This document shows positions 1-64,000 of a DNA stretch of 64,000 nt, in pieces. The first letter of the stretch is position 1. Every line of letters starts with the position of its first letter. A program made the position numbers and the translations under genes. The stretch covers positions 1,499,914 through 1,563,913 of the forward strand of contig NZ_CP023018.1 of NCBI RefSeq assembly GCF_022406875.1, read 5' to 3'. The DNA comes from Ectothiorhodosinus mongolicus (GTDB lineage: Bacteria; Pseudomonadota; Gammaproteobacteria; Ectothiorhodospirales; Ectothiorhodospiraceae). Below the pieces are notes generated by a model. That model was not told where the DNA came from. It saw nothing but the letters and a program-made list of their open reading frames with translations, and searched no databases.

Positions 1-207
1 CTTGGGGGGGCTGAGCAAGAGATCGGAGTTATCGAAGTTACCCGGGTCGAGTCGAGATTCTCTGTGGCTAAGATTCGTAGCGGTGAGGGATTTCAAGAGA
101 TGATGATAGCTAGGCCGACCTCGGCGGCTATTCCTGGCCAAAGGTCCCAAGCGCCGGCCGAGGCGCCACGAGCGAACACTGGTGTAGCCTTGCCTTTCGA
201 TAGATAA
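1..207 (+). CDS. C-terminal end of an unidentified protein (gene runs off the left edge)
   Basis: The first frame is open from base 1 to a TAA at 205-207 and gives the last 68 residues of a protein whose start lies outside the window. It contains a regular alternating stretch (IGVIEVTRVESRFSVAKI, then RSGEGF), which looks like a beta-rich module. This is loosely reminiscent of the C-terminal domains of CsgG/FlgT-like outer-membrane assembly proteins. A Pro/Ala-rich tail follows and ends in LPFDR. The family resemblance is only a pattern impression, and the function is not assigned. The next gene is convergent, with a small hairpin between them. Confidence 0.5.
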   Translation, partial: LGGAEQEIGVIEVTRVESRFSVAKIRSGEGFQEMMIARPTSAAIPGQRSQAPAEAPRANTGVALPFDR

Positions 208-241
208 GAGGTATCGGCTGTTTCGAATGTAAACGAAATCA

Positions 242-267
242 GGCGCGCTGATTGGCTCAAGCGCGCC
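242..267. terminator. Hairpin between convergent genes, possible terminator
   Basis: A perfect 8-bp inverted repeat (ggcgcgct 242-249, agcgcgcc 260-267) with a 10-nt loop lies between the plus-strand gene ending at 207 and the minus-strand gene ending at 296. Neither side carries a proper T-tract, so efficient intrinsic termination is uncertain. Confidence 0.35.
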
Positions 268-295
268 CGACTTACTCGAAAGTTAGTGTTTTTAA

Positions 296-691
296 TTAAA
301 AGTTGTATGTCAAACCAAGTGAAAAAGCTGACAAGTCATAACCCGATTCGTCTAAGTACTGAACGTACTCAGCATTAACTCCTAGTTGCGGCGGGGCAAA
401 AAAGTTAAAGCCCGTACCCCAAGTCAGGCCAGAGTCAGTGTCACTCTCTGAAAATCCGGGCACTGATATCGTGCCTTTGCCGCGAGTGAAACCGATTAGC
501 CCGTATACCGAAGCTTGGTCTGCTAACGGCAGATGCCCTAACACATATCCGCCGAAAAAGTTATCTATCTCGAGCTTGGCATCGATCCCTGCAACGCTTA
601 CGGTATCATCATCAATCCCGAAGCCGAAACGACCTTCCACAGAGACGTTAGATAACTCATCCTCTGCAGGGCCTTTGGCATGCGCCATCAC
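296..691 (-). pseudogene. Outer-membrane beta-barrel protein, 5'-truncated remnant
   Basis: The frame encodes about 131 residues of alternating aromatic/glycine beta-strands (for example GFGIDDDTVS, FFGGYVLGHLP, VYGLIGFTRG, LGLTYNF) and ends in Phe, as outer-membrane barrels do. This is the pattern of the small OmpA-like/opacity porin families, normally about 180-220 residues with a cleaved signal peptide. Here no signal peptide exists. The frame is open upstream for only about 14 more codons (starting LTSGKAQKK) before a stop, and the neighbouring frames give no export signal either. A run of eight T lies just upstream (about 708-715). The 5' end has therefore been lost or scrambled, and the product would not be exported. 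Seen: the barrel-like C-terminus and the missing leader. Inferred: a decayed gene. Confidence 0.55.
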
Positions 692-815
692 ATCGAAGAC
701 GCACGCTTTTTTTTGGGCTTTGCCAGAGGTAAGTCACTCTAAACGCCACATTATGTCGCGCTCTTGATGTTTCCTGTCTATAAAAGTATAGATCAGGCGA
801 GAAGAAGAGGGGTTT

Positions 816-1817
816 ATGCCGCAGAACAAAATACACTTTACCCTCGCGCGTCAATGGGAGTTGCTAAAGCAGTTGCCGGCCCGTGGGGAGGGGCGTAGCT
901 CCGCTGAGTTGACGGATACCCTAGTCAGCGCCGGCTTCAAGGTCAGTAAGCGCCAGATCGAGCGAGACCTGTGGGAATTGGAAGAGCGCTTTCCGATTGA
1001 CTGTAATATGGATGTGCGGCCTTATCTGTGGCGCTGGGCTGAGGATGCGAGCTTTGATCTGCCGGGCTTGTCTTTGGCTGAGGCGCTGTCTTTGCGCTTG
1101 ATCGAAGAGACGCTCACCCCGGTGCTGCCCCAGTCGATTATGTCGGTGATGCAGGCGCGCTTTAGCCGTGCCCGGGAATATCTGGACAACAGTCCTCAAC
1201 TGAGGCTCTCTCGCTGGGTGGATAAAGTGCAGACCATTCATCCCAACCTGCCGATGCAGGTCCCTGATGTTGATCCTACCGTGCTTGAAACCGTTCAAGC
1301 TGCGCTAATCGGCGATAAACAACTCGTCGTTGAGTACTTCAGCCTCAAGTCCGACGAGTATCGCGAGATGACTTTGAACCCGCTGGGTTTTGTGCAGCGA
1401 GGGTCCATTAGTTATCTGGTGGCCACGGTGGATGGCTATGGGGATGTGCGCCTGTTTGCGATTCATCGTATGCGTAAAGCAACAGCGCTGAGCCTATCGG
1501 CCCAGCGCCCCGAAGGCTTTAATCTCGAGACCTATATTCGCGAGGGTGCTTTAGAGTTTGGCAATGGCCAGACTATTCAGATTGAGCTCAAGGTGGAGGG
1601 GCCGCTGAGTCGAGTGCTGGCGGAAACGCCGCTGTCTGCGGATCAAGAGCTCAAGCCTAATGGTGGGGATTACTACCTGACTGCCACGGTCATCGATTCC
1701 TGGCAGCTGGACTGGTGGTTGTTATCGCAGATTGATCACATTGAAGTGGTTGCTCCGGTGGCGCTGCGTCAGTCCATTGCTGAGCGTCTGCAAAAAGGGG
1801 TCAGTAAGCATCGCTAG
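816..1817 (+). CDS. WYL-domain HTH transcriptional regulator (YafY/DeoR-like)
   Basis: The product is a 333-residue regulator. The N-terminal 65 residues form a winged helix-turn-helix (FTLARQWELLKQLPARG, then VSKRQIERDLWELEERF). The middle and C-terminal parts match the WYL ligand-sensing fold: LVVEYFSLKSDEYREMTLNP, then SYLVATVDGYGDVRLFAIHR. The namesake Trp-Tyr-Leu is degenerate here (SYLVA). A C-terminal extension domain (WCX-like) follows. The start ATG at 816 is preceded by a purine-rich GAAGAAGAGGGG Shine-Dalgarno region. WYL proteins bind nucleic acids or nucleotides and often regulate accessory or DNA-damage functions. No target operon is evident here, because the neighbours are gene remnants. 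The family call is firm and the regulon unknown. Confidence 0.85.
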   Translation: MPQNKIHFTLARQWELLKQLPARGEGRSSAELTDTLVSAGFKVSKRQIERDLWELEERFPIDCNMDVRPYLWRWAEDASFDLPGLSLAEALSLRLIEETLTPVLPQSIMSVMQARFSRAREYLDNSPQLRLSRWVDKVQTIHPNLPMQVPDVDPTVLETVQAALIGDKQLVVEYFSLKSDEYREMTLNPLGFVQRGSISYLVATVDGYGDVRLFAIHRMRKATALSLSAQRPEGFNLETYIREGALEFGNGQTIQIELKVEGPLSRVLAETPLSADQELKPNGGDYYLTATVIDSWQLDWWLLSQIDHIEVVAPVALRQSIAERLQKGVSKHR

Positions 1818-1890
1818 TATGAGGTTCGATGGGTCGACCACCACTGCATGCGACCAGCCAAGCGGTCGCGCGAATGGGGGTATTAGGCGC

Positions 1891-1919
1891 GTGACGCTCG
1901 TTGCGCGCCACGCTACACT
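1891..1919 (+). promoter_or_regulatory. Candidate sigma-70 promoter of the higBA remnant
   Basis: GTGACG (1891-1896) and TACACT (1914-1919) are separated by 17 bp; each matches the consensus at 4 of 6 positions. The expected start of transcription falls at or next to the ATG at 1926, so the transcript would be leaderless or nearly so. Confidence 0.4.
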
Positions 1920-1925
1920 TCCTCG

Positions 1926-2022
1926 ATGATTCAATCCTTCCGCCACAAAGGGCTGGCTAATTTCTATGAGACCGGTTCAGTGGCAGGAATTCAGTCGAGC
2001 CATGCCAGAGGACTATCACTAA
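1926..2022 (+). pseudogene. higB toxin remnant with its core deleted
   Basis: The first 27 codons (MIQSFRHKGLANFYETGSV, then AGIQSSHAR) are the recognisable N-terminus of the HigB/RelE-like mRNA interferase family. In another frame, immediately after, comes E-D-Y-H-stop (GAC TAT CAC TAA at 2011-2022). This is the usual HigB C-terminus, and its TAA overlaps the higA ATG by one base. HigB proteins are about 92 residues, so roughly two thirds of the gene, including the catalytic and substrate-binding region, is missing. The deletion changed frame, and the N-terminal piece now reads straight through into HigA. The toxin cannot be functional. Confidence 0.75.
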
Positions 2023-2315
2023 TGGCAATGCATAATCCCCCGCATCCCGGAGAATTCATCCTTGAGGTTTACCTAGAGCCTCACTCCATGACTGGACGCC
2101 ATCTGGCCTCGAAGTTGGGTGTTTCACCGTCCACCTTGAATCGAATCTTGCAAGGACGAAGTGGCATTAGCCCGGAAATGGCGCTTCGCTTGTCCAAAGC
2201 GCTTGGCCGTTCGCCCGAAAGCTGGTTGCTGATGCAAGATAACTATGAGCTCTGGCATGCTCGACAAACTGTGGATCTGGGATCCGTCGAGAGAGTCGAC
2301 TTCTGTGCAGCCTAA
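2022..2315 (+). CDS. higA: HigA family antitoxin (XRE-type repressor)
   Basis: This is a 97-residue protein starting MAMHNPPHPG, the standard HigA opening. An XRE helix-turn-helix follows (MTGRHLASKLGVSPSTLNRI) and then the family signature GRSGISPEMALRLSKALGRS-PESWL. HigA binds HigB and represses the higBA promoter. The ATG at 2022 is the normal antitoxin start, overlapping the TAA of higB. Because the toxin gene has collapsed, translation from the toxin ATG at 1926 also runs in frame into HigA and would give a 129-residue fusion. HigA is therefore an orphan antitoxin here. It may still autorepress or neutralise HigB toxins encoded elsewhere; that is inference. Confidence 0.85.
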   Translation: MAMHNPPHPGEFILEVYLEPHSMTGRHLASKLGVSPSTLNRILQGRSGISPEMALRLSKALGRSPESWLLMQDNYELWHARQTVDLGSVERVDFCAA

Positions 2316-2319
2316 GCAA

Positions 2320-2670
2320 GTGATCAACAGAGCAGCTCTACTGCTTCGGTATAAAGAACCGGCGGTTCAGTGGATCAACGAGGCGGATCCCCATCCAGAT
2401 AGTCGAATGATTTCCCTTGACGAGATCAATGAGGACCGGCTCATATATCTCATCAGAGATGAGGATGCCGACTCACCAAGCCACGTAGAGAAATGGGTAA
2501 GGCGAAATTTCAAATCTCTCTTCGAAAATGAATTGAACGGCTGGTATACAGATCCGAGCCTTTGGCCAAACCCACTTACCTACCAGCTGTTTCAAGGCTG
2601 GTTCGAAGTTGAATGCCATTCAATGGTCATCGATACTGTTGGTGGAGTAATAGAGAGCGATGAAACATAA
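2320..2670 (+). CDS. Conserved hypothetical protein, about 116 residues
   Basis: A GTG at 2320, four bases after the higA stop, gives a 116-residue acidic protein. It starts with VINRAALLLRYKEPAVQWIN and has aromatic-rich C-terminal blocks (NELNGWYTDPSLWP, FQGWFEVECHSMVIDT). It resembles a widespread, uncharacterised small protein family whose members share WYTDP.LWP and W...E.HSMV. An in-frame ATG at 2245 would overlap higA by 71 bases and adds a non-conserved leader, so I prefer 2320. No enzymatic motif or membrane segment is visible. The gene could be co-transcribed with higA. Function unknown. Confidence 0.6.
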   Translation: MINRAALLLRYKEPAVQWINEADPHPDSRMISLDEINEDRLIYLIRDEDADSPSHVEKWVRRNFKSLFENELNGWYTDPSLWPNPLTYQLFQGWFEVECHSMVIDTVGGVIESDET

Positions 2671-2854
2671 CGACTCGCTCAAATACGTTTAGCATCGGCC
2701 TCGAGCCGAGCATTGCGATCATCGCGCCCATACGGTTGCCCGTGGAAACGGTGGCTCCGGTTCGACTGATGCGCAGGTATTTGCCGCGATGTTCAATGCG
2801 TCGCTGTTTGCCATATTCATCTTTGTGACCGATATTTCCTAAGCGCATAAACAT
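2627..2854 (-). pseudogene. Possible remnant of a small conserved basic protein gene
   Basis: The minus-strand frame begins MFMRLGNIGH and contains RRIEHRGKYLRISRTGA. This resembles the N-terminus of a conserved gammaproteobacterial membrane-associated protein of unknown function, with a pattern close to RRIEHRGKYLR.SRTGG. The expected longer body is absent: the frame loses that similarity after about 40 residues, then overlaps the 3' end of the plus-strand gene and stops at 2627. I treat it as a broken gene of low certainty; a chance frame cannot be excluded. Confidence 0.25.
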
Positions 2855-3117
2855 ATCCTAATATGTTTTATTGGGAGGCTCTAATGTGCGCAAATATGGT
2901 GAGTGCGTGCGGTGAAAAATTTCTACCTAAATCTCTTTACTAACCCATCATGTCGTCATAGTATGTCGGTCCTATCGTCTCATTTCTTGAATGGTGCAAC
3001 GCACAGTCAATATAGGTGTGATTGAACTATTCTGTTTAATGCAAGTCGATAGATATAGAGCCCCATTGGGTGCACTAAATTATCCGGAATGTCACAAAAA
3101 GGAAATGCAGACCGACC
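2671..3117. other. Intergenic region of about 450 bp without an intact gene
   Basis: Apart from the possible minus-strand gene remnant and the dyad at 2849-2868, I see no coding frame with family features on either strand. Bases 2860-3117 are distinctly more AT-rich than the flanks and separate two accessory genes. A weak AAGGAAA (about 3099) precedes the ATG at 3118. Confidence 0.4.
2849..2868. repeat. Perfect dyad AAACATAT-N4-ATATGTTT, possible operator
   Basis: An 8-bp perfect inverted repeat with a 4-nt spacer spans the start codon (2852-2854, complement) of the minus-strand remnant. The geometry fits a dimeric HTH (XRE-like) operator. There is no T-tract, so a terminator is unlikely. 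Confidence 0.4.
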
Positions 3118-3576
3118 ATGAGTAATGATATCCACAATTTATCTGCCAAAGAGCTGTTTGACCTGGCGAGAAAGCGTGAACAAGAAGAGTGGGAAAAGAC
3201 CCGCTCCGAGCGCCAAGCTAAGATCCGTGCGCTGCGTGCAGAACGCAAAAGCCTGCAGAAACGCCAGGCCAAAGCACTGAAACAGATCCAACAGGCCCAT
3301 GCCGCAGAACTCGCTACGATCGACTCTCAAATCGCTGAGCTCACCGGTAAATCCGCTGCCAAAGGCGCCCGACGGGCCGCCACCGCTGGTGTCACCGCCA
3401 CCGGCGCGGTGATGGATTATCTCGGTGAAGCCCAGCAGGCCAGCTCCAAGGCCATCAAGGCAGCCATGGAAGATATGGGTGCGCCCACCCAGCATGTGTC
3501 CCAGACGCTGGCTTATCTCGTCCGCCAAGGGCAGATCGAGCGCCTGTCGCGCGGTCTGTATCGCGTCGCTGCTTAA
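3118..3576 (+). CDS. Coiled-coil protein with C-terminal winged-helix-like segment
   Basis: This 152-residue protein is not recognised as a named family. Residues about 10-75 form a strongly charged amphipathic helix (EEWEKTRSERQAKIRALRAE), a probable coiled coil. A basic Ala/Thr-rich linker (about 78-103) leads to a C-terminal block QHVSQTLAYLVRQGQIERLS-RGLYRV. That block has the spacing of a winged helix-turn-helix, with a recognition helix followed by the R-L-x-R-G-x-Y wing seen in AbiEi-type antitoxins and other small regulators. No signal peptide or transmembrane helix is seen. It may be a nucleoid- or DNA-associated protein; that is inference. It ends six bases before a REP-like hairpin. 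Confidence 0.6.
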   Translation: MSNDIHNLSAKELFDLARKREQEEWEKTRSERQAKIRALRAERKSLQKRQAKALKQIQQAHAAELATIDSQIAELTGKSAAKGARRAATAGVTATGAVMDYLGEAQQASSKAIKAAMEDMGAPTQHVSQTLAYLVRQGQIERLSRGLYRVAA

Positions 3577-3582
3577 CCAAAC

Positions 3583-3612
3583 GGGGTACGACCCCAGTTG
3601 GGGTCGTACCCC
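3583..3612. repeat. REP-like palindrome, copy 1 (GGGGTACGACCCC family)
   Basis: The left arm ggggtacgacccca (3583-3596) and right arm tggggtcgtacccc (3599-3612) form a perfect 14-bp inverted repeat around GT. It is the same element as at 4542-4577 and 45483-45524. Only a short T-poor tail (ATTCTT) follows, so it is a weaker terminator than the other two. The next start codon lies seven bases downstream. Confidence 0.85.
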
Positions 3613-3619
3613 ATTCTTA

Positions 3620-4021
3620 ATGAGTATCCAGCAGGCTTATCGGGACGCCGAATACTGGGTCTTAGCGGATCAGCGGTTTTGTCTTGCGATCGATGTGCCC
3701 AGCCACTCTTTGCAGCGGCTGTATAAACGGTATGGTGTGACTTGTAGCGCGCTATTGACCGCCTTTAATCCGCAAAGTGAGCGATTAAAGGATGATCTTA
3801 ATCAGTCTCGACAGCATTCTTTGCTCAAAAGGCTGCGGTCCATGGGATTGAATACTTGTCCGGCGATAAACTCTGATCCAAAAGGCGTATGGCCAGACGA
3901 AGAAAGTGTTTTGGTCTTTGGTATAGAGCGCCATGATGCCGAGACGCTGGCTAGGCAGTTTCAACAAAAAGCTTTTTTGTGGATTGGTGATGATTGGCGT
4001 CCGCAACTTATTTGGATCTAA
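3620..4021 (+). CDS. DUF3293 domain protein
   Basis: This 133-residue protein begins MSIQQAYRDAEYWVLADQRF. Its blocks C-SALLTAFNPQSERLKDDLNQ and DEESVLVFGIERHDAETLAR, then a C-terminal FQQKAFLWIG, match DUF3293, a small cytoplasmic family of unknown function with a conserved TAxNP motif and a nearby Asn/Arg. The ATG at 3620 starts seven bases after a perfect 14-bp hairpin. The usual Shine-Dalgarno window is therefore occupied by the right arm of the repeat, and no AGGA-like sequence is visible. Either translation is weak and structure-controlled, or it is coupled to the upstream gene that ends at 3576. Confidence 0.7.
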   Translation: MSIQQAYRDAEYWVLADQRFCLAIDVPSHSLQRLYKRYGVTCSALLTAFNPQSERLKDDLNQSRQHSLLKRLRSMGLNTCPAINSDPKGVWPDEESVLVFGIERHDAETLARQFQQKAFLWIGDDWRPQLIWI

Positions 4022-4053
4022 CTTTCTCCACCCACTTAATAGGAAGGTGATTT

Positions 4054-4524
4054 ATGACACAAACAGCTCAAGTGTTAGCACCATCAGCCCAAGAAGCCAT
4101 CTGCGAAGCGCTGAACCAGTGCTTGGCCGATGCTGCCGTGGCAACCATGCTGGCACAGAATTTTCATTGGAATGTGACGGGTATGGCTTTCGGGCCTTTG
4201 CATGAATTGTTTCAGCAGATGTATGAAGACCATTTTGCGGCGCAGGATGAGATTGCCGAGCGCATCAAGGCCCTGGGTGGACATGCTGAGGGACAATTGG
4301 CACTCATGCTCAAGCGCTCAAAGGTGGTTGAAGATGCGGGTAGCTCGGGGTCCGAGGCGATGATCAAAGCCATGGCTCAAGCTCAAGAGACCCTGGCACG
4401 CACCATGGCCGATACAGCCAGCTTGGCTGAGCAGCATGGCGACAACCTCACCGAGGATCTATTGATCGCACGAGGGCAGGTGCACGAGAAGTTCGCTTGG
4501 ATGATGCGTGCATACTTAGGATAA
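4054..4524 (+). CDS. dps: Dps family ferritin-like DNA-protection protein
   Basis: This 156-residue protein has the four-helix Dps fold. The ferroxidase ligands are present with correct spacing: H38 (NFHWNVTG), H50, D65 and E69 (AAQDEIAERI). Dps forms dodecamers that oxidise Fe(II) with hydrogen peroxide, store iron and protect DNA in stationary phase. The Lys-rich DNA-binding N-tail of E. coli Dps is lacking, so it may act mainly as a mini-ferritin, as many short Dps proteins do. A good Shine-Dalgarno AGGAAGGTG precedes ATG 4054. A REP-like terminator follows the gene. I see no obvious OxyR or Fur box. Confidence 0.92.
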   Translation: MTQTAQVLAPSAQEAICEALNQCLADAAVATMLAQNFHWNVTGMAFGPLHELFQQMYEDHFAAQDEIAERIKALGGHAEGQLALMLKRSKVVEDAGSSGSEAMIKAMAQAQETLARTMADTASLAEQHGDNLTEDLLIARGQVHEKFAWMMRAYLG

Positions 4525-4541
4525 GTGTGACTTGAATTAAC

Positions 4542-4581
4542 AAGGGGTACGACCCCAGCAAAGGGGTCGTACCCCTTTTTT
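4542..4581. terminator. REP-like palindrome, copy 2, acting as dps terminator
   Basis: A 15-bp perfect stem (aaggggtacgacccc 4542-4556; ggggtcgtacccctt 4563-4577) has a 6-nt loop and six T (4576-4581) on the plus side. It sits between dps (+) and tRNA-Leu (-), where a terminator is expected. The repeat therefore doubles as an intrinsic terminator for dps and possibly, more weakly, for the tRNA. Confidence 0.8.
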
Positions 4582-4590
4582 CTGCTAATA

Positions 4591-4677
4591 TGGTGCCGAG
4601 GAGAGGACTTGAACCTCCACGGGGTCTCCCCCACTAATACCTGAAACTAGCGCGTCTACCAATTCCGCCACCCCGGC
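4591..4677 (-). tRNA. tRNA-Leu (anticodon CAG), CCA encoded
   Basis: Read on the minus strand, the 87-nt gene starts GCCGGGGTGGCGGAATTGG and ends in CCTCGGCACCA. Acceptor arms GCCGGGG/CCTCGGC pair (one G-T). The long class II variable arm (after TATTAGTG) and the TTCAAGTCC T-loop are those of tRNA-Leu. The anticodon loop TTTCAGGT gives CAG (complement of 4641-4643), reading CUG codons. The terminal CCA is encoded. It is transcribed divergently from rnr. Confidence 0.95.
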
Positions 4678-4720
4678 AAGGGTCTGGCCCCGATGCGGAC
4701 AGGGCCCGCAAGGATCGCGA

Positions 4721-4749
4721 ACTTTAAGATCATCCCTGAGGGTTGTCAA
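4721..4749 (-). promoter_or_regulatory. Strong sigma-70 promoter for tRNA-Leu
   Basis: On the minus strand a perfect TTGACA (4744-4749) is 17 bp from TAAAGT (4721-4726), followed by a GC-rich discriminator. This is typical of stable-RNA promoters under stringent control. Transcription would start near 4714, leaving a leader of about 37 nt before the tRNA. Confidence 0.75.
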
Positions 4750-4782
4750 CTCTCAAACCGTTTAGGAAAGCCAGAAAAAGTT

Positions 4783-7017
4783 ATGCCAAAAAGCAAATCC
4801 GCCGGCCTCAAAGATCCCAACTTTGAACGTGAGGCCAGTAAATACGAACGCCCCATCCCCAGTCGCGAATTGATTCTCCAGGTGCTGGCTGATAGTGACG
4901 GCCCCATCATCTTTGAAAGACTTGCTGACACCCTGCAACTCGCCTCCGATATTGACCTAGAGGCGCTGCGGCGGCGAGTACGTGCCATGGAGCGCGACGG
5001 TCAGATTGTCTGCAATCGCGCGGGCGGTTGGTTGCCGGTGAATCAATCGGATTTGGTGCGCGGCCGCATCATCGGTCATGCCGATGGCTTTGGCTTTTTG
5101 GTGCCGGATGAGGGCGGTGATGACTTGTTTCTTTCGCCCAGACAAATGCGCACCCTGATGCATGGGGATCGCGCGGTCGCCAGGGTCGTGGGCGTTGATC
5201 GTCGCGGCCGGCGCGAGGGCTCGGTGATTGAGGTGCTTGAGCGCAACACCCAACAGGTCGTGGGGCGTCTGCATTTAGAGGGCGGTATTGGCTTTGTGGT
5301 GCCCGATAATAAACGCCTGCCGCAGGATGTGTTGGTGCCGGCCGATGGCCTGAATGGCGCGCAATCCGGGCAGATCGTGGTAGCGCGTATCAAACAACAG
5401 CCCTCCAAGCGCAGCGGCGCCATTGGCGAGATTATTGAGATCTTGGGCGAGCACATGGCGCCGGGTATGGAGATCGATATCGCCGTACGCGCTCATGGTC
5501 TGCCGTTTGAATGGCCTGAAGCCGTGCTCGAATCAGCGGACGCGTTTGGTGTTGATATTCCCCAAGAGGCGATCCAGGGTCGTGAGGATTTGCGGGAACT
5601 GCCGTTAATCACCATTGACGGCGAGGATTCACGGGACTTTGATGACGCGGTGTATTGTGAACCGGCGGGTCGCGGCAGCTACCGACTTTGGGTAGCCATC
5701 GCGGATGTCTCTCACTATGTGCGTCCGGATGATGCTTTGGATCAAGAGGCGCGGGTGCGCGGCACTTCGGTATATTTCCCGGAGCGAGTGATACCGATGT
5801 TGCCCGAGGTGCTCTCAAACGGCCTGTGTTCTTTAAACCCTCATGTGGATCGCCTGTGTCTGGCGTGCTGCTTGCAGATCAATGCTCAGGGGCAGATCCG
5901 GGATTTCAGTTTTCATGAGGCCGTGATGCGCTCGCAGGCGCGCATGACCTATACCAAGGTCGCGCAAATGCTGATCGACAGACGCGCGGATGTGATTCGC
6001 GAGCATGAGGCTTTACTGCCGCATCTGGAGCACCTGTATGCGGTCTACAAACTGCTGCGTAAGGCTCGGGATCAGCGCGGCACTATCGATTTTGAAACCA
6101 CCGAAACCAAGATCATTTTTGGCGCCGACCGCAAGATCGAGCGCATTGTGGCCTATGAGCGCAATGAGGCACATAAGATCATTGAGGAGTGCATGATCGC
6201 TGCCAATGTGGCGGCTGCACGGTTTTTGAAAAAGCACCGCATGCCAACCCTGTATCGCGTGCATGAAGGGCCGCGCGCTGAGAAGTTGGCGGACCTGCGC
6301 CAGTACCTGGGGGCTATGGGTTTATCGCTGGGCGGCGGTGATGAGCCCGAGCCGCAGGATTTTGCGCGGTTGTTGGAGTCGGTGCGTGAGCGTCCAGATG
6401 CGCATTTAGTACAAACCGCGCTGCTGCGTTCCCTGTCGCAGGCAGTCTACAGCCCTGAGCTTTTGGGGCACTTTGGTTTGGCGCATGAGGACTATCTGCA
6501 TTTCACCTCACCGATTCGCCGCTATCCCGATCTTTTGGTGCATCGCGGTATTCGCCATGTGCTCTCAGGAAATAAACCCGGGCAGTTTCGCTACACGGGC
6601 ATCGATATGGCCTCCTTGGGCGAGCATTGCTCCATGTCAGAGCGGCGCGCGGATGAGGCTTCATGGGATGTCGAGGCTTGGCTTAAGTGCGAGTACATGC
6701 AAGATCGGGTGGGTGAGGTATTCGAAGGGATTGTCAAAACCGTCACCTCGTTTGGCTTGTTTGTTGAGTTGAGTGAGATTTATGTCGAAGGGCTGGTGCA
6801 CGTCACCAGTTTGTCGCGCGATTACTATCACTATGACCCCATGGCGCAGTGTCTGCGCGGTGAGCGCAGCGGCCGACGTTTTCATGTGGGCGACACTCTG
6901 CGGGTCAAGGTGGCCCGGGTAAATTTGGATGATCGCAAGATCGACTTTGTACCGGATGAGCCTGAACCTGAGGCCAAAGCCCCTTCCGGAAAACGTCGTA
7001 AACGCCGTAGGAGATAG
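4783..7017 (+). CDS. rnr: Ribonuclease R (3'-5' exoribonuclease)
   Basis: A 744-residue RNase R. The N-terminal winged helix (SRELILQVLADSDGPIIFER) is followed by two cold-shock domains (about 85-230) and the RNB catalytic domain with the acidic signature DGEDSRDFDDAV at about residue 278. The C-terminal S1 domain (EGIVKTVTSFGLFVELSEIY, about 643-730) is followed by a basic tail, GKRRKRRRR. The enzyme degrades structured RNA, matures small RNAs and takes part in trans-translation quality control. I chose ATG 4783 over the in-frame codon at 4693 because the family begins near MPKSKSAGLKDPNFEREA; the extra 30 codons lie in the divergent promoter region of tRNA-Leu. rlmB follows four bases later, as in many gammaproteobacteria. 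Confidence 0.97.
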   Translation: MPKSKSAGLKDPNFEREASKYERPIPSRELILQVLADSDGPIIFERLADTLQLASDIDLEALRRRVRAMERDGQIVCNRAGGWLPVNQSDLVRGRIIGHADGFGFLVPDEGGDDLFLSPRQMRTLMHGDRAVARVVGVDRRGRREGSVIEVLERNTQQVVGRLHLEGGIGFVVPDNKRLPQDVLVPADGLNGAQSGQIVVARIKQQPSKRSGAIGEIIEILGEHMAPGMEIDIAVRAHGLPFEWPEAVLESADAFGVDIPQEAIQGREDLRELPLITIDGEDSRDFDDAVYCEPAGRGSYRLWVAIADVSHYVRPDDALDQEARVRGTSVYFPERVIPMLPEVLSNGLCSLNPHVDRLCLACCLQINAQGQIRDFSFHEAVMRSQARMTYTKVAQMLIDRRADVIREHEALLPHLEHLYAVYKLLRKARDQRGTIDFETTETKIIFGADRKIERIVAYERNEAHKIIEECMIAANVAAARFLKKHRMPTLYRVHEGPRAEKLADLRQYLGAMGLSLGGGDEPEPQDFARLLESVRERPDAHLVQTALLRSLSQAVYSPELLGHFGLAHEDYLHFTSPIRRYPDLLVHRGIRHVLSGNKPGQFRYTGIDMASLGEHCSMSERRADEASWDVEAWLKCEYMQDRVGEVFEGIVKTVTSFGLFVELSEIYVEGLVHVTSLSRDYYHYDPMAQCLRGERSGRRFHVGDTLRVKVARVNLDDRKIDFVPDEPEPEAKAPSGKRRKRRRR

Positions 7018-7021
7018 TTCG

Positions 7022-7765
7022 GTGTCGGCCCGTGAAATGATCTTTGGGTTGCATGCGGTGCAGGCCATTTTGGAACGTTCTCCTGAGCGCGTGCTCGAGC
7101 TTTTTGTGCTTAAGGGCCGCGATGATCAGCGCCAGCAGCAGGTCTTGGCGTTGGCGCGCCGTCAGGGTCTGGCTATGACAGGGCGTTCCCGCCAACAATT
7201 GGATGATCTGGTCGCGGGTGCCAACCATCAGGGGGTGGTGGCGCGGGTGCGTCCAGCGCCGTTGGCCAATGAATCGGACTTGGCGGATCTGGTGAGCGCT
7301 GCGGGCGACAAAGTGCTGTTGCTTGTCTTGGATGGAGTGACCGATCCGCATAATTTGGGCGCTTGTTTGCGCACCGCTGATGCCGCCGGGGCCACTGCGG
7401 TGGTAATCCCACGTGATCGCGCTGTTGGCCTGACGCCGGTAGTGCGCAAAGTGGCTTCCGGAGCCGCTGAGCATTTGCCCTTGGTGGCAGTCACCAACCT
7501 GGCGCGCACCTTAGATGCCCTCAAGGATCAGGGGCTGTGGATTGTCGGCACCAGTGATACCGCCGATCAGGATCTGTACGCCATGGATCTGCGTCAGCCC
7601 GTGGCTTTGGTGATGGGCGCTGAAGGCCAGGGCATGCGCCGCTTGACCGCTGAGCGCTGCGATATGCTGGTGCGTTTGCCGATGCGGGGCAGTGTCGAGA
7701 GTCTCAATGTCTCGGTGGCTGCCGGCGTGTGTCTTTACGAGGCCCTGCGCCAGCGCGCATCTTGA
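7022..7765 (+). CDS. rlmB: 23S rRNA Gm2251 2'-O-methyltransferase
   Basis: This 247-residue SpoU-type knotted (SPOUT) methyltransferase has an N-terminal substrate-binding domain starting EMIFGLHAVQAIL. The SpoU motifs are LDGVTDPHNLGACLRTADAA (about 103), LVMGAEGQGMRRL (about 196) and VESLNVSVAAG near the end. It 2'-O-methylates G2251 in the peptidyl-transferase P loop of 23S rRNA. The start is GTG 7022: AGGAGA overlaps the end of rnr and sits eight bases upstream, while the longer frame from 6929 lies inside rnr. It is co-transcribed with rnr. Confidence 0.95.
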   Translation: MSAREMIFGLHAVQAILERSPERVLELFVLKGRDDQRQQQVLALARRQGLAMTGRSRQQLDDLVAGANHQGVVARVRPAPLANESDLADLVSAAGDKVLLLVLDGVTDPHNLGACLRTADAAGATAVVIPRDRAVGLTPVVRKVASGAAEHLPLVAVTNLARTLDALKDQGLWIVGTSDTADQDLYAMDLRQPVALVMGAEGQGMRRLTAERCDMLVRLPMRGSVESLNVSVAAGVCLYEALRQRAS

Positions 7766-7794
7766 TTGCTTGAGCCCGCGCCGCGGGTTATCAT
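7766..7794 (+). promoter_or_regulatory. Candidate rpsF promoter with GC-rich discriminator
   Basis: TTGCTT (7766-7771) is 17 bp from TATCAT (7789-7794), followed by GTGCGGCTTTT. The block TATCATGTGCGGCTTT recurs almost identically before prfC (24957) and efp (47495). The GC-rich discriminator fits stringently controlled translation genes. Confidence 0.55.
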
Positions 7795-7831
7795 GTGCGG
7801 CTTTTATGGCGGCGAAGGCCGTCTCTTCCTT

Positions 7832-7855
7832 GCCTCACCGGATGGTCCGGGAGGC
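7832..7855 (+). promoter_or_regulatory. rpsF leader hairpin, candidate S6:S18 autoregulatory element
   Basis: GCCTC-A-CCGGA (7832-7842) pairs with TCCGG-GAGGC (7846-7855), making ten base pairs with one bulged A and a TGG loop. It lies just before the Shine-Dalgarno AAAGGA (7865-7870). Bacterial rpsF leaders are known to bind the S6:S18 complex for feedback control. The position and compact stem fit, but I cannot align it to the published motif. Confidence 0.4.
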
Positions 7856-7876
7856 TGTTACCCGAAAGGAAACAAC

Positions 7877-8302
7877 ATGCGTCATTATGAAATCGTCTTT
7901 CTGGTCCACCCGGATCAGAGTGAGCAAGTCCCTGCGATGATGGAGCGCTACCGCGGCATTATCGAAGGTGCCGAGGGTGAAGTGCACCGCCTGGAAGACT
8001 GGGGTCGTCGGCAGTTGGCTTACCCCATTCAAAAGCTGCACAAAGCTCATTATGTGCTGATGAACATCGAATGCCCTGAGGCCGCTTTGGCCGAGTTGGT
8101 TAGCGCATTCCGGTTCAACGATGCCGTCATTCGTCACATGGTCATGAAGATGGATAAGGCCTTCACGGAAGTCTCGCCTTTGGCGCGTGGCCGTGAGGAT
8201 GAAGAGCGCAGCAGCAGCTCTTCATACAATGATGATGACGATGGTGATGATGATTCGGATGAGTCAGATGAGCGCCCTAGCCGCGCCGCTGCTGCCGAAT
8301 AA
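7877..8302 (+). CDS. rpsF: 30S ribosomal protein S6
   Basis: This 141-residue S6 begins [20 protein letters not shown] and has the core [21 protein letters not shown]6 binds S18 on the platform of the 30S subunit. The C-terminal tail is unusually acidic and low-complexity: a Ser-rich run, then a stretch of Asp/Glu/Ser ([17 protein letters not shown]) from about residue 115. Acidic S6 tails occur in several gammaproteobacteria and can be substrates of the glutamate ligase RimK. ATG 7877 has AAAGGA seven bases upstream; the in-frame extension to 7766 contains the leader hairpin and is not part of S6. Confidence 0.97.
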
Positions 8303-8333
8303 TCCGCACCGTTAACCGCATAGAGGACTGACC

Positions 8334-8558
8334 ATGTCACGTTTTTTCCGTCGCCGTAAATACTGCCGTTTCACTGCCGAAGGTGTGGAACAGATTGACT
8401 ATAAAGATCTGAACACCCTGAAAAATTACATCACTGAAACCGGCAAGATCGTGCCCAGCCGTATCACCGGCACCAGCGCTCGCTACCAACGTCAGTTGGC
8501 AGCAGCGATCAAGCGGGCTCGCTATCTGGCCTTGTTGCCCTTCTCGGATAATCATTAA
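8334..8558 (+). CDS. rpsR: 30S ribosomal protein S18
   Basis: A 74-residue S18 ([17 protein letters not shown], then CDYK-like block [20 protein letters not shown]), with the usual Arg-rich C-terminal [15 protein letters not shown]. It pairs with S6 on the small subunit and lies 31 bases after rpsF with GAGGA before its ATG. A strong intrinsic terminator follows immediately. Confidence 0.97.
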
Positions 8559-8565
8559 TCGGCTT

Positions 8566-8600
8566 GCCCGCAACGCTGTTGCGGGCGCCTTTTTTTTTTT
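8566..8600 (+). terminator. Strong intrinsic terminator after rpsR
   Basis: The nine-bp stem gcccgcaac (8566-8574) and gttgcgggc (8578-8586), with loop gct, is followed by GCC and eleven consecutive T (8590-8600). It ends three bases before the start codon of the next gene, inside what is otherwise a same-strand rpsF-rpsR-rplI gene string. Confidence 0.9.
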
Positions 8601-8602
8601 CG

Positions 8603-9505
8603 ATGCGGGCACTGGCCTCATTTATTATGCAGGGCCGCCTGCGGGCGGTGACCGCCACGACCGGTTTGGGCGTGGTGGGCTTGCTGCTGCCGCCATTGGC
8701 ATTGGTCAGCAGTGCGGCCGTGGGCTTGGTAGGCCTGCGCGCCGGATGGCAACAGGCACTCATAGTGGCCGTGATCGCTGCCGCGGTGATCACTGGCATG
8801 GTGGCTGTGGCGGGATTGCCTTTGCCGCTGGGTATTCTGACTGCCGTCATTCAGTGGGCGCCCATGCTGTTATTTGCTGAGATATTGCGCCGCTCTTCCT
8901 CCTGGGATTGGGTGTTGCATATTGGTATGGCACTCGGCACTGGCGTGGTGCTTTTAACGTATTTGCTGGTGCCTGATCTGAGTGGTTTTTGGATTCGGGT
9001 GCTCGAGCAGTCAGTGGGACAGATTTTCCAGCAGACGGGTATGCCCGCTGCCGAGCGTGAATTGGCTTTTCAGCAAGTCGCCAGCCTGATGACTGGGATG
9101 GTGGCAGCCATCAGTGTCTTGAGCTTTGTGCTAGCGCTTTTGCTGTCTCGCTACTGGCAGGCGCTGCTTTATAATCCGGGCGGTTTTGGCGCGGAATTTA
9201 AAGCGCTGCGGCTGAGTAAAGCGGCGGCGGGTTTGTTGGTGGCTTTATTGCTGTTGGCTTGGCTGGCTGAGGTCACGCTGTTTTTTGAATTGGCTTTGGT
9301 TTTGCTGGTGGGATTTTTTCTGCATGGACTGGCGGTGCTGCATGCGGTCAATACGCTACTGGGGCTGAGCCGCTTTTGGTTGGTTGGGGCTTATGTCGTG
9401 ATGGCTTTGGCGCTGCCGCAGATGATGATTGTGCTGGCTACTGTCGGTATGCTGGATACCGTGATTGATTTACGTGGTCGTCTGGATCGTTCAGATTCGG
9501 TTTAA
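8603..9505 (+). CDS. DUF2232 polytopic membrane protein (YybS-like)
   Basis: The product is about 300 residues with roughly eight hydrophobic helices: VVGLLLPPLALVSSAAVGLV, LPLGILTAVIQWAPMLLFAE, VAAISVLSFVLALLLSRYW, LLVALLLLAWLAEVTLFFEL and others. DUF2232 proteins often lie between rpsR and rplI in proteobacteria; their function is unknown, with a structural resemblance to ECF-transporter S components. The ATG at 8603 directly follows the T11 tract of a terminator and has no visible Shine-Dalgarno; an alternative ATG lies at 8624-8630. Expression probably depends on read-through or weak initiation. Confidence 0.85.
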   Translation: MRALASFIMQGRLRAVTATTGLGVVGLLLPPLALVSSAAVGLVGLRAGWQQALIVAVIAAAVITGMVAVAGLPLPLGILTAVIQWAPMLLFAEILRRSSSWDWVLHIGMALGTGVVLLTYLLVPDLSGFWIRVLEQSVGQIFQQTGMPAAERELAFQQVASLMTGMVAAISVLSFVLALLLSRYWQALLYNPGGFGAEFKALRLSKAAAGLLVALLLLAWLAEVTLFFELALVLLVGFFLHGLAVLHAVNTLLGLSRFWLVGAYVVMALALPQMMIVLATVGMLDTVIDLRGRLDRSDSV

Positions 9506-9544
9506 GCGGACGACTTTTGTGATTTTTTGTCGAGGATAGGTTCA

Positions 9545-9994
9545 ATGGAAGTCATACTGCTGGAAAAAGTAGAAAATTTGGGTAACTTGGGTGACAAAGT
9601 GCGCGTACGTTCGGGTTATGCGCGTAACTTCCTGCTCCCTAAGGGCAAAGCCAAGTTCGCCACCGAAGCCAATATCGCTGAATTTGAAGCGCGCCGGGCG
9701 GAGCTGGAAAAAATGGCAGCCGAGTCTTTGGCCACGGCTGAAGCGCGCCGCGATAAGTTTGAGGCGGCCAGCATCAGTATCACCGCGCTGGTGGGTGGTG
9801 AAGGCAAACTGTTTGGGTCTATCGGTCCTGGGGATGTGGCTGAGGCAGCTCAGGCAGCTGGTTTGGACTTGGAGAAACGCGAAGTTCGCATGCCTGATGG
9901 CCCTTTGCGCATGGCGGGCGAATTTGAGATTGCGCTGCAACTGCATACGGACGTGAAGGCAACGCTGAAAGTGACTATCACTGCCGAGGAGTAA
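9545..9994 (+). CDS. rplI: 50S ribosomal protein L9
   Basis: This 149-residue L9 has the N-terminal RNA-binding domain MEVILLEKVENLGNLGDKVR and GYARNFLLPKGKA, the long connecting helix, and the C-terminal domain (LFGSIGPGDVAEAAQ, then EFEIALQLHTDVKATLKV). L9 binds domain V of 23S rRNA near L1. The start at ATG 9545 is preceded by GAGGATAGG; the in-frame codon at 9527 adds six non-conserved residues. Confidence 0.97.
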   Translation: MEVILLEKVENLGNLGDKVRVRSGYARNFLLPKGKAKFATEANIAEFEARRAELEKMAAESLATAEARRDKFEAASISITALVGGEGKLFGSIGPGDVAEAAQAAGLDLEKREVRMPDGPLRMAGEFEIALQLHTDVKATLKVTITAEE

Positions 9995-10045
9995 GATTCG
10001 GCCCCCGGAGCCGCAGCAACGGGTTCCTTGGATGGGAGGTTGAGC

Positions 10046-11443
10046 ATGGCTGAGTTGGAGCCTGCCATTGCGCGCGAGTCGGCAACGGCGCAGTTAAAGA
10101 TTCCGCCTCATTCAATTGAGGCGGAGCAAGCCGTTCTGGGTGGTCTGATGCTCGACAATCAGGCCTGGGATAAAGTCTCCGACCGTGTCTCGGAAGTGGA
10201 TTTTTACCGCTTCGACCATCGCCTGATTTTTCGTGCGCTAGAGGAACTGGCCGAGCGCAACTCGCCCATGGACTTAGTGACCGTCTCCGAGCGGCTTGAG
10301 GCTTGGGGTGAGCTGGATAAGGCGGGTGGCTTGGCTTATTTGGGCTTGCTGGCCCGTGACACCCCGAGTGCCGCCAATATCGTTGCCTATGCCGATATCG
10401 TGCGCGAGCGCTCGGTGCTGCGCCAATTGATCGCAGTAGGTACGGATATTGCCAGCAGTGGCTTTAACAGCGAAGGCCGACCGGTCGACGAGCTGCTGGA
10501 TGCCGCTGAACAGCGCGTCTTTAAAATTGCCGAACAAAGCGAGCGCTCGCGCCAAGGGTTTCGCAATATGCGCTCGCTGTTACAGTCCACCGTCAGTCAT
10601 GTCGAAATGCTCACCGAGCGCGATAGTCCCATTACCGGACTGCCTACTGGCTATGACGACTTTGACGAGATGACCTCCGGCCTGCAGCCGGGTGATTTGG
10701 TGATCGTCGCCGGTCGTCCCTCGATGGGTAAGACCTCGCTGGCGGTCAACATGGCGGAGTATGCCGCCCTGAAACAGCAGCATCCGGTTGCTGTTTTCAG
10801 TATGGAAATGCCCGGCGAGCAACTGGCCTTGCGTTTGGTGTCTTCTTTGGGACGCATTAACCAACAGCGACTGCGTACCGGGCGCCTCGAGGATGATGAT
10901 TGGCCGCGCTTCACCAGCGCCGTGTCCATGCTCAATGAGGCGCAATTATTTATCGATGACAGCCCAGCTTTGTCTCCGGGCGACCTGCGTACCCGGGCGC
11001 GACGGCTGATGCGCGAACACCAGCAGCTCTCGCTGATTGTGGTGGACTATCTGCAGCTGATGCAGATTAAAGGTACCTCAGAAAACCGTGCCACTGAGAT
11101 CTCGGAGATTTCGCGTTCACTTAAGGCCTTGGCCAAAGAGCTTAAAGTGCCGATTATTGCTTTGTCTCAGCTCAATCGCAGCCTTGAGCAGCGCCCCAAT
11201 AAGCGCCCCGTAATGTCGGATCTGCGCGAGTCTGGCGCTATCGAGCAGGACGCCGATTTGATTGTGTTCATCTACCGCGATGAGGTCTATAACTCAGACA
11301 GCCCCGACAAGGGCACGGCGGAACTCATTATTGCTAAGCAGCGTAATGGCCCCATCGGCATGGTGCGCCTGACCTTTCTGGGACAGTACACGCGCTTTGA
11401 AAGCTATGCGCCTGAGATCTACGGCAGCGAGGGCTTCTCATGA
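10046..11443 (+). CDS. dnaB: Replicative DNA helicase DnaB
   Basis: A 465-residue DnaB. The N-terminal primase-interaction domain (IPPHSIEAEQAVLGGLMLDN) is followed by a RecA-like ATPase. Walker A is GRPSMGKT (222-229), Walker B is LIVVDYLQLM, and DnaB motif 4 covers SDLRESGAIEQDADLIVFIY. It is the hexameric 5'-3' helicase of the replication fork. No intein is present at the P-loop, a common intein site. The ATG at 10046 has GGGAGG seven bases upstream. It overlaps alr by four bases (ATGA). Confidence 0.97.
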   Translation: MAELEPAIARESATAQLKIPPHSIEAEQAVLGGLMLDNQAWDKVSDRVSEVDFYRFDHRLIFRALEELAERNSPMDLVTVSERLEAWGELDKAGGLAYLGLLARDTPSAANIVAYADIVRERSVLRQLIAVGTDIASSGFNSEGRPVDELLDAAEQRVFKIAEQSERSRQGFRNMRSLLQSTVSHVEMLTERDSPITGLPTGYDDFDEMTSGLQPGDLVIVAGRPSMGKTSLAVNMAEYAALKQQHPVAVFSMEMPGEQLALRLVSSLGRINQQRLRTGRLEDDDWPRFTSAVSMLNEAQLFIDDSPALSPGDLRTRARRLMREHQQLSLIVVDYLQLMQIKGTSENRATEISEISRSLKALAKELKVPIIALSQLNRSLEQRPNKRPVMSDLRESGAIEQDADLIVFIYRDEVYNSDSPDKGTAELIIAKQRNGPIGMVRLTFLGQYTRFESYAPEIYGSEGFS

Positions 11444-12519
11444 GGCGAGCAGCCAGCGCGCACTTGCGCCTGGAGGCTTTGCTGCATAACACCCAGGTGG
11501 TGCGACGTCACGCGCCGGCCAGTGGCTTACTGGCAGTGATCAAAGCAGAAGGCTATGGTCATGGCATGCTGAGAGTGGCCGAGGTATTGGCCACCGCCGT
11601 GGATGCTTTTGCCGTCTCGCATATAGAAGAGGCAGAAGTTCTGCGCGCCGCCGGTCACGATAAACCGATAGTGGTGCTTCACGGTTGCCAAACCCGCGAA
11701 CATTGGCAGCAGGCCTTTGCTTTGGGGCTGAGCCCAGTCATCCACCATCTGTCCCAACTCGAGACGCTTGAATCCTTGCCGATGCGGGCACGCCTGCCGC
11801 TGTGGGTGAAGATGGATTCCGGTATGACGCGTTTGGGGTTTGCGCCCCAAGAGATAGCGGCGGTGTGTGAACGTCTTAATGCCAGCGGTCGTTGTGCTGA
11901 GGCGCCTGTGGTGATGAGTCATTTTGCTTGTGCTGATGAGCCACAGCGGCCCGAGAACGCTCAGCAGCTGCAGCGTTTTATGGACGCTACTGCGCCTTTG
12001 CCAGTGTCTTTGAGTATGGCCAATTCGGGGGCGTTATTGACCCAGCCCGAGACGCATCTGAACTGGGTGCGTCCCGGCATCATGCTTTATGGCGCCTCGC
12101 CGCTGCGCGCTCAGAGCGGCGCTGAATGGGACTTAAAGCCTGTGATGACGCTTAAGGCTCCGATTATCAGTATCGAGGATCGGGAGCAGGGGGCGGCGGT
12201 AGGTTATGGCAGCATCACTACTTTGCACAGGCCCTCGCGCATTGCTGTAGTGGCGATTGGCTACGCCGATGGTTACCCGCGCCATGCGCCGCCTGGTACG
12301 CCGGTTTTGCTGCACGGCCAGCGGTTGCCGTTGATGGGACGGGTCTCCATGGATTTGATTTGTGTGGATGTCACCGATGTCCCGGCAGCAGGGCTGGGTG
12401 ATGAGGTCACGCTCTGGGGTGAGGGGCTGCCCGTGGAAGAGATTGCCCACGCCGCGGGCACCATCAGTTATGATTTATTGTGTGGGGTGGCTGATCGGGT
12501 GCAGATCAAGACCCAGTGA
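11440..12519 (+). CDS. alr: Alanine racemase
   Basis: This 359-residue PLP enzyme interconverts L- and D-alanine for peptidoglycan synthesis. The PLP lysine is K35 in LLAVIKAEGYGHG. The second catalytic tyrosine lies in the VAIGYADGYPR region, and GRVSMDLICVDVTDV is the conserved C-terminal beta-domain motif. Start ATG overlaps the dnaB stop (ATGA), indicating translational coupling. The dnaB-alr order is classical in gammaproteobacteria. Confidence 0.96.
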   Translation: MRRAASAHLRLEALLHNTQVVRRHAPASGLLAVIKAEGYGHGMLRVAEVLATAVDAFAVSHIEEAEVLRAAGHDKPIVVLHGCQTREHWQQAFALGLSPVIHHLSQLETLESLPMRARLPLWVKMDSGMTRLGFAPQEIAAVCERLNASGRCAEAPVVMSHFACADEPQRPENAQQLQRFMDATAPLPVSLSMANSGALLTQPETHLNWVRPGIMLYGASPLRAQSGAEWDLKPVMTLKAPIISIEDREQGAAVGYGSITTLHRPSRIAVVAIGYADGYPRHAPPGTPVLLHGQRLPLMGRVSMDLICVDVTDVPAAGLGDEVTLWGEGLPVEEIAHAAGTISYDLLCGVADRVQIKTQ

Positions 12520-12564
12520 AGTGGCTACTCCTCCAGTCTCTTAGTTTTTCAGCCCAGGGCAGTC

Positions 12565-13758
12565 ATGATGCAGGATGATTCATTCGACAATTACGGTTTT
12601 TCGACCCGCGCCATTCGCAGCGGTCATCATCGCAGCGCGGAACAGGAACATGCAGAGCCGATTTTCACCACCTCAAGCTTTGTTTTTAACTCCGCAGCCG
12701 AGGCGGCGGCGCGCTTTTCGGGGGAACAGCCAGGCAATATTTACGCGCGTTTCACTAACCCTACGACACGCACGTTTCAGGATCGCTTGGCCGCCTTAGA
12801 GGGCGGTGAGGCTTGTGTGGCCACAGCCTCGGGCATGTCGGCGATTTTGGCGACTTGCCTGAGCCTGCTGCGCTGTGGCGATCATATTCTGTCTTCGTCA
12901 TCGATTTTTGGCTCGACCACGGGGTTGTTTGAGAACTATCTGACCCGCTGTGGTATGGAGGTGGACTTTGTGCCGCTGACTGACTTGGCGGCCTGGGAGG
13001 CAGGGTTTAAACCCAATACCCGCATGCTCTATGTCGAGACGCCCTCCAATCCGCTGACTGAAGTGGTGGACATCGCTGCCTTGGCTGATTTGGCCCACAG
13101 CAAGGGCTGTTTATTGGTGGTGGATAATTGTTTTTGTACGCCGGCCTTACAACAGCCGCTGGCTCTGGGCGCCGATATTATTATTCACTCGGCCACCAAG
13201 TATTTGGATGGGCAGGGCCGCTGTGTGGGTGGTGCTGTAGTGGGTGATGCCGAGCGCGTGGGTAAGGAAGTGTTTGGCTTTTTGCGCACCGCTGGACCGA
13301 CGATGGCGCCGTTTAATGCTTGGGTGTTTCTCAAAGGTTTAGAGACTCTAGCATTGCGCATGCGCGCCCACAGCGAGGCAGCGATGCAGCTGGCCAGTTG
13401 GTTGGAGTCTTTGCCCATGGTTAAGGCCGTACATTATCCCGGCTTGGCATCGCATCCCCAACATGCATTGGCGGCTCGCCAGCAAAGTGGCTTTGGCGGG
13501 ATCGTGGCGTTTGAGGTGCATGGGGGGCGCGAGGCCGCCTGGAAAGTGGTGGATAGCACGCGCATGCTCTCGATCACTGCTAATTTGGGTGATATGAAAA
13601 CCACCATCACCCATCCAGCGACCACCACCCATGGGCGTCTTAAGCCCGAGCAGCGTGAGGCTCAGGGCATTCGTGAGGGCCTACTGCGTATCGCCGTGGG
13701 TTTGGAGGACATCGGTGATATCCAAGCGGATCTGGCGCGCGGGCTGAATGCCGGATAA
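12565..13758 (+). CDS. metZ: O-succinylhomoserine sulfhydrylase
   Basis: A 397-residue Cys/Met metabolism PLP enzyme. The PLP lysine is K212 in HSATKYLDGQGR, and the substrate loop VETPSNPLTEVVD and N-terminal YARFTNPTTRTF are typical. The opening FSTRAIRSGHHRSAEQEHAE-PIF is that of MetZ rather than MetB or MetC. The enzyme joins O-succinylhomoserine and sulfide to give homocysteine directly, bypassing cystathionine. The assignment to MetZ over O-acetylhomoserine sulfhydrylase rests on overall resemblance to the Pseudomonas type. It overlaps the downstream glycerate kinase gene by 11 bases. Confidence 0.88.
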   Translation: MMQDDSFDNYGFSTRAIRSGHHRSAEQEHAEPIFTTSSFVFNSAAEAAARFSGEQPGNIYARFTNPTTRTFQDRLAALEGGEACVATASGMSAILATCLSLLRCGDHILSSSSIFGSTTGLFENYLTRCGMEVDFVPLTDLAAWEAGFKPNTRMLYVETPSNPLTEVVDIAALADLAHSKGCLLVVDNCFCTPALQQPLALGADIIIHSATKYLDGQGRCVGGAVVGDAERVGKEVFGFLRTAGPTMAPFNAWVFLKGLETLALRMRAHSEAAMQLASWLESLPMVKAVHYPGLASHPQHALAARQQSGFGGIVAFEVHGGREAAWKVVDSTRMLSITANLGDMKTTITHPATTTHGRLKPEQREAQGIREGLLRIAVGLEDIGDIQADLARGLNAG

Positions 13759-14893
13759 AGCCTCGCCCCAAGGGCCTAGAGCGCAGCTGCTGGCGTGTTT
13801 TGCAGCCGCATTAAAAGCCGTTCATGGGCAGTCTTTGGTGCATGAGGCGCTGCAGGGTGCAGATTCTCCCGGGCATGTAGTGGCCATCGGTAAGGCCGCA
13901 GCCGCCATGGCTCGCGGTGCGCAAGAGCTATTGGGTAGCCGCCTGTCGCGGGGCTTGTTGATGACCCGTGAGGGTTATGGGGATGAGCGCTTGGGGGCCA
14001 CTGCGCGCTTTGTGTGCCTCGACTCTGATCATCCGGTTCCCGGGGCGCGAAGCCTAGAAGCGGGCGAGGCCTTATTGCGGTTTATCGCCGAGACCCCGGT
14101 CGATGAGCCCCTGCTGTTTCTCATCAGTGGGGGAGCCTCAAGCTTGGTGGAGGTCTTGGCCGATGGTGTGTCTTTGCGGGAGCTGCAAAATCTGAACCAA
14201 AGCCTGTTAGCCGGTGGGCTGGATATCGCGGCGATGAATGCCCAGCGCAAAGCCATCTCGCGCATTAAAGGCGGCGGCTTGAATCATTATTTGGGGGAGC
14301 GTCGCGCGCGGGTGTTGTTGCTTTCGGATGTGCCCGGTGATGATCCGGCGGTGATTGGCTCGGGCTTGCTGGCCGCCAGCGCCCGGGTGCAGCTACAGAT
14401 TGTGGGCAATAACCTTAGCGCGCAACAAGCTGCGGCGGCAGCCGGTCAGGCTCAGGGCTTATCGGTGCACGTGCATCCGCAAGCGCTGGCCGGTGATGCC
14501 GTGCTGCAGGCCAAAGCGATTGTCGAGGAAATGAAAATAGCTCCAGCAGGGCTGCATATTTGGGGTGGTGAAACCCATGTGTGCTTACCTCAGCACCCCG
14601 GCTTGGGCGGGCGCAATCAGCATTTGGCGCTGGCGGCGGCTATTGCCTTGCAGGGAGATGCATCAATCACGCTGCTGGCCGCTGGCACCGACGGCAGTGA
14701 CGGTAATACCAGTGTGGCTGGGGGCATGGTCGATGCAGGAACGCTCGAGCGCGGCATGGAATTAGGTGGGGACGCCCAAAAGGCTTTGGCGGCGGCGGAT
14801 TCTTATCGCTTTTTACGGGCCAGTGGAGACTTGGTGGATACCGGGCCCACGGGTACCAACGTCATGGATGTGGTGCTGGCTTTAAAAGGCTAG
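13748..14893 (+). CDS. Glycerate 2-kinase (GckA/TtuD, MOFRL family)
   Basis: This 381-residue protein has the N-terminal DUF4147 domain (HVVAIGKAAAAMARGAQELL; SGGASSLVEVLADG) and a C-terminal MOFRL domain with GGRNQHLALAAAIAL and LLAAGTDGSDGNT. The family phosphorylates D-glycerate at C2 and feeds glycolysis from glycerate or tartronate metabolism. The start overlaps the end of metZ by 11 bases. Its TAG shares the palindrome CTAG with the stop codon of convergent lpxH, so the two genes overlap by four bases. Confidence 0.88.
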   Translation: MPDKASPQGPRAQLLACFAAALKAVHGQSLVHEALQGADSPGHVVAIGKAAAAMARGAQELLGSRLSRGLLMTREGYGDERLGATARFVCLDSDHPVPGARSLEAGEALLRFIAETPVDEPLLFLISGGASSLVEVLADGVSLRELQNLNQSLLAGGLDIAAMNAQRKAISRIKGGGLNHYLGERRARVLLLSDVPGDDPAVIGSGLLAASARVQLQIVGNNLSAQQAAAAAGQAQGLSVHVHPQALAGDAVLQAKAIVEEMKIAPAGLHIWGGETHVCLPQHPGLGGRNQHLALAAAIALQGDASITLLAAGTDGSDGNTSVAGGMVDAGTLERGMELGGDAQKALAAADSYRFLRASGDLVDTGPTGTNVMDVVLALKG

Positions 14894-15615
14894 TGGACGC
14901 CGTCAATCAGTGTTAGGCCATGTTCATCGGCGCGCAGATAACCTCCACCTGAGAACCAATCCGGCAAAACCCAGCGAGTCACCTCTCGACCATCGATGCT
15001 CAGTTCATGACGGGCGGGACGATGCGTATGGCCGTGGATTAACACATTGGCGCGGTGGCGCTGTATCGCCTCGGTCACGGCCGTATCATTGACATCAATA
15101 ATGTCGCTGGCCTTGCTCACTTGGGCTTCTTGGCTTTGGGCGCGTAGGGCCCGAGCTTGTTCGTGGCGCTGGGTCAGCGGCAGGCTGAGAAAGGCCTGTT
15201 GCCACTGCGGGCTATGTAGCTGATGACGCAGCTTTTGATAGTCCGTGTCATCGGTGCATAGGGTATCGCCGTGCATTAATAATACGCGCTGGCCTTGATG
15301 TTCGATCAGGGTTTCATCGCCTAAGAGCTCGGCTCGCATACGCTCAGCCAAAGCCGGACCGACGAGAAAGTCACGGTTGCCGTGACAAAAAGCGATCTTC
15401 AGACCATCGGCCGCTAGGGCCTTGAGGCGTTTGATGGCCGGGTCAAAAAACGCCGCTGGGTCATCATCACCGACCCAATATTCAAACAGATCCCCGAGGA
15501 TATACAGCGCATCGGCTTGACGTGCCGGGCCATCTAAGAAGGTCAGAAAATGATCGGAGGCAGCCGTTCGGGCTGCCTCCAAATGCAGATCAGCAATAAA
15601 AAGCTGAGTGCTCAA
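14890..15615 (-). CDS. lpxH: UDP-2,3-diacylglucosamine pyrophosphatase
   Basis: This 241-residue calcineurin-like metallophosphoesterase has FIADLHLE (D9, H11), LGDLFEYWVGDD, CHGNRDFLVG and a C-terminal LIHGHTHRPARH, the complete Mn-binding set of LpxH. It hydrolyses UDP-2,3-diacylglucosamine to lipid X in lipid A synthesis, at the inner face of the membrane. It lies nine bases downstream of the periplasmic PPIase gene, matching the ppi-lpxH pairing known in enterics. Confidence 0.96.
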   Translation of the reverse strand: MSTQLFIADLHLEAARTAASDHFLTFLDGPARQADALYILGDLFEYWVGDDDPAAFFDPAIKRLKALAADGLKIAFCHGNRDFLVGPALAERMRAELLGDETLIEHQGQRVLLMHGDTLCTDDTDYQKLRHQLHSPQWQQAFLSLPLTQRHEQARALRAQSQEAQVSKASDIIDVNDTAVTEAIQRHRANVLIHGHTHRPARHELSIDGREVTRWVLPDWFSGGGYLRADEHGLTLIDGVH

Positions 15616-15624
15616 TTAAGGCGA

Positions 15625-16203
15625 TCAGTTCACGGTGACGCTGTTGATCACGATGGCCTCACGCGGAACGTCTTGGTGCATGCCATGGCTGCCGGTGGGT
15701 ACTTCGACAATGCTTTCCACTACGGACATACCCTCGACGACGCGACCAAATACCGCATAGCCCCAGCCTTGAGCAGTTTCGGCACTGAAGTCCAAAAAGC
15801 GATTGTGGGCGACATTGATAAAGAACTGCGCGGTGGCTGAGTGCGGATTGGGCGTGCGCGCCATGGCCAGGGTGCCCACTTCGTTAGACAAGCCATTGTT
15901 GGCTTCATTACGAATCGCCTCACGCGTGGGCTTTTGGTTCATGTCCTCGGTGAAACCGCCTCCTTGCACCATAAAGCCTGGGATCACGCGATGAAAAATC
16001 GTGCCGGCATAAAAGCCATCGCGGGCATAACTGAGGAAGTTCTCAACGCTGATGGGGGCTTTATCGGCATACAGCTCGATAACGATACTGCCTTTATTGG
16101 TATCCAGTGTGACCTGAGGATTGGTATCTGCCATTGTCGAATTCCCTATGCTGATGGACAGAAGCGCGATCATGGCGGCAGCGTATCGAAGCGTTGATGT
16201 CAT
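15625..16203 (-). CDS. Periplasmic cyclophilin-type peptidyl-prolyl isomerase
   Basis: A 192-residue cyclophilin with an N-terminal signal peptide ([15 protein letters not shown], probable cleavage near STMA). The catalytic core has [16 protein letters not shown] and [20 protein letters not shown]. It accelerates X-Pro cis-trans isomerisation; the signal places it in the periplasm, so it is PpiA-like rather than the cytoplasmic PpiB. It is upstream of lpxH in one transcription unit and divergent from gltX. Confidence 0.9.
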
Positions 16204-16314
16204 GGCCCTTGCCCGTGAATGAAAGTGATTGGGGGGACCATCATAGCGGTAGGATGTCGATTTGCCAAAAGTCTATTGGTCACTGATGCCGTGCTTCGGC
16301 TAAACTGTCGCGCC

Positions 16315-17736
16315 ATGTCATCGCTACCTGCTAAGAGCCGCTTCGCGCCCAGTCCCACCGGATGGTTACATCTGGGCAATCTCCGTACCGCGTTGTTCAG
16401 CGCGCTGATGGCTTGGCGTCATGGCGGGCATTTTTTGTTGCGCGTCGAAGATACCGATGCCGAGCGCAGCGAACAGGCGTTTACTGAGGCCTTATACGAA
16501 GATCTGCATTGGCTGGGTCTGGACTGGCAAGAGGGCCCGGGAATCGGCGGTGCGCAGGGCCCTTATTTGCAGTCTGAGCGCGCTGAGATTTATCAGCGGT
16601 TTTATGATGAGCTCGAGGCTAAGGGCTTGGCCTATCCTTGTTTTTGTTCCGCTCAAGCTCTAAAACTCTCGCGCAAAGCCCAACTGACATCTGGCCAACC
16701 GCCGCGCTATGCCGGCACTTGTGCACATTTATCCAGCGATGAGGTGCAGCGCCGACGGGATCAGGGTATTGAACCCACCTTGCGGTTTCGTGTGCCGCCC
16801 GGTAAAGAAGTGCGGTTTACCGATTTGGTGCGCGGCGAACAAGTTTATCGCTCTGAGGACATTGGTGATTTTGTGATTCGTCGCTCAGACGGCACTCCCG
16901 CGTTCTTTTTCAGTAATGCCATTGATGATGCTTTGATGGGGGTGACCCATGTGTTGCGCGGCGAGGATCACCTCACCAACACCCCCAGACAACTGATGTT
17001 GCTTGAGGCGCTGGGGTTGCCAACGCCCAGCTATGCGCATATCTCGCTAATTTTGGGCAGTGATGGTGGCCCCTTGTCTAAGCGTGCTGGCGCGTTGAGT
17101 CTTCGGGCACTGCGCGAGCAGGGTTATTTGCCCATTGCGATTTTGAATCACTTGGCGCGACTGGGGCATGTTTATGAGCGCGATGATTTATTGCCATTAG
17201 ATGATTTGATTGGCGATTTTGATGTGGCGCGCTTAGGAAGGGCGCCGGCGCGTCATGACCCGACGCAGCTGGATCATTGGCAGCGTCTGGCGGTGAATCA
17301 TGCCGATGATGCCGTGTTACTGGGGTGGTTGGACGATCAGGATGTGTCGGCAGAGCAGGCGCAGCAGCTGGTGGCAGCGGTGCGCGATAACGTGCAATTC
17401 CCTGCCGATCTTCGGGCTTGGGCGCAGCGTTTATTGAAGGGCTTGCCGGAGTTTGATGCCGATGGCCAGGCCTTATTGCGCGCTGCGGGGGCTGATTTTT
17501 TCCAGCAGGCGTTGCAGGTGTTGGACTCCGCGCCCGACGACTTTAAGGCTTTTGCGCAAGCGGTGGGCGAGCGCAGTGGGGCGCGGGGTAAAGCTTTGTT
17601 TCAGCCGCTGCGTCTGGCTTTGAGCGGTGTAATGTTTGGCCCAGAGATGCACCGCATTTGGACATTGCTGGGACCTGCTGCATGTCGTGCGCGTCTTGAG
17701 CATGCCGCTGTCATCGCCGCCTTTTCCTCTCAATGA
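16315..17736 (+). CDS. gltX: Glutamyl-tRNA synthetase
   Basis: A 473-residue class I synthetase. The N-terminal block [20 protein letters not shown] contains the HIGH-like HLGN. The KMSKS equivalent is [23 protein letters not shown] and [20 protein letters not shown] are GluRS core motifs, and a C-terminal anticodon-binding helical domain follows. It charges tRNA-Glu and supplies glutamyl-tRNA for haem synthesis. Residues before MSSLPAKS have no family counterpart, so ATG 16315 is preferred to the longer frame from 16219. The stop lies ten bases before the cysS start. Confidence 0.95.
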
Positions 17737-17746
17737 TCCGCAGACC

Positions 17747-19141
17747 ATGTTGCACATACACAATACGCTAAGCCGGAAAAAAGAGCCGTTCACTCCCATA
17801 GAACCGGGCAAAGTGCGTATGTATGTCTGTGGCATGACGGTTTATGACGACTGTCATCTGGGTCATGCGCGCGTTTTGGTGGTGTTCGACATGGTTTATC
17901 GCTATCTCCAGGCCAGCGGCTTGGAGGTGACCTACGTGCGTAACATTACCGACATCGATGACAAGATCATTCGCCGCGCCTCAGAAAACGGCGAGACCAT
18001 CGAACAGCTGACCGAGCGCGTGATTGCGCGTATGCATGAAGACGCCGATGCTTTGGGTGTATTGCGCCCGACGATGGAGCCGCGCGCCACGCAGCATGTA
18101 CAAGAAATTATCGATCTCATCACTAAGCTCATCAGTAGCGGTCATGCCTATTTGGGCAACAATGGGGATGTCTATTACAGCGTCTCTCAATTTCCTACTT
18201 ATGGGCAGCTCTCGGGTAAGCGCGTTGAAGATTTGCGCGCTGGGGAGCGCGTGGCGCCCGATGAAGCCAAGCGTGATCCCTTGGATTTTGTGCTGTGGAA
18301 GTCGGCCAAGCCAGGTGAGCCTTTTTGGGAATCGCCTTGGGGCCCGGGCCGGCCGGGCTGGCATATCGAGTGCTCAGCGATGTCGATGTGCTATTTAGGT
18401 GAGCATTTTGATATTCATGGCGGGGGGCAGGATCTGCAATTCCCGCATCATGAGAACGAGATTGCGCAAAGTGAGGCGGCGAGCTGCTCACATTTTGTGA
18501 ATGTCTGGATGCACAACGGCTTTGTGCGCATCAATGAAGAGAAGATGTCCAAATCCTTGGGCAATTTTTTCACCATTCGCGAAGTCTTGGCGCACTATCG
18601 CCCCGAAGAAATCCGCTACTTCATACTCGCCAGTCATTACCGCAGCCCGCTGAATTACGACGATCAGGCTTTACATGCCGCACGTCAGGCGCTCACCCGC
18701 TTGTATACGGCGCTTCGTGATTTGCCCGAGCATGCATCGGCAGCGGTTGATGGCGGCTGGCGCCAGCGCTTTAGCGCGGCAATGGATGATGATTTCAACA
18801 CCCCCGAGGCGTTGGCGGTATTGTTTGACCTGACTAGGGAAGTCAACCGTTTACGAGATGCCGGCGAGGCTGTTGCGGCGGCTGGGGCGGCTTCGGAGTT
18901 GCGCGATCTAGGCAGTATTTTAGGGTTGCTGGGCGATGATCCACAGGCCTTTTTGCGCGGCGGTAGCGGCGCTGACCAAGGGCCTAGCGATGAGCAGATC
19001 GAAGCACTGATTGCCGAGCGTTTGGCGGCGCGTCAAAACCGCGATTTTGCCCGCGCCGATCAGATTCGCGATGAGCTTAAGGCGCAGGGCGTGGTACTTG
19101 AGGATGGTCCGCAAGGCACTACTTGGCGGCGCGACATTTAG
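17747..19141 (+). CDS. cysS: Cysteinyl-tRNA synthetase
   Basis: A 464-residue class I synthetase. The start [15 protein letters not shown] is standard. The zinc/active-site motif [18 protein letters not shown] carries the HIGH sequence, [10 protein letters not shown] is the second zinc-ligand segment, and KMSKSLGNF is the KMSKS loop. The C-terminal helical domain contains the typical [18 protein letters not shown]. It charges tRNA-Cys. I chose ATG 17747 because upstream codons lie inside gltX. It converges with folD across a 16-base gap. Confidence 0.97.
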
Positions 19142-19157
19142 ACTTTTTGAAGTGGCG

Positions 19158-20021
19158 TTAGCCTTGCGCAGAGTCGGTCCATGCGCAGGCCTGTAAGGTG
19201 TTTTTCAAGAGCATGGCCACGGTCATTGGACCGACGCCGCCGGGCACTGGGGTGATCCAGGCAGCGCGCTCAGCTGCGGAGGCAAAGCTGATATCGCCGG
19301 CCAAAGATCCATCGGCGAGGCGGTTGATACCCACATCAATCACGGTGGCGCCGGGTTTGACCCAAGCGCCGTCAATGAGATTGGGTTTGCCCACGGCCGC
19401 CACTAAAATATCAGCACGCGCAACGTGCTTGGCGGTATCGGCGGTGAAGCGGTGGCATATTGTCACGGTGGCACCGGCCAGCACCAGCTCAAGGGCCATG
19501 GGCCGGCCAACGATATTAGAGGCGCCCACCACCACGGCGTGACGGCCTTTATAGATCTCGCCGGTATGCTCGAGAAGGCGTAGCACGCCATAAGGGGTGC
19601 ATGGTCGTAGCCGCGGTAAGCGCAGGGCCAAACGACCCATGTTGTAGGGATGGAAACCATCCACATCCTTGGCTGGATCGATGCGTTCGATGATGCGCTC
19701 TGCATCGATCGCTTTAGGCAAGGGCAGTTGCACCAAGATGCCGTCGATGGTGTCATCGGCATTGAGTTCATCGACGATGTCCAGCAGCTGTCCCGCTTCG
19801 GTATCAGCGGGTAAGTCGATGGAACGCGAGGTCATACCCACAGCTTCACAGCTGCGGCGCTTATTGCGCACATAGATTTCCGAGGCAGGGTCTTGCCCCA
19901 CCAGCACCACCGCGAGCCCCGGTGCGCGGTGGCCCGCAGCTACGCGCTTAGCGACAGTGACACGCACTTCTTCTTGAACGGTTTGCGCGATGGCGCGGCC
20001 ATCGATCAGCTGAGCGGGCAT
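19158..20021 (-). CDS. folD: Bifunctional methylene-THF dehydrogenase/cyclohydrolase
   Basis: A 287-residue FolD. The N-terminal domain has [20 protein letters not shown] (catalytic Lys) and [12 protein letters not shown]. The NADP domain has [16 protein letters not shown] and a C-terminal [19 protein letters not shown]. It oxidises 5,10-methylene-THF to the methenyl form and hydrolyses it to 10-formyl-THF. It stands alone on the minus strand. glyA, which generates the substrate, is about 44 kb away in this window. Confidence 0.97.
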
Positions 20022-20297
20022 GTAGATTCCAAAACCTCAAGGAAAGCGGGATTTTCCCATTGAATGTGCGCGGCGTCCAATGTTCTTGGGGATTTTGCAT
20101 TGCGGACGCGGCTTTGCTACATTCCTGACTATGACAATTCCTTCCGCCACGCTGTGCCTGTCTGCGCTGCTGCGACTGCCGCGCTAGCGGCTATTCTTTG
20201 TGCCTGGCGAGGCGATACGCACCCCTTAACATCTCAAACGCTGCGCCCACGGGCCAGTGGCGTGTAGAATTGCGCATCGAATGCGGAGTTGGAATCC

Positions 20298-21848
20298 ATG
20301 GCAGGCAAAGACAAACTGATTATTTTTGACACCACGCTGCGCGACGGCGAGCAAAGTCCCGGCGCATCGATGACGCGTGAGGAAAAACTGCGCATCGCTA
20401 AGGGACTGGAAAAGATGCGTGTGGATGTCATCGAGGCGGGTTTTCCAGCCGCCAGTCCCGGTGATTTTGAATCGGTTAAAGCGGTGGCGCAGGCGGTTCA
20501 AGACAGTACTGTCTGTGGTCTGGCGCGCGCCAAAGAGGGCGATATCGAACGCGCCGGTGAGGCCATTAAGCCAGCCAAATCCGGGCGTATTCACACCTTT
20601 TTGGCCACCTCGCCCATCCACATGCAGTACAAGCTGAAAATGACAGCGGATGAAGTGGTGGAACAGGCTGTTAAAGCCGTGGGCTGGGCGCGCCGCTATA
20701 CCGACAATGTCGAGTTCTCGCCGGAAGATGCGGGCCGCTCCGAGCTGGATTTTCTGTGTCGGGTGATTGAAGCAGTCATCGATGCGGGAGCGACCACCAT
20801 CAATATCCCCGATACGGTGGGTTACAACATTCCTCAGCAGTTCGGTGAGCTGATGAAGAACTTGCTGGAGCGTATTCCTAACTCCGATAAAGCTGTGTTT
20901 TCTGTGCACTGTCATAACGATTTGGGATTGGCGGTGGCCAACTCGCTCGCGGCAGTGTTGCAAGGTGCGCGTCAGGTAGAGTGCACCATCAATGGCTTGG
21001 GCGAGCGCGCCGGCAATGCCGCTTTAGAAGAAATCGTCATGGCTGTGCGCACGCGCCAAGACGTGTTTCCTTGTGACACTGATTTGGATACCACGCAGAT
21101 TTTGCCGTGTTCGCGATTGGTTTCGACCATCACCGGGTTCCCGGTGCAGCCGAATAAAGCCATAGTCGGTGCTAATGCCTTTGCCCATGAGTCGGGGATT
21201 CATCAAGATGGGGTGCTCAAACACCGCGATACCTACGAGATCATGCGCGCCCAAGATGTGGGCTGGTCGGATAATCGCATCGTTTTGGGCAAACACTCAG
21301 GCCGTAATGCGTTCCGCACCCGTTTAAAAGAGTTGGCCATCGAGTTTGACTCAGAAGAAGAACTGAATGAGGCATTTGCGCGCTTTAAAGACTTGGCCGA
21401 TAAAAAGCACGAGATTTTCGATGAAGATTTGCAGGCATTGGTCACCGAGGCCTCCATGGCGATGGAGCAGGAATCCCTGAAGCTGGTTTATCTGCATGTC
21501 GCCTCTGAGACCGGTGAAACGCCCTATGCCCGCGTGACTTTGAATGTCGAGGGTGAGGAGCGTCAGGGTGAGGCCGAAGGTGGCGGTCCTGTCGATGCGG
21601 CTTTCTGCGCCATTGAAACCGTGGTCGATAGTGGTACGCGCCTATTGCTCTACTCGGTGAATAACATCACCAGCGGCACCGATGCGCAGGGCGAGGTCAC
21701 GGTGCGTTTGGAAAAAGCCGGGCGCATTGTGAATGGCCAAGGAGCAGATACAGATATCGTCATTGCCTCAGCTAAGGCTTATCTCAATGCATTAAACCGT
21801 TTCGTCGGTCCAGACCGGCGTGCTCATCCGCAGCGTGGAGATGTCTGA
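20298..21848 (+). CDS. leuA: 2-isopropylmalate synthase
   Basis: A 516-residue HMGL-family enzyme. The catalytic barrel begins [20 protein letters not shown] and contains the metal motif [16 protein letters not shown]. The C-terminal regulatory domain that mediates leucine feedback follows ([20 protein letters not shown]). It condenses acetyl-CoA with 2-ketoisovalerate, the committed step of leucine synthesis. ATG 20298 has GGAG (20285-20288) upstream. The preceding 276 bases hold no leucine-rich leader peptide that I can see. leuC, leuD and leuB lie about 33 kb away. The stop overlaps the next gene by eight bases. Confidence 0.97.
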
Positions 21849-22641
21849 GACTCGGGCATCGATGACCCCGCAGCAGCGCCAGCGGGCGCTGCGGGCGATG
21901 GGTATTGATGTATGGGTGCCGAGGGCGGCGCAGCCGGAGGCTGCGGCGGCCGCGGTGCCGGAGCCGGCGGTGACACCCATCCCGGTGTCGCAACCGGCGC
22001 CGCCGGTGGGATCGGCGCTCGTGCCGGTCGCCAAGGCATTGCCCGCTGTCGAGTCACCCCAGGATGACTGGCAGAGCTTGATGCGGGAAGTGGCCGCCTG
22101 TCAGCGCTGCCCTGAATTGGCGGGTTCACGCACGCAGACGGTCTTTGGTGCGGGCGATCCTCATGCCACTTGGATGTTTATCGGTGAGGCGCCCGGGGCT
22201 GATGAGGATCAGCAGGGTGAGGCTTTCTTGGGTCGTTCCGGGCAGTTGCTGGATCGTATGCTAGCGGCCTTGGGTATCAGCCGTGAGCAGAATGTCTACC
22301 TCGCGACGATGGTCAAATGTCGACCACCGAAAAACCGCGATCCTTTGCCGGAAGAGGCCGCTCGGTGCCGAGCTTATCTGGATCGGCAAATCGCGGCGAT
22401 CAAGCCCAAGGTGTTGGTGGCTTTGGGGCGTGTGGCAGCGCAGAACCTACTGGATACTGAGGCAACGCTGGCCAGTCTGCGCGGTCAGGTGCTGAGTTAT
22501 CAGGGCATTCCATTAATTGTCACTTATCACCCCGCATATTTGCTGCAGCGTCCGGCTGACAAGCGCCATGCCTGGGATGACCTGTGTCTGGCTCGTGGCG
22601 TGCATGCACGTTTAACTGCTGGAGCGGGAGGCCATGCATGA
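21841..22641 (+). CDS. Uracil-DNA glycosylase family 4 (iron-sulfur type)
   Basis: A 266-residue protein. After a disordered Ala/Pro-rich N-terminal linker (about 28-72), the family 4 UDG domain has four cysteines for a 4Fe-4S cluster (C87, C90, C160, C176). The active-site motif is [20 protein letters not shown], and the C-terminal motif is [10 protein letters not shown]. It excises uracil from DNA in base-excision repair. The start at 21841 overlaps the leuA end; the GTG at 21820 is an alternative. It is followed by rimI with an ATGA overlap, an arrangement common in Pseudomonas and relatives. Confidence 0.93.
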
Positions 22642-23102
22642 GCGCGCTGACCGCGCCCGGGCTGCAGCTGCGGCGCATGCAGCTGGATGACGTGCCACGC
22701 ATTATGGATGTGGAAGTGCGGGCCTATCCTTATCCTTGGACCGAGGGTATTTTTCGCGATTGTTTGCGCGTCGGCTATTCCTGTTGGGTCCTCGAGTCTT
22801 TGGAGGGCATGCTCCGCGGCTATGCCGTAATGTCGATGGCCGCTGGTGAGTGTCATTTGTTGAATATCAGTGTGTCTCCCGATTATCAAGGCCAAGGCCA
22901 TGGCCGCTATTTGCTGCGCTGCTTATTGGACGTCGCGCGTGAGCGAGCGGTGGAGATGCTGTTTTTGGAAGTGCGGCCCTCCAATACGCAAGCCCTTTCT
23001 TTGTATCACTCCGAGGGCTTTAATGAGATTGGCATTCGCAAGCGCTATTACCCCGATGCCAAAGGGCGTGAAGATGCCTTGGTCATGGCTTTGAGTCTGT
23101 GA
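22638..23102 (+). CDS. rimI: Ribosomal protein S18-alanine N-acetyltransferase
   Basis: This 154-residue GNAT fold starts at the ATG overlapping the UDG stop (ATGA). The acetyl-CoA motif is VSPDYQGQGHGRYLLRCLLD, followed by LEVRPSNTQALSLYHSEGF and the RimI-typical IRKRYYPDAKGREDALVM. RimI acetylates the N-terminal alanine of S18, whose gene rpsR is also in this window. Co-occurrence with UDG4 is common; the overlap implies co-translation. Confidence 0.93.
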   Translation: MSALTAPGLQLRRMQLDDVPRIMDVEVRAYPYPWTEGIFRDCLRVGYSCWVLESLEGMLRGYAVMSMAAGECHLLNISVSPDYQGQGHGRYLLRCLLDVARERAVEMLFLEVRPSNTQALSLYHSEGFNEIGIRKRYYPDAKGREDALVMALSL

Positions 23103-23171
23103 TGTCAACCAAAGACGTGCTGTGACGTATTGCTCTATGAAGGTTAGTTCATTCCATCAGGGAGCATTGTC

Positions 23172-23591
23172 ATGAGTGATACAAAGAAACCATACACGCG
23201 ACGTCGCTGGTTATTAACGGGTGCAGCCGGTCTGGTGATTTTGGCCATGGGCGTCAGTTTGCCGATGAGTGCTTTGGCACAAGACCGCGGTATGCCGCGC
23301 AATGAGCCGGGTCTGACCCTAGAAGAGCGGGCGCAGATGCGGGAAAATCGGCGCATTGAGCGCGAAGATCGCCAACGAATGCGCGATGAGCGGCGTTCCA
23401 TGCGCAAAGATTACTGCCCTGCACTGGAACAGATGAGTGAGGCCGAGCGTGATGCTTGGCGTCAGGAGATGCGGACTCAGCGTCAGCGTATGATGCGCAT
23501 GAATCCCTCTGAGCGGCAGCGCATGCGGGAGCAGATGATGAATAGGACTCCGGGTGAATGCGTTGAGTGGTGGCGACAGCAGGGTGAATGA
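23172..23591 (+). CDS. Periplasmic Met/Arg/Glu-rich small protein (DUF3106/Spy-like)
   Basis: A 139-residue protein with a twin-arginine-like N-terminus (TRRRWLLTGAAGLVILAM) and a signal peptide cleaved near SALA-QD. The mature part is almost entirely charged helix with recurring blocks (ERAQMRENRRIEREDRQRMR, NPSERQRMREQMM) and two Cys. This resembles the LTxxQ/DUF3106-type periplasmic proteins that respond to envelope or metal stress. The gene overlaps the following sigma-factor gene and is part of a four-gene set. Function is inferred from composition and context only. Confidence 0.65.
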   Translation: MSDTKKPYTRRRWLLTGAAGLVILAMGVSLPMSALAQDRGMPRNEPGLTLEERAQMRENRRIEREDRQRMRDERRSMRKDYCPALEQMSEAERDAWRQEMRTQRQRMMRMNPSERQRMREQMMNRTPGECVEWWRQQGE

Positions 23592-24126
23592 TAGTTCCTC
23601 GGCGGACCTGGAGGGGTTTTTCCTCCAGGTCCAGGGGAGGGCAGTGACGATGGCGGCAATGGCAGTGGGTGACCGTGAAACAGCGCTGGATTTGGTGCAA
23701 GACACCATGGTGCGTTTACTGGGTTCGTACCGACAGTATCAACCCGATGCTTGGCCGCCGTTGTTTTGGAAAATCCTGCAAAACGTGATTCGCGATACCT
23801 ATCGTCGGCGCCGCGTGCGTCAGCGGATTATGGCTTTTTTTCCGGCAAGGGATGGTGAGGAAGATCCCGACCCGCTTGCCGGGCTGGCTGATGAGCACTC
23901 ACCTCAGCCGGATGGGGCGCTAAGTGACGCGCGTTTTTCAGCAGATTTGCAGCGTGCTCTACAAGCTCTACCACTGCGCCAGCAGCAGGCGTTTTTACTG
24001 CGCCATTGGGAAGGTTTGGATACTTCAGAAACCGCTGCAGCACTCGGTATCAGCGAGGGCAGCGTCAAAACCCACTTATCGCGGGCGATGGCGGTGCTGC
24101 GCGAGCGCTTGGAGGCACATCAATGA
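23584..24126 (+). CDS. ECF-type RNA polymerase sigma factor
   Basis: This 180-residue sigma-70 family protein has region 2 (AVGDRETALDLVQDTMVRLL, then WPPLFWKILQNVIRDTYRRR) and region 4 (LPLRQQQAFLLRHWEGLDTS, then ETAAALGISEGSVKTHLSRA). It is related to the Pseudomonas/Xanthomonas sigma factors encoded with DUF3619 and DUF3106 genes. The GTG at 23584 overlaps the previous gene; a shorter start at about 23644 is possible. The following membrane protein gene overlaps by four bases and probably encodes its cognate regulator. Confidence 0.85.
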   Translation: MNDSSSADLEGFFLQVQGRAVTMAAMAVGDRETALDLVQDTMVRLLGSYRQYQPDAWPPLFWKILQNVIRDTYRRRRVRQRIMAFFPARDGEEDPDPLAGLADEHSPQPDGALSDARFSADLQRALQALPLRQQQAFLLRHWEGLDTSETAAALGISEGSVKTHLSRAMAVLRERLEAHQ

Positions 24127-24503
24127 ATCCGCAAGACAAGACAATCGATTCGGCCTTGCTGGCGCGGATGCGCGAAACGCTGGATGTGCTGCCCGGTCTG
24201 AGCCTGGCTGAACAGCAGCGCTTGCAGCAGGCCCGCCAAGCTGCTGTCCATGGCTCGGGGAAAGCACCATCACGCTGGCGTTTGCCGCTGTGGCGGCCCA
24301 TGGGCGCCGTAGCTTTAGCGGCTTCTGTCATGTTGGCCGTGGTGTTGATCTGGGATGTGGGCAATGGCCTGGGACCAGAGGGTCTGCCGGCGCTAGCAGT
24401 AGATGGCGCTGAGGTCGAGTGGCTGCTGGCGGGTGATGAGGCTGACTGGCTGTCTGTGGCTGATGATGTGGCTTTTGTCTTTTGGGCAACGCAGGGAATC
24501 TGA
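24123..24503 (+). CDS. DUF3619-like single-pass membrane protein, probable sigma regulator
   Basis: A 126-residue protein with an N-terminal cytoplasmic helix region (LLARMRETLDVLPGLSLAEQ), one transmembrane segment (PMGAVALAASVMLAVVLIWD) and a short acidic periplasmic tail. This is the size and layout of DUF3619, which follows ECF sigma genes. An anti-sigma role is inferred from the overlap (ATGA) and topology, as it has no zinc-binding HxxxCxxC motif. It overlaps the next gene by one base. Confidence 0.7.
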   Translation: MNPQDKTIDSALLARMRETLDVLPGLSLAEQQRLQQARQAAVHGSGKAPSRWRLPLWRPMGAVALAASVMLAVVLIWDVGNGLGPEGLPALAVDGAEVEWLLAGDEADWLSVADDVAFVFWATQGI

Positions 24504-24961
24504 TGAATTTGAGAGCAATCACCGTGACCACTTTGGCATTGCTGATGCTGGCTCAGCCGCTGGCAGCGCAGGTCAACTCCTGGGGTGAACTCAGCCCTGA
24601 ACAGCAACAGGTGCTGGCGCCGATGGCCGGGCACTGGGAAGGTTTGCGCCCCGGGCAGCGGCAGCGGCTGGTGGAGGCCGCAAACCAATGGCCCGAGATG
24701 GACGAGCAGCAGCGCTCACGCTTGATGGCGCGCATGGAACGTTTCGCGCAAATGCCGCCCGAGGAGCGCGGTCGTCTGCGCGAGCGTGCCCGACACTATG
24801 AAACCCTCAGTCCAGAGGCGCGCGAGGCTGTGCGCGAGCGCTGGCAGCGCTTTGAATCCCTGCCGCCGGAAGAACAACAGCGTCTGCGCCGCGAATGGCA
24901 AGAGCGCATGCAATCAGGTCATGAGGGGCGACGTGGTCAGCGGCGGGGCGAAGGCCTATAA
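24503..24961 (+). CDS. DUF3106 periplasmic protein
   Basis: A 152-residue protein with a signal peptide (ITVTTLALLMLAQPLAAQ). The mature region is built of tandem repeats of the type W..L.PEQQ..L.P.A..WE.L.P.QRQRL (WGELSPEQQQVLAPMAGHWE; MPPEERGRLRERARHYETLS), which is DUF3106. It ends in a basic tail, EGRRGQRRG. It is the last gene of the sigma/anti-sigma set. A promoter for prfC lies inside its 3' end, and the TATAAT overlaps its stop codon. Confidence 0.8.
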   Translation: MNLRAITVTTLALLMLAQPLAAQVNSWGELSPEQQQVLAPMAGHWEGLRPGQRQRLVEAANQWPEMDEQQRSRLMARMERFAQMPPEERGRLRERARHYETLSPEAREAVRERWQRFESLPPEEQQRLRREWQERMQSGHEGRRGQRRGEGL

Positions 24962-24962
24962 T
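24934..24962 (+). promoter_or_regulatory. Candidate prfC promoter with GC-rich discriminator
   Basis: TGGTCA (24934-24939) is 17 bp from a perfect TATAAT (24957-24962), followed by GTGCGGCTTTT. The -10 overlaps the TAA of the DUF3106 gene. The 16-bp block matches those upstream of rpsF and efp. A start near 24969 would leave a 26-nt leader before the prfC ATG. Confidence 0.65.
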
Positions 24963-24994
24963 GTGCGGCTTTTACTTGCCTAGCGCCCCAATTA

Positions 24995-26596
24995 ATGCCA
25001 TCCAAGCACGCCACAGAGACCGCCCGTCGCCGCACCTTTGCGATCATCTCGCATCCTGATGCTGGGAAGACCACGGTCACCGAAAAACTTCTGCTGTACG
25101 GCGGTGCTATCCAGTTGGCCGGAACGGTTAAAGGCCGCAAGGCGGCGCGACATGCCACTTCTGACTGGATGGAGCTGGAAAAAGAACGCGGTATATCCGT
25201 GACCTCCTCGGTGATGCAGTTTCCTTACAAGGACTGCATCGTTAATCTGCTGGATACTCCTGGTCACCAAGACTTCTCAGAGGATACCTACCGGACGCTG
25301 ACTGCGGTGGACTCGGCGTTGATGGTGATCGATGTGGCCAAAGGCGTGGAGGAGCGCACCATCAAGCTGATGGAGGTCTGCCGGCTGCGCGATACGCCCA
25401 TCATGACCTTTATTAACAAGCTCGATCGTGAGGGTCGCGAGCCCATTGATCTGCTCGATGAAGTCGAGCGCGTGCTGGGTATCGCTTGTGCGCCGGTGAC
25501 CTGGCCTATTGGTATGGGTAAACGATTTAAAGGGGTCTATCACTTGGCTCGTGATGCGGTGCATCTGTTTAGCCCCACCCATGGCGGCAAGGTGCAGCAG
25601 GGCGAGATCATTCAGGGATTGGATAATCCTCGGTTGGATGAAGTCTTGGGTACCCAGGCCGCTGAGCTGCGCGAAGAACTCGAGCTGGTGATGGGCGCCT
25701 CCCATAGCTTTGATGCCGAGGCCTATTTGGCTGGACAGCAAACACCGGTGTTTTTCGGCTCGGCCATCAACAATTTCGGTATTCAGGAATTGCTGGATGA
25801 TTTTGTGGTGTACGCGCCCGCGCCTCGCTCGCGCGCGACGCAAAGTCGCGAGATATTGCCTGCAGAAGAATCATTTTCGGGCTTCGTATTTAAGATTCAG
25901 GCGAATATGGATCCGCAGCACCGGGATCGTATCGCCTTTATGCGCATTTGCTCGGGCACCTTCCGCAAGGGAGCCAAACTGCGGCATGTACGCATCGCTA
26001 GAGATGTGCGCATTGCGGATGCCCTGACCTTTATGGCCTCAGAGCGTGAGCATGCCGAAGAAGCTTATCCCGGCGACATCATTGGGCTGCACAATCACGG
26101 CACAATTCGCATTGGCGACACATTTACCGAAGGCGAGGCTTTGGCGTTTACCGGTATTCCGAACTTTGCCCCGGAGCTGTTTCGCCGCGCCCAGTTGCGC
26201 GACCCGCTGAAAATGAAGCAGCTGCAAAAGGGCTTGCAGCAGCTGTGCGAGGAGGGCGCCACGCAGTTGTTTAAACCGCTGACCAACAACGACCTGATAC
26301 TCGGCGCCGTGGGTATTTTGCAGTTTGATGTGGTGGCCCACCGGCTGCGCCATGAATATAACGTCGATGCCAGTTTTGAGACGGTGAACGTGCAGACGGC
26401 TCGCTGGGTGAGTTGCGCTGATGAGCGCAAACTGGAAGAGTTTCGGGAGAAGGCGGCGGCTAACCTGTCCATCGATCATGGCGGCGACTTAGTGTACATC
26501 GCTCCGACCCGGGTTAATCTGCAAATGGCTCAGGAGCGCTGGCCTGAGATTACCTTCAGTGCCACTCGTGAGCATGGCATCGCCGTGGCTGCTTGA
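24995..26596 (+). CDS. prfC: Peptide chain release factor 3
   Basis: A 533-residue GTPase. It has G1 [17 protein letters not shown]2 around [15 protein letters not shown]3 [17 protein letters not shown] and G4 TFINKLDRE, then domain II and the C-terminal domain ([11 protein letters not shown]). RF3 removes RF1 or RF2 from the ribosome after termination. The ATG at 24995 has no clear Shine-Dalgarno, so initiation may depend on the short leader. Confidence 0.97.
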
Positions 26597-26629
26597 AGAT
26601 TTTGTGACAAGAATGCGATCGAGAACCTG

Positions 26630-27202
26630 ATGAAACCAATCGAAAATCGTGAAGCCTGGTTTTTTGCTTCCAAGGAGTTTGAGGAAAATCGCCACCCGGA
26701 GCTTTGGCAGCGCTGCCTGAGTGAATGCGGTGATGATGAGAATCTGGCGCGGGCGCGTTATCTTCAAGAAGCAGCCGCTTTGTATGATGGGTTTTTGGCT
26801 GAGGGCCAGCGAGATGGGTCGCCGCATGCCGATGGGCAGGGCGGCGTTAAGTGGGCTCGTGATCCCAATGCGGGTAAGAAGGCGAAGATGCCTCTGTACC
26901 GCGAGTCAGCCTCGCTGCTGCTCGCAATCCCAGCGATGGTCATAGCCGCTTGGGTGAATTATCTGTATTTCATCGCTCAGGACCGTTTTCCCTTTCAGGT
27001 CTGGGCGGTGCTTTTGGCGGTTTTATTGATTCCCGCTGCGGGCGTGTTGGTGTATGCCGGCAGCTTTGCTCTACGTTACCGGCTCAGCGAATCCTTTCGC
27101 CAAGCCAGAACACAGAGACTGATGGACGCCCTGGCCCTGCGCGGCATTATCGCCGCGGTGGTGGTGGGCATGATCGGGATGTACCTGATCTGGGCGTTTT
27201 AA
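26630..27202 (+). CDS. Hypothetical membrane protein with N-terminal cytoplasmic domain
   Basis: This 190-residue protein is not recognised as a named family. Residues 1-85 are soluble and acidic (WFFASKEFEENRHPELWQRC; ARYLQEAAALYDGFLAEGQR). Three transmembrane helices follow (LLLAIPAMVIAAWVNYLYF; VWAVLLAVLLIPAAGVLVYA; IIAAVVVGMIGMYLIWAF). It starts 33 bases after prfC and may be co-transcribed. It converges with wrbA across ten bases. Confidence 0.65.
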   Translation: MKPIENREAWFFASKEFEENRHPELWQRCLSECGDDENLARARYLQEAAALYDGFLAEGQRDGSPHADGQGGVKWARDPNAGKKAKMPLYRESASLLLAIPAMVIAAWVNYLYFIAQDRFPFQVWAVLLAVLLIPAAGVLVYAGSFALRYRLSESFRQARTQRLMDALALRGIIAAVVVGMIGMYLIWAF

Positions 27203-27212
27203 GCCTTTTTTG

Positions 27213-27812
27213 TTAGCCCGCCATGCGCGCGGCAATACCGGCCACATGACTGCCTTGGAATCGAGCGATGGTGAGCTCTTTTTCGCTGGGCTGGCGGCTG
27301 CCATCCGGGCCTGCCAGAGTCGCTGCACCGTAGGGGCCACCACCACGAGTTTCGGATACGTCGGTCAGCTCGGGGATCGCGTAGGGCAGGCCGACGATCA
27401 CCATGCCGTGATGCGCCAAAGTGTTCCAAGTTGAGGTGATGGTGGTCTCCGCGCCGCCGCCGGTGCCGGTGGAGGTGAATACGCTGCCGACCTTACCGAC
27501 CAGCTTGCCTTGTGCCCAAAGACCACCGGTGCGGTCGAGGAAATTGCGCATCTGTGAGGCCATGTTGCCAAAGCGGGTCGGCACGCCAAAGATGATCGCA
27601 TCGTAGTGCTCCAGATCTTCGGGCTGAGCAATGGGTGCGACCTGATCCAACTTCGCGCCGGCGGCACGGGCATCCTCTTCGGACATCAGTTCAGGAACGC
27701 GGCGCACATCAACCTCAGTTCCGGAGACGCTGCGCGCGCCTTCTGCCACAGCTTCGGCCATGGTTTCTATGTGACCGTACATGGAGTAATACAGAACCAA
27801 TACCTTGCTCAT
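27213..27812 (-). CDS. wrbA: NAD(P)H:quinone oxidoreductase, flavodoxin-like WrbA
   Basis: A 199-residue WrbA. The FMN phosphate loop is [18 protein letters not shown]. Flavin-contact motifs are [18 protein letters not shown] and [15 protein letters not shown], followed by the C-terminal [12 protein letters not shown]. It reduces quinones by two electrons and limits oxidative damage. It lies head-to-head with a truncated LysR gene that was probably its regulator (inference). Confidence 0.95.
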
Positions 27813-27870
27813 CGATGTTGCTCCTTATCCTTAGGATGGATTAGAAAAAATTGACATTAAGCAGTGTGCC

Positions 27871-28626
27871 TTGGGCACTCGGCTGATGCACCGTACCACG
27901 CGGCGCCAGTCGCTGACCGAGGCGGGGGCCGCCTTTTACCCTAAGGCTGTGCAGATTCTGCAGTTGTTGCAGGAAGCCGAGCAGGATGTCGCTGCCGATA
28001 CCCAACGGGTGAGCGGTGGGCTGCGCCTGAGTGCGCCGGTGAGCTTTGGCATCACCCACTTGGCACCGGCTTTAGCCGAGTTTCGCCGCCAATACCCCGA
28101 GGTAACGCTTGATGTGGTGCTCAATGATCGCCAGGTCAATCTCGTGGAAGAGGGCTATGACTTGGCCATTCGCATCGCCAGTTCGCTTCAGCCCAGCTTG
28201 GTGGCGCGGCCATTGATGTCCGTCGAGATGCTGCTGTGTGCCTCTCCCGATTATCTTCGCGCTCACGGTAGCCCCAAGCACCCGCGCGACCTCGCGCAGC
28301 ATGATTGTCTGGTGTACAGCAATGATGCCAGCGCCCATGAATGGCAGTTTCAACAGGGTCAGGAACAAGTCAGTGTGCGGGTATACGGCAGCGTTCAGTC
28401 CGACAATGGCGAAATTCTGGTGGCTGCTGCCGAAGAGGGCATCGGTGTGGTGCGCATGCCGCGCTTTCTGTGCCAAGCTGCCCTAGACTCCGGGCGATTG
28501 CAGCCCATCCTCACCGACTGGCAGCTGCCTACCCACACCGTCTACGCTGTCTACGCTGACCGCCGCTGGCTGCCGCCGCGGGTGCGCGCGCTCATCGACT
28601 TCTTGGTCGCCCGCTTCGGTGAATAA
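27871..28626 (+). pseudogene. LysR-family regulator lacking its DNA-binding helix-turn-helix
   Basis: The frame begins to match LysR proteins abruptly at LGTRLMHRTTRRQSLTEAG, normally residues about 42-60, just after the HTH. The rest is a complete effector domain (GGLRLSAPVSFGITHLAPAL; VNLVEEGYDLAIRI; LVARPLMSVEMLLCASPDYL). Upstream in the same frame there are only about 12 unrelated codons before a TAG (27832-27834), and the wrbA start is 59 bases away. The missing HTH therefore cannot be hidden in another frame. The 5' end, and perhaps the original intergenic region, was deleted. Any product (from TTG 27871 or ATG 27886) could not bind DNA in the normal way. Confidence 0.8.
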
Positions 28627-28639
28627 AACTACCCCGTTT

Positions 28640-31405
28640 TTATATCTGGCGGATTTTGCTGTGCTGGGCTTGCAGTTCCTGGAGGGCGTTGCGCATTTCG
28701 GCGACGCGGGCGCGCTCTTTGTCGACGACTTCGGCGGGGGCGCGGGCGACGAAGCTTTCGTTGTTGAGCCGGGTCTCGGATTGCTCGAGGTTTTTCTCCA
28801 GCTTGGCGATTTCTTTGGCGAGGCGGGCCAGTTCGGCGTCTTTGTCGATCAAGCCAGCCAGCGGAATCAGCAGGCGCATCTCACCGACCAGAGCCATGGC
28901 TGATTCGGGTGGGGTATCGGCATCTTCCAGCCAGGTGAGGGATTCGGGGCGGGCCAGAAAGCCGATAAAAGCGGCATTGGCCTCATAGCGCTGGCGATCA
29001 GCCGGTTGGGCATTTTGCAACAGCACGGGTAGGGGCTTGCCGGGGGCAATGTCCATCTCCGCGCGGATACGCCGCATGCCGAGAATAAAGGTTTTCACCC
29101 ATTCCAGTTCTTGTTCGGCGGCGGTATCGGTGAGCGCTGTGTCGGCCTCAGGATAGGCGCGCTGCAGTATGGTTTCACCGTCGACGCCGGCTGGGGTTTT
29201 CACCTGTTGCCAAATGGCTTCAGTGATATACGGCATCATCGGATGCAAGAGGCATAGGAGCTGTTCGAGAACGCTCACCAGCGTATGACGGGTGCCGCAT
29301 TTTTCCTCATCGCTGACGTTTTCGCCGGTCAAAACGGGTTTGCAGAGCTCGAGATACCAGTCGCAATAGTCATACCAAGTGAATTCATAGAGCGACTTGG
29401 CGGCCAGATCAAAGCGATACTCTCCCAGCTGTCGGTGCACCTCGGAGATGGTGTTTTGCAGCCGCGAGAGGATCCAGCGATCCGCCAGTGATAGGCGCAT
29501 CTCGCCGCCCTGAGTGCCGGTGTCTTGGCCCTCGGTGTTCATCAAGACATAGCGCGCCGCATTCCACAGCTTGTTGCAAAAATTGCGGTAACCCTCGATG
29601 CGGCCCAGATCAAACTTGATGTCGCGGCCACTGGAGGCCAACGCGGCCAGGGTGAAGCGCAGGGCGTCGGTACCAAAGGTCGGTATGCCATCAGGAAACT
29701 GTTTTTTCGTGGCTTGGGCGATGCGTTTTTCCATTTGTGGTTGCATCAGGCCTGTGGTGCGCTTGGCCAGTAAATCCTCAAGGCTGATGCCATCGATCAG
29801 ATCAATGGGGTCGAGCACATTGCCTTTGGACTTGGACATTTTCTGGCCCTCGGCATCGCGAATCAGGCCGGTGACATAGACCTCGCGAAAGGGCACATCG
29901 TCCATGAATTTCAGGCCCATCATGATCATGCGTGCCACCCAGAAGAAGATGATGTCAAAGCCGGTGACCAGCACAGATGTGGGATAGAAGGTCTTCAGCT
30001 CCGGCGTCTGTTCCGGCCAGCCCAAGGTTGAGAACGGCCACAGCGCCGAGCTGAACCAGGTATCGAGGACGTCGGCGTCTTGGCGCAGCGTGACCGACGC
30101 ATCGAGGCTGTATTTCTCGCGGGCCTCGGCTTCATCGCGAGCGACGTAAATGTTGCCTTGTTGGTCATACCAAGCGGGGATGCGATGACCCCACCAGATC
30201 TGCCGGGAGATGCACCAGTCTTGAATATTGCGCATCCATTCAAAATAGGTCTTGCTCCAGTTCTCCGGCACAAAGCGAATCTGGCCGTCTTCTACCGCCT
30301 TGATGGCCGGCTCAGCTAGCGGTCCGGCTTTCACATACCATTGATCGGTTAAGAAGGGCTCAATGACCGCGCCGGTGCGATCGCCTCTGGGCACCATGAG
30401 CTTGTGATCATCAATGCGCTCAAGAAGATCTAAAGCCTCGAAATCGGCGATGATCTTTCTGCGGGCCTCATAACGCTCCATGCCGCGATAGGCTTCGGGG
30501 GCCTCGTCGTTGATACAGGCATCCACGGTAAAGATGTTGATCAATGGCAGGTCATGGCGGCTGCCCACCGCATAGTCATTAAAATCATGGGCCGGGGTGA
30601 TCTTCACGCAGCCAGAACCAAATTCGGGGTCGACATAGTCATCGGCAATCACCGGGATTTGCCGACCGGTTAACGGCAGGTCGACGGTCTTACCGATGAG
30701 ATGCCGATAGCGTTCATCTTCAGGGTGCACGGCCACAGCGGTATCTCCCAGCATGGTTTCTGGGCGGGTGGTGGCGACCACCAAATGCCCGGAGCCATCA
30801 CTTAATGGATAGCGCAGATGCCAGAGATGGCCTTGCTCTTCTTCGGAGAGTACCTCGAGGTCAGAGACAGCGGTGTGCAGCACCGGATCCCAGTTCACCA
30901 AGCGCTTGCCACGGTAAATCAGACCCTCGTCATACAGCCGCACAAAGACTTCGGTGACGGCCTGTGATAAGCCTTCATCCATGGTGAAGCGCTCGCGGCT
31001 CCAGTCAATGGCGGTGCCCATACGGCGCAGCTGTTTTTGGATTTCGTTGCCGGAGTGCTCGCGCCATTCCCAGACCTTGTCGAGGAAGGCCTCACGACCC
31101 AGATCATGGCGGGAGATGCCGTCTCGCGCCAGTTGGCGCTCCACCACCATTTGTGTGGCGATGCCGGCGTGGTCGGTGCCGCCCTGCCACAGCGTGTTGT
31201 GGCCGCGCATGCGGTGGTAGCGAATCAGGGTGTCCATCAAGGTGTCTTGAAAGGCATGACCCATGTGCAGCGTGCCGGTGACATTGGGCGGCGGCAGCAT
31301 GATGCAGTAGGGCTCGCCCTGACCACTGGGCGCGAATCGCCCCTGACTCTCCCACTCGGCATAGATTCGGCGTTCGATGGCGTGTGGGTCGTAGGTTTTT
31401 TCCAT
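28640..31405 (-). CDS. valS: Valyl-tRNA synthetase
   Basis: A 921-residue class I synthetase. The HIGH motif is in [18 protein letters not shown], the editing CP1 domain includes [19 protein letters not shown], and the KMSKS motif is [16 protein letters not shown]-terminal coiled coil ([20 protein letters not shown]) completes the ValRS architecture. It charges and proofreads tRNA-Val. It is the last gene of pepA-holC-valS, a classical gammaproteobacterial order, and converges with the LysR remnant across 13 bases. Confidence 0.98.
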
Positions 31406-31448
31406 GGGGCAGTCGGCTTAGGCAGGCAAAGTCGGGATTATAGGTTTT

Positions 31449-31877
31449 TTAGGAACGAATCGGGTGATGATGTAACTCCAACCCCTGTTCGCGAAAGAAG
31501 CGAAAATGGTCGCGGCCGGTATCACGGATGGCGGGATCCTGATTAACGACCTCAATCAGCCGCGCGAAATGCGTATAGAAATCTGGCACTTGGGTAGCCA
31601 AATTGATCAATATATCGGCAGCCGCGACCGGACCGGATTGCAGGCCGATGCGCACCGGCAGGGGCTCATCTTCCGGCGCATCCACGGCGTGCGGGATGAA
31701 TGCATCATCGCGGAACGTCCACAGGCAATCGTCAATCATGCTGGCGGTAGCCGGCGAGTCGGTATGGATATGCACCTGATGACCGCGCTCCAGGGCTTTT
31801 TCCACCAGCCGACAGACGGTGAGCAGCCGCGGATGCAGCTGCTCGTCTTCCAATACATAGAAGTCAACGCGTGGCAT
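31449..31877 (-). CDS. holC: DNA polymerase III chi subunit
   Basis: This 142-residue HolC starts MPRVDFYVLEDEQLHPRLLT and has LVEKALERGHQVHIHTDSPA, the DDCLWTFRDDAFIPH motif and DILINLATQVPDF. Chi bridges the clamp-loader psi subunit and SSB. It lies between pepA and valS, ten bases after pepA. Confidence 0.93.
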   Translation of the reverse strand: MPRVDFYVLEDEQLHPRLLTVCRLVEKALERGHQVHIHTDSPATASMIDDCLWTFRDDAFIPHAVDAPEDEPLPVRIGLQSGPVAAADILINLATQVPDFYTHFARLIEVVNQDPAIRDTGRDHFRFFREQGLELHHHPIRS

Positions 31878-31887
31878 GCAATCGGCT

Positions 31888-33381
31888 TTAAGACCCAGCG
31901 CGGTTAAAAAGGTACTGCATCAGCAGCGGCACGGGGCGGCCGCTGGCGCCTTTCTGTGAGCCGCTTTTCCAGGCCACCCCGGCAATGTCTAAGTGTGCCC
32001 AGCGGTATTTTTCGGCGAAGCGCGAGAGAAAGCAGGCCGCGGTGATGGTGCCCGCCGCCCGACCACCGATATTGCCCATGTCGGCGAAATTGCTTTTTAG
32101 TTGTTCTTGATACTCATCCCATAGGGGCAACTCCCAAGCGCGATCGAAAGCCTCCTGACCAGCGTCCAAAAGCGCCTGGACCAGAGGCCGATGATTGCCC
32201 AGCACGGCCGTGGTTTGATGGCCCAAAGCAATAATGCAGGCGCCAGTGAGGGTCGCCATATCGATCACCACATCGGGATCAAAGCGCTCTGCGTAGGTCA
32301 GGGCATCGCTCAATACCAGTCGACCTTCGGCATCGGTGTTCAGCACTTCCACAGTCTTACCGGCCATGGTGGTGATGACGTCGCCGGGTTTAACGGCCTT
32401 GCCGTCGGGCATGTTTTCCGCGGCAGCGATAATGCCGACGACGTTGATGGGCAGGCGCAGCTGCGCCACCGCTTTCATCGTGCCCATGACGGCCGCGGCG
32501 CCGCCCATGTCAAACTTCATCTCATCCATGGCCTGGGCGGGTTTAATTGAAATGCCGCCGGTGTCAAAGGTAATTCCTTTGCCCACCAGCACGATCGGCT
32601 TGTCGTTTTTCTTGCCCCCTTGATGATTGAGGACAATCAGGCGAGGTGGTTCATCCGAGCCGCGGGCCACAGCCAGCAGGGCACCCATGCCCAGCTCTTC
32701 CATGGCATTTTCATCTAGCACCTCGACTGATAGTCGTTTATTGCCTTTTTTCAGTTGCTTGGCTTGTTCTGCCAAGTGGCGGGGGGTGCAGATGTTGCCA
32801 GGGCGATTGGCCAGATCACGTGCCAGACTGACGCCATCAGCGGTGGCCATGGCTCGGGCCAGCTGTTGGTCCAGTGCGATGGTGTCAGCGTCATGTGGCA
32901 CCTGCAAGGCCATATGCTTGAGCTTTGCTGCTTTGGGTTTTTTGCCGGTTTTGAGCTCATCAAAGCGATAGCGGGACTCTTCCATGAGCAGCACGGTTTG
33001 CACCAATGGCCAGCGCAGATCATGGCCTTTCACCGTTAAGCTCGTGAGCGTGTTGTAGACCTCATCCGCTGCGGTCTTTTGCAGAGTCTTTGCCACCGCG
33101 GTGGTGATTTTGCGAAAGCTGGATTCGCTCAGCGTTTTGGTCTTACCACAACCCACCAGTAATAAGCGCTCAGCAGGGATTCCTGTCACATGAGGAACCC
33201 ACAGTAATTCGCCTTCCTCACCGCTGATGTCGCCGCGCTTACACAAACTGCTGAGCAGCCCATCCAGCGCTTGATCCAAGGCGGCGGCAGCCTCCGAAAG
33301 CTTGCCTCGTTCGTAAATGCCGACGATGATACACGCGCTTTTCTGAGTTTCCGGGCTGCTGCTGCCAATTGAAAATTCCAT
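31888..33381 (-). CDS. pepA: Leucyl aminopeptidase (M17)
   Basis: A 497-residue M17 peptidase. Metal and catalytic motifs are present: VGKGITFDTGGISIKPA, MDEMKFDMGGAAAVMGTM and VLNTDAEGRLVLSDALTYAE. It removes N-terminal residues from peptides as a hexamer. In gammaproteobacteria PepA also binds DNA as an accessory factor in XerCD recombination and carAB regulation; xerD is present in this window. It is divergent from lptF with a gap of about 100 bases. A TAGAAT-like -10 on the minus strand lies around 33427-33436. Confidence 0.97.
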   Translation of the reverse strand: MEFSIGSSSPETQKSACIIVGIYERGKLSEAAAALDQALDGLLSSLCKRGDISGEEGELLWVPHVTGIPAERLLLVGCGKTKTLSESSFRKITTAVAKTLQKTAADEVYNTLTSLTVKGHDLRWPLVQTVLLMEESRYRFDELKTGKKPKAAKLKHMALQVPHDADTIALDQQLARAMATADGVSLARDLANRPGNICTPRHLAEQAKQLKKGNKRLSVEVLDENAMEELGMGALLAVARGSDEPPRLIVLNHQGGKKNDKPIVLVGKGITFDTGGISIKPAQAMDEMKFDMGGAAAVMGTMKAVAQLRLPINVVGIIAAAENMPDGKAVKPGDVITTMAGKTVEVLNTDAEGRLVLSDALTYAERFDPDVVIDMATLTGACIIALGHQTTAVLGNHRPLVQALLDAGQEAFDRAWELPLWDEYQEQLKSNFADMGNIGGRAAGTITAACFLSRFAEKYRWAHLDIAGVAWKSGSQKGASGRPVPLLMQYLFNRAGS

Positions 33382-33480
33382 GCTTTTCCTCGTCTTTGCG
33401 GTGTGATGGTCGATGGCCTCCCGTGTATTCTATGGAAAATAATCAACGGCAACCAACACGCCTGAGCTATTGAGACATCC

Positions 33481-34581
33481 TTGAGCCTGATTTATCGGTA
33501 CATTTCCCGGGAAATTCTGCTTTCGCTGCTGGCAGTGATGGTCGTGCTGTTTTTGATCATTATGGGCGGCAGCTTGACGCGCTTGTTGGAGCTGGTTGCT
33601 GAGGGGCGTATTCCTGCCGATACCCTGCCATGGGTCTTGTTGTTGGGATCATTTAATACCCTGTTATTGCTGATGCCGGTGTCACTTTTTTTGGCGGTGA
33701 TGCTCAGCCTGGGGCGCCTCTACAAAGATAGTGAAATGGCTGCTTTGAGAGCGTGTGGCGTGGGTATGCGCCAACTCTATGGGGCGATTTACACCGTAGC
33801 CTTGCCCTTGGCTCTGATTCTTAGTGTGCTGGTATTGCTGCTGATGCCCGTGGTCAGTCAGCAGGTAGAGCAGCTCAGAGCCATAACCCATGATCGCAGT
33901 GATTTAGCAGGGATTGTTCCCGGTCGATTCATGCAGGCTGGGGTGGGGACGGGCACGGTGATCTTCGTGGAATCTTTGTCCGCGGACAAACAGCGATTGC
34001 AAGGGGTTCTTATCGAGCGACGCGTGCGCGGTGGGCCCACACAGGTGATTCGCGCCGAAAGCGGGGAGCGCCGTATCGACTCAAGTACTGGAGATGCCTA
34101 TCTGGTACTGGTGGATGGCTATCGCTATGAAGGTGATCCCGGCAGTGCTGATTTTCGCATTGTGCGCTTTGCGGAACATGGTTTGCGGCTGCCCGAGCAG
34201 ACTGAGGTATTTATGCGCCAGCGCACCTCGATGTTAACGACAGCTGAGATTTGGGGTTCGGCGCAGTTGGATCATCAAGCCGAACTTCAATGGCGCTTGT
34301 CCGCGCCTGTTTCTTTGCTCATTCTGGCCCTACTGGCTTTGCCTCTGGCGCATACCACCCCCAGGCAAGGGCGTTTTGCGAAATTGGCTTTGGGCATCTT
34401 GGTCTACGTGCTTTATGCACAATTACAAATCAGCGGCCGCTCATGGTTTGCTGAGGGGGTGACGCCCGCTTGGTTGGGGATGTGGTGGGTGCATGCGGTG
34501 ATGTTGTTGGTAGCTTTGAGTGTTTTGCTGCGTCAGTTGCCCCTGGGTCGCGGTAATCGCTTGCGCCAGAGGCCGGCATGA
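33481..34581 (+). CDS. lptF: LPS export ABC transporter permease LptF
   Basis: A 366-residue YjgP/YjgQ-family permease with six transmembrane helices and a large periplasmic beta-jellyroll domain between helices 3 and 4 (residues about 140-265). N-terminal SLIYRYISREILLSLLAVMV and the ACGVGMRQLY coupling region are typical. With LptG and LptB2 it extracts LPS from the inner membrane. The start codon is TTG 33481, with a poor Shine-Dalgarno. It overlaps lptG by four bases (ATGA). Confidence 0.95.
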   Translation: MSLIYRYISREILLSLLAVMVVLFLIIMGGSLTRLLELVAEGRIPADTLPWVLLLGSFNTLLLLMPVSLFLAVMLSLGRLYKDSEMAALRACGVGMRQLYGAIYTVALPLALILSVLVLLLMPVVSQQVEQLRAITHDRSDLAGIVPGRFMQAGVGTGTVIFVESLSADKQRLQGVLIERRVRGGPTQVIRAESGERRIDSSTGDAYLVLVDGYRYEGDPGSADFRIVRFAEHGLRLPEQTEVFMRQRTSMLTTAEIWGSAQLDHQAELQWRLSAPVSLLILALLALPLAHTTPRQGRFAKLALGILVYVLYAQLQISGRSWFAEGVTPAWLGMWWVHAVMLLVALSVLLRQLPLGRGNRLRQRPA

Positions 34582-35636
34582 GCATCCTCAACCGCTATCT
34601 CACAATGCAAATCATTGGTGGGGCGCTGCTGGCCCTGTTGGTGCTTTTGGCGCTGGATGTAGCCGCGACCCTCATTAATGAAATGGAGCAGATGAGCGAG
34701 ACCTATGGCTGGCTGCAGGTCTTGACCTACACCCTGCTGACGATTCCGGGGCGTTTGTATTTGTTGTTTCCACCTGCGGTATTGATTGGCGCCTTGCTCA
34801 GTTTGGGAGCGGTCGCCGAAAACAGCGAGTTGACCGCCATGCGCTCGGCGGGGCTCTCTATAGGACAAATCAGCCGCAACACGCTCACCGCGGGCATGAT
34901 CCTCATGCTCATCGCTGTTTTTTTGGGGGAGGTAGTGGCTCCGGCCAGTGAACGTCAGGCCCAGCAATTGCGCACCTTTGGCGTGGCCGGACAGGTACAT
35001 CTGGGCGGCACGGGCCTATGGGCACGCGATGAACAAAAATATATCCATGTGCGCCGCATCCTGCCTGATTTGCATCTGCGTGACGTGCGGGTCTACACCT
35101 TCGATCGGCAACAGCTAGTTGAGTCCGTGCAGATTCGCGATGCGTTTAACCGAGGCGCTTCAGGTTGGGAAATGCAGGGCTTGGTGCGCAGCAGCATCAG
35201 CACGACCGGAGTCTTGACCGCACGCGTGGATCAGGAAATTTGGCCGCGACTTCTGGCGCCTGAACTGTTTGACGTGATTGTGGTGGAGCCTAGCCAAATG
35301 TCGGGCTTAGCACTGTGGCGCTATATCAGCTATCTGCGTGTCAATCAGTTGGAGTCCTCGGTTTATGAACTGGCCCTGTGGGGTCGAATTGCGACCCCCA
35401 TGTCGAGTTTGGTGATGCTGCTACTGGCATTGCCGTTTATCTTTGGACCATTGCGGGCTGGCGGTACAGGACAGCGTCTTTTTGTGGGCATGCTGCTGGG
35501 CATTGGCTTTCACTTGGTGAACCAGACGCTGGCCCATGGTGGATTAATTTGGGGGCTGCCGCCTGCATTGAGCGCGACCCTGCCGATGCTGATTTTTCTG
35601 GCATTTGCCTTATGGGGTCTTTCCCGGGTGCGGTGA
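34578..35636 (+). CDS. lptG: LPS export ABC transporter permease LptG
   Basis: A 352-residue partner of LptF with the same topology. The N-terminus SILNRYLTMQIIGGALLALL and the coupling segment TAMRSAGLSIGQI are conserved. It forms the LptB2FG pump that delivers LPS to LptC. The 3' end overlaps the convergent RDD gene by 27 bases. Confidence 0.95.
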   Translation: MSILNRYLTMQIIGGALLALLVLLALDVAATLINEMEQMSETYGWLQVLTYTLLTIPGRLYLLFPPAVLIGALLSLGAVAENSELTAMRSAGLSIGQISRNTLTAGMILMLIAVFLGEVVAPASERQAQQLRTFGVAGQVHLGGTGLWARDEQKYIHVRRILPDLHLRDVRVYTFDRQQLVESVQIRDAFNRGASGWEMQGLVRSSISTTGVLTARVDQEIWPRLLAPELFDVIVVEPSQMSGLALWRYISYLRVNQLESSVYELALWGRIATPMSSLVMLLLALPFIFGPLRAGGTGQRLFVGMLLGIGFHLVNQTLAHGGLIWGLPPALSATLPMLIFLAFALWGLSRVR

Positions 35637-36152
35637 GTGCGTGAGTTCTGTGCCGGATAGCCAGTCGTGCAACATCAATTTGCGCGGATGGCGCCAGGAC
35701 AGAATTAAGCCAATAACGATCAGCAGTACCAAGCCTTTAGTCAGTAGGAAAAGATCCAGGCGCCAAGCCTGGAAAGCCCCCAATACCAAGATCCATTGCG
35801 CCAGGGCTACTGAAAAACGCCGCAGCGCCTGCCACCAAGTGACCGCTGTGCCATCGCTGCTGACCAGGCGTATTTGCCAGGTAGTCATCGCCAAGGTCGT
35901 GCCACTGTGAGTCCAAAACCAGCCAAAGTAAGTGAAAGCTACACCGAAATAGACTGCCGCAAGCGCTAGCATGGCCGGCTGAGTCCAACTGGCCTGTTCG
36001 ATTTCTAAAGCGGTTAAAGCGGTAATGGCTAGGCTGGTGAGCATCAGCGCAGAGAAGGCCAGCAGACCGTCATAAAACATGCAGGCCATGCGCTTGAGTA
36101 GGCCAATGGGTTGGGATGAGTCATCAGTCACGGCAATCGTCTCGCAGGCCAC
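35610..36152 (-). CDS. RDD family membrane protein
   Basis: A 180-residue protein with the RDD signature KRMACMFYDGLLAFSALM in the first transmembrane helix region. Two further hydrophobic segments follow, then the conserved TTLAMTTWQIRLVSSDG and C-terminal HDWLSGTEL. RDD proteins are small multi-pass membrane proteins of unclear role, some linked to ion exchange. The start is GTG 36152 or the in-frame GTG a few codons later (VTDDSSQPIG). Its last nine codons overlap lptG. Confidence 0.85.
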   Translation of the reverse strand: MACETIAVTDDSSQPIGLLKRMACMFYDGLLAFSALMLTSLAITALTALEIEQASWTQPAMLALAAVYFGVAFTYFGWFWTHSGTTLAMTTWQIRLVSSDGTAVTWWQALRRFSVALAQWILVLGAFQAWRLDLFLLTKGLVLLIVIGLILSWRHPRKLMLHDWLSGTELTHSPHPGKTP

Positions 36153-36253
36153 AGTCTTGGAGGGGTATCTGATGCATTATACGGATGCGTCATAAAACTT
36201 CCGACGCAAGGCGCGGTCGAATGGGCAATAGGACATGATATAGACTCGGGTGT

Positions 36254-37732
36254 ATGAAGCGACTGGCCATTTGGGTAACACTGATTCTACTGGGTATGTC
36301 TTTGCTGCTACTTGGGCAGGCGGGTAGCCGTGAGCGGGTGGCGGTGATCCTCAATATCGAGGGTGCCATCGGGCCGGCCAACAGCGACTACTTCATGCGG
36401 GGTTTGAACCGCGCGCAAGAGATGAATGCCGAGATCGTTGTGGTGCGTATGGATACGCCGGGCGGGCTCGACAGCTCGATGCGCGACATGATCAAGGCCA
36501 TTTTGTCTTCTACCGTCCCTGTGGCGACCTACGTGTATCCGCCTGGAGGCCGCGCCGCCAGTGCGGGGACGTATCTGCTTTATGCAAGTCACATTGCGGC
36601 CATGGCACCAGCCACCAATTTGGGCTCAGCAACCCCCGTACAAATGGGCGGGGGTGGCCTGCCAGGTATGCCGGGCGCTGACGAGCCCGATGCCGCCCCG
36701 GAGAGAAAGGGAGAAGACGCGGCGGCTGATGATGCGAGCGGAAACTTGGAAGAGGCAACAGCGCAAGAGGATGCTGCTGAAGCCCCGGCTCGCGGACCAC
36801 GTCGCGGCGAGACCGCCATGGAGCGTAAGGTTTTAGAAGACGCGGTGTCCTATATTCGCGAGCTAGCTGAGCTGCGGGGCCGCAATGCCGACTGGGCGGA
36901 GGAGGCCGTGCGCGAAGCCATGAATATCGGCGCGACTGAGGCCTTAAAACTCAATGTCATTGATGTGGTGGCAGAGAGCATTCCCGAGTTATTGGCAGCG
37001 ATTGACGGTCGCACGGTGAAAATGGAAATTGGCGAACGTGTCTTGGATACCAGCAGTTTGCAGTTGGTAGAAATCCTGCCTGACTGGCGCACCCAGCTGC
37101 TGGCGGTGATCACTAATCCCAACATTGCTTATTTGCTGATGTTGGTGGGTGTGTATGGGATTATTTTTGAGTTGGCCAATCCGGGGAGTATCTTCCCGGG
37201 TGTCATCGGTGCGATTTCTTTGGTGGTGGCTTTGTATGCTTTCCAGGTCCTGCCCATCAATTACGCCGGTCTAGCACTGATTTTCTTGGGCATTGTGTTC
37301 ATGATTGCTGAGGCCTTTGTGCCCAGCTTTGGGATTTTGGGATTTGGCGGCATTGCTGCCTTTGTAGTGGGGTCGATAATCTTGGTAGATGATACGAATT
37401 TCGCCATCTCGATTCCGTTGATTGGTGGCACGGCTTTGGTCTCAGCAGGGTTTTTCATCTGGATTCTGAGTCGCTTGATTCGTATTCGCCGCAAGCCAGC
37501 AACGACCGGCCGGGAAGAGTTGATTGGCGCGCGCGCCGTGGCCTTAACGGACTTTGCTGATGGCAAAGGCCGGGTTTGGCTGCACAGCGAATCTTGGTTG
37601 GCTCATGCGGATAGCACGCTCGAGATTAACAAAGGTGATGTACTCGAAGTCACCGCCTTACACGATTTGACCGTGTCCGTGGTACCGAGCTCGGTCCCCG
37701 ACGAAGCCCTCAGCAAAGGAGTTCAATCATGA
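36254..37732 (+). CDS. Long-form NfeD: membrane-bound ClpP-class serine protease
   Basis: This 492-residue protein has a signal-anchor ([19 protein letters not shown]) and a ClpP-like protease domain with catalytic Ser103 ([14 protein letters not shown]). Four to five transmembrane helices and a C-terminal OB-fold NfeD domain ([25 protein letters not shown]) follow. Such proteases cleave the C-terminus of stomatin partners, and the partner gene follows directly with a four-base overlap. A low-complexity acidic/Ala-rich insertion of roughly 50 residues (starting [14 protein letters not shown]) interrupts the protease domain. Confidence 0.92.
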
Positions 37733-38499
37733 TTCTCTCGATTCTGGTGCCCATTGCCCTCGTTCTTGGGCTATTGGTCATGTCGATCCGCATCCTGCCG
37801 GAATACGAGCGGGGCGTGGTGTTCTTTCTGGGTCGTTTTCAGGCAGTTAAGGGCCCGGGTCTGATCATCGTGATTCCCGGGATTCAGCAGATCGTGCGCG
37901 TGGATTTGCGCGTGATCACGCTGGATGTTCCCAGTCAGGATGTGATCTCGCAGGATAACGTCACGGTGCGTGTTAACGCCGTTCTTTATTTTCGGGTGGT
38001 TGATCCCGAAAAAGCCATTATCCAGGTGGAAGATTATTACAACGCCACCAGCCAGTTGGCGCAGACCACCTTGCGCTCGGTGCTGGGTAAGCATGATCTG
38101 GATGAGATGTTGTCCGAGCGCGATAAGCTGAATAACGACATTCAGGCCATTTTGGACGTACAAACCGATGCTTGGGGCATCAAGGTGGCCAATGTGGAAA
38201 TCAAGCATGTGGACTTGAACGAGAGCATGATCCGCGCCATTGCCCGTCAAGCCGAGGCAGAGCGTGAACGACGCGCCAAGATTATTCACGCCGAGGGTGA
38301 GCTGCAGGCCGCGCAAAAACTCACCGAAGCCGCAGGCATCATGTCCACCAATCCCCAGGCTTTGCAGCTGCGTTATCTGCAGACCATGGCGGATATGGCG
38401 ACCACCAGTCAGTCGACAGTGATCTTTCCTTTTCCCATGGACTTGCTCAAGGGCCTGATGGGGAGTAAAGCCGATGGCGCGACTAAAGGCAGTGCGTGA
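37729..38499 (+). CDS. Slipin/stomatin family (SPFH) membrane protein
   Basis: A 256-residue protein with one N-terminal hydrophobic hairpin ([18 protein letters not shown]) and an SPFH domain ([58 protein letters not shown]). A helical oligomerisation segment follows ([20 protein letters not shown]). It forms membrane microdomain scaffolds and is the likely substrate and partner of the upstream NfeD protease. It overlaps xerD by four bases. Confidence 0.94.
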
Positions 38500-39392
38500 G
38501 CTCAGATCAAGCCAGCATTGACCGGTTTTTGGACGCGCTCTGGATGGAGCATGGTTTGAGCCAGCGTACGTTGGATGCCTACCGATCGGATCTATCGGCG
38601 TTGGCTCAGTGGTTGAGCCAAGGGCGGGGTGATTTGTTGAGCGCCGGGCGCCCGCAGTTACTGGACTATTTGGCAGCGCGTATGGAGGGCGGCGCGCGTC
38701 CTCGAAGTCTGGCGCGTCTATTGTCTAGCCTGCGACGGTTTTATGGCTATGCCGTGCAAAATGCCTTGATTACGGAAGATCCTACAGCGCGCATTGATGG
38801 TCCGCGTGTGGGTCGGGGTTTGCCGTCTTCTTTGAGTGAAATCGAAGTCGATAATCTATTGGCAGCGCCCAGCCTCAAAACCGCAGAGGGGCTCAGAGAT
38901 CGCGCCATGCTCGAGCTTTTGTATGCCACCGGGCTACGGGTCTCAGAGCTGGTCTCGCTGGAACTGGGGCAGGTGAGCTTAAAGCATGGTGTGGTGCGCA
39001 CCATGGGCAAAGGCAGCAAAGAGCGGTTGGTTCCCTTGGGCGAAGAAGCCTTGGATCGTTTGCAGCAATACCTGCAAGAGTCGCGGCCGGCCTTATTGGC
39101 CGGGCATGGTCAAGCTGAGGCCTTGTTCGTCACCCGCCGCGGTGGTGCGATGACGCGGCAAGCTTTTTGGTATTTGCTGCGGCGTCATGCGCGCGCGGCT
39201 GGCATCAGTAAACACCTATCACCGCACACGCTGCGCCATGCATTTGCCACACATCTTTTGAATCATGGGGCGGATTTGCGCGTGGTGCAGATGCTGTTGG
39301 GGCATTCGAGCCTATCGACCACCCAAATTTATACCCATGTGGCGCAAGAGCGTCTGAAATCCCTCCACGCCCAACATCATCCGCGTGGTTAA
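38496..39392 (+). CDS. xerD: Site-specific tyrosine recombinase XerD
   Basis: A 298-residue recombinase. The N-terminal SAM-like core-binding domain starts [20 protein letters not shown]. Catalytic residues are seen in [12 protein letters not shown] (Arg), [20 protein letters not shown] (His/Arg), LGHSS (His) and the nucleophile Y279 in TQIYTHV. It resolves chromosome dimers at dif with XerC. XerD rather than XerC is chosen because dsbC follows, as in E. coli. It overlaps the slipin gene. I did not find a dif site in the window. Confidence 0.94.
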
Positions 39393-39419
39393 CTGCTGAC
39401 TTTTTGATGAGTGATTGTG

Positions 39420-40148
39420 ATGCGTAAAACTTTAGTAACGGGTGTTTGTTTGGCGGCGCTATTGAGTGCCGGTGCGGCGCTGGCCGATGCGGCGATGGAT
39501 CAGGTGCGTGAGCGCGTGCAGCAGCTGGTTCCCGATGGCACACCCAGCTACATCGGTGCCACCGGTGTCGGGGATCTCTATGAGGTGCGCTATGGCGTGC
39601 AAACTTTCTACATCAGCGCCGATGGCCGTTTCGCCATTCAGGGCGAACTGGTCGAGCTGGAAACTATGGAGAATCTGACCGCGGTCAGCCGCGCTCAAGG
39701 GCGGCTTGAGCTGCTGGCGGAACTACCCACCGAGGGCATGGTGACCTATCCGGCCAGTGGTGAGCATCGCCATACGATCACGGTGTTTACCGATGTTGAC
39801 TGTCCCTATTGCCGGCGTTTGCATGAAGAAGTTCCTGAGCTTAATGCCAATGGGGTGGAAGTGCGTTATCTGATGTTTCCCCGGGCTGGCGAGGGCAGTG
39901 CGACCTACACCAAGATGGTGAACGTCTGGTGTGCGGACGATAAGCGTGCCGCCATGGATCGCGTCAAAGACGGCGAAACCATCGAGTCGCGGCAGTGTGA
40001 AGTCCCGGCCGAGGCGCATGTGGCGGCGGGGCAGTTGATGGGAGTCAATGGCACGCCAGCAATGCTGCTCGAAAGTGGCGATTTGGTGCCCGGTTACCGT
40101 CCTGCCGATGAGATTAATCGTTTACTGGAGCAATTGGTCAGACGCTAG
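39420..40148 (+). CDS. dsbC: Thiol:disulfide interchange protein DsbC
   Basis: This 242-residue periplasmic disulfide isomerase has a signal peptide (TLVTGVCLAALLSAGAALA), an N-terminal dimerisation domain (YEVRYGVQTFYISADGRFAI) and a thioredoxin domain with active site C128-P-Y-C131 (FTDVDCPYCRRLHEEV). The cis-Pro loop is NGTPAML. It reshuffles wrong disulfides. The ATG at 39420 is preferred to the 39411 codon because it directly begins the signal peptide. Its TAG overlaps the convergent cnoX stop through CTAG. Confidence 0.95.
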   Translation: MRKTLVTGVCLAALLSAGAALADAAMDQVRERVQQLVPDGTPSYIGATGVGDLYEVRYGVQTFYISADGRFAIQGELVELETMENLTAVSRAQGRLELLAELPTEGMVTYPASGEHRHTITVFTDVDCPYCRRLHEEVPELNANGVEVRYLMFPRAGEGSATYTKMVNVWCADDKRAAMDRVKDGETIESRQCEVPAEAHVAAGQLMGVNGTPAMLLESGDLVPGYRPADEINRLLEQLVRR

Positions 40149-40981
40149 TACAACAGGGCCATCATGCGCTTGCGATAGGTGGTGACCACGGGGTCATTGC
40201 CGATCATCGTGAATCCAGCCACCAAGGCCTGACGCGCGGCGCTGTCGGCGAATTTGGGGTGTTGGCGCATCAGTTGCAACAAAGTCTCGAAACCCGACTC
40301 GGCTTGGCCATTGAGAAGTTGGGCACAGCCTTGTACGAGCATCTGCGCCGGTGCTGCTTCCGCCTTTGGATCCTCGCCGAGCTTTTGTAGCTGGGCCAAC
40401 AGCAAGGTGGCCTTAAGTGGTGCGACCTCGGCGGTCTCATGTAAATCCAGCGGCAAGGTTTGCAGCAGAGCCTCTGCGGCTTCTAAATCACCCAGGGCCA
40501 TGAGTTCGCGAGCCTCATCGATTTTCAGGGACTCATCATCGGGTGAGGCCGCTCGCAAGGCGCGAATGTGTTCTAGGGCGTTGGCATGATCGCCACTGGC
40601 GCCGATGTCACGGGCGATTTCCAAAGGGCTGGCTTCCGGTTTGGGGATATGCCTGTCGAGCAGGGCGCGAATCTCTGACTCAGGCTGCACGCCCATAAAG
40701 TGATCCACCACTTGGCCATTTTTGAACAGCATGACTGTGGGCAAGCTGCGCACGCCGGCTTGAGCGGCCAACGCCTGTTCCACGTCGGTGTTCACCTTGG
40801 CAAGAAAAAACTGCCCCGCATATTCCTCAGCCAAGTTTTGCAGGATAGGCATGAGCATCTTGCAGGGTTGGCACCAGTCCGCCCAAAAGTCGACCAGAAC
40901 CGGCACTTGCATGGAGCGCTCCAGTACCTCGGTTTGAAATTGGCTGGCGGTGATATCGCTGTAATGGGCCTGTTGGCTCAT
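40145..40981 (-). CDS. cnoX: Thioredoxin-like co-chaperone CnoX (YbbN)
   Basis: This 278-residue protein has an N-terminal thioredoxin domain (VPVLVDFWADWCQPCKMLMP) and a C-terminal TPR-like region (about 125-278), the layout of CnoX/YbbN. The active site is C-Q-P-C, whereas E. coli CnoX has S-Q-H-C, so this protein should retain redox activity in addition to its holdase role. It protects and hands substrates to GroEL and DnaK. It is divergent from parE. Confidence 0.92.
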   Translation of the reverse strand: MSQQAHYSDITASQFQTEVLERSMQVPVLVDFWADWCQPCKMLMPILQNLAEEYAGQFFLAKVNTDVEQALAAQAGVRSLPTVMLFKNGQVVDHFMGVQPESEIRALLDRHIPKPEASPLEIARDIGASGDHANALEHIRALRAASPDDESLKIDEARELMALGDLEAAEALLQTLPLDLHETAEVAPLKATLLLAQLQKLGEDPKAEAAPAQMLVQGCAQLLNGQAESGFETLLQLMRQHPKFADSAARQALVAGFTMIGNDPVVTTYRKRMMALLY

Positions 40982-41032
40982 GCCTTCTCCTAGGATTTCG
41001 TATGCTTGGATGATGCCCTATTGTTGGGATGA

Positions 41033-43012
<1,980 letters not shown>

Positions 43013-43026
43013 GAGGAGCATTTGCG

Positions 43027-43263
43027 ATGGCCAATCTGCCGGTCAAATTTGGAACCCGATTTTTTCTGGTGCTGCTGAGCTTTTTGGGCGTTTTCCTGTC
43101 GATGACGGGAATTCTTGAGTTGGTGGCCGGGGGCATCGGCAGTTTTTATCCTCCGGAGCTGCGCTTTCCTGGATACAGTATGGTGTTGATCATCTCGGGT
43201 TACGCGATGATGGTGCCCATCGGTTGGCTGTATTGGAAAGATGCGCAGCAGGATGAGGATTGA
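43027..43263 (+). CDS. Small two-helix membrane protein between parE and parC
   Basis: A 78-residue protein with two clear transmembrane segments ([40 protein letters not shown]) and an acidic C-terminus (KDAQQDED). GAGGAG precedes its ATG, and its TGA overlaps the parC ATG. It is therefore embedded in the parE-parC transcription unit and probably translationally coupled to parC. I do not recognise a family. Its tight packing and good ribosome-binding site argue that it is real. Confidence 0.75.
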
Positions 43264-45509
43264 TGGAGTCTTTGACGCTGGACTTTGAGGGCGCGGAGCG
43301 CCAGCCACTGCATCAATTTGCGGAAAAGGCGTATTTGGATTACGCCATGTACGTCATTCTCGACCGTGCCTTGCCGCATGTGGGCGATGGTCTAAAGCCG
43401 GTGCAGCGTCGACTGATTTATGCCATGAGCGAGCTGGGGCTGTCTGCTCTATCCAAGCACAAGAAATCTGCGCGTACCGTCGGTGATGTGCTGGGTAAAT
43501 ACCATCCGCATGGTGACTCGGCCTGTTACGAGGCCATGGTGCTGTTGGCCCAGCCGTTTTCCTCGCGCTACCCCTTTGTTGATGGTCAGGGCAACTGGGG
43601 CTCACCGGATGATCCGAAGTCGTTTGCGGCGATGCGCTATACCGAGGCGCGCTTATCGGCCTATGCGCAGGTGCTGCTCTCGGAGTTGGGTCAGGGCACG
43701 GCCGATTGGGTGCCAAATTTTGATGGGACTTTGGAAGAACCCAAGGTGTTGCCCGCGCGCCTGCCCAATGTGCTGCTCAATGGCGGCACGGGTATTGCGG
43801 TGGGCATGGCTACCGATATTCCGCCGCATAATCTGCGCGAGGTGGCGGCGGCTTGCGTGCACTTATTGGCCGAGCCCGATGCGGACTTAGAGGCGATTTG
43901 TGCGCATATTCAGGGGCCGGATTTTCCTACGGATGCTGAGATCATTACCTCGCGCCAGGATATTTTGGCGCTGTATCGTTCGGGTCATGGCAGTGTGCGC
44001 ATGCGTGCCCGCTTCGAACGAGAAAATGGCGATATTATTATCACCGCACTGCCGTTTCAGGTGTCTGGCGCTAAGGTTTTAGAGCAGATAGCGGCGCAAA
44101 TGCAGGCCAAGCGCCTGCCGATGGTCGAGGATTTGCGCGATGAGTCGGATCACGAACATCCCACCCGCCTGGTCATCACGCCGCGCTCCAATCGCATCGA
44201 TATTGATGCCTTGATGGCGCATTTGTTCGCCACTACCGATTTGGAACGCAGCTATCGCGTCAATCTCAACATCATTGGCTTGGACGGCCGCCCGCAGGTG
44301 AAGCCGCTTTTGCCTTTGCTGCGCGAGTGGCTGGAGTTTCGTATTGAGACCGTGCGTCGCCGCTTGAGTTGGCGCTTAGAAAAAGTGCAGGCGCGTCTGC
44401 ACATTTTGGAAGGCTTGCTGGTCGCTTTCTTAAATATCGACGAAGTCATCGCCATTATTCGTGAGCACGACCAACCCAAGCCCGTGCTGATTAAGCGCTT
44501 TGGTCTGACCGATACCCAGGCCGAGGCTATTTTGGAACTGAAGTTGCGGCATTTGGCGCGGCTTGAGGAAATGAAGATACGCGGTGAGCAGGATGATCTG
44601 CAAAAAGAGCGCGATAAGCTGGAAAAAATCCTCGGCTCCAAGGCGCGCTTGCATCGTTTGGTGAGCGATGAGCTGACCGCTGATGCGGAGAAGTTTGGCG
44701 ATGCACGACGCTCACCGATGGTTGCCCGCGCGGCGGCGCAGGCTTTGGATGAAACCGCACTGGTGCCTACCGAGCCTTTGACCGTGGTGCTTTCTGCCAT
44801 GGGTTGGGTGCGCGCGGCTAAGGGCCATGAGGTCGATGCTCAAGCGCTGAATTACAAGGCCGGTGATCAATATCTGGCCGCGGCCCAGGGGCGCAGTAAT
44901 CAGCTGGCGGTGTTTCTTGATACCACCGGGCGCACCTATGCCCTGGCGGCCCATACGCTGCCATCAGCGCGCAGCCAAGGTGAGCCATTGTCGGGGCGCT
45001 TGTCCCCGCCGGATGGCGCTCGATTTGTCAGTGTGCTGATGGGTGCTGAGCAAGAACATTTCGTGGTGGCCAGTAGCCATGGTTACGGTTTTGTCTGTAC
45101 CTTGGCGGACATGGTTTCGCGTAATCGTGCGGGCAAGGCTTTACTTAGCCTGCCAGCGGGCGCTGAGGTGATGGCGCCGGTGCGCGTTCGTGATCTTGAA
45201 CAGCAGTATCTGGCCGCGGTCAGCAGTGAGGGCTATCTGTTGATCATCCGTCTCGCCGACCTGCCGCAGCTCGCCAAAGGCAAGGGCAATAAAATCATTA
45301 ACGTCCCCTCAGCCCGCCTCAAATCCGGCGAGGAGTGCTTGGCGGATCTGTGTGTACTCGGCGCCAACGACAGCCTCACCATCGCCGCCGGCAAGAAACC
45401 CAAGACCCTAAAGCCCGACGAGTGGCAGACCTACACCGGCGAGCGCGCTCGCCGCGGCCTCAAACTCCCTTTCATCAAAAAAGGGGTACGACCCCAATTC
45501 ACCTCGTAA
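43263..45509 (+). CDS. parC: DNA topoisomerase IV subunit A
   Basis: A 748-residue type IIA topoisomerase. It has [19 protein letters not shown]-type entry motifs, the quinolone-resistance region [20 protein letters not shown], and the catalytic Tyr in [14 protein letters not shown]. The coiled coil and shorter C-terminal beta-pinwheel typical of ParC follow. Start ATG 43263 has GAGGAT upstream. The last eight codons ([10 protein letters not shown] region) and the TAA lie within a REP-like palindrome, so the extreme C-terminus is repeat-derived. Confidence 0.96.
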
Positions 45510-45532
45510 GTGGGGTCGTACCCCATTTTTTT
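45477..45532. terminator. REP-like palindrome, copy 3, bidirectional terminator overlapping the parC end
   Basis: A six-A run (45477-45482), arm ggggtacgacccca (45483-45496), a 14-nt loop, arm tggggtcgtacccc (45511-45524), then A and seven T (45526-45532). The A-stem-T layout can terminate in both directions. The parC stop TAA (45507-45509) lies in the loop. Confidence 0.85.
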
Positions 45533-45605
45533 GGTTGAATTTTCCCGGGTAAACCCCATCTAATAGGGCGGTTCCTTTTCGACTCTTTAGCGTTCGGAGA
45601 TATCA

Positions 45606-46496
45606 ATGAAGCGTGTACTGCTTTTTCTGGCAACCAACCTTGCCATCATTGTGGTGCTCAGCATTACCCTGCGCATCCTCGGTGTCGAGCGCATTTTGGA
45701 TGAGCAGGGGGTGGGGCTTAGCTACGGCAACCTGCTCGTGTTTGCTTTGGTGTTTGGTTTTGGCGGTTCGTTTATCTCCTTGGCGCTATCCAAATGGATG
45801 GCCAAGCGCGCCATGCGGGTGCAGATCATCGAACAGCCGCGTAACAGTACTGAGCAGTGGCTGGTGGATACCGTGCGCCGTCAGGCCAAACAGGCCGGCA
45901 TCGGCATGCCCGAGGTGGGGATTTTCAATTCCCCAGATCCCAACGCCTTTGCTACCGGCATGAGCCGTAATAATGCTTTGGTGGCGGTCAGCACCGGCCT
46001 AATGCAGAACATGGGCCAAGACGAGGTTGAGGCGGTTCTGGGTCATGAGGTCGCGCACGTGGCCAATGGCGATATGGTGACGCTGGCCTTGATTCAAGGC
46101 GTAGTGAACACCTTCGTGATCTTCTTGGCGCGGGTGATTGGCCATTTCGTGGATCGCGCCGTGTTTAAGACCGAATCTGGCCACGGTCCGGCGTTTTGGA
46201 TTGTCACCATTGTTGCGGAAATCATCCTCGCCATCCTGGCATCGATCATCGTCTTCTGGTTCTCGCGGCAGCGCGAGTTCCGTGCCGATGCCGGTGGCGC
46301 GCGTTTGTCCAGTCGCGAGAAGATGATCTCGGCACTGGAGCGTTTGCGCGCTGCTCAGGGACATCCCTCTCAGCTGCCGGATCAGATGGCTGCCTTTGGT
46401 ATCCGCGGTGGTCGGGCTCAGGGCCTGAAGGCTTTGTTCATGACTCATCCGCCTTTGGAAGATCGTATCCAGGCTCTGAAAGCCAGCAGCTTCTAA
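45606..46496 (+). CDS. htpX: Membrane zinc protease HtpX
   Basis: A 296-residue M48 metalloprotease. The zinc motif is H147-E-V-A-H151 ([19 protein letters not shown]), with the third ligand in [15 protein letters not shown]. Four transmembrane segments are visible, two at the N-terminus ([17 protein letters not shown]) and two after the zinc site. It degrades misfolded inner-membrane proteins together with FtsH. It shares its last bases with the convergent epmB stop. Confidence 0.96.
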
Positions 46497-47500
46497 AGCA
46501 CGGTTTGTTTGGCACCAGCGCCGGGCACCTCACGCACCAAGCGGGGCATGAGGTAGCCCGGTAGCTGGTTCGCTAATTCCTCTAGCAATACCTTGGCCTG
46601 AGATTCCGGCACCTCGAAATGGGCGGCGCCCTGAACGCGGTCCAAAAGGTGCAGATAATAGGGCTGCACGCCGATATCCATGAGGCGCTCGCTGAGCTCT
46701 GATAATACCCGCACATCATCATTAACGCCTTTGAGCAGGACCGCTTGGTTGTAAAGGCGCACCCCAATAGCGCTTAAGCGCGCCAACGACTCTGCCACGT
46801 TAGCATCCAGTTCTTGGGCGTGATTGGCGTGTATGACCATGATTTTTCTTGGCATGGGTAGGGCGCTGAGCCAAGCGAGAAGGGGCTCGTCGACCCGCTG
46901 GGGTAGCACCACCGGCAGACGCGTATGCAGGCGCAGGCAGCGCAGATGCGGGATGGCCGCCAGATCGCTTGCCATGTCCGCCAGCCGAGCATCACTCAGG
47001 CTTAAGGGGTCACCGCCGCTAAGTATCACTTCGTTGATCTGGGTGTGCCGGTTTAGCCACTGTATCTGCGCCGGCCACTGACTGCGGCTGCTGGCGCTGG
47101 CGTAGGGAAAGTGACGGCGAAAGCAGTAACGGCAATGCACCGCACAAGCGCCGGTGGTGATGATTAAAGCCCGCCCGTGGTATTTGTGAATGATGCCGTT
47201 GTCTGTGCTGGCGGCTAAATCCCCCACAGGATCGGCGATAAAACCAAGAGTCTCCAAACACTCTGCCTCCAAGGGCAGGACTTGGCGCAGCAAAGGATCA
47301 TCGGGCCGGCCTTTCTGTATGCGCGCCAGGTATGGCTGCGGCACACGCAGCGGGAAAAGCTCCGCAGCACGCCGCGCCGCCGGTAATAGAGCCCGGTTCA
47401 GATCCAGTATGGCCAAAAGCTCGGCCGGATCGGTGATGGCCTCAGCCATCAGGCGCTGCCAATCGGGGGTCTCACAGTGAAGGGTGATTCGCGGTATCAT
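46493..47500 (-). CDS. epmB: EF-P beta-lysylation protein EpmB (lysine 2,3-aminomutase)
   Basis: This 335-residue radical-SAM, PLP-dependent aminomutase has the cluster motif [17 protein letters not shown] (CxxxCxxC). [19 protein letters not shown] and the PLP-binding segment near [19 protein letters not shown] complete the fold. It converts (S)-alpha-lysine to (R)-beta-lysine for EF-P. The ATG at 47498-47500 begins [10 protein letters not shown], the family N-terminus; the longer frame to 47539 overlaps efp. It is divergent from efp, with its start codon inside the efp promoter -10 box. Confidence 0.94.
47471..47500 (+). promoter_or_regulatory. Candidate efp promoter with GC-rich discriminator
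   Basis: CTCACA (47471-47476) is 18 bp from TATCAT (47495-47500), followed by GTGCGGCTTTG. It is the third copy of the TAT[A/C]ATGTGCGGCTTT block. The -10 contains the complement of the epmB start codon, so efp transcription and epmB initiation share bases. Confidence 0.5.
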
Positions 47501-47532
47501 GTGCGGCTTTGCAGGTTTGGAGATGCGGCAGC

Positions 47533-48096
47533 ATGGCAAGTTATAGCACCAATGAGTTCAAAAGTGGCCTGAAGATCTTGATGGACGGTGATCCTTGCGC
47601 CATCGTCGAGAACGAATTTGTGAAGCCGGGTAAAGGCCAGGCCTTTAGCCGCGTGAAGATTCGCAATCTAAAAACCGGTCGTGTTTTGGAAAAGACATTC
47701 AAGTCCGGTGAGAGCGTGGAGGCCGCCGATGTCATGGATACCGACATGCAGTATCTCTACAGCGATGGCGAGTTCTGGCACTTCATGCATCCCGAGAGCT
47801 TTGAACAGCATGCTGCCGGCGAAACGGCTGTGGCCGATGCCATGAAATGGCTCAAAGAGCAGGACATCTGCACCGTGACACTGTGGAATGGCGCACCGCT
47901 GTCAGTCAACCCCCCGAATTTTGTTGAGCTTGCGATCACTGAATGTGATCCGGGCTTGCGTGGCGATACCGCGCAGGGCGGCAACAAGCCCGCGACGTTG
48001 GAGACCGGTGCGGTGGTGAAAGTACCTTTGTTTCTTAACGAAGGCGATGTGATTCGCGTCGATACACGCACCGGCGAGTACGTCTCGCGCGCCTAA
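47533..48096 (+). CDS. efp: Translation elongation factor P
   Basis: A 187-residue EF-P starting [19 protein letters not shown]. The beta-lysylation site is K34 in [11 protein letters not shown], followed by [15 protein letters not shown] and the C-terminal OB domain ([20 protein letters not shown]). EF-P rescues ribosomes stalled at polyproline. GGAG lies ten bases before ATG 47533. Both modification enzymes flank the gene. Confidence 0.97.
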
Positions 48097-48109
48097 CGCG
48101 CGCCTCCCT

Positions 48110-49072
48110 GTGGTGACGCCAATGGTCGCCTTAGAGGCACGCGCGCAGCTGCTTCAGGCTGTACGCCTTTTTTTTCTAGAGCGCGCCGTCACCGAAGTTG
48201 AAACCCCGCTTTTATCGCAGGCCGGCAGCACTGATCCTGCGCTGCATAGCTTGTCTGTGGCGACCGAGTCGGGCATGCGCTGGCTGCATACCTCACCCGA
48301 ATTTCCGATGAAGCGCCTGCTGGCTGAGGGTAGCGGCGATATCTATCAAATCGCCAAGGTGTTTCGCGATGCTGAGGCGGGGCGCTACCACAATCCCGAA
48401 TTCACCCTGCTGGAGTGGTATCGCCTAGGGTTTGATCACCATGCCTTGATGGATGAGCTGCAGGCGCTCATCACTGAGTTGGCGAGTATATTCGCGTCAC
48501 TGACCCCGCCGCCCTCGCAAGCCAAGCATTGGCGGCGGCTGAGCTATCAAGAGGTCTTTATCCAAGCCTTGGGTATCGACCCCCATCAGGCCAGTATTGC
48601 AGAACTCGCCGATTGCGCCGCGCAGCAAGGTCTGACGATTAGCGGTGATCTGGATCGGGATGCCTGGTTGGACGCGCTGTTGTCTTTTGTTATCACTTCC
48701 TCTTGGCCAGAGGACACGCTGAGCTTTATTTATGACTACCCCGCCAGTCAGGCGGCGCTGGCCAAAATCGATCAAGGCCCACCCCCCACAGCCAGGCGAT
48801 TTGAGCTCTATTGGGGCCCAGTGGAGCTGGCCAATGGCTTTCATGAACTCACCGATCCCTTGGAACAACGCCAGCGCTTTGAGCATGATTTAGAGCAGCG
48901 CGCGGCTCAGGGGCTGGCGCAGATACCCATGGATGAGGGTTTACTCGAGGCGCTGCAGGCGGGGATGCCGGAGTGTGCGGGGGTGGCCTTGGGTTTGGAC
49001 CGATTGCTGATGCGCCTCACGGGTGCCTCGCACATCCGCGAAGTCCTGTCCTTTTCTTGGGATCAGGCCTAA
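48110..49072 (+). CDS. epmA: EF-P-(R)-beta-lysine ligase EpmA (GenX/PoxA)
   Basis: A 320-residue class II LysRS-like catalytic core without an anticodon-binding domain. Class II motifs are VETPLLSQAGSTDPALHSLS, FRDAEAGRYHNPEFTLLEWY (motif 2) and GVALGLDRLLMRL (motif 3). It attaches beta-lysine, made by EpmB, to K34 of EF-P. It starts at GTG 48110 (or ATG 48122), 13 bases after efp. Confidence 0.95.
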   Translation: MVTPMVALEARAQLLQAVRLFFLERAVTEVETPLLSQAGSTDPALHSLSVATESGMRWLHTSPEFPMKRLLAEGSGDIYQIAKVFRDAEAGRYHNPEFTLLEWYRLGFDHHALMDELQALITELASIFASLTPPPSQAKHWRRLSYQEVFIQALGIDPHQASIAELADCAAQQGLTISGDLDRDAWLDALLSFVITSSWPEDTLSFIYDYPASQAALAKIDQGPPPTARRFELYWGPVELANGFHELTDPLEQRQRFEHDLEQRAAQGLAQIPMDEGLLEALQAGMPECAGVALGLDRLLMRLTGASHIREVLSFSWDQA

Positions 49073-49083
49073 GCGCGATCGAA

Positions 49084-49956
49084 TTAAGCGCTCAGCATGG
49101 CCAGTTTTTCGCCCATTTTCAGGGCTTGGCCGACCTTGAGGTCGCTGTGCCACTGAATCATCCCCGGCGGGAATACCAAGATGACGGTGGAGCCGAGATT
49201 AAAGCGGCCCATTTCCGCGCCACGCTCAAACTTCAAGCCATAGTCCAAATAGTCGCGTTGCTCGAGCTCGCGCTTCCAACGCGGTGTGACCTCACCAGCC
49301 CAGACGGTCTCGATGGAGGCGACATTGATCGCGCCCACCAATACCTGCGCAAACTGGCCGCGCTCATGCGCAAACACACTGACCAATCGCTCATTGCGGG
49401 CGAATAGGCCAGGAATCGTGCGCGTGGTATGCGGTGCGACCGAAAACAGGCGGCCGGGGACATAGGTCGTTTCTTTGAGCTTGGCAGTGAGCGGCATGTG
49501 CACGCGATGATAGTCGCGCGGCGATAAATATAGGGTGATGAACTCACCGCCCTCATAGGCCTGAGCGGCTTGAGTATCGATGCCCAGCAGGCTGGCGACA
49601 CTGTAATCATGGGCTTTGGCTTGGATGACGCGGCCTTGATGAATCCGGCCAAACTGACTGATACGGCTGTCTGCAGGGCATAGGACGGCCATGGGGTCAG
49701 GGTCCAAAGGCCGTGCGCCTGGCGCCAGTTCGCGCGTGAACAAATCATTAAAACTGGCGTAGCGCGTCGGGTCGGGTTGCAGCGCTTCGTCCATGTTCAG
49801 GCCGTATTGGCGAATAAACCAGCGGGCCAGCGGGTCTTTAAGTGGCGTGCGCCAGCGTGATGCACGATAGACCAGTCGCGAGATGGCGTGATGCGGCAGC
49901 AGATATAGCGGCAAGGACTTCAGCCAGTCCTGCCAATTGGCATGAGTATCAGACAT
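49084..49956 (-). CDS. psd: Phosphatidylserine decarboxylase proenzyme
   Basis: A 290-residue pyruvoyl enzyme. The self-cleavage site is L254-G-S-T (FNLGSTVILVF), giving a beta chain and a pyruvoyl-capped alpha chain. ITLYLSPRDYHRVHMPL holds the charge-relay His. It makes phosphatidylethanolamine in the inner membrane. The ATG at 49954-49956 (MSDTHANWQDW) is preferred; the longer frame enters the divergent prmB leader. It converges with epmA across 11 bases. Confidence 0.95.
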   Translation of the reverse strand: MSDTHANWQDWLKSLPLYLLPHHAISRLVYRASRWRTPLKDPLARWFIRQYGLNMDEALQPDPTRYASFNDLFTRELAPGARPLDPDPMAVLCPADSRISQFGRIHQGRVIQAKAHDYSVASLLGIDTQAAQAYEGGEFITLYLSPRDYHRVHMPLTAKLKETTYVPGRLFSVAPHTTRTIPGLFARNERLVSVFAHERGQFAQVLVGAINVASIETVWAGEVTPRWKRELEQRDYLDYGLKFERGAEMGRFNLGSTVILVFPPGMIQWHSDLKVGQALKMGEKLAMLSA

Positions 49957-49998
49957 CGGAGTATTATCCCACAGCGCGATTTTTTGACTAAGGATTTT

Positions 49999-50901
49999 AT
50001 GTCTGCCTCTGACCATTCTGCCTTGCAGAATATCCGTGATTTTATTCGTTATGGTGCCAGTCGCTTCAGCGAGGCTGGGCTATGTTTCGGCCATGGCACC
50101 GACAATGCCTTGGATGAAGCGGCTTGGCTGGTACTGTGCGCCCTGCAGCTGCCCTTGACTGTTTCTGGGCATTGGTGGGATGCGCGTCTCACTCCAGTGG
50201 AAAAACAACGCGTGATGGCGGTGCTGGATGAGCGCATCCATACCCGCAAGCCGGCGGCTTACATCACCGGCGAAGCGTTTTTTATGGGCTTGCCTTTCCA
50301 TGTGGATGAGCGGGTGTTGGTGCCCCGCTCGCCCCTAGCTGAACCCATCAGTGATGGCTTTACGCCGTGGCTGGAGGTGGATTCGGTGGAGCGCGTGCTG
50401 GACTTGTGTACCGGCAGCGGCTGTATTGGTATTGCCTGTGCCATGGTGTTTGACAACGCCCAAGTGGATCTAGCCGACATCAGTGATGATGCGCTGGCCG
50501 TGGCGCAAAAAAATATTCAGCGCCATGGGTTGCAAGATCGCGTGAAGACCTGGCAGGCCGATGTGTTTCAGGGTTTGCCGGCCACCACCTATGATCTCAT
50601 CGTCTCCAATCCACCTTATGTCGATGCCCAGGATATGGCGGCGTTAACCCCTGAGTTTCGTCATGAGCCGGCCTTGGGTTTGGCTGCGGGCGAGGATGGT
50701 TTGGATGTGGTCAGTCGGATTTTGGCTGAGGCGGGCGTGCGTTTATCGGAGCAGGGCGTACTCGTGGTCGAGGTGGGCAATAGTGCTCCGGCCGTTGAGG
50801 CACGTTGGCCGGATGTGCCGTTTGTCTGGCTGGAATTCTCACAGGGTGGCGAGGGAGTTTTTCTGCTGACTGCTGATGTGGTGCGGGCCTTTTTTCCATG
50901 A
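49999..50901 (+). CDS. prmB: L3 glutamine N5-methyltransferase PrmB
   Basis: This 300-residue HemK-type methyltransferase has the SAM motif VLDLCTGSGCIGIACAM and the catalytic NPPY in DLIVSNPPYVDAQDM. The helical N-terminal domain and ALGLAAGEDGLDVVSRIL are conserved. It is PrmB rather than PrmC because of its neighbour aroC and its length and N-terminal pattern. It methylates a glutamine of ribosomal protein L3. AAGGA lies five bases before ATG 49999. Confidence 0.9.
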   Translation: MSASDHSALQNIRDFIRYGASRFSEAGLCFGHGTDNALDEAAWLVLCALQLPLTVSGHWWDARLTPVEKQRVMAVLDERIHTRKPAAYITGEAFFMGLPFHVDERVLVPRSPLAEPISDGFTPWLEVDSVERVLDLCTGSGCIGIACAMVFDNAQVDLADISDDALAVAQKNIQRHGLQDRVKTWQADVFQGLPATTYDLIVSNPPYVDAQDMAALTPEFRHEPALGLAAGEDGLDVVSRILAEAGVRLSEQGVLVVEVGNSAPAVEARWPDVPFVWLEFSQGGEGVFLLTADVVRAFFP

Positions 50902-50937
50902 ATAGACCGGGCATGGGTCATGAAACCGGCAGTCTGG

Positions 50938-50962
50938 GGGGTGCCAAGGCGGGGTGCCAAGG
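50938..50962. repeat. Short tandem direct repeat ggggtgccaagg
   Basis: Two identical 12-mers (50938-50949 and 50951-50962) are separated by one base in the prmB-hemN intergenic region, about 55 bases before the hemN start. The role is unknown; it could be a duplicated regulator half-site or a slippage product. Confidence 0.5.
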
Positions 50963-51016
50963 TTTATGCTGGGCCCTCTGCAGCACAATCCCTGCTTATT
51001 TCCTCGGGTATTTGCC

Positions 51017-52405
51017 ATGAGCGCTTCACAAAGCATCGACTTCGATCTGGATCTGATTCATCGCTACAACACGGCGGGTCCGCGTTATACGTCTTATCCC
51101 ACGGCGGTGCAGTTTCATGACGGATTCACCGCTGAGCGATATCAACAGATTGCGCGCGAGACCAATGCCAGTGGTCGGCCGCTGTCACTGTATTTCCATA
51201 TCCCCTTTTGTGACACGGTGTGCTACTACTGCGCCTGTAACAAGGTGGTGACCAAGGACCGCACGCGCTCGCGTGGTTATCTAGATAGCTTGTATCAAGA
51301 GATGGCCTTGCAGGGTGACCTGTTTGATCGCTCACGCCCTGTGACCCAGCTGCATTGGGGCGGTGGGACACCGACGTTTATCTCTCATGATGAAATGACC
51401 GAGCTGATGGGTAAAACTGCCGAGCATTTTGGTCTTCTGGATGATGATACGGGTGAGTACTCGATCGAGATTGATCCGCGCGAAGTGCGCGATGAGACCT
51501 TGGCTTTGTTGCGTCAACTCGGCTTTAACCGCATCAGTTTGGGCGTTCAAGATTTCGATGAGAAGGTGCAAAAAGCGGTCAACCGCGTGCAAAGCGAATC
51601 CTTGGTGAGAAACGTGCTCGATGAAGCCCGACGTTTGGGCTTTCGCTCCACCAGTGTTGATCTGATCTACGGTCTGCCGCATCAAAACTGTGAGACGTTC
51701 GGCAACACCATCGAGCGCATTATCGACATGGATCCAGCGCGTATTTCGGTATTCAACTACGCGCATTTGCCGGATCGTTTCAAACCCCAGCGCCGCATTG
51801 CGGATGCCGATCTTCCTACTCCGTCAGAAAAACTCGCTATTCTGCAGCAGACCATCTCGCAGCTCACCGAGGCGGGTTATGTCTATATTGGTATGGACCA
51901 CTTTGCCAAACCCGATGATGAGCTGGCTGTGGCGCAGCGAGACCACACGCTCTACCGGAATTTCCAAGGCTACTCCACGCATTCGGACTGTGATCTGATT
52001 GGTCTGGGATCCACCAGTGTCGGTATGGTGGGCAACAGCTACAGCCAAAATCAGCACAAGCTGGACGACTATTACGCGGCCATGGGTGAAAAGCGTTTGG
52101 CAGTATTTCGTGGCGTGGAATTGGATCAGGACGATTTGATTCGTCGCGATGTGATCACCCGCTTGATTTGCCACTTTGAGCTGAGTTTTGGTGATATCGA
52201 AAAGGCCCATGACATCCGCTTCGGTGATTATTTCGCCCAGGAGTTGGATGACTTGAAAGTCATGGAGTCAGACGGTCTGATAAACTTGAATGCTGATCAG
52301 ATCAGTGTGCGGCCGGCGGGTCGATTGCTGATTCGTAACATCTGCATGAGTTTCGATCGTTATTTGCGCGAAGCCAGCGAGCAGCGCTTCTCGCGAGTGA
52401 TCTGA
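51017..52405 (+). CDS. hemN: Oxygen-independent coproporphyrinogen III oxidase
   Basis: This 462-residue radical-SAM enzyme has the cluster motif YFHIPFCDTVCYYCACNK (C65, C69, C72). YTSYPTAVQFHDGF, LHWGGGTPTF and VDLIYGLPHQ are HemN signatures, and the C-terminal HemN domain is present. It makes protoporphyrinogen IX anaerobically. The ATG at 51017 is chosen because codons from 50954 are not conserved. I see no clear FNR box in the short upstream region. Confidence 0.95.
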   Translation: MSASQSIDFDLDLIHRYNTAGPRYTSYPTAVQFHDGFTAERYQQIARETNASGRPLSLYFHIPFCDTVCYYCACNKVVTKDRTRSRGYLDSLYQEMALQGDLFDRSRPVTQLHWGGGTPTFISHDEMTELMGKTAEHFGLLDDDTGEYSIEIDPREVRDETLALLRQLGFNRISLGVQDFDEKVQKAVNRVQSESLVRNVLDEARRLGFRSTSVDLIYGLPHQNCETFGNTIERIIDMDPARISVFNYAHLPDRFKPQRRIADADLPTPSEKLAILQQTISQLTEAGYVYIGMDHFAKPDDELAVAQRDHTLYRNFQGYSTHSDCDLIGLGSTSVGMVGNSYSQNQHKLDDYYAAMGEKRLAVFRGVELDQDDLIRRDVITRLICHFELSFGDIEKAHDIRFGDYFAQELDDLKVMESDGLINLNADQISVRPAGRLLIRNICMSFDRYLREASEQRFSRVI

Positions 52406-52429
52406 TGCTCAAGACACAAGGCTGATTTC

Positions 52430-53503
52430 ATGTCCGGCAACAGTATCGGCAAGCTCTTTACAGTTACCAGTTTCGGGGAAAGTCATGGTCTGGCCATCGG
52501 CTGTATTGTCGATGGTTGTCCGCCTGGATTGCCTTTGTCAGAAGAAGATCTGCAAGGCGATTTGGATAGGCGCCGCCCGGGCACCTCGCGACATACGACT
52601 CAGCGCCGCGAGCCTGATCAGGTGAAGATTCTCTCCGGTGTGTTTGAGGGAGTGACCACAGGAGCACCGATCGGCTTGATGATCGAAAATGCCGATCAGC
52701 GTTCCAAGGACTACGCCAAGATAGCCACGCAGTTTCGCCCGGGACATGCGGACTACACCTATTTCAAAAAGTATGGTTTGCGCGATTATCGCGGTGGCGG
52801 CCGCAGTTCGGCCCGCGAGACGGCCATGCGCGTGGCAGCGGGCGGGATTGCCAAGAAATATTTGCAGGCCCAATACGGGGTTCTGGTGCGCGGTTATCTG
52901 GCGCAATTGGGGCCTGTGCGAATCGATAAGGTCGACTGGTCGGTGGTGAATACCAACCCGTTTTTCTGCCCCGATGCAAATCGTGTTCCTGAGCTGGAAG
53001 CCTATATGGATGGCCTGCGTAAAGAGGGCGACTCCATTGGCGCTCGGGTGAATGTCGAGGCCACGGGTTTGCCCGCTGGTTGGGGTGAGCCGATTTTTGA
53101 TCGCCTCGATGCCGATATCGCCGCGGCGATGATGAGCATTAATGCCGTCAAAGCCGTGGAAATTGGCGATGGTTTTGCCGTGGTGGAACAAAAAGGCACG
53201 CAGCATCGCGATGAGATGACGCCCGAGGGCTTTTTATCAAATCACGCTGGTGGTGTTTTGGGCGGGATTTCCAGTGGTCAGGACATTCGCGTCAGTATCG
53301 CCTTAAAGCCCACCTCCAGTATTCGCTTGCCGGGACGGTCCTTAAATGAGGCGGGTGAGTCGGTTGAGGTGATTACCACGGGGCGTCATGATCCCTGTGT
53401 CGGCATTCGCGCCACACCCATTGCGGAGGCCATGCTGGCCATCGTCTTAATGGATCACGCGCTGCGCCATCGCGGCCAAAACGGTATGGACGCTTCAGGC
53501 TAA
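52430..53503 (+). CDS. aroC: Chorismate synthase
   Basis: This 357-residue protein has the three family signatures: [18 protein letters not shown] near the start, [17 protein letters not shown] in the middle and [17 protein letters not shown] near the end. It converts EPSP to chorismate with reduced FMN. It starts 25 bases after hemN. Confidence 0.98.
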
Positions 53504-53524
53504 AACCCTGATACTCGCGTGACC

Positions 53525-54694
53525 ATGCCGGCCAGTTATTGGAAGCTCTCTAGCTTCTACTTTTTCTATTTCGCCAGTATCGGCGCCTTCATGCCCTATT
53601 GGGGGCTTTATTTGAAAAATGAAGGCTTTACGCCGGGTCAGATTGGCGAGCTGATGGCCATTATCTTGGCCACCAAGATTGTTGCGCCTAATGTTTGGGG
53701 CTGGATAGCCGATCGCACCGGTCAGCGCATGCAGGTCATTCGTCTGGCGGCGCTGATGGCCTTGATCATTTTCTCCGGCTTGTTGTTTTTCTCGGGCTAT
53801 TGGTGGATTGCGGCCATCATGGCGGGCTTCAGCTTTTTCTGGAATGCCGCGCTGCCGCAGTTTGAAGCCACCACCATGAATCACCTCGGGGCACGCACGG
53901 ATGCCTACAGCCGCATCCGTCTCTGGGGTTCGGTGGGCTTTATCATCAGTGTGGCTTGCCTGGGCATCATCTTTGAGCGCATCGATGTGTCTTGGCTGCC
54001 CTGGATGGTTCTGGTTCTTTTATCTTTGTTGTGGATCTCAACGCTGCGGGTCAGTGATGCGCCGCGCACGCCCACCCCCAGCAATGGTCATTCGCTTTGG
54101 ATGACCGTGCGCCAGCCAGCGGTTTTATTGCTGTTATTGTCGTGTTTTTTCATGCAGGCCAGCCATGGTCCCTATTATGCGTTTTTTACCTTGTTTCTGG
54201 AGGAAAATGGCTATAGCCGCACGGTAGCTGGTTACCTCTGGGCCATGGCGGTGGTCGCTGAGGTGTTGGTGTTCTTGTTGATGCACCGCTTGTTGCCGCG
54301 CTTTGGTGCCTGGCCGTTATTGATTTTTGCCATGGCCATTACCGCCTTGCGCTGGTTGCTGCTGGCATTTCAAGTCGAGTTGTTTGGGCTTTTGGTGATG
54401 ACCCAGCTGATGCATGCAGCCAGCTATGGGGTTTATCACGCCGCCGCCATCTCTCTGATTCATCAGTTTTTTACCGGTACGCAGCAAGGTCGGGGGCAGG
54501 CCCTGTATTCTTCGATGAGTTTTGGTTTAGGGGGGGCTTTGGGCGCCTTGGCCAGTGGCTATATTTGGTCAGGTATTGGTCCCATGTGGGTGTATGTCAT
54601 GGCCTCTGGCTTGGCGATGCTGGCGGTTTTTGCCGCGGTTTCGGGTATGCGCGCACAGTTTCGATTCAGATCTTTGCCATCGGCGAGACCTTGA
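53525..54694 (+). CDS. MFS transporter (HcaT/LacY-like, MFS_1_like)
   Basis: A 389-residue protein with about 12 transmembrane helices (FYFFYFASIGAFMPYWGLYL; ALMALIIFSGLLFFSGYWW; VAEVLVFLLMHRLLPRFG). The cytoplasmic loop WGWIADRTGQRMQ is the MFS loop 2-3 motif. It most resembles the phenylpropionate/nucleoside H+ symporter branch; the substrate is unknown. It often neighbours aroC in gammaproteobacteria. GTG 53519 or ATG 53525 could be the start. Confidence 0.85.
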   Translation: MPASYWKLSSFYFFYFASIGAFMPYWGLYLKNEGFTPGQIGELMAIILATKIVAPNVWGWIADRTGQRMQVIRLAALMALIIFSGLLFFSGYWWIAAIMAGFSFFWNAALPQFEATTMNHLGARTDAYSRIRLWGSVGFIISVACLGIIFERIDVSWLPWMVLVLLSLLWISTLRVSDAPRTPTPSNGHSLWMTVRQPAVLLLLLSCFFMQASHGPYYAFFTLFLEENGYSRTVAGYLWAMAVVAEVLVFLLMHRLLPRFGAWPLLIFAMAITALRWLLLAFQVELFGLLVMTQLMHAASYGVYHAAAISLIHQFFTGTQQGRGQALYSSMSFGLGGALGALASGYIWSGIGPMWVYVMASGLAMLAVFAAVSGMRAQFRFRSLPSARP

Positions 54695-54756
54695 TCGGGA
54701 TTTGCCTTATTGGCAGGCCCGGCCTATGATTTCTGGCTGGCTGGAACGAGGTTTTT

Positions 54757-56166
54757 ATGGCAGGAAAGACCCTTTACGACAAACTCTGGGACGCCCATTT
54801 GGTGCGTCAAGAAGACGATGGCACAGCGTTGATCTACATCGATCGCCATCTGGTGCATGAGGTGACCTCACCGCAGGCTTTTGAAGGCCTGAAATTAGCG
54901 GGTCGCCAGCCGTGGCGTATCGAATCCATCCTTGCGGTGCCAGATCATAACGTCCCCACCGCGCATTTGGATGAGGGCATTCGTGATCCTGTATCTCGAG
55001 TGCAGGTCGAGACCCTGCAGGACAATGTCAAAGCCTATGGCATCACCTTTTTCCCAATGCGCGATGTGCGTCAGGGGATTGTGCATGTGATCGGTCCCGA
55101 GCAGGGGGCGACGTTGCCGGGCATGACCGTGGTCTGCGGGGACTCTCATACCTCCACCCATGGTGCTTTAGGCGCTTTGGCGGTGGGTATTGGCACCTCA
55201 GAGGTGGAACATGTGATGGCCACCCAGTGCTTGTTGCAGAAGAAAGCCAAAAACATGCTGATTTCCGTGGATGGTCAATTGGGCCCCGGCGTTACCGCTA
55301 AAGACGTCGTCTTGGCCATCATTGGCAAGATCGGCACGGCCGGCGGCACTGGCTATGCCATTGAATACGGCGGCGATGCGATTCGCAGCCTGTCGATGGA
55401 AGGACGCATGACGATTTGCAATATGTCGATTGAGGCTGGCGCCCGCGCCGGTATGGTGGCTGTGGATGACACCACGATTGAGTTTGTCAAAGGCCGGCCA
55501 TACTCACCGCAGGGCAAGTTATGGGAACAAGCGGTTGCGGCCTGGCGCGATCTTAAATCCGATCCGGATGCTTATTTTGATCGCGTGGTGCATTTGGATG
55601 CCGCCAGTATTGCACCGCAAGTCTCCTGGGGTACTTCTCCCGAGATGGTGGTGCCGGTCACTGGGGCGGTTCCTGATCCGGCCAGTGTCACCGATCCAAT
55701 CAAAGCTGAGGGTATGAGCCGCGCCTTAGAGTACATGGGTCTTAAGCCCGGTACTCTGATTCAAGACATCCAGTTGGACAAGGTCTTTATCGGCTCTTGT
55801 ACCAATGGGCGCATGGAAGATCTGCGCGCCGCAGCGGCTATACTCAAAGGCAAACGCATTGCTCCGCATATTAAGGAGGCCATGGTGGTGCCGGGGTCAG
55901 GTCTGGTGAAACAGCAGGCTGAACAAGAAGGCCTCGATCAGATTTTCAAACAAGCCGGCTTTGAATGGCGTGATCCCGGCTGCTCTATGTGTTTGGGCAT
56001 GAACGAGGATCGCATGCAGGCCGGTGAGCGCTGTGCTTCTACCTCTAACCGTAATTTTGAAGGGCGGCAGGGTGCTGGCTCGCGCACGCATTTGGTCAGC
56101 CCGGCGATGGCTGCTGCTGCTGCGGTTGCTGGTCATTTCGTTGATATCCGCCAGATGGATCAGTAA
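54757..56166 (+). CDS. leuC: 3-isopropylmalate dehydratase large subunit
   Basis: A 469-residue aconitase-family subunit. [20 protein letters not shown] is an aconitase signature, and the cluster cysteines lie in [16 protein letters not shown] and [14 protein letters not shown]. With LeuD it isomerises 2- to 3-isopropylmalate. GAGG precedes ATG 54757. It overlaps leuD by one base. Confidence 0.98.
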
Positions 56167-56819
56167 TGGAAAAGTTCGAGACTCTCAAAGCCTTGGTGGC
56201 ACCGTTGGATCGTTCCAATGTGGACACCGATGCCATTATTCCCAAACAGTACTTAAAGTCGGTGAAGCGCACCGGCTTTGGTCCCAGTTTGTTTGACGAT
56301 TGGCGTTATCTGGATCCTGGTGAGCCCGGTATGGATCACAGCCAGCGGCGCATCAATCCGGATTTCGTGTTGAATCAGCCGCGCTACGCTGGCGCCAAGA
56401 TTCTTTTGGCGCGCGAGAACTTCGGTTGTGGCTCCTCTCGGGAGCATGCCGTCTGGGCATTAACCGATTATGGGTTTCGCGCGGTGATTGCGCCGAGTTT
56501 TGCAGATATCTTTTTCGGCAACAGCTTTAAAAATGGTTTGTTGCCATTGACTCTCGATGAAAAGCACATCGATAGCCTATTTCAGGCAGTCGCTGCTCAT
56601 CCGGGTTACCAACTGACGGTGGATCTCGCCGAGCAAGTGGTGATTACCCCGGAAGGCGAGCGCCTGGGCTTTGAAGTCGACTCTTTCCGCAAGCATTGTT
56701 TGCTCAATGGCTTGGATGATATCGGCCTGACCCTGCAGCATGCAGATGAAATCCACGCCTATGAAGAGCAGCGTCGTGCGCAAGCGCCTTGGCTGTTCAC
56801 TGCTTCTCCATACGCCTGA
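56166..56819 (+). CDS. leuD: 3-isopropylmalate dehydratase small subunit
   Basis: A 217-residue swivel-domain subunit: [38 protein letters not shown], and the substrate loop [20 protein letters not shown]. It pairs with LeuC; the start overlaps the leuC stop (TAATG). Confidence 0.98.
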
Positions 56820-56854
56820 ATCGCAGGCCTTAGAACCGACTGGAAAACAAACGC

Positions 56855-57934
56855 ATGACGCACAAGATTTTGATGCTACCGGGTGATGGCATTGGTCCAG
56901 AGATTATGGCGGCGGCAACCGCCGTGCTTGAGGCTTTGAAAAGTGATTTTGGCCTGCAGGTCGAGTGGGAAGAAGCCCCCATCGGCGGGGCTGGCTATGA
57001 TGCCAGCGGCGAGCCATTGCCGCAGGCTACCTTGGATTTGGCGCGTGCTGCTGATGCGGTGATGCTGGGTGCGGTAGGTGGCCCGCAATACGATACCCTA
57101 CCTTGGGAGAAACGGCCCGAGCGCGGTTTGTTGGCGATTCGGTCGGAGTTGTCGCTGTTTGCGAATCTGCGTCCGGCCATTTTATATCCGCAGTTGGCCA
57201 GTGCTTCGGCGCTCAAACCTGAGATTGTCGGCGGGTTGGATATCATGATTCTGCGTGAGCTGACTGGCGGGGCCTATTTTGGCCAACCGCGGGGCATCGA
57301 TACGCGTGCTGATGGCGTGCGCCAGGGATACAACACGATTATTTATTCTGAGCCTGAAATTGAGCGCATCGCGCGCAGCGGCTTTGAGATCGCGATGAAG
57401 CGAGATCGTCGTCTGTGTTCGGTGGATAAGGCCAATGTTTTAGAGGTCTCGCAGCTATGGCGTGATGTAGTGATCGAGGTGGCCAAAGAGTTTCCGCAGG
57501 TGAGTCTGTCGCATATGTATGTGGATAACGCCGCCATGCAGTTGGTGCGTCAACCCAAACAGTTTGATGTGATCGTCACCGAGAACATGTTCGGCGATAT
57601 CCTCTCGGATGCAGCCGCCATGCTGACCGGCTCGATTGGTATGCTGCCTTCGGCGTCTATGGATGCCAGCGGCAAGGGGCTTTACGAGCCGATTCATGGC
57701 TCAGCGCCGGATATCGCCGGGAAAAATATCGCTAATCCGCTGGCCACTATTTTGTCGGTGGCGATGATGCTGCGTTACAGCCTGAACGAAGCGGCGCAGG
57801 CAGATCGGATCGAGGCTGCCGTCGGCCGGGTATTGGACCAGGGCTTGCGCACGGCTGACATTTGGACCGCAGGCTGCGATAAGGTAAGCACTTCGGGGAT
57901 GGGCGAAGCGGTGGTAGCCGCTTTAGCGGATTAA
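56855..57934 (+). CDS. leuB: 3-isopropylmalate dehydrogenase
   Basis: A 359-residue beta-decarboxylating dehydrogenase: [37 protein letters not shown], and the NAD-site motif [20 protein letters not shown]. It oxidises 3-isopropylmalate to the precursor of leucine. It is the third gene of leuCDB, 35 bases after leuD. Confidence 0.98.
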
Positions 57935-57972
57935 TAGGCACGAACCCAAGGGTTCTGCAGGGGAAAAGCACG

Positions 57973-58998
57973 ATGAGTAAGACGTTTGATGTAGCCGTTG
58001 TCGGTGCCACCGGTGCGGTGGGCGAGACCATGCTGGATATTCTGGCGCAGCGGGAATTTCCGGTGGGCGAGGTCTATGCCCTTGCCAGCAGCCGCTCGGC
58101 GGGTAATCGGGTGGCGTTTGGCAAGCAACGCAGCCTAGTGGTTCAAGACCTGGCTGAATTTGATTTTTCTAAGGTGCAGATCGGTTTGTTCTCTCCCGGG
58201 GCCTCTGTGTCTAAGGAGTATGCGCCCAAAGCCGCTGCCGCTGGTTGTGTGGTGATCGATAATACCTCGCAGTTTCGCTATGACGCGGACATTCCTTTGG
58301 TGGTGCCTGAGGTCAACCCACAGGCTATAGCCGATTATAAAACCCGCGGTATCATCGCCAACCCCAATTGCTCCACCATTCAGATGTTGGTGGCACTCAA
58401 GCCCATTTATGATGCCGTGGGTATTGAGCGGGTTAATGTGGCCACCTATCAAGCGGTGTCAGGTACCGGTAAGGAGGCCATTGAAGAGTTGGCGGCGCAA
58501 TCTGTGCGCCTGCTCAGCGGCCAAGAGATCGAGTGCAACGTCTATCCCAAGCAGATCGGCTTTAATGTTTTGCCGCACATCGATGTGTTCCTCGATAACG
58601 GTTACACCAAAGAAGAAATGAAAATGGTGTGGGAGACCCGCAAGATCATGGGCGATGAGTCCATTCAGGTGAATCCCACCGCCGTACGCGTGCCGGTGTT
58701 CTATGGGCACTCCGAGGCAATTCACATTGAAACCCGCGACAAGATCACTGCTAAACAGGCCCGCCAGCTGCTGCAAAAGGCACCGGGCGTGGTGGTGCTG
58801 GATAAGCATGCCGATGGCGGTTACCCCACCGCCGTGACCGAAGGCGCTAACCAAGATCCGGTTTATGTAGGCCGCATTCGTGAAGACATCTCGCATCCGC
58901 GCGGCCTGAATCTTTGGGTGGTCGCAGACAATGTCCGCAAGGGCGCGGCGCTCAACAGCGTACAAATTGCCGAGTGCCTAATCGCTGATTATCTCTAG
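57973..58998 (+). CDS. asd: Aspartate-semialdehyde dehydrogenase
   Basis: This 341-residue protein has an NADP loop VAVVGATGAVGETMLDIL, the catalytic Cys133 in NPNCSTIQ, and the C-terminal NLWVVADNVRKGAALNSVQI. It makes aspartate semialdehyde for Lys, Thr, Met and diaminopimelate. Its position between leuB and fimV is the usual Pseudomonas-type order. Confidence 0.97.
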   Translation: MSKTFDVAVVGATGAVGETMLDILAQREFPVGEVYALASSRSAGNRVAFGKQRSLVVQDLAEFDFSKVQIGLFSPGASVSKEYAPKAAAAGCVVIDNTSQFRYDADIPLVVPEVNPQAIADYKTRGIIANPNCSTIQMLVALKPIYDAVGIERVNVATYQAVSGTGKEAIEELAAQSVRLLSGQEIECNVYPKQIGFNVLPHIDVFLDNGYTKEEMKMVWETRKIMGDESIQVNPTAVRVPVFYGHSEAIHIETRDKITAKQARQLLQKAPGVVVLDKHADGGYPTAVTEGANQDPVYVGRIREDISHPRGLNLWVVADNVRKGAALNSVQIAECLIADYL

Positions 58999-59008
58999 GG
59001 GGGATGCC

Positions 59009-60145
59009 ATGCTGAAACCTAAGGCTGGTTCGTTACTTCTGCGTCGCTCGCTTTTAGCGGTGTCGTTGAGTGCGCTGATCGCTATCCCGGTCGGGGGTTC
59101 GGCAAGCGGGGCTTTGTCGTTGGTGATGAGCTCAGCCACTGCAGGCGACCAGACTAGCGCGGAACCGCGCATGGGTTCATACCGCGTGCGCTTTGGCGAT
59201 ACGCTGTGGAGTATCTCAGAGCGGATGCGGCCTGAGGATGTCAGCGTTCAGCAGATGATGCTGGGTTTTCTTGAGGCTAATCCACAGGCATTTGCAACGG
59301 GCAACATCAATAGTCTTTACAGTGAGGTGCTGCTGCAACTCCCAGTGCGGGAGCAGTTACAACAGTGGACAGTGGAGGAGGCGCGTGTCGAAGCCCTTCG
59401 CCAGGACAGCGCCTGGCAGTCCATGTGGGGTACGACCCCATTGGTGGGAACTGATGTGCCCATCGAAGAGGTGGGTTTGCGTATTTTGGCGGCCGAAGCC
59501 AATGATGGAGCGGTAGATCGGCTCTCTGCCGAGCTGGCGCAAGTTCGTGAAGCCAATGAATCACGGCGGCTCGAAGCCGATGCCATGCGTGAGCGCATGA
59601 GCGATTTTGAGCAATTACTGCGTCGCCAGTCTGATCAGCTGGCCGCCACCAAGCAGCAGCTGGCTGAGTTACAAGAAGAGCTGGGTCGGGTTAGCTCTGT
59701 TCAGCAACAACTGGCAGAGATGCGTGAAGAACTCAGTCGTCTGAGCACTGCGCCGCGTTCGTTGACTGAGTTGCCCGAGGGGAGGGTGGCACCAAGCCCA
59801 GCACTCACGCAGCCCGAAGCAGAGCGTATTGGCTTTGACTCACCCTATTTTTGGTTGATTAGCCTCGGTATTGTTTTGGCCTTGCTGATTTGGTGGGCTA
59901 GTCGCATGCCTTACCGATCCGCCCCCATGGCACCGCCCCGTCCATTACCTCCCGAAGATGAGGATGAGGATGATGGCGTCGGTTTGAGCCTGGAAGAGCA
60001 CCTCAACACGCTTTTGAATCTCGCCAGAGCCTTGATTGATATGCAGGAATGGGATCGTGCTCGCAGCACTCTAGAGATGGTAATGAGTCAGGGCAGCGAA
60101 GCGCAGCAGCGTGAAGCACAGGAGCTGATGCAGCGCCTACCCTGA
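59009..60145 (+). CDS. fimV: Short FimV-like LysM protein
   Basis: A 378-residue protein: signal peptide (about 1-35), LysM-like domain (YRVRFGDTLWSISERMRP, 58-112), coiled coil (about 170-245) and one transmembrane helix (YFWLISLGIVLALLIWW, 280-300). A short acidic stretch leads to the FimV C-terminal motif (LNLARALIDMQEWDRARSTL; LEMVMSQGS). FimV is a peptidoglycan-binding polar hub for type IV pili and twitching. Pseudomonas FimV is over 900 residues, so this version lacks most of the cytoplasmic TPR region. Codons for W140-G-T-T-P-L contain a REP half-repeat. Confidence 0.85.
   Translation: MLKPKAGSLLLRRSLLAVSLSALIAIPVGGSASGALSLVMSSATAGDQTSAEPRMGSYRVRFGDTLWSISERMRPEDVSVQQMMLGFLEANPQAFATGNINSLYSEVLLQLPVREQLQQWTVEEARVEALRQDSAWQSMWGTTPLVGTDVPIEEVGLRILAAEANDGAVDRLSAELAQVREANESRRLEADAMRERMSDFEQLLRRQSDQLAATKQQLAELQEELGRVSSVQQQLAEMREELSRLSTAPRSLTELPEGRVAPSPALTQPEAERIGFDSPYFWLISLGIVLALLIWWASRMPYRSAPMAPPRPLPPEDEDEDDGVGLSLEEHLNTLLNLARALIDMQEWDRARSTLEMVMSQGSEAQQREAQELMQRLP
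59426..59440 (+). repeat. REP-like half-copy 4 inside fimV
   Basis: TGGGGTACGACCCCA (59426-59440) matches the left arm of the intergenic REP hairpins exactly. It is read in frame within fimV between the LysM and coiled-coil parts. No inverted partner lies nearby. Confidence 0.6.
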
Positions 60146-60852
60146 TGAACGTGCTCAGCAGCCAGACACTGCATCCGGCGGTGCGCATACTCATGGTGCT
60201 GGCCTTTATCTTATTGATGGCTCACGCCGCTTGGCCTGCTTTGCTAGCGGGAACGGTTTTGGCGGTTTTGGCGCTGATAGCGACCGATGATGAGTCGCGC
60301 CGCCGCTATCGCGGCATGCTGTGGCGGTTGAAGTGGTTCTTTCTGTCGTTACTGGTAGTGTTTGCGTTTTTGACACCGGGTGATCCTCTGTGGGTGGGCG
60401 CTACAGATTGGCTGCCCAGTCGGCAGGGTTTGGTGCAATCGGTGATGCGTATTTGGGTTTTGGTGTTGGCCGTGGCTGCTGTGATCCATTTATTGCATGC
60501 CTGCTCACGAGAAGCATTGGTTTCGGGTTTGCTGTGGTTGACTATGCCCTTGAAGCCCTTGGGTTTCCCCGCAGAACGCTTTGCTGTGCGGCTGGTGTTG
60601 ACCCTGGATGTTCTGCCTGAGCTGCAACAGCTGATGACCACGAAGAACGGCGAGGACCAGCCTCAAGCTCTCAAGGGGCAGCGACTGCAGCGTTGGGCTG
60701 AGCGCGGTGCACAGATTTATCAGCGCGCCTTGGTGATGGCAGCCGATCAACCCTTGAGAGAATTGGAAATGCCTCAGCCTCATGCGCCCGGTTGGCGGGA
60801 TTGGGGCATGGCGCTGTTGGTTTTTCTGCCTTTGCTATGGTTGGCTTTATGA
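60145..60852 (+). CDS. EcfT/CbiQ-like membrane protein, orphan
   Basis: A 235-residue protein with about five transmembrane segments (ILMVLAFILLMAHAAWPAL; WFFLSLLVVFAFLTPGDPLW; MRIWVLVLAVAAVIHLLHA). The cytoplasmic loop has AERGAQIYQRALVMA in place of the usual AxxxRG coupling helices of energy-coupling factor T components. No ECF ATPase or S component is adjacent. It overlaps fimV by one base and truA by four, so it is part of the asd-fimV-truA unit. Transport function is uncertain. Confidence 0.65.
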   Translation: MNVLSSQTLHPAVRILMVLAFILLMAHAAWPALLAGTVLAVLALIATDDESRRRYRGMLWRLKWFFLSLLVVFAFLTPGDPLWVGATDWLPSRQGLVQSVMRIWVLVLAVAAVIHLLHACSREALVSGLLWLTMPLKPLGFPAERFAVRLVLTLDVLPELQQLMTTKNGEDQPQALKGQRLQRWAERGAQIYQRALVMAADQPLRELEMPQPHAPGWRDWGMALLVFLPLLWLAL

Positions 60853-61667
60853 GTGATGTCGTGCAGCGATACGCAATCGGTTTAGAGTATGACGGTTCAG
60901 GCTTTCGCGGTTGGCAAAAGCAACGCGAAGCGCGCACTTTGCAACCGCTGGTGGAGGAGGCGCTGAGTCGCGTGGCCGATGAGCCCATAGAAGTGGTCTG
61001 CGCGGGTCGCACCGACGCCGGGGTGCACGCCATGGCACAGGTGATCCACTTTGATACTAGGGCTGTGCGTGATCCGCGCGCTTGGTTGTTGGGCACCAAT
61101 AGCCATTTGGGTTCCGAGCTGAGTGTGCAGTGGGTTCGGCCGATGCCGGCCGATTTTCACGCGCGTTTCTCGGCACGCTGGCGCGCTTATCGCTACCTGA
61201 TCTTAAATCGCCTGACCCGCCCCGCCGTATTGCGCCGCCGCGTGACGTGGATTCATCGACCCTTGGATGCCGAGGCGATGCATTTAGCCGCACAGTGTTT
61301 GCTGGGTGAGCATGATTTCACTAGCTTTCGTGCGCTGGGCTGCCAGGCGCGGCACCCACGACGCGAGGTCCAAGCAGTTAGCGTCTATCGGCGCGGTGAG
61401 AGTATCTATCTGGATATCCGTGCCAATGCCTTCCTGCATCATATGGTGCGTAATATCGCCGGCTCTCTCATGTGTGTCGGCCGAGGAGAGCAGCCCGCCC
61501 ACTGGCTCAGCCAAGTATTGGCAGCTCGAGATCGCACCCAGGCAGGCGTCACCGCCCCGCCAGATGGCCTCTATCTAGTCGGAGTGGGGTACGACCCCAT
61601 TTTTGGGTTGCAGCCGCCTGAGGTTTGGCCGGCCTATGATCGCGAAGCGCAGGGCGGCTTTAGCTGA
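60849..61667 (+). CDS. truA: tRNA pseudouridine(38-40) synthase
   Basis: A 272-residue TruA: YAIGLEYDGSGFRGWQKQRE, the catalytic Asp in VCAGRTDAGVHAMAQVIHFD, and LDIRANAFLHHMVRNIAGSL. It isomerises U38-U40 in tRNA anticodon stems. ATG 60849 overlaps the upstream stop. The C-terminal residues GVGYDPIF are encoded by a REP half-repeat, and the tail beyond it (LQPPEVWPAYDREAQGGFS) extends past the usual TruA end. The 3' end overlaps the convergent cation transporter gene by eight bases. Confidence 0.95.
   Translation: MSDVVQRYAIGLEYDGSGFRGWQKQREARTLQPLVEEALSRVADEPIEVVCAGRTDAGVHAMAQVIHFDTRAVRDPRAWLLGTNSHLGSELSVQWVRPMPADFHARFSARWRAYRYLILNRLTRPAVLRRRVTWIHRPLDAEAMHLAAQCLLGEHDFTSFRALGCQARHPRREVQAVSVYRRGESIYLDIRANAFLHHMVRNIAGSLMCVGRGEQPAHWLSQVLAARDRTQAGVTAPPDGLYLVGVGYDPIFGLQPPEVWPAYDREAQGGFS
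61585..61604 (+). repeat. REP-like half-copy 5 inside the truA 3' end
   Basis: TGGGGTACGACCCCATTTTT (61585-61604) matches the REP arm, and the following bases (ATTTTTGGGTTG) resemble the flank of copy 3 (ATTTTTTTGGTTG). It is translated in frame as part of TruA residues about 246-252. Confidence 0.65.
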
Positions 61668-62808
61668 GCAGCACGCGAACTTGGCCAATGCCGGCGATTT
61701 CTTGGCTGACGCGAATGATGTCGCCGCGGGTTTTTTCGGCATCTGCCGCCGATTCAAAGCGGTCCAGGGGCAGATGCAGGTCGATATCGATGTGGCCATC
61801 GAGGTAATGCAAAACCACCTCATCCATGGGCAGGGCGCCAGGGATAGGCTGCCATTGCAGGCGAAGCTTGTTGAGTAGTTCCGAGCGGCTGGGAAGGTGG
61901 CTGCTGGGCGCGGCAGCGCGGTCATCCTCTGGATCGATATGTACCAGAACTTCAAGCAAATCATCGCGCGTCTGACGCAGAGTTTGCGCCACAGACTCGG
62001 CGATACGGTGACCCTCAGAGACGCTAATCCGGGGATCTACCTCCACGTGGATATCAGCCAACAAACCATTGCCCATGTGGCGGGTGCGCAACTCATGAAC
62101 GCCTGTGACGCCATCAATGCCTGAGACCAAATCGAGCAGTTGCTTCTCCTCCTCAGGCTTGATGCCGGTATCGATCAGCTCACTGGCGCTACGCCAGATA
62201 ATGCGCGCGCCCATTAGGCCAATCATCAAGGCTACGATGGCTGCAGCCAAGGCATCCATAAAGGGGAAGCCCGCTAGCGTGGCACCGATGCCGATTAAAA
62301 CCACGACTGAGGACAGTACATCCGAGCGGTGATGCCACGCATTGGCCAAAAGCATGCCGGAGGAGATGCTTTTTGCGATGCGGACGGTATAGCGGTAAAG
62401 GGTTTCCTTAGCGATGATGGCTGTGGCAGCTAAAAGCAAAGCAATGGGGCCAGGAGCAAGCAGGGTCTCAGGTTCCATGAGACGGTTGGAGGCGTCAATG
62501 AGAATGCCAAGCGCCACGCCTAGGAGAACCAGTCCGAGTAGGACCGTGGTTAAGGTTTCAATGCGGCCATGTCCATAAGGATGATCTTGATCAGCAGGTG
62601 CGCTGGCCTTTCGGGCCGCAAAAACGACCAAAAAGTCGCTTGCTAGATCCGAGAGTGTATGCAGCCCATCGGCAATCAGGGCTTGAGACTGCACCAATAA
62701 GCCACCCAGGATCTGAAGAAACGCGAGCGCGCCATTGGTGAATGCGCCGACCAGAGTGACTCGACGGGTACTTTGATACCGGGTTTCAGCTTCGGTGTGG
62801 CGGCTCAT
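61660..62808 (-). CDS. Cation diffusion facilitator (FieF/MamM-like)
   Basis: A 382-residue CDF transporter with six transmembrane helices. The zinc/iron-site motifs are LIADGLHTLSDLASDFLVV and the HxxxD region DHPYGHGRIETLTTVLLG; the fifth-helix site is NAWHHRSDVLSSVVV. A cytoplasmic metallo-chaperone-like domain (MGNGLLADIHVEVDPRISVS) follows, then an extra C-terminal extension of about 90 residues. It exports Zn, Fe or Mn by proton antiport; the metal is not assigned. The extension beyond the usual length of about 300 residues is notable. Confidence 0.9.
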   Translation of the reverse strand: MSRHTEAETRYQSTRRVTLVGAFTNGALAFLQILGGLLVQSQALIADGLHTLSDLASDFLVVFAARKASAPADQDHPYGHGRIETLTTVLLGLVLLGVALGILIDASNRLMEPETLLAPGPIALLLAATAIIAKETLYRYTVRIAKSISSGMLLANAWHHRSDVLSSVVVLIGIGATLAGFPFMDALAAAIVALMIGLMGARIIWRSASELIDTGIKPEEEKQLLDLVSGIDGVTGVHELRTRHMGNGLLADIHVEVDPRISVSEGHRIAESVAQTLRQTRDDLLEVLVHIDPEDDRAAAPSSHLPSRSELLNKLRLQWQPIPGALPMDEVVLHYLDGHIDIDLHLPLDRFESAADAEKTRGDIIRVSQEIAGIGQVRVLLS

Positions 62809-63282
62809 GGCTTTTTTTCACATGACGGCTGGTCATTATAGAGCAAAGCCAAATAATTGGGCCCGCCTCTAGGGCGGGCCCATCGTCATTAAGCGGCTTG
62901 CAACTCCTTTTACACCCATTAGGCTCTCATCCTTGAGACGCCAGCTAATGACGGGTTTAGTGTTGCATAAGTTTCGACATAAGGTACAGATGGAAAAGTA
63001 TTCTATTGCCTTAAAATGATGACTTGAATCAAAAAAATCTATTAAGTTTATAAAAAATTAACGTAATTATTTTGATAAAAAAATCCAAATTAACCAGAAA
63101 AAAACCATATCATTTATATGAAATATATAAAATAATTGATGTGGTTTTTTATACTTTTTGCGGTCATGGGGGCAACGTTGGGTTCGCAGCAAACGCCTAC
63201 GATGCAAACTCAAGGATGCTAAGCGGCTAGGAATCCGATAATATTCCAGCCCTTCATGCGCACTTTGCTCCCAGGAGTCACC
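62809..63282. other. Divergent intergenic region with a strongly AT-rich core
   Basis: 474 bases separate the CDF gene and glyA. It holds the hairpin above; a direct repeat CATAAG (62966-62971 and 62978-62983); and an extremely AT-rich block from about 62990 to 63150 with A and T runs, unlike the rest of the window. Near glyA the composition returns to normal, with AGGAG at 63273-63277 before the ATG. I see no credible gene and no riboswitch that I recognise. Confidence 0.5.
62858..62882. repeat. GC-rich inverted repeat upstream of the CDF gene
   Basis: TGGGCCCGCC (62858-62867) and GGCGGGCCCA (62873-62882) form a perfect 10-bp stem with a 5-nt loop. No T-tract follows on either strand. It lies 50 bases upstream of the CDF start in the divergent region before glyA; it could be a relic terminator or a leader structure. 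Confidence 0.55.
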
Positions 63283-64000
63283 ATGTTTTCGATTGAAATG
63301 GGCATAGCCGGCTACGATGAGGCTCTTTGGAAGGCAATTGAGTCGGAGTCTCGCCGCCAAGAAGAGCACATCGAGCTGATCGCTTCAGAGAATTACGCCA
63401 GCCCCCGTGTGCTCGAAGCTCAGGGGTCGGTCCTCACCAATAAGTACGCCGAAGGCTATCCCGGTAAACGCTACTACGGCGGCTGCGAATACGTCGATGT
63501 TGCTGAGGAGTTGGCGATCGAGCGGGCAAAACAATTGTTCGGCGCGGACTATGCCAACGTTCAGCCGCACTCGGGTTCACAGGCCAATGCGGCGGTCTAC
63601 ATGGCGTTAATTAACCCGGGTGACACCGTGCTCGGGATGAGCCTGGCGCATGGCGGTCATCTCACGCACGGATCGAAGGTGAACTTCTCCGGAAAAATCT
63701 ACAACGGCGTTTCCTACGGCGTGGATGATCAGGGATTTGTGGATTACAACGAGATTCAGACGCTGGCGGTGGAGCATCAACCGCGCATGATCATCGGCGG
63801 CTTCTCCGCTTATTCTCAGGTGATGGACTGGGAGCGGATGCGCGATATTGCCGATAGCGTGGGTGCCTACCTACTGGTGGACATGGCGCATGTGGCTGGC
63901 TTGGTGGCGGGTGGTGTTTACCCCAATCCGGTGCCGTTTGCCGATGTGGTGACCTCAACCACCCATAAAACTCTGCGTGGCCCGCGTGGTGGCATTATCC
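63283..64000 (+). CDS. glyA: Serine hydroxymethyltransferase (5' part; runs off the right edge)
   Basis: The first 239 codons of GlyA are present. [40 protein letters not shown] and [13 protein letters not shown] are family motifs, and the PLP lysine is K229 in [13 protein letters not shown]. The enzyme interconverts serine and glycine and loads THF with one-carbon units used by FolD. ATG 63283 has AGGAG six bases upstream. Confidence 0.97.

Follow-up and report, generated by a model that had tools for sequence, protein, structure and literature searches.

The window (the whole stretch of 64,000 nucleotides of DNA that was analysed) carries four overlapping genes on its plus strand, preceded by a predicted promoter and followed by a release factor 3-like gene that lies outside the unit and that, by name, is presumably prfC (Table 1). 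Four overlapping frames spanning 23172-24961 had been described in the original prediction, and each was recovered in its predicted position. The P0001 and P0002 genes overlap by 38 nt, the P0002 and P0003 genes by 4 nt (ATGA), and the P0003 and P0004 genes by 1 nt, while an in-frame GTG at 23584, equally good as a P0002 start as the GTG at 23554, would shorten the first overlap to 8 nt. A release factor 3-like homologue is found 3' of the operon in all seven Ectothiorhodospira loci (L031-L037; the match in L036 is partial). A PADLOC scan of the locus gave no match.

Table 1. Positions of the operon genes, the predicted promoter and the downstream neighbour in the window
Feature	Position	Strand	Description
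Predicted sigma-dependent operon promoter	23104-23129	+	-35 GTCAAC at 23104-23109, 16-base spacer, -10 CGTA(TT) from 23126
P0001 gene	23172-23591	+	139 aa periplasmic R/E/M-rich helical protein; diverged DUF3106 paralogue
P0002 gene	23554-24126	+	ECF sigma factor, NF006550 (PRK09047) family, SigAb homologue; GTG start
P0003 gene	24123-24503	+	126 aa single-pass membrane protein; predicted anti-sigma factor, AabA homologue, DUF3619-type family
P0004 gene	24503-24961	+	152 aa periplasmic DUF3106 protein, AabB homologue
Release factor 3-like gene	24995-26596	+	Downstream neighbour, outside the unit

P0002 scored 200.6 bits against the NCBIfam model NF006550 (cut-off 173), and its sequence matches in the PDB include CnrH. 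Its identity is 38-41% to 11 Acinetobacter-like sequences and 19% to E. coli RpoE. Signal peptides and the single membrane helix of the other proteins were assigned by reading and hydropathy. P0001 and P0004 each consist of a hydrophobic leader followed by R/E-rich helices, and helices were also present in the structural models of P0001 and of a P0004 relative.

The zinc-binding anti-sigma (ZAS) motif is HxxxCxxC. P0003 contains no cysteine and thus lacks a zinc anti-sigma motif, in agreement with the earlier expectation that the classical form would be missing. Pfam assigned no family to P0003, which gave no hit and stayed below the cut-off of DUF3619 (PF12279). By contrast, 57 of the 76 members of the P0003-family alignment match DUF3619 at E <= 0.1 (best 2.3e-6), so the DUF3619 name originally given to P0003 fits its family but not its own score. 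Its matches in NCBIfam were all sub-threshold, one of them being to an anti-sigma model (14.7 bits against a cut-off of 100), and comparison of the P0003 family with solved structures returned no relative, the one row at E 0.9 being attributed to chance. The first ~50 residues of P0003 hold a conserved helix (LD....RL..AR..AL), and the periplasmic tail of ~45 residues contains a helix as well, with a majority consensus of LYQNLDFYxWLA in the family that is diverged in the window's genus. A chain in which the tail reads through into DUF3106 (L064) was modelled with a pTM of 0.60; its tail helix (residues 34-49, block pLDDT 76-86) stands between poorly modelled linkers. By analogy with AabA of Acinetobacter (see below), P0003 is likely an anti-sigma factor.

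Conservation of the three-gene core and the operon promoter

Named loci were gathered by sigma factor similarity, and the best 80 of 211 were compared. A P0003-family member follows the sigma gene in 79 of these 80 loci and DUF3106 lies downstream in 77, with the remaining three (L056, L088 and L091) running out of sequence; the order sigma factor, P0003-type protein, DUF3106 protein is thus kept in all 77 homologous loci that are long enough to show it. At 71 of 80 membrane-protein starts, the window's included, there is a 4-nt overlap with the end of the sigma gene, as counted by a script that takes the start nearest the sigma stop. In Dyella silvatica (L090, 4535), the membrane-protein frame opens immediately beyond the sigma stop without a change of reading frame, and it is ~13 N-terminal residues shorter than that of L072. 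A small extra protein is encoded between the membrane-protein and DUF3106 genes in 15 of the 80 loci. This protein (L039, L041, L042, L044, L057, L070 and others) is ~75 aa long and exported-looking, with a motif like LLEYLAEFGE..G..DP reminiscent of the helix in the membrane protein's periplasmic tail, and the three copies scanned had no Pfam match.

The same association was observed when DUF3106 was taken as the starting point. Among 58 relatives, DUF3106 exceeded its cut-off in 21 genomes (own genome included), and all 22 distinct over-cut-off loci carry the sigma factor and the membrane protein; the other over-cut-off rows were P0001-type genes of the same operons (L025 and L026) or second pieces (four). 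Many other members of the window's family (genus g3) have no DUF3106 over cut-off. When 249 Pseudomonadota genomes were drawn evenly, 24 carried the sigma family and 25 carried DUF3106; in each of the 24 sigma-bearing genomes the two lie close together on one strand by coordinates, and all 24 loci have a membrane-protein-like frame after the sigma gene. A DUF3106 protein was also seen in a genome from a different class within the phylum, where the sigma factor had no match at E 1e-30 (L232, G194:C33:122732-123040), and second, partial DUF3106 matches occur elsewhere in four genomes of family f13 (L235-L238 in G383, G244, G401 and G248).

A promoter of the form GTCAAC-N15..18-CGT was found 5' of the operon in 75 of the best 80 of 211 loci, 73 of them with a 16-base spacer, when 450 bases upstream were searched (1300 in Ectothiorhodospira). 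In 100 rounds of shuffled upstream regions the pattern appeared in a mean of 0.71 of 80 loci and a maximum of 4. It was missing from the searched region at L038, L045, L056, L074 and L078. Among the 75 promoter-bearing loci, CGT is followed by T in 68 and by A in 7. Scanning the window with GTCAAC-N15..18-CGT[TA] gave one plus-strand match, the operon site GTCAAC(23104)-N16-CGTA, and two on the minus strand (60602 and 39800), both with 18-base spacers. Within the 249-genome draw, the promoter lies within 450 bases in 8 of 24 loci, while the window's own site is beyond 450 bases because the P0001 gene intervenes; one further locus is without it, and 14 others form a classic DUF3619-type clade in which no promoter was found within 450 bases (0/14) and simple enumeration revealed no shared upstream motif. 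Promoter conservation predicts that the operon would be autoregulated in much of the family.

With the conserved order and the promoter, a four-gene unit such as this appears far from what chance would produce. The proposal that the four genes form one unit with an order kept among homologous loci was upheld; the first gene is a lineage-specific addition to the three-gene core.

Sites away from the operon were searched with strict patterns of this kind. The 2-Mb genome contains 35 exact matches to GTCAAC-N15..18-CGT against 58 for a reversed-pattern control, indicating no excess. By a rough test, 27 of the 30 such matches with a locus lie inside frames of at least 80 aa on either strand; the other three are the operon site, one overlapping an apparent gene start (L134) and one with no frame downstream (L136). 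A candidate target site before an SspA-like gene was rejected, as it lies inside a reverse-strand frame and has no counterpart before the gene in the other 9 genomes of the genus. GTCAACC-N15-CGT matched 35 times in the genus, and reading covered 23 loci outside the operon; the matches recurring in several genomes sit in frames, and two in G004 (L173 and L190) are not clearly coding. Finally, GTCAAC-N16-CGTAT has 15 matches in 10 genus genomes, at the operon in all 10 and at five off-operon positions in one genome each, including one (L293, G004 only) located 26 bases 5' of a 500-aa frame. With these strict patterns no second target site is kept genus-wide, and the operon promoter is the sole site common to all 10 genomes. 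The genome of the window (G000) is complete at 1.995 Mb compared with 2.6-3.8 Mb for nine genus relatives, possibly reflecting genome reduction.

The first gene and the DUF3106 family

P0004 is a clear DUF3106 protein (PF11304 in Pfam, 107.5 bits, cut-off 24.3, E 5.8e-31). P0001 by itself had no Pfam hit up to E 1, the DUF3106 cut-off not being reached, and is 24-34% identical to the 12 other proteins of its alignment. Within the P0001-type family, 4 of 13 members match DUF3106 at E <= 0.1 (best 9.7e-6), and two homologues from the window's genus exceed the DUF3106 cut-off. Profile comparison of the 13-member P0001-type alignment with DUF3106 gave 98.1% and a score of 87.0, against a maximum of 25.9 in 30 column shuffles; with the leader removed, the score was 73.2 and the shuffle maximum 12.9 (30 shuffles). 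Given this profile relation and its failure to reach the cut-off itself, we regard P0001 as a diverged paralogue and not as a member of DUF3106. HMG_box_2, which Pfam listed for 5 of 13 P0001-type proteins (best 0.0066), was set aside as helix composition. Judged by these profiles, P0001 and P0004 are paralogues, one on each side of the sigma/anti-sigma pair. The two charge-rich periplasmic proteins of the original prediction were correctly recognized by their leaders and R/E-rich helices, but that description was incomplete in that both derive from one family.

The position of the P0001-type gene is constant within the lineage. It lies between the promoter and the sigma gene in all eight Ectothiorhodospira loci read fully (the window included), and all 5 genomes of another genus in the window's family are arranged alike. 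The distance from promoter to sigma domain is accordingly large, at 639-870 bases in seven Ectothiorhodospira loci and 498 in the window, compared with 95-277 bases in the 68 other promoter-bearing loci among the best 80 of 211. By promoter position, first-gene placement extends across the window's genus (10/10 genomes), and eight of these 10 have a DUF3106-like profile match upstream of the sigma gene. That an operon in the window's family starts with a diverged DUF3106 paralogue looks to be a new point.

AlphaFold modelling of mature P0001 from a shallow alignment gave four main helices (block pLDDT 80-98 past residue 50, pTM 0.44). PDB fold comparison of this model and of that of the P0004 relative yielded no usable match, and neither P0001 nor P0004 matches a metal-sensor family (Spy/CpxP, CnrX) in Pfam. 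Mature P0001 (103 residues, cleavage assumed) contains 12 Met, 2 Cys and no His, a Met count whose probability is 7e-6 at an assumed background of 2.4%. Its homologues in the other genus contain 10.0-10.6% His and 7.4-11.0% Met, with runs like GHHGHMMMA, and the DUF3106 proteins of that genus begin with His-rich stretches. In the seven remaining Ectothiorhodospira homologues Met makes up 3.6-7.5% and His is scarce, and P0004 is not rich in His. The composition of the P0001-type proteins points to a possible metal signal. The P0001 leader (23172-23280) has a twin-arginine-like RRRWLL ahead of its hydrophobic stretch, an element not present in the leaders of the other genus.

Relation to SigAb-AabA-AabB and a proposed mechanism

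In Acinetobacter, overlapping genes for a sigma factor (SigAb, cited as WP_000362312.1), a single-pass protein of 107 aa (AabA) and a protein of the periplasm (AabB) have been reported as the SigAb-AabA-AabB system (PMC12153292, 2025). In that study, overproduction of AabA and of AabB reduced SigAb activity, the cytoplasmic portion of AabA was inhibitory by itself, and copper raised SigAb activity ~2.5-3.5-fold (PMC12153292). Autoregulation of the operon acts through a promoter made up of -35 GTCAAC, 17 bases and -10 CGTT, and relA and an sRNA (SabS) are among the direct targets (PMC12153292). The authors' model of AabA bound to the sigma factor is CnrY-like, with tail binding modelled too; they leave the precise mechanisms of AabA and AabB open and describe the system as Acinetobacter-specific (PMC12153292). 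As far as can be judged from its sequence, the core of the window's operon is a homologue of SigAb-AabA-AabB. The mechanism had originally been thought undescribed; with a homologous unit in print, that view no longer stands in full (PMC12153292). Among open-licence papers (CC0, CC BY or CC BY-SA), none mentioning DUF3106 or DUF3619 was found, and nothing closer than SigAb.

We then drew 99 genomes of the Moraxellaceae (the family of G058), of which 50 have the sigma factor over cut-off, and examined the best 30 loci. DUF3106 was detected downstream by profile in 30 of 30, the promoter in 24 and the membrane protein in 23, with weak membrane-protein matches in Acinetobacter-like loci. Fourteen of the 30 fit the details of SigAb available in print, having a 17-base spacer and CGTT (14/14) and a four-T run (11/14), and all 14 exceed the NF006550 cut-off; the membrane proteins of the 13 that were read are 105-110 aa long (107 in the report), and the third gene is DUF3106-like. 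From these features we infer that the Acinetobacter-like loci are sigAb. The window's own site, with its spacer of 16 and CGTA, was counted as SigAb-type (GTCAAC, 16-17 bases, CGTT), the last base differing. Scanning two Acinetobacter-like genomes for the promoter listed 27 sites, among which no relA site was recognized. At L277 and L280 (G130 and G136), a SigAb-type promoter with an AT-rich upstream stretch precedes a conserved locus that has no long frame and ends in a terminator-like hairpin, probably the SabS RNA. An identical promoter-like match followed by conserved frame-free sequence was also seen in both genomes at L274 and L289 (G136 and G130).

In a tree of 62 sigma factors with a very distant outgroup, the 11 Acinetobacter-like sequences form one clade on a long branch (1.19), which joins two other Moraxellaceae rows (96/82) inside a 20-row group (100/99), while four other Moraxellaceae rows are placed elsewhere. 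SigAb hence looks like one rapidly evolving branch within a broader family, a further new point, which suggests that the switch reported as Acinetobacter-specific belongs to a family found across Gammaproteobacteria; its fast divergence could be why an orthologue search did not recover the other members.

Taken together, we consider it quite probable that the unit is an autoregulated ECF sigma/anti-sigma operon of the SigAb-AabA-AabB kind. Starting from the observed gene order, protein families, promoter conservation and paralogy, we infer the following scheme. The N-terminal ~50 residues of P0003 would keep the sigma factor bound at the membrane, in line with the AabA measurements and the CnrY-like model, an anti-sigma action carried over from the SigAb experiments. 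P0004 probably binds the periplasmic tail helix of P0003 and would steady the inhibited state. A periplasmic signal, perhaps a metal or envelope protein stress, would alter the complex and free the sigma factor, which would then act at the GTCAAC-N16-CGTA promoter to transcribe its own operon. P0001, as the second DUF3106-type protein and the first on the same transcript, is probably a feedback or ligand-binding partner. Periplasmic stress sensing by the unit, as put forward in the original prediction, is plausible.

The main rival is regulated proteolysis of the RseA type, in which P0003 would be cut by a site-1 and then a site-2 protease and P0004 would act as RseB, making the unit an RpoE-like switch for unfolded proteins, not metals. 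The layout of sigma factor, single-pass protein and periplasmic partner is that of rpoE-rseA-rseB in E. coli, and an RpoE-like model is discussed in the SigAb report (PMC12153292). However, none of the four proteins has RseA or RseB among its listed Pfam or NCBIfam matches, the periplasmic tail of P0003 is just ~45 residues long, and the related SigAb promoter and direct targets are described there as unlike those of RpoE (PMC12153292); we regard such proteolysis as possible but unlikely here.

Alternatively, the unit might mainly make periplasmic chaperone or metal-buffer proteins, with P0001 and P0004 as its outputs and no contact between P0004 and P0003. Since the operon promoter is the one strict-motif site that the 10 genus genomes share, conserved products other than the switch would be limited to the periplasmic proteins, and the His/Met-rich stretches of the other genus are consistent with such a role. 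The kept-site result applies to the strict motif, however; DUF3106 accompanies the sigma/membrane pair almost always, beyond what mere output requires; and AabB by itself lowers SigAb activity (PMC12153292), leaving this second alternative doubtful. That the four genes are a chance tandem, with P0001 separate from and unrelated to the switch, is highly improbable, for although P0001 lacks a Pfam match and shows low identity within its alignment, its gene stands between promoter and sigma gene in every fully read Ectothiorhodospira and other-genus locus and is paralogous to DUF3106.

Returning to the SigAb-like operon, one could imagine a widespread self-contained sigma circuit with its own operon as the sole conserved direct target and the DUF3106-type proteins as both sensor and output, in which Ectothiorhodospira and another genus duplicated the partner to the first position, where it gained Met/His and built a metal-buffering feedback loop around the anti-sigma factor; we offer this extension tentatively, as a rather unlikely one. 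As an anti-sigma operon the unit is ordinary, and its usefulness lies in the link of DUF3106/DUF3619 to SigAb, the shared promoter and the duplicated periplasmic partner. Two uncharacterised Pfam families are now tied to an experimentally studied sigma/anti-sigma system, the shared promoter extends predicted autoregulation over much of the family, and AabB function becomes approachable in harmless hosts, by setting lineages that have a single protein of this type against those that have two.

Comparison with known systems

The unit resembles RpoE-RseA-RseB in overall layout and compartments but differs in sigma identity (19% to E. coli RpoE), in its promoter and in having no RseA or RseB among the listed matches. 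CnrX is the small periplasmic protein of CnrYXH. To this system of Cupriavidus metallidurans the unit is similar in combining a short single-pass anti-sigma factor with a small periplasmic protein, and at most it would work like CnrYXH, whereas the P0003 family has no sequence relation to any solved chain and P0001 and P0004 have no metal-sensor match. The 14 classic DUF3619-type partner loci (L239-L250, L252 and L255) share the three-gene core and the 4-nt overlap, but show no GTCAAC promoter within 450 bases and have a membrane-protein tail motif like DDLPPxAYxDxGFxxFL. By comparison with SigAb-AabA-AabB, the window's operon has a fourth, promoter-proximal DUF3106 paralogue, a spacer of 16 instead of 17 bases, a -10 of CGTA instead of CGTT, a strongly diverged membrane-protein tail and, in its genus under strict patterns, no second kept target. 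Despite these differences, the two have in common the same sigma family, a short single-pass partner, a DUF3106-type partner, overlapping genes and a GTCAAC/CGT operon promoter.
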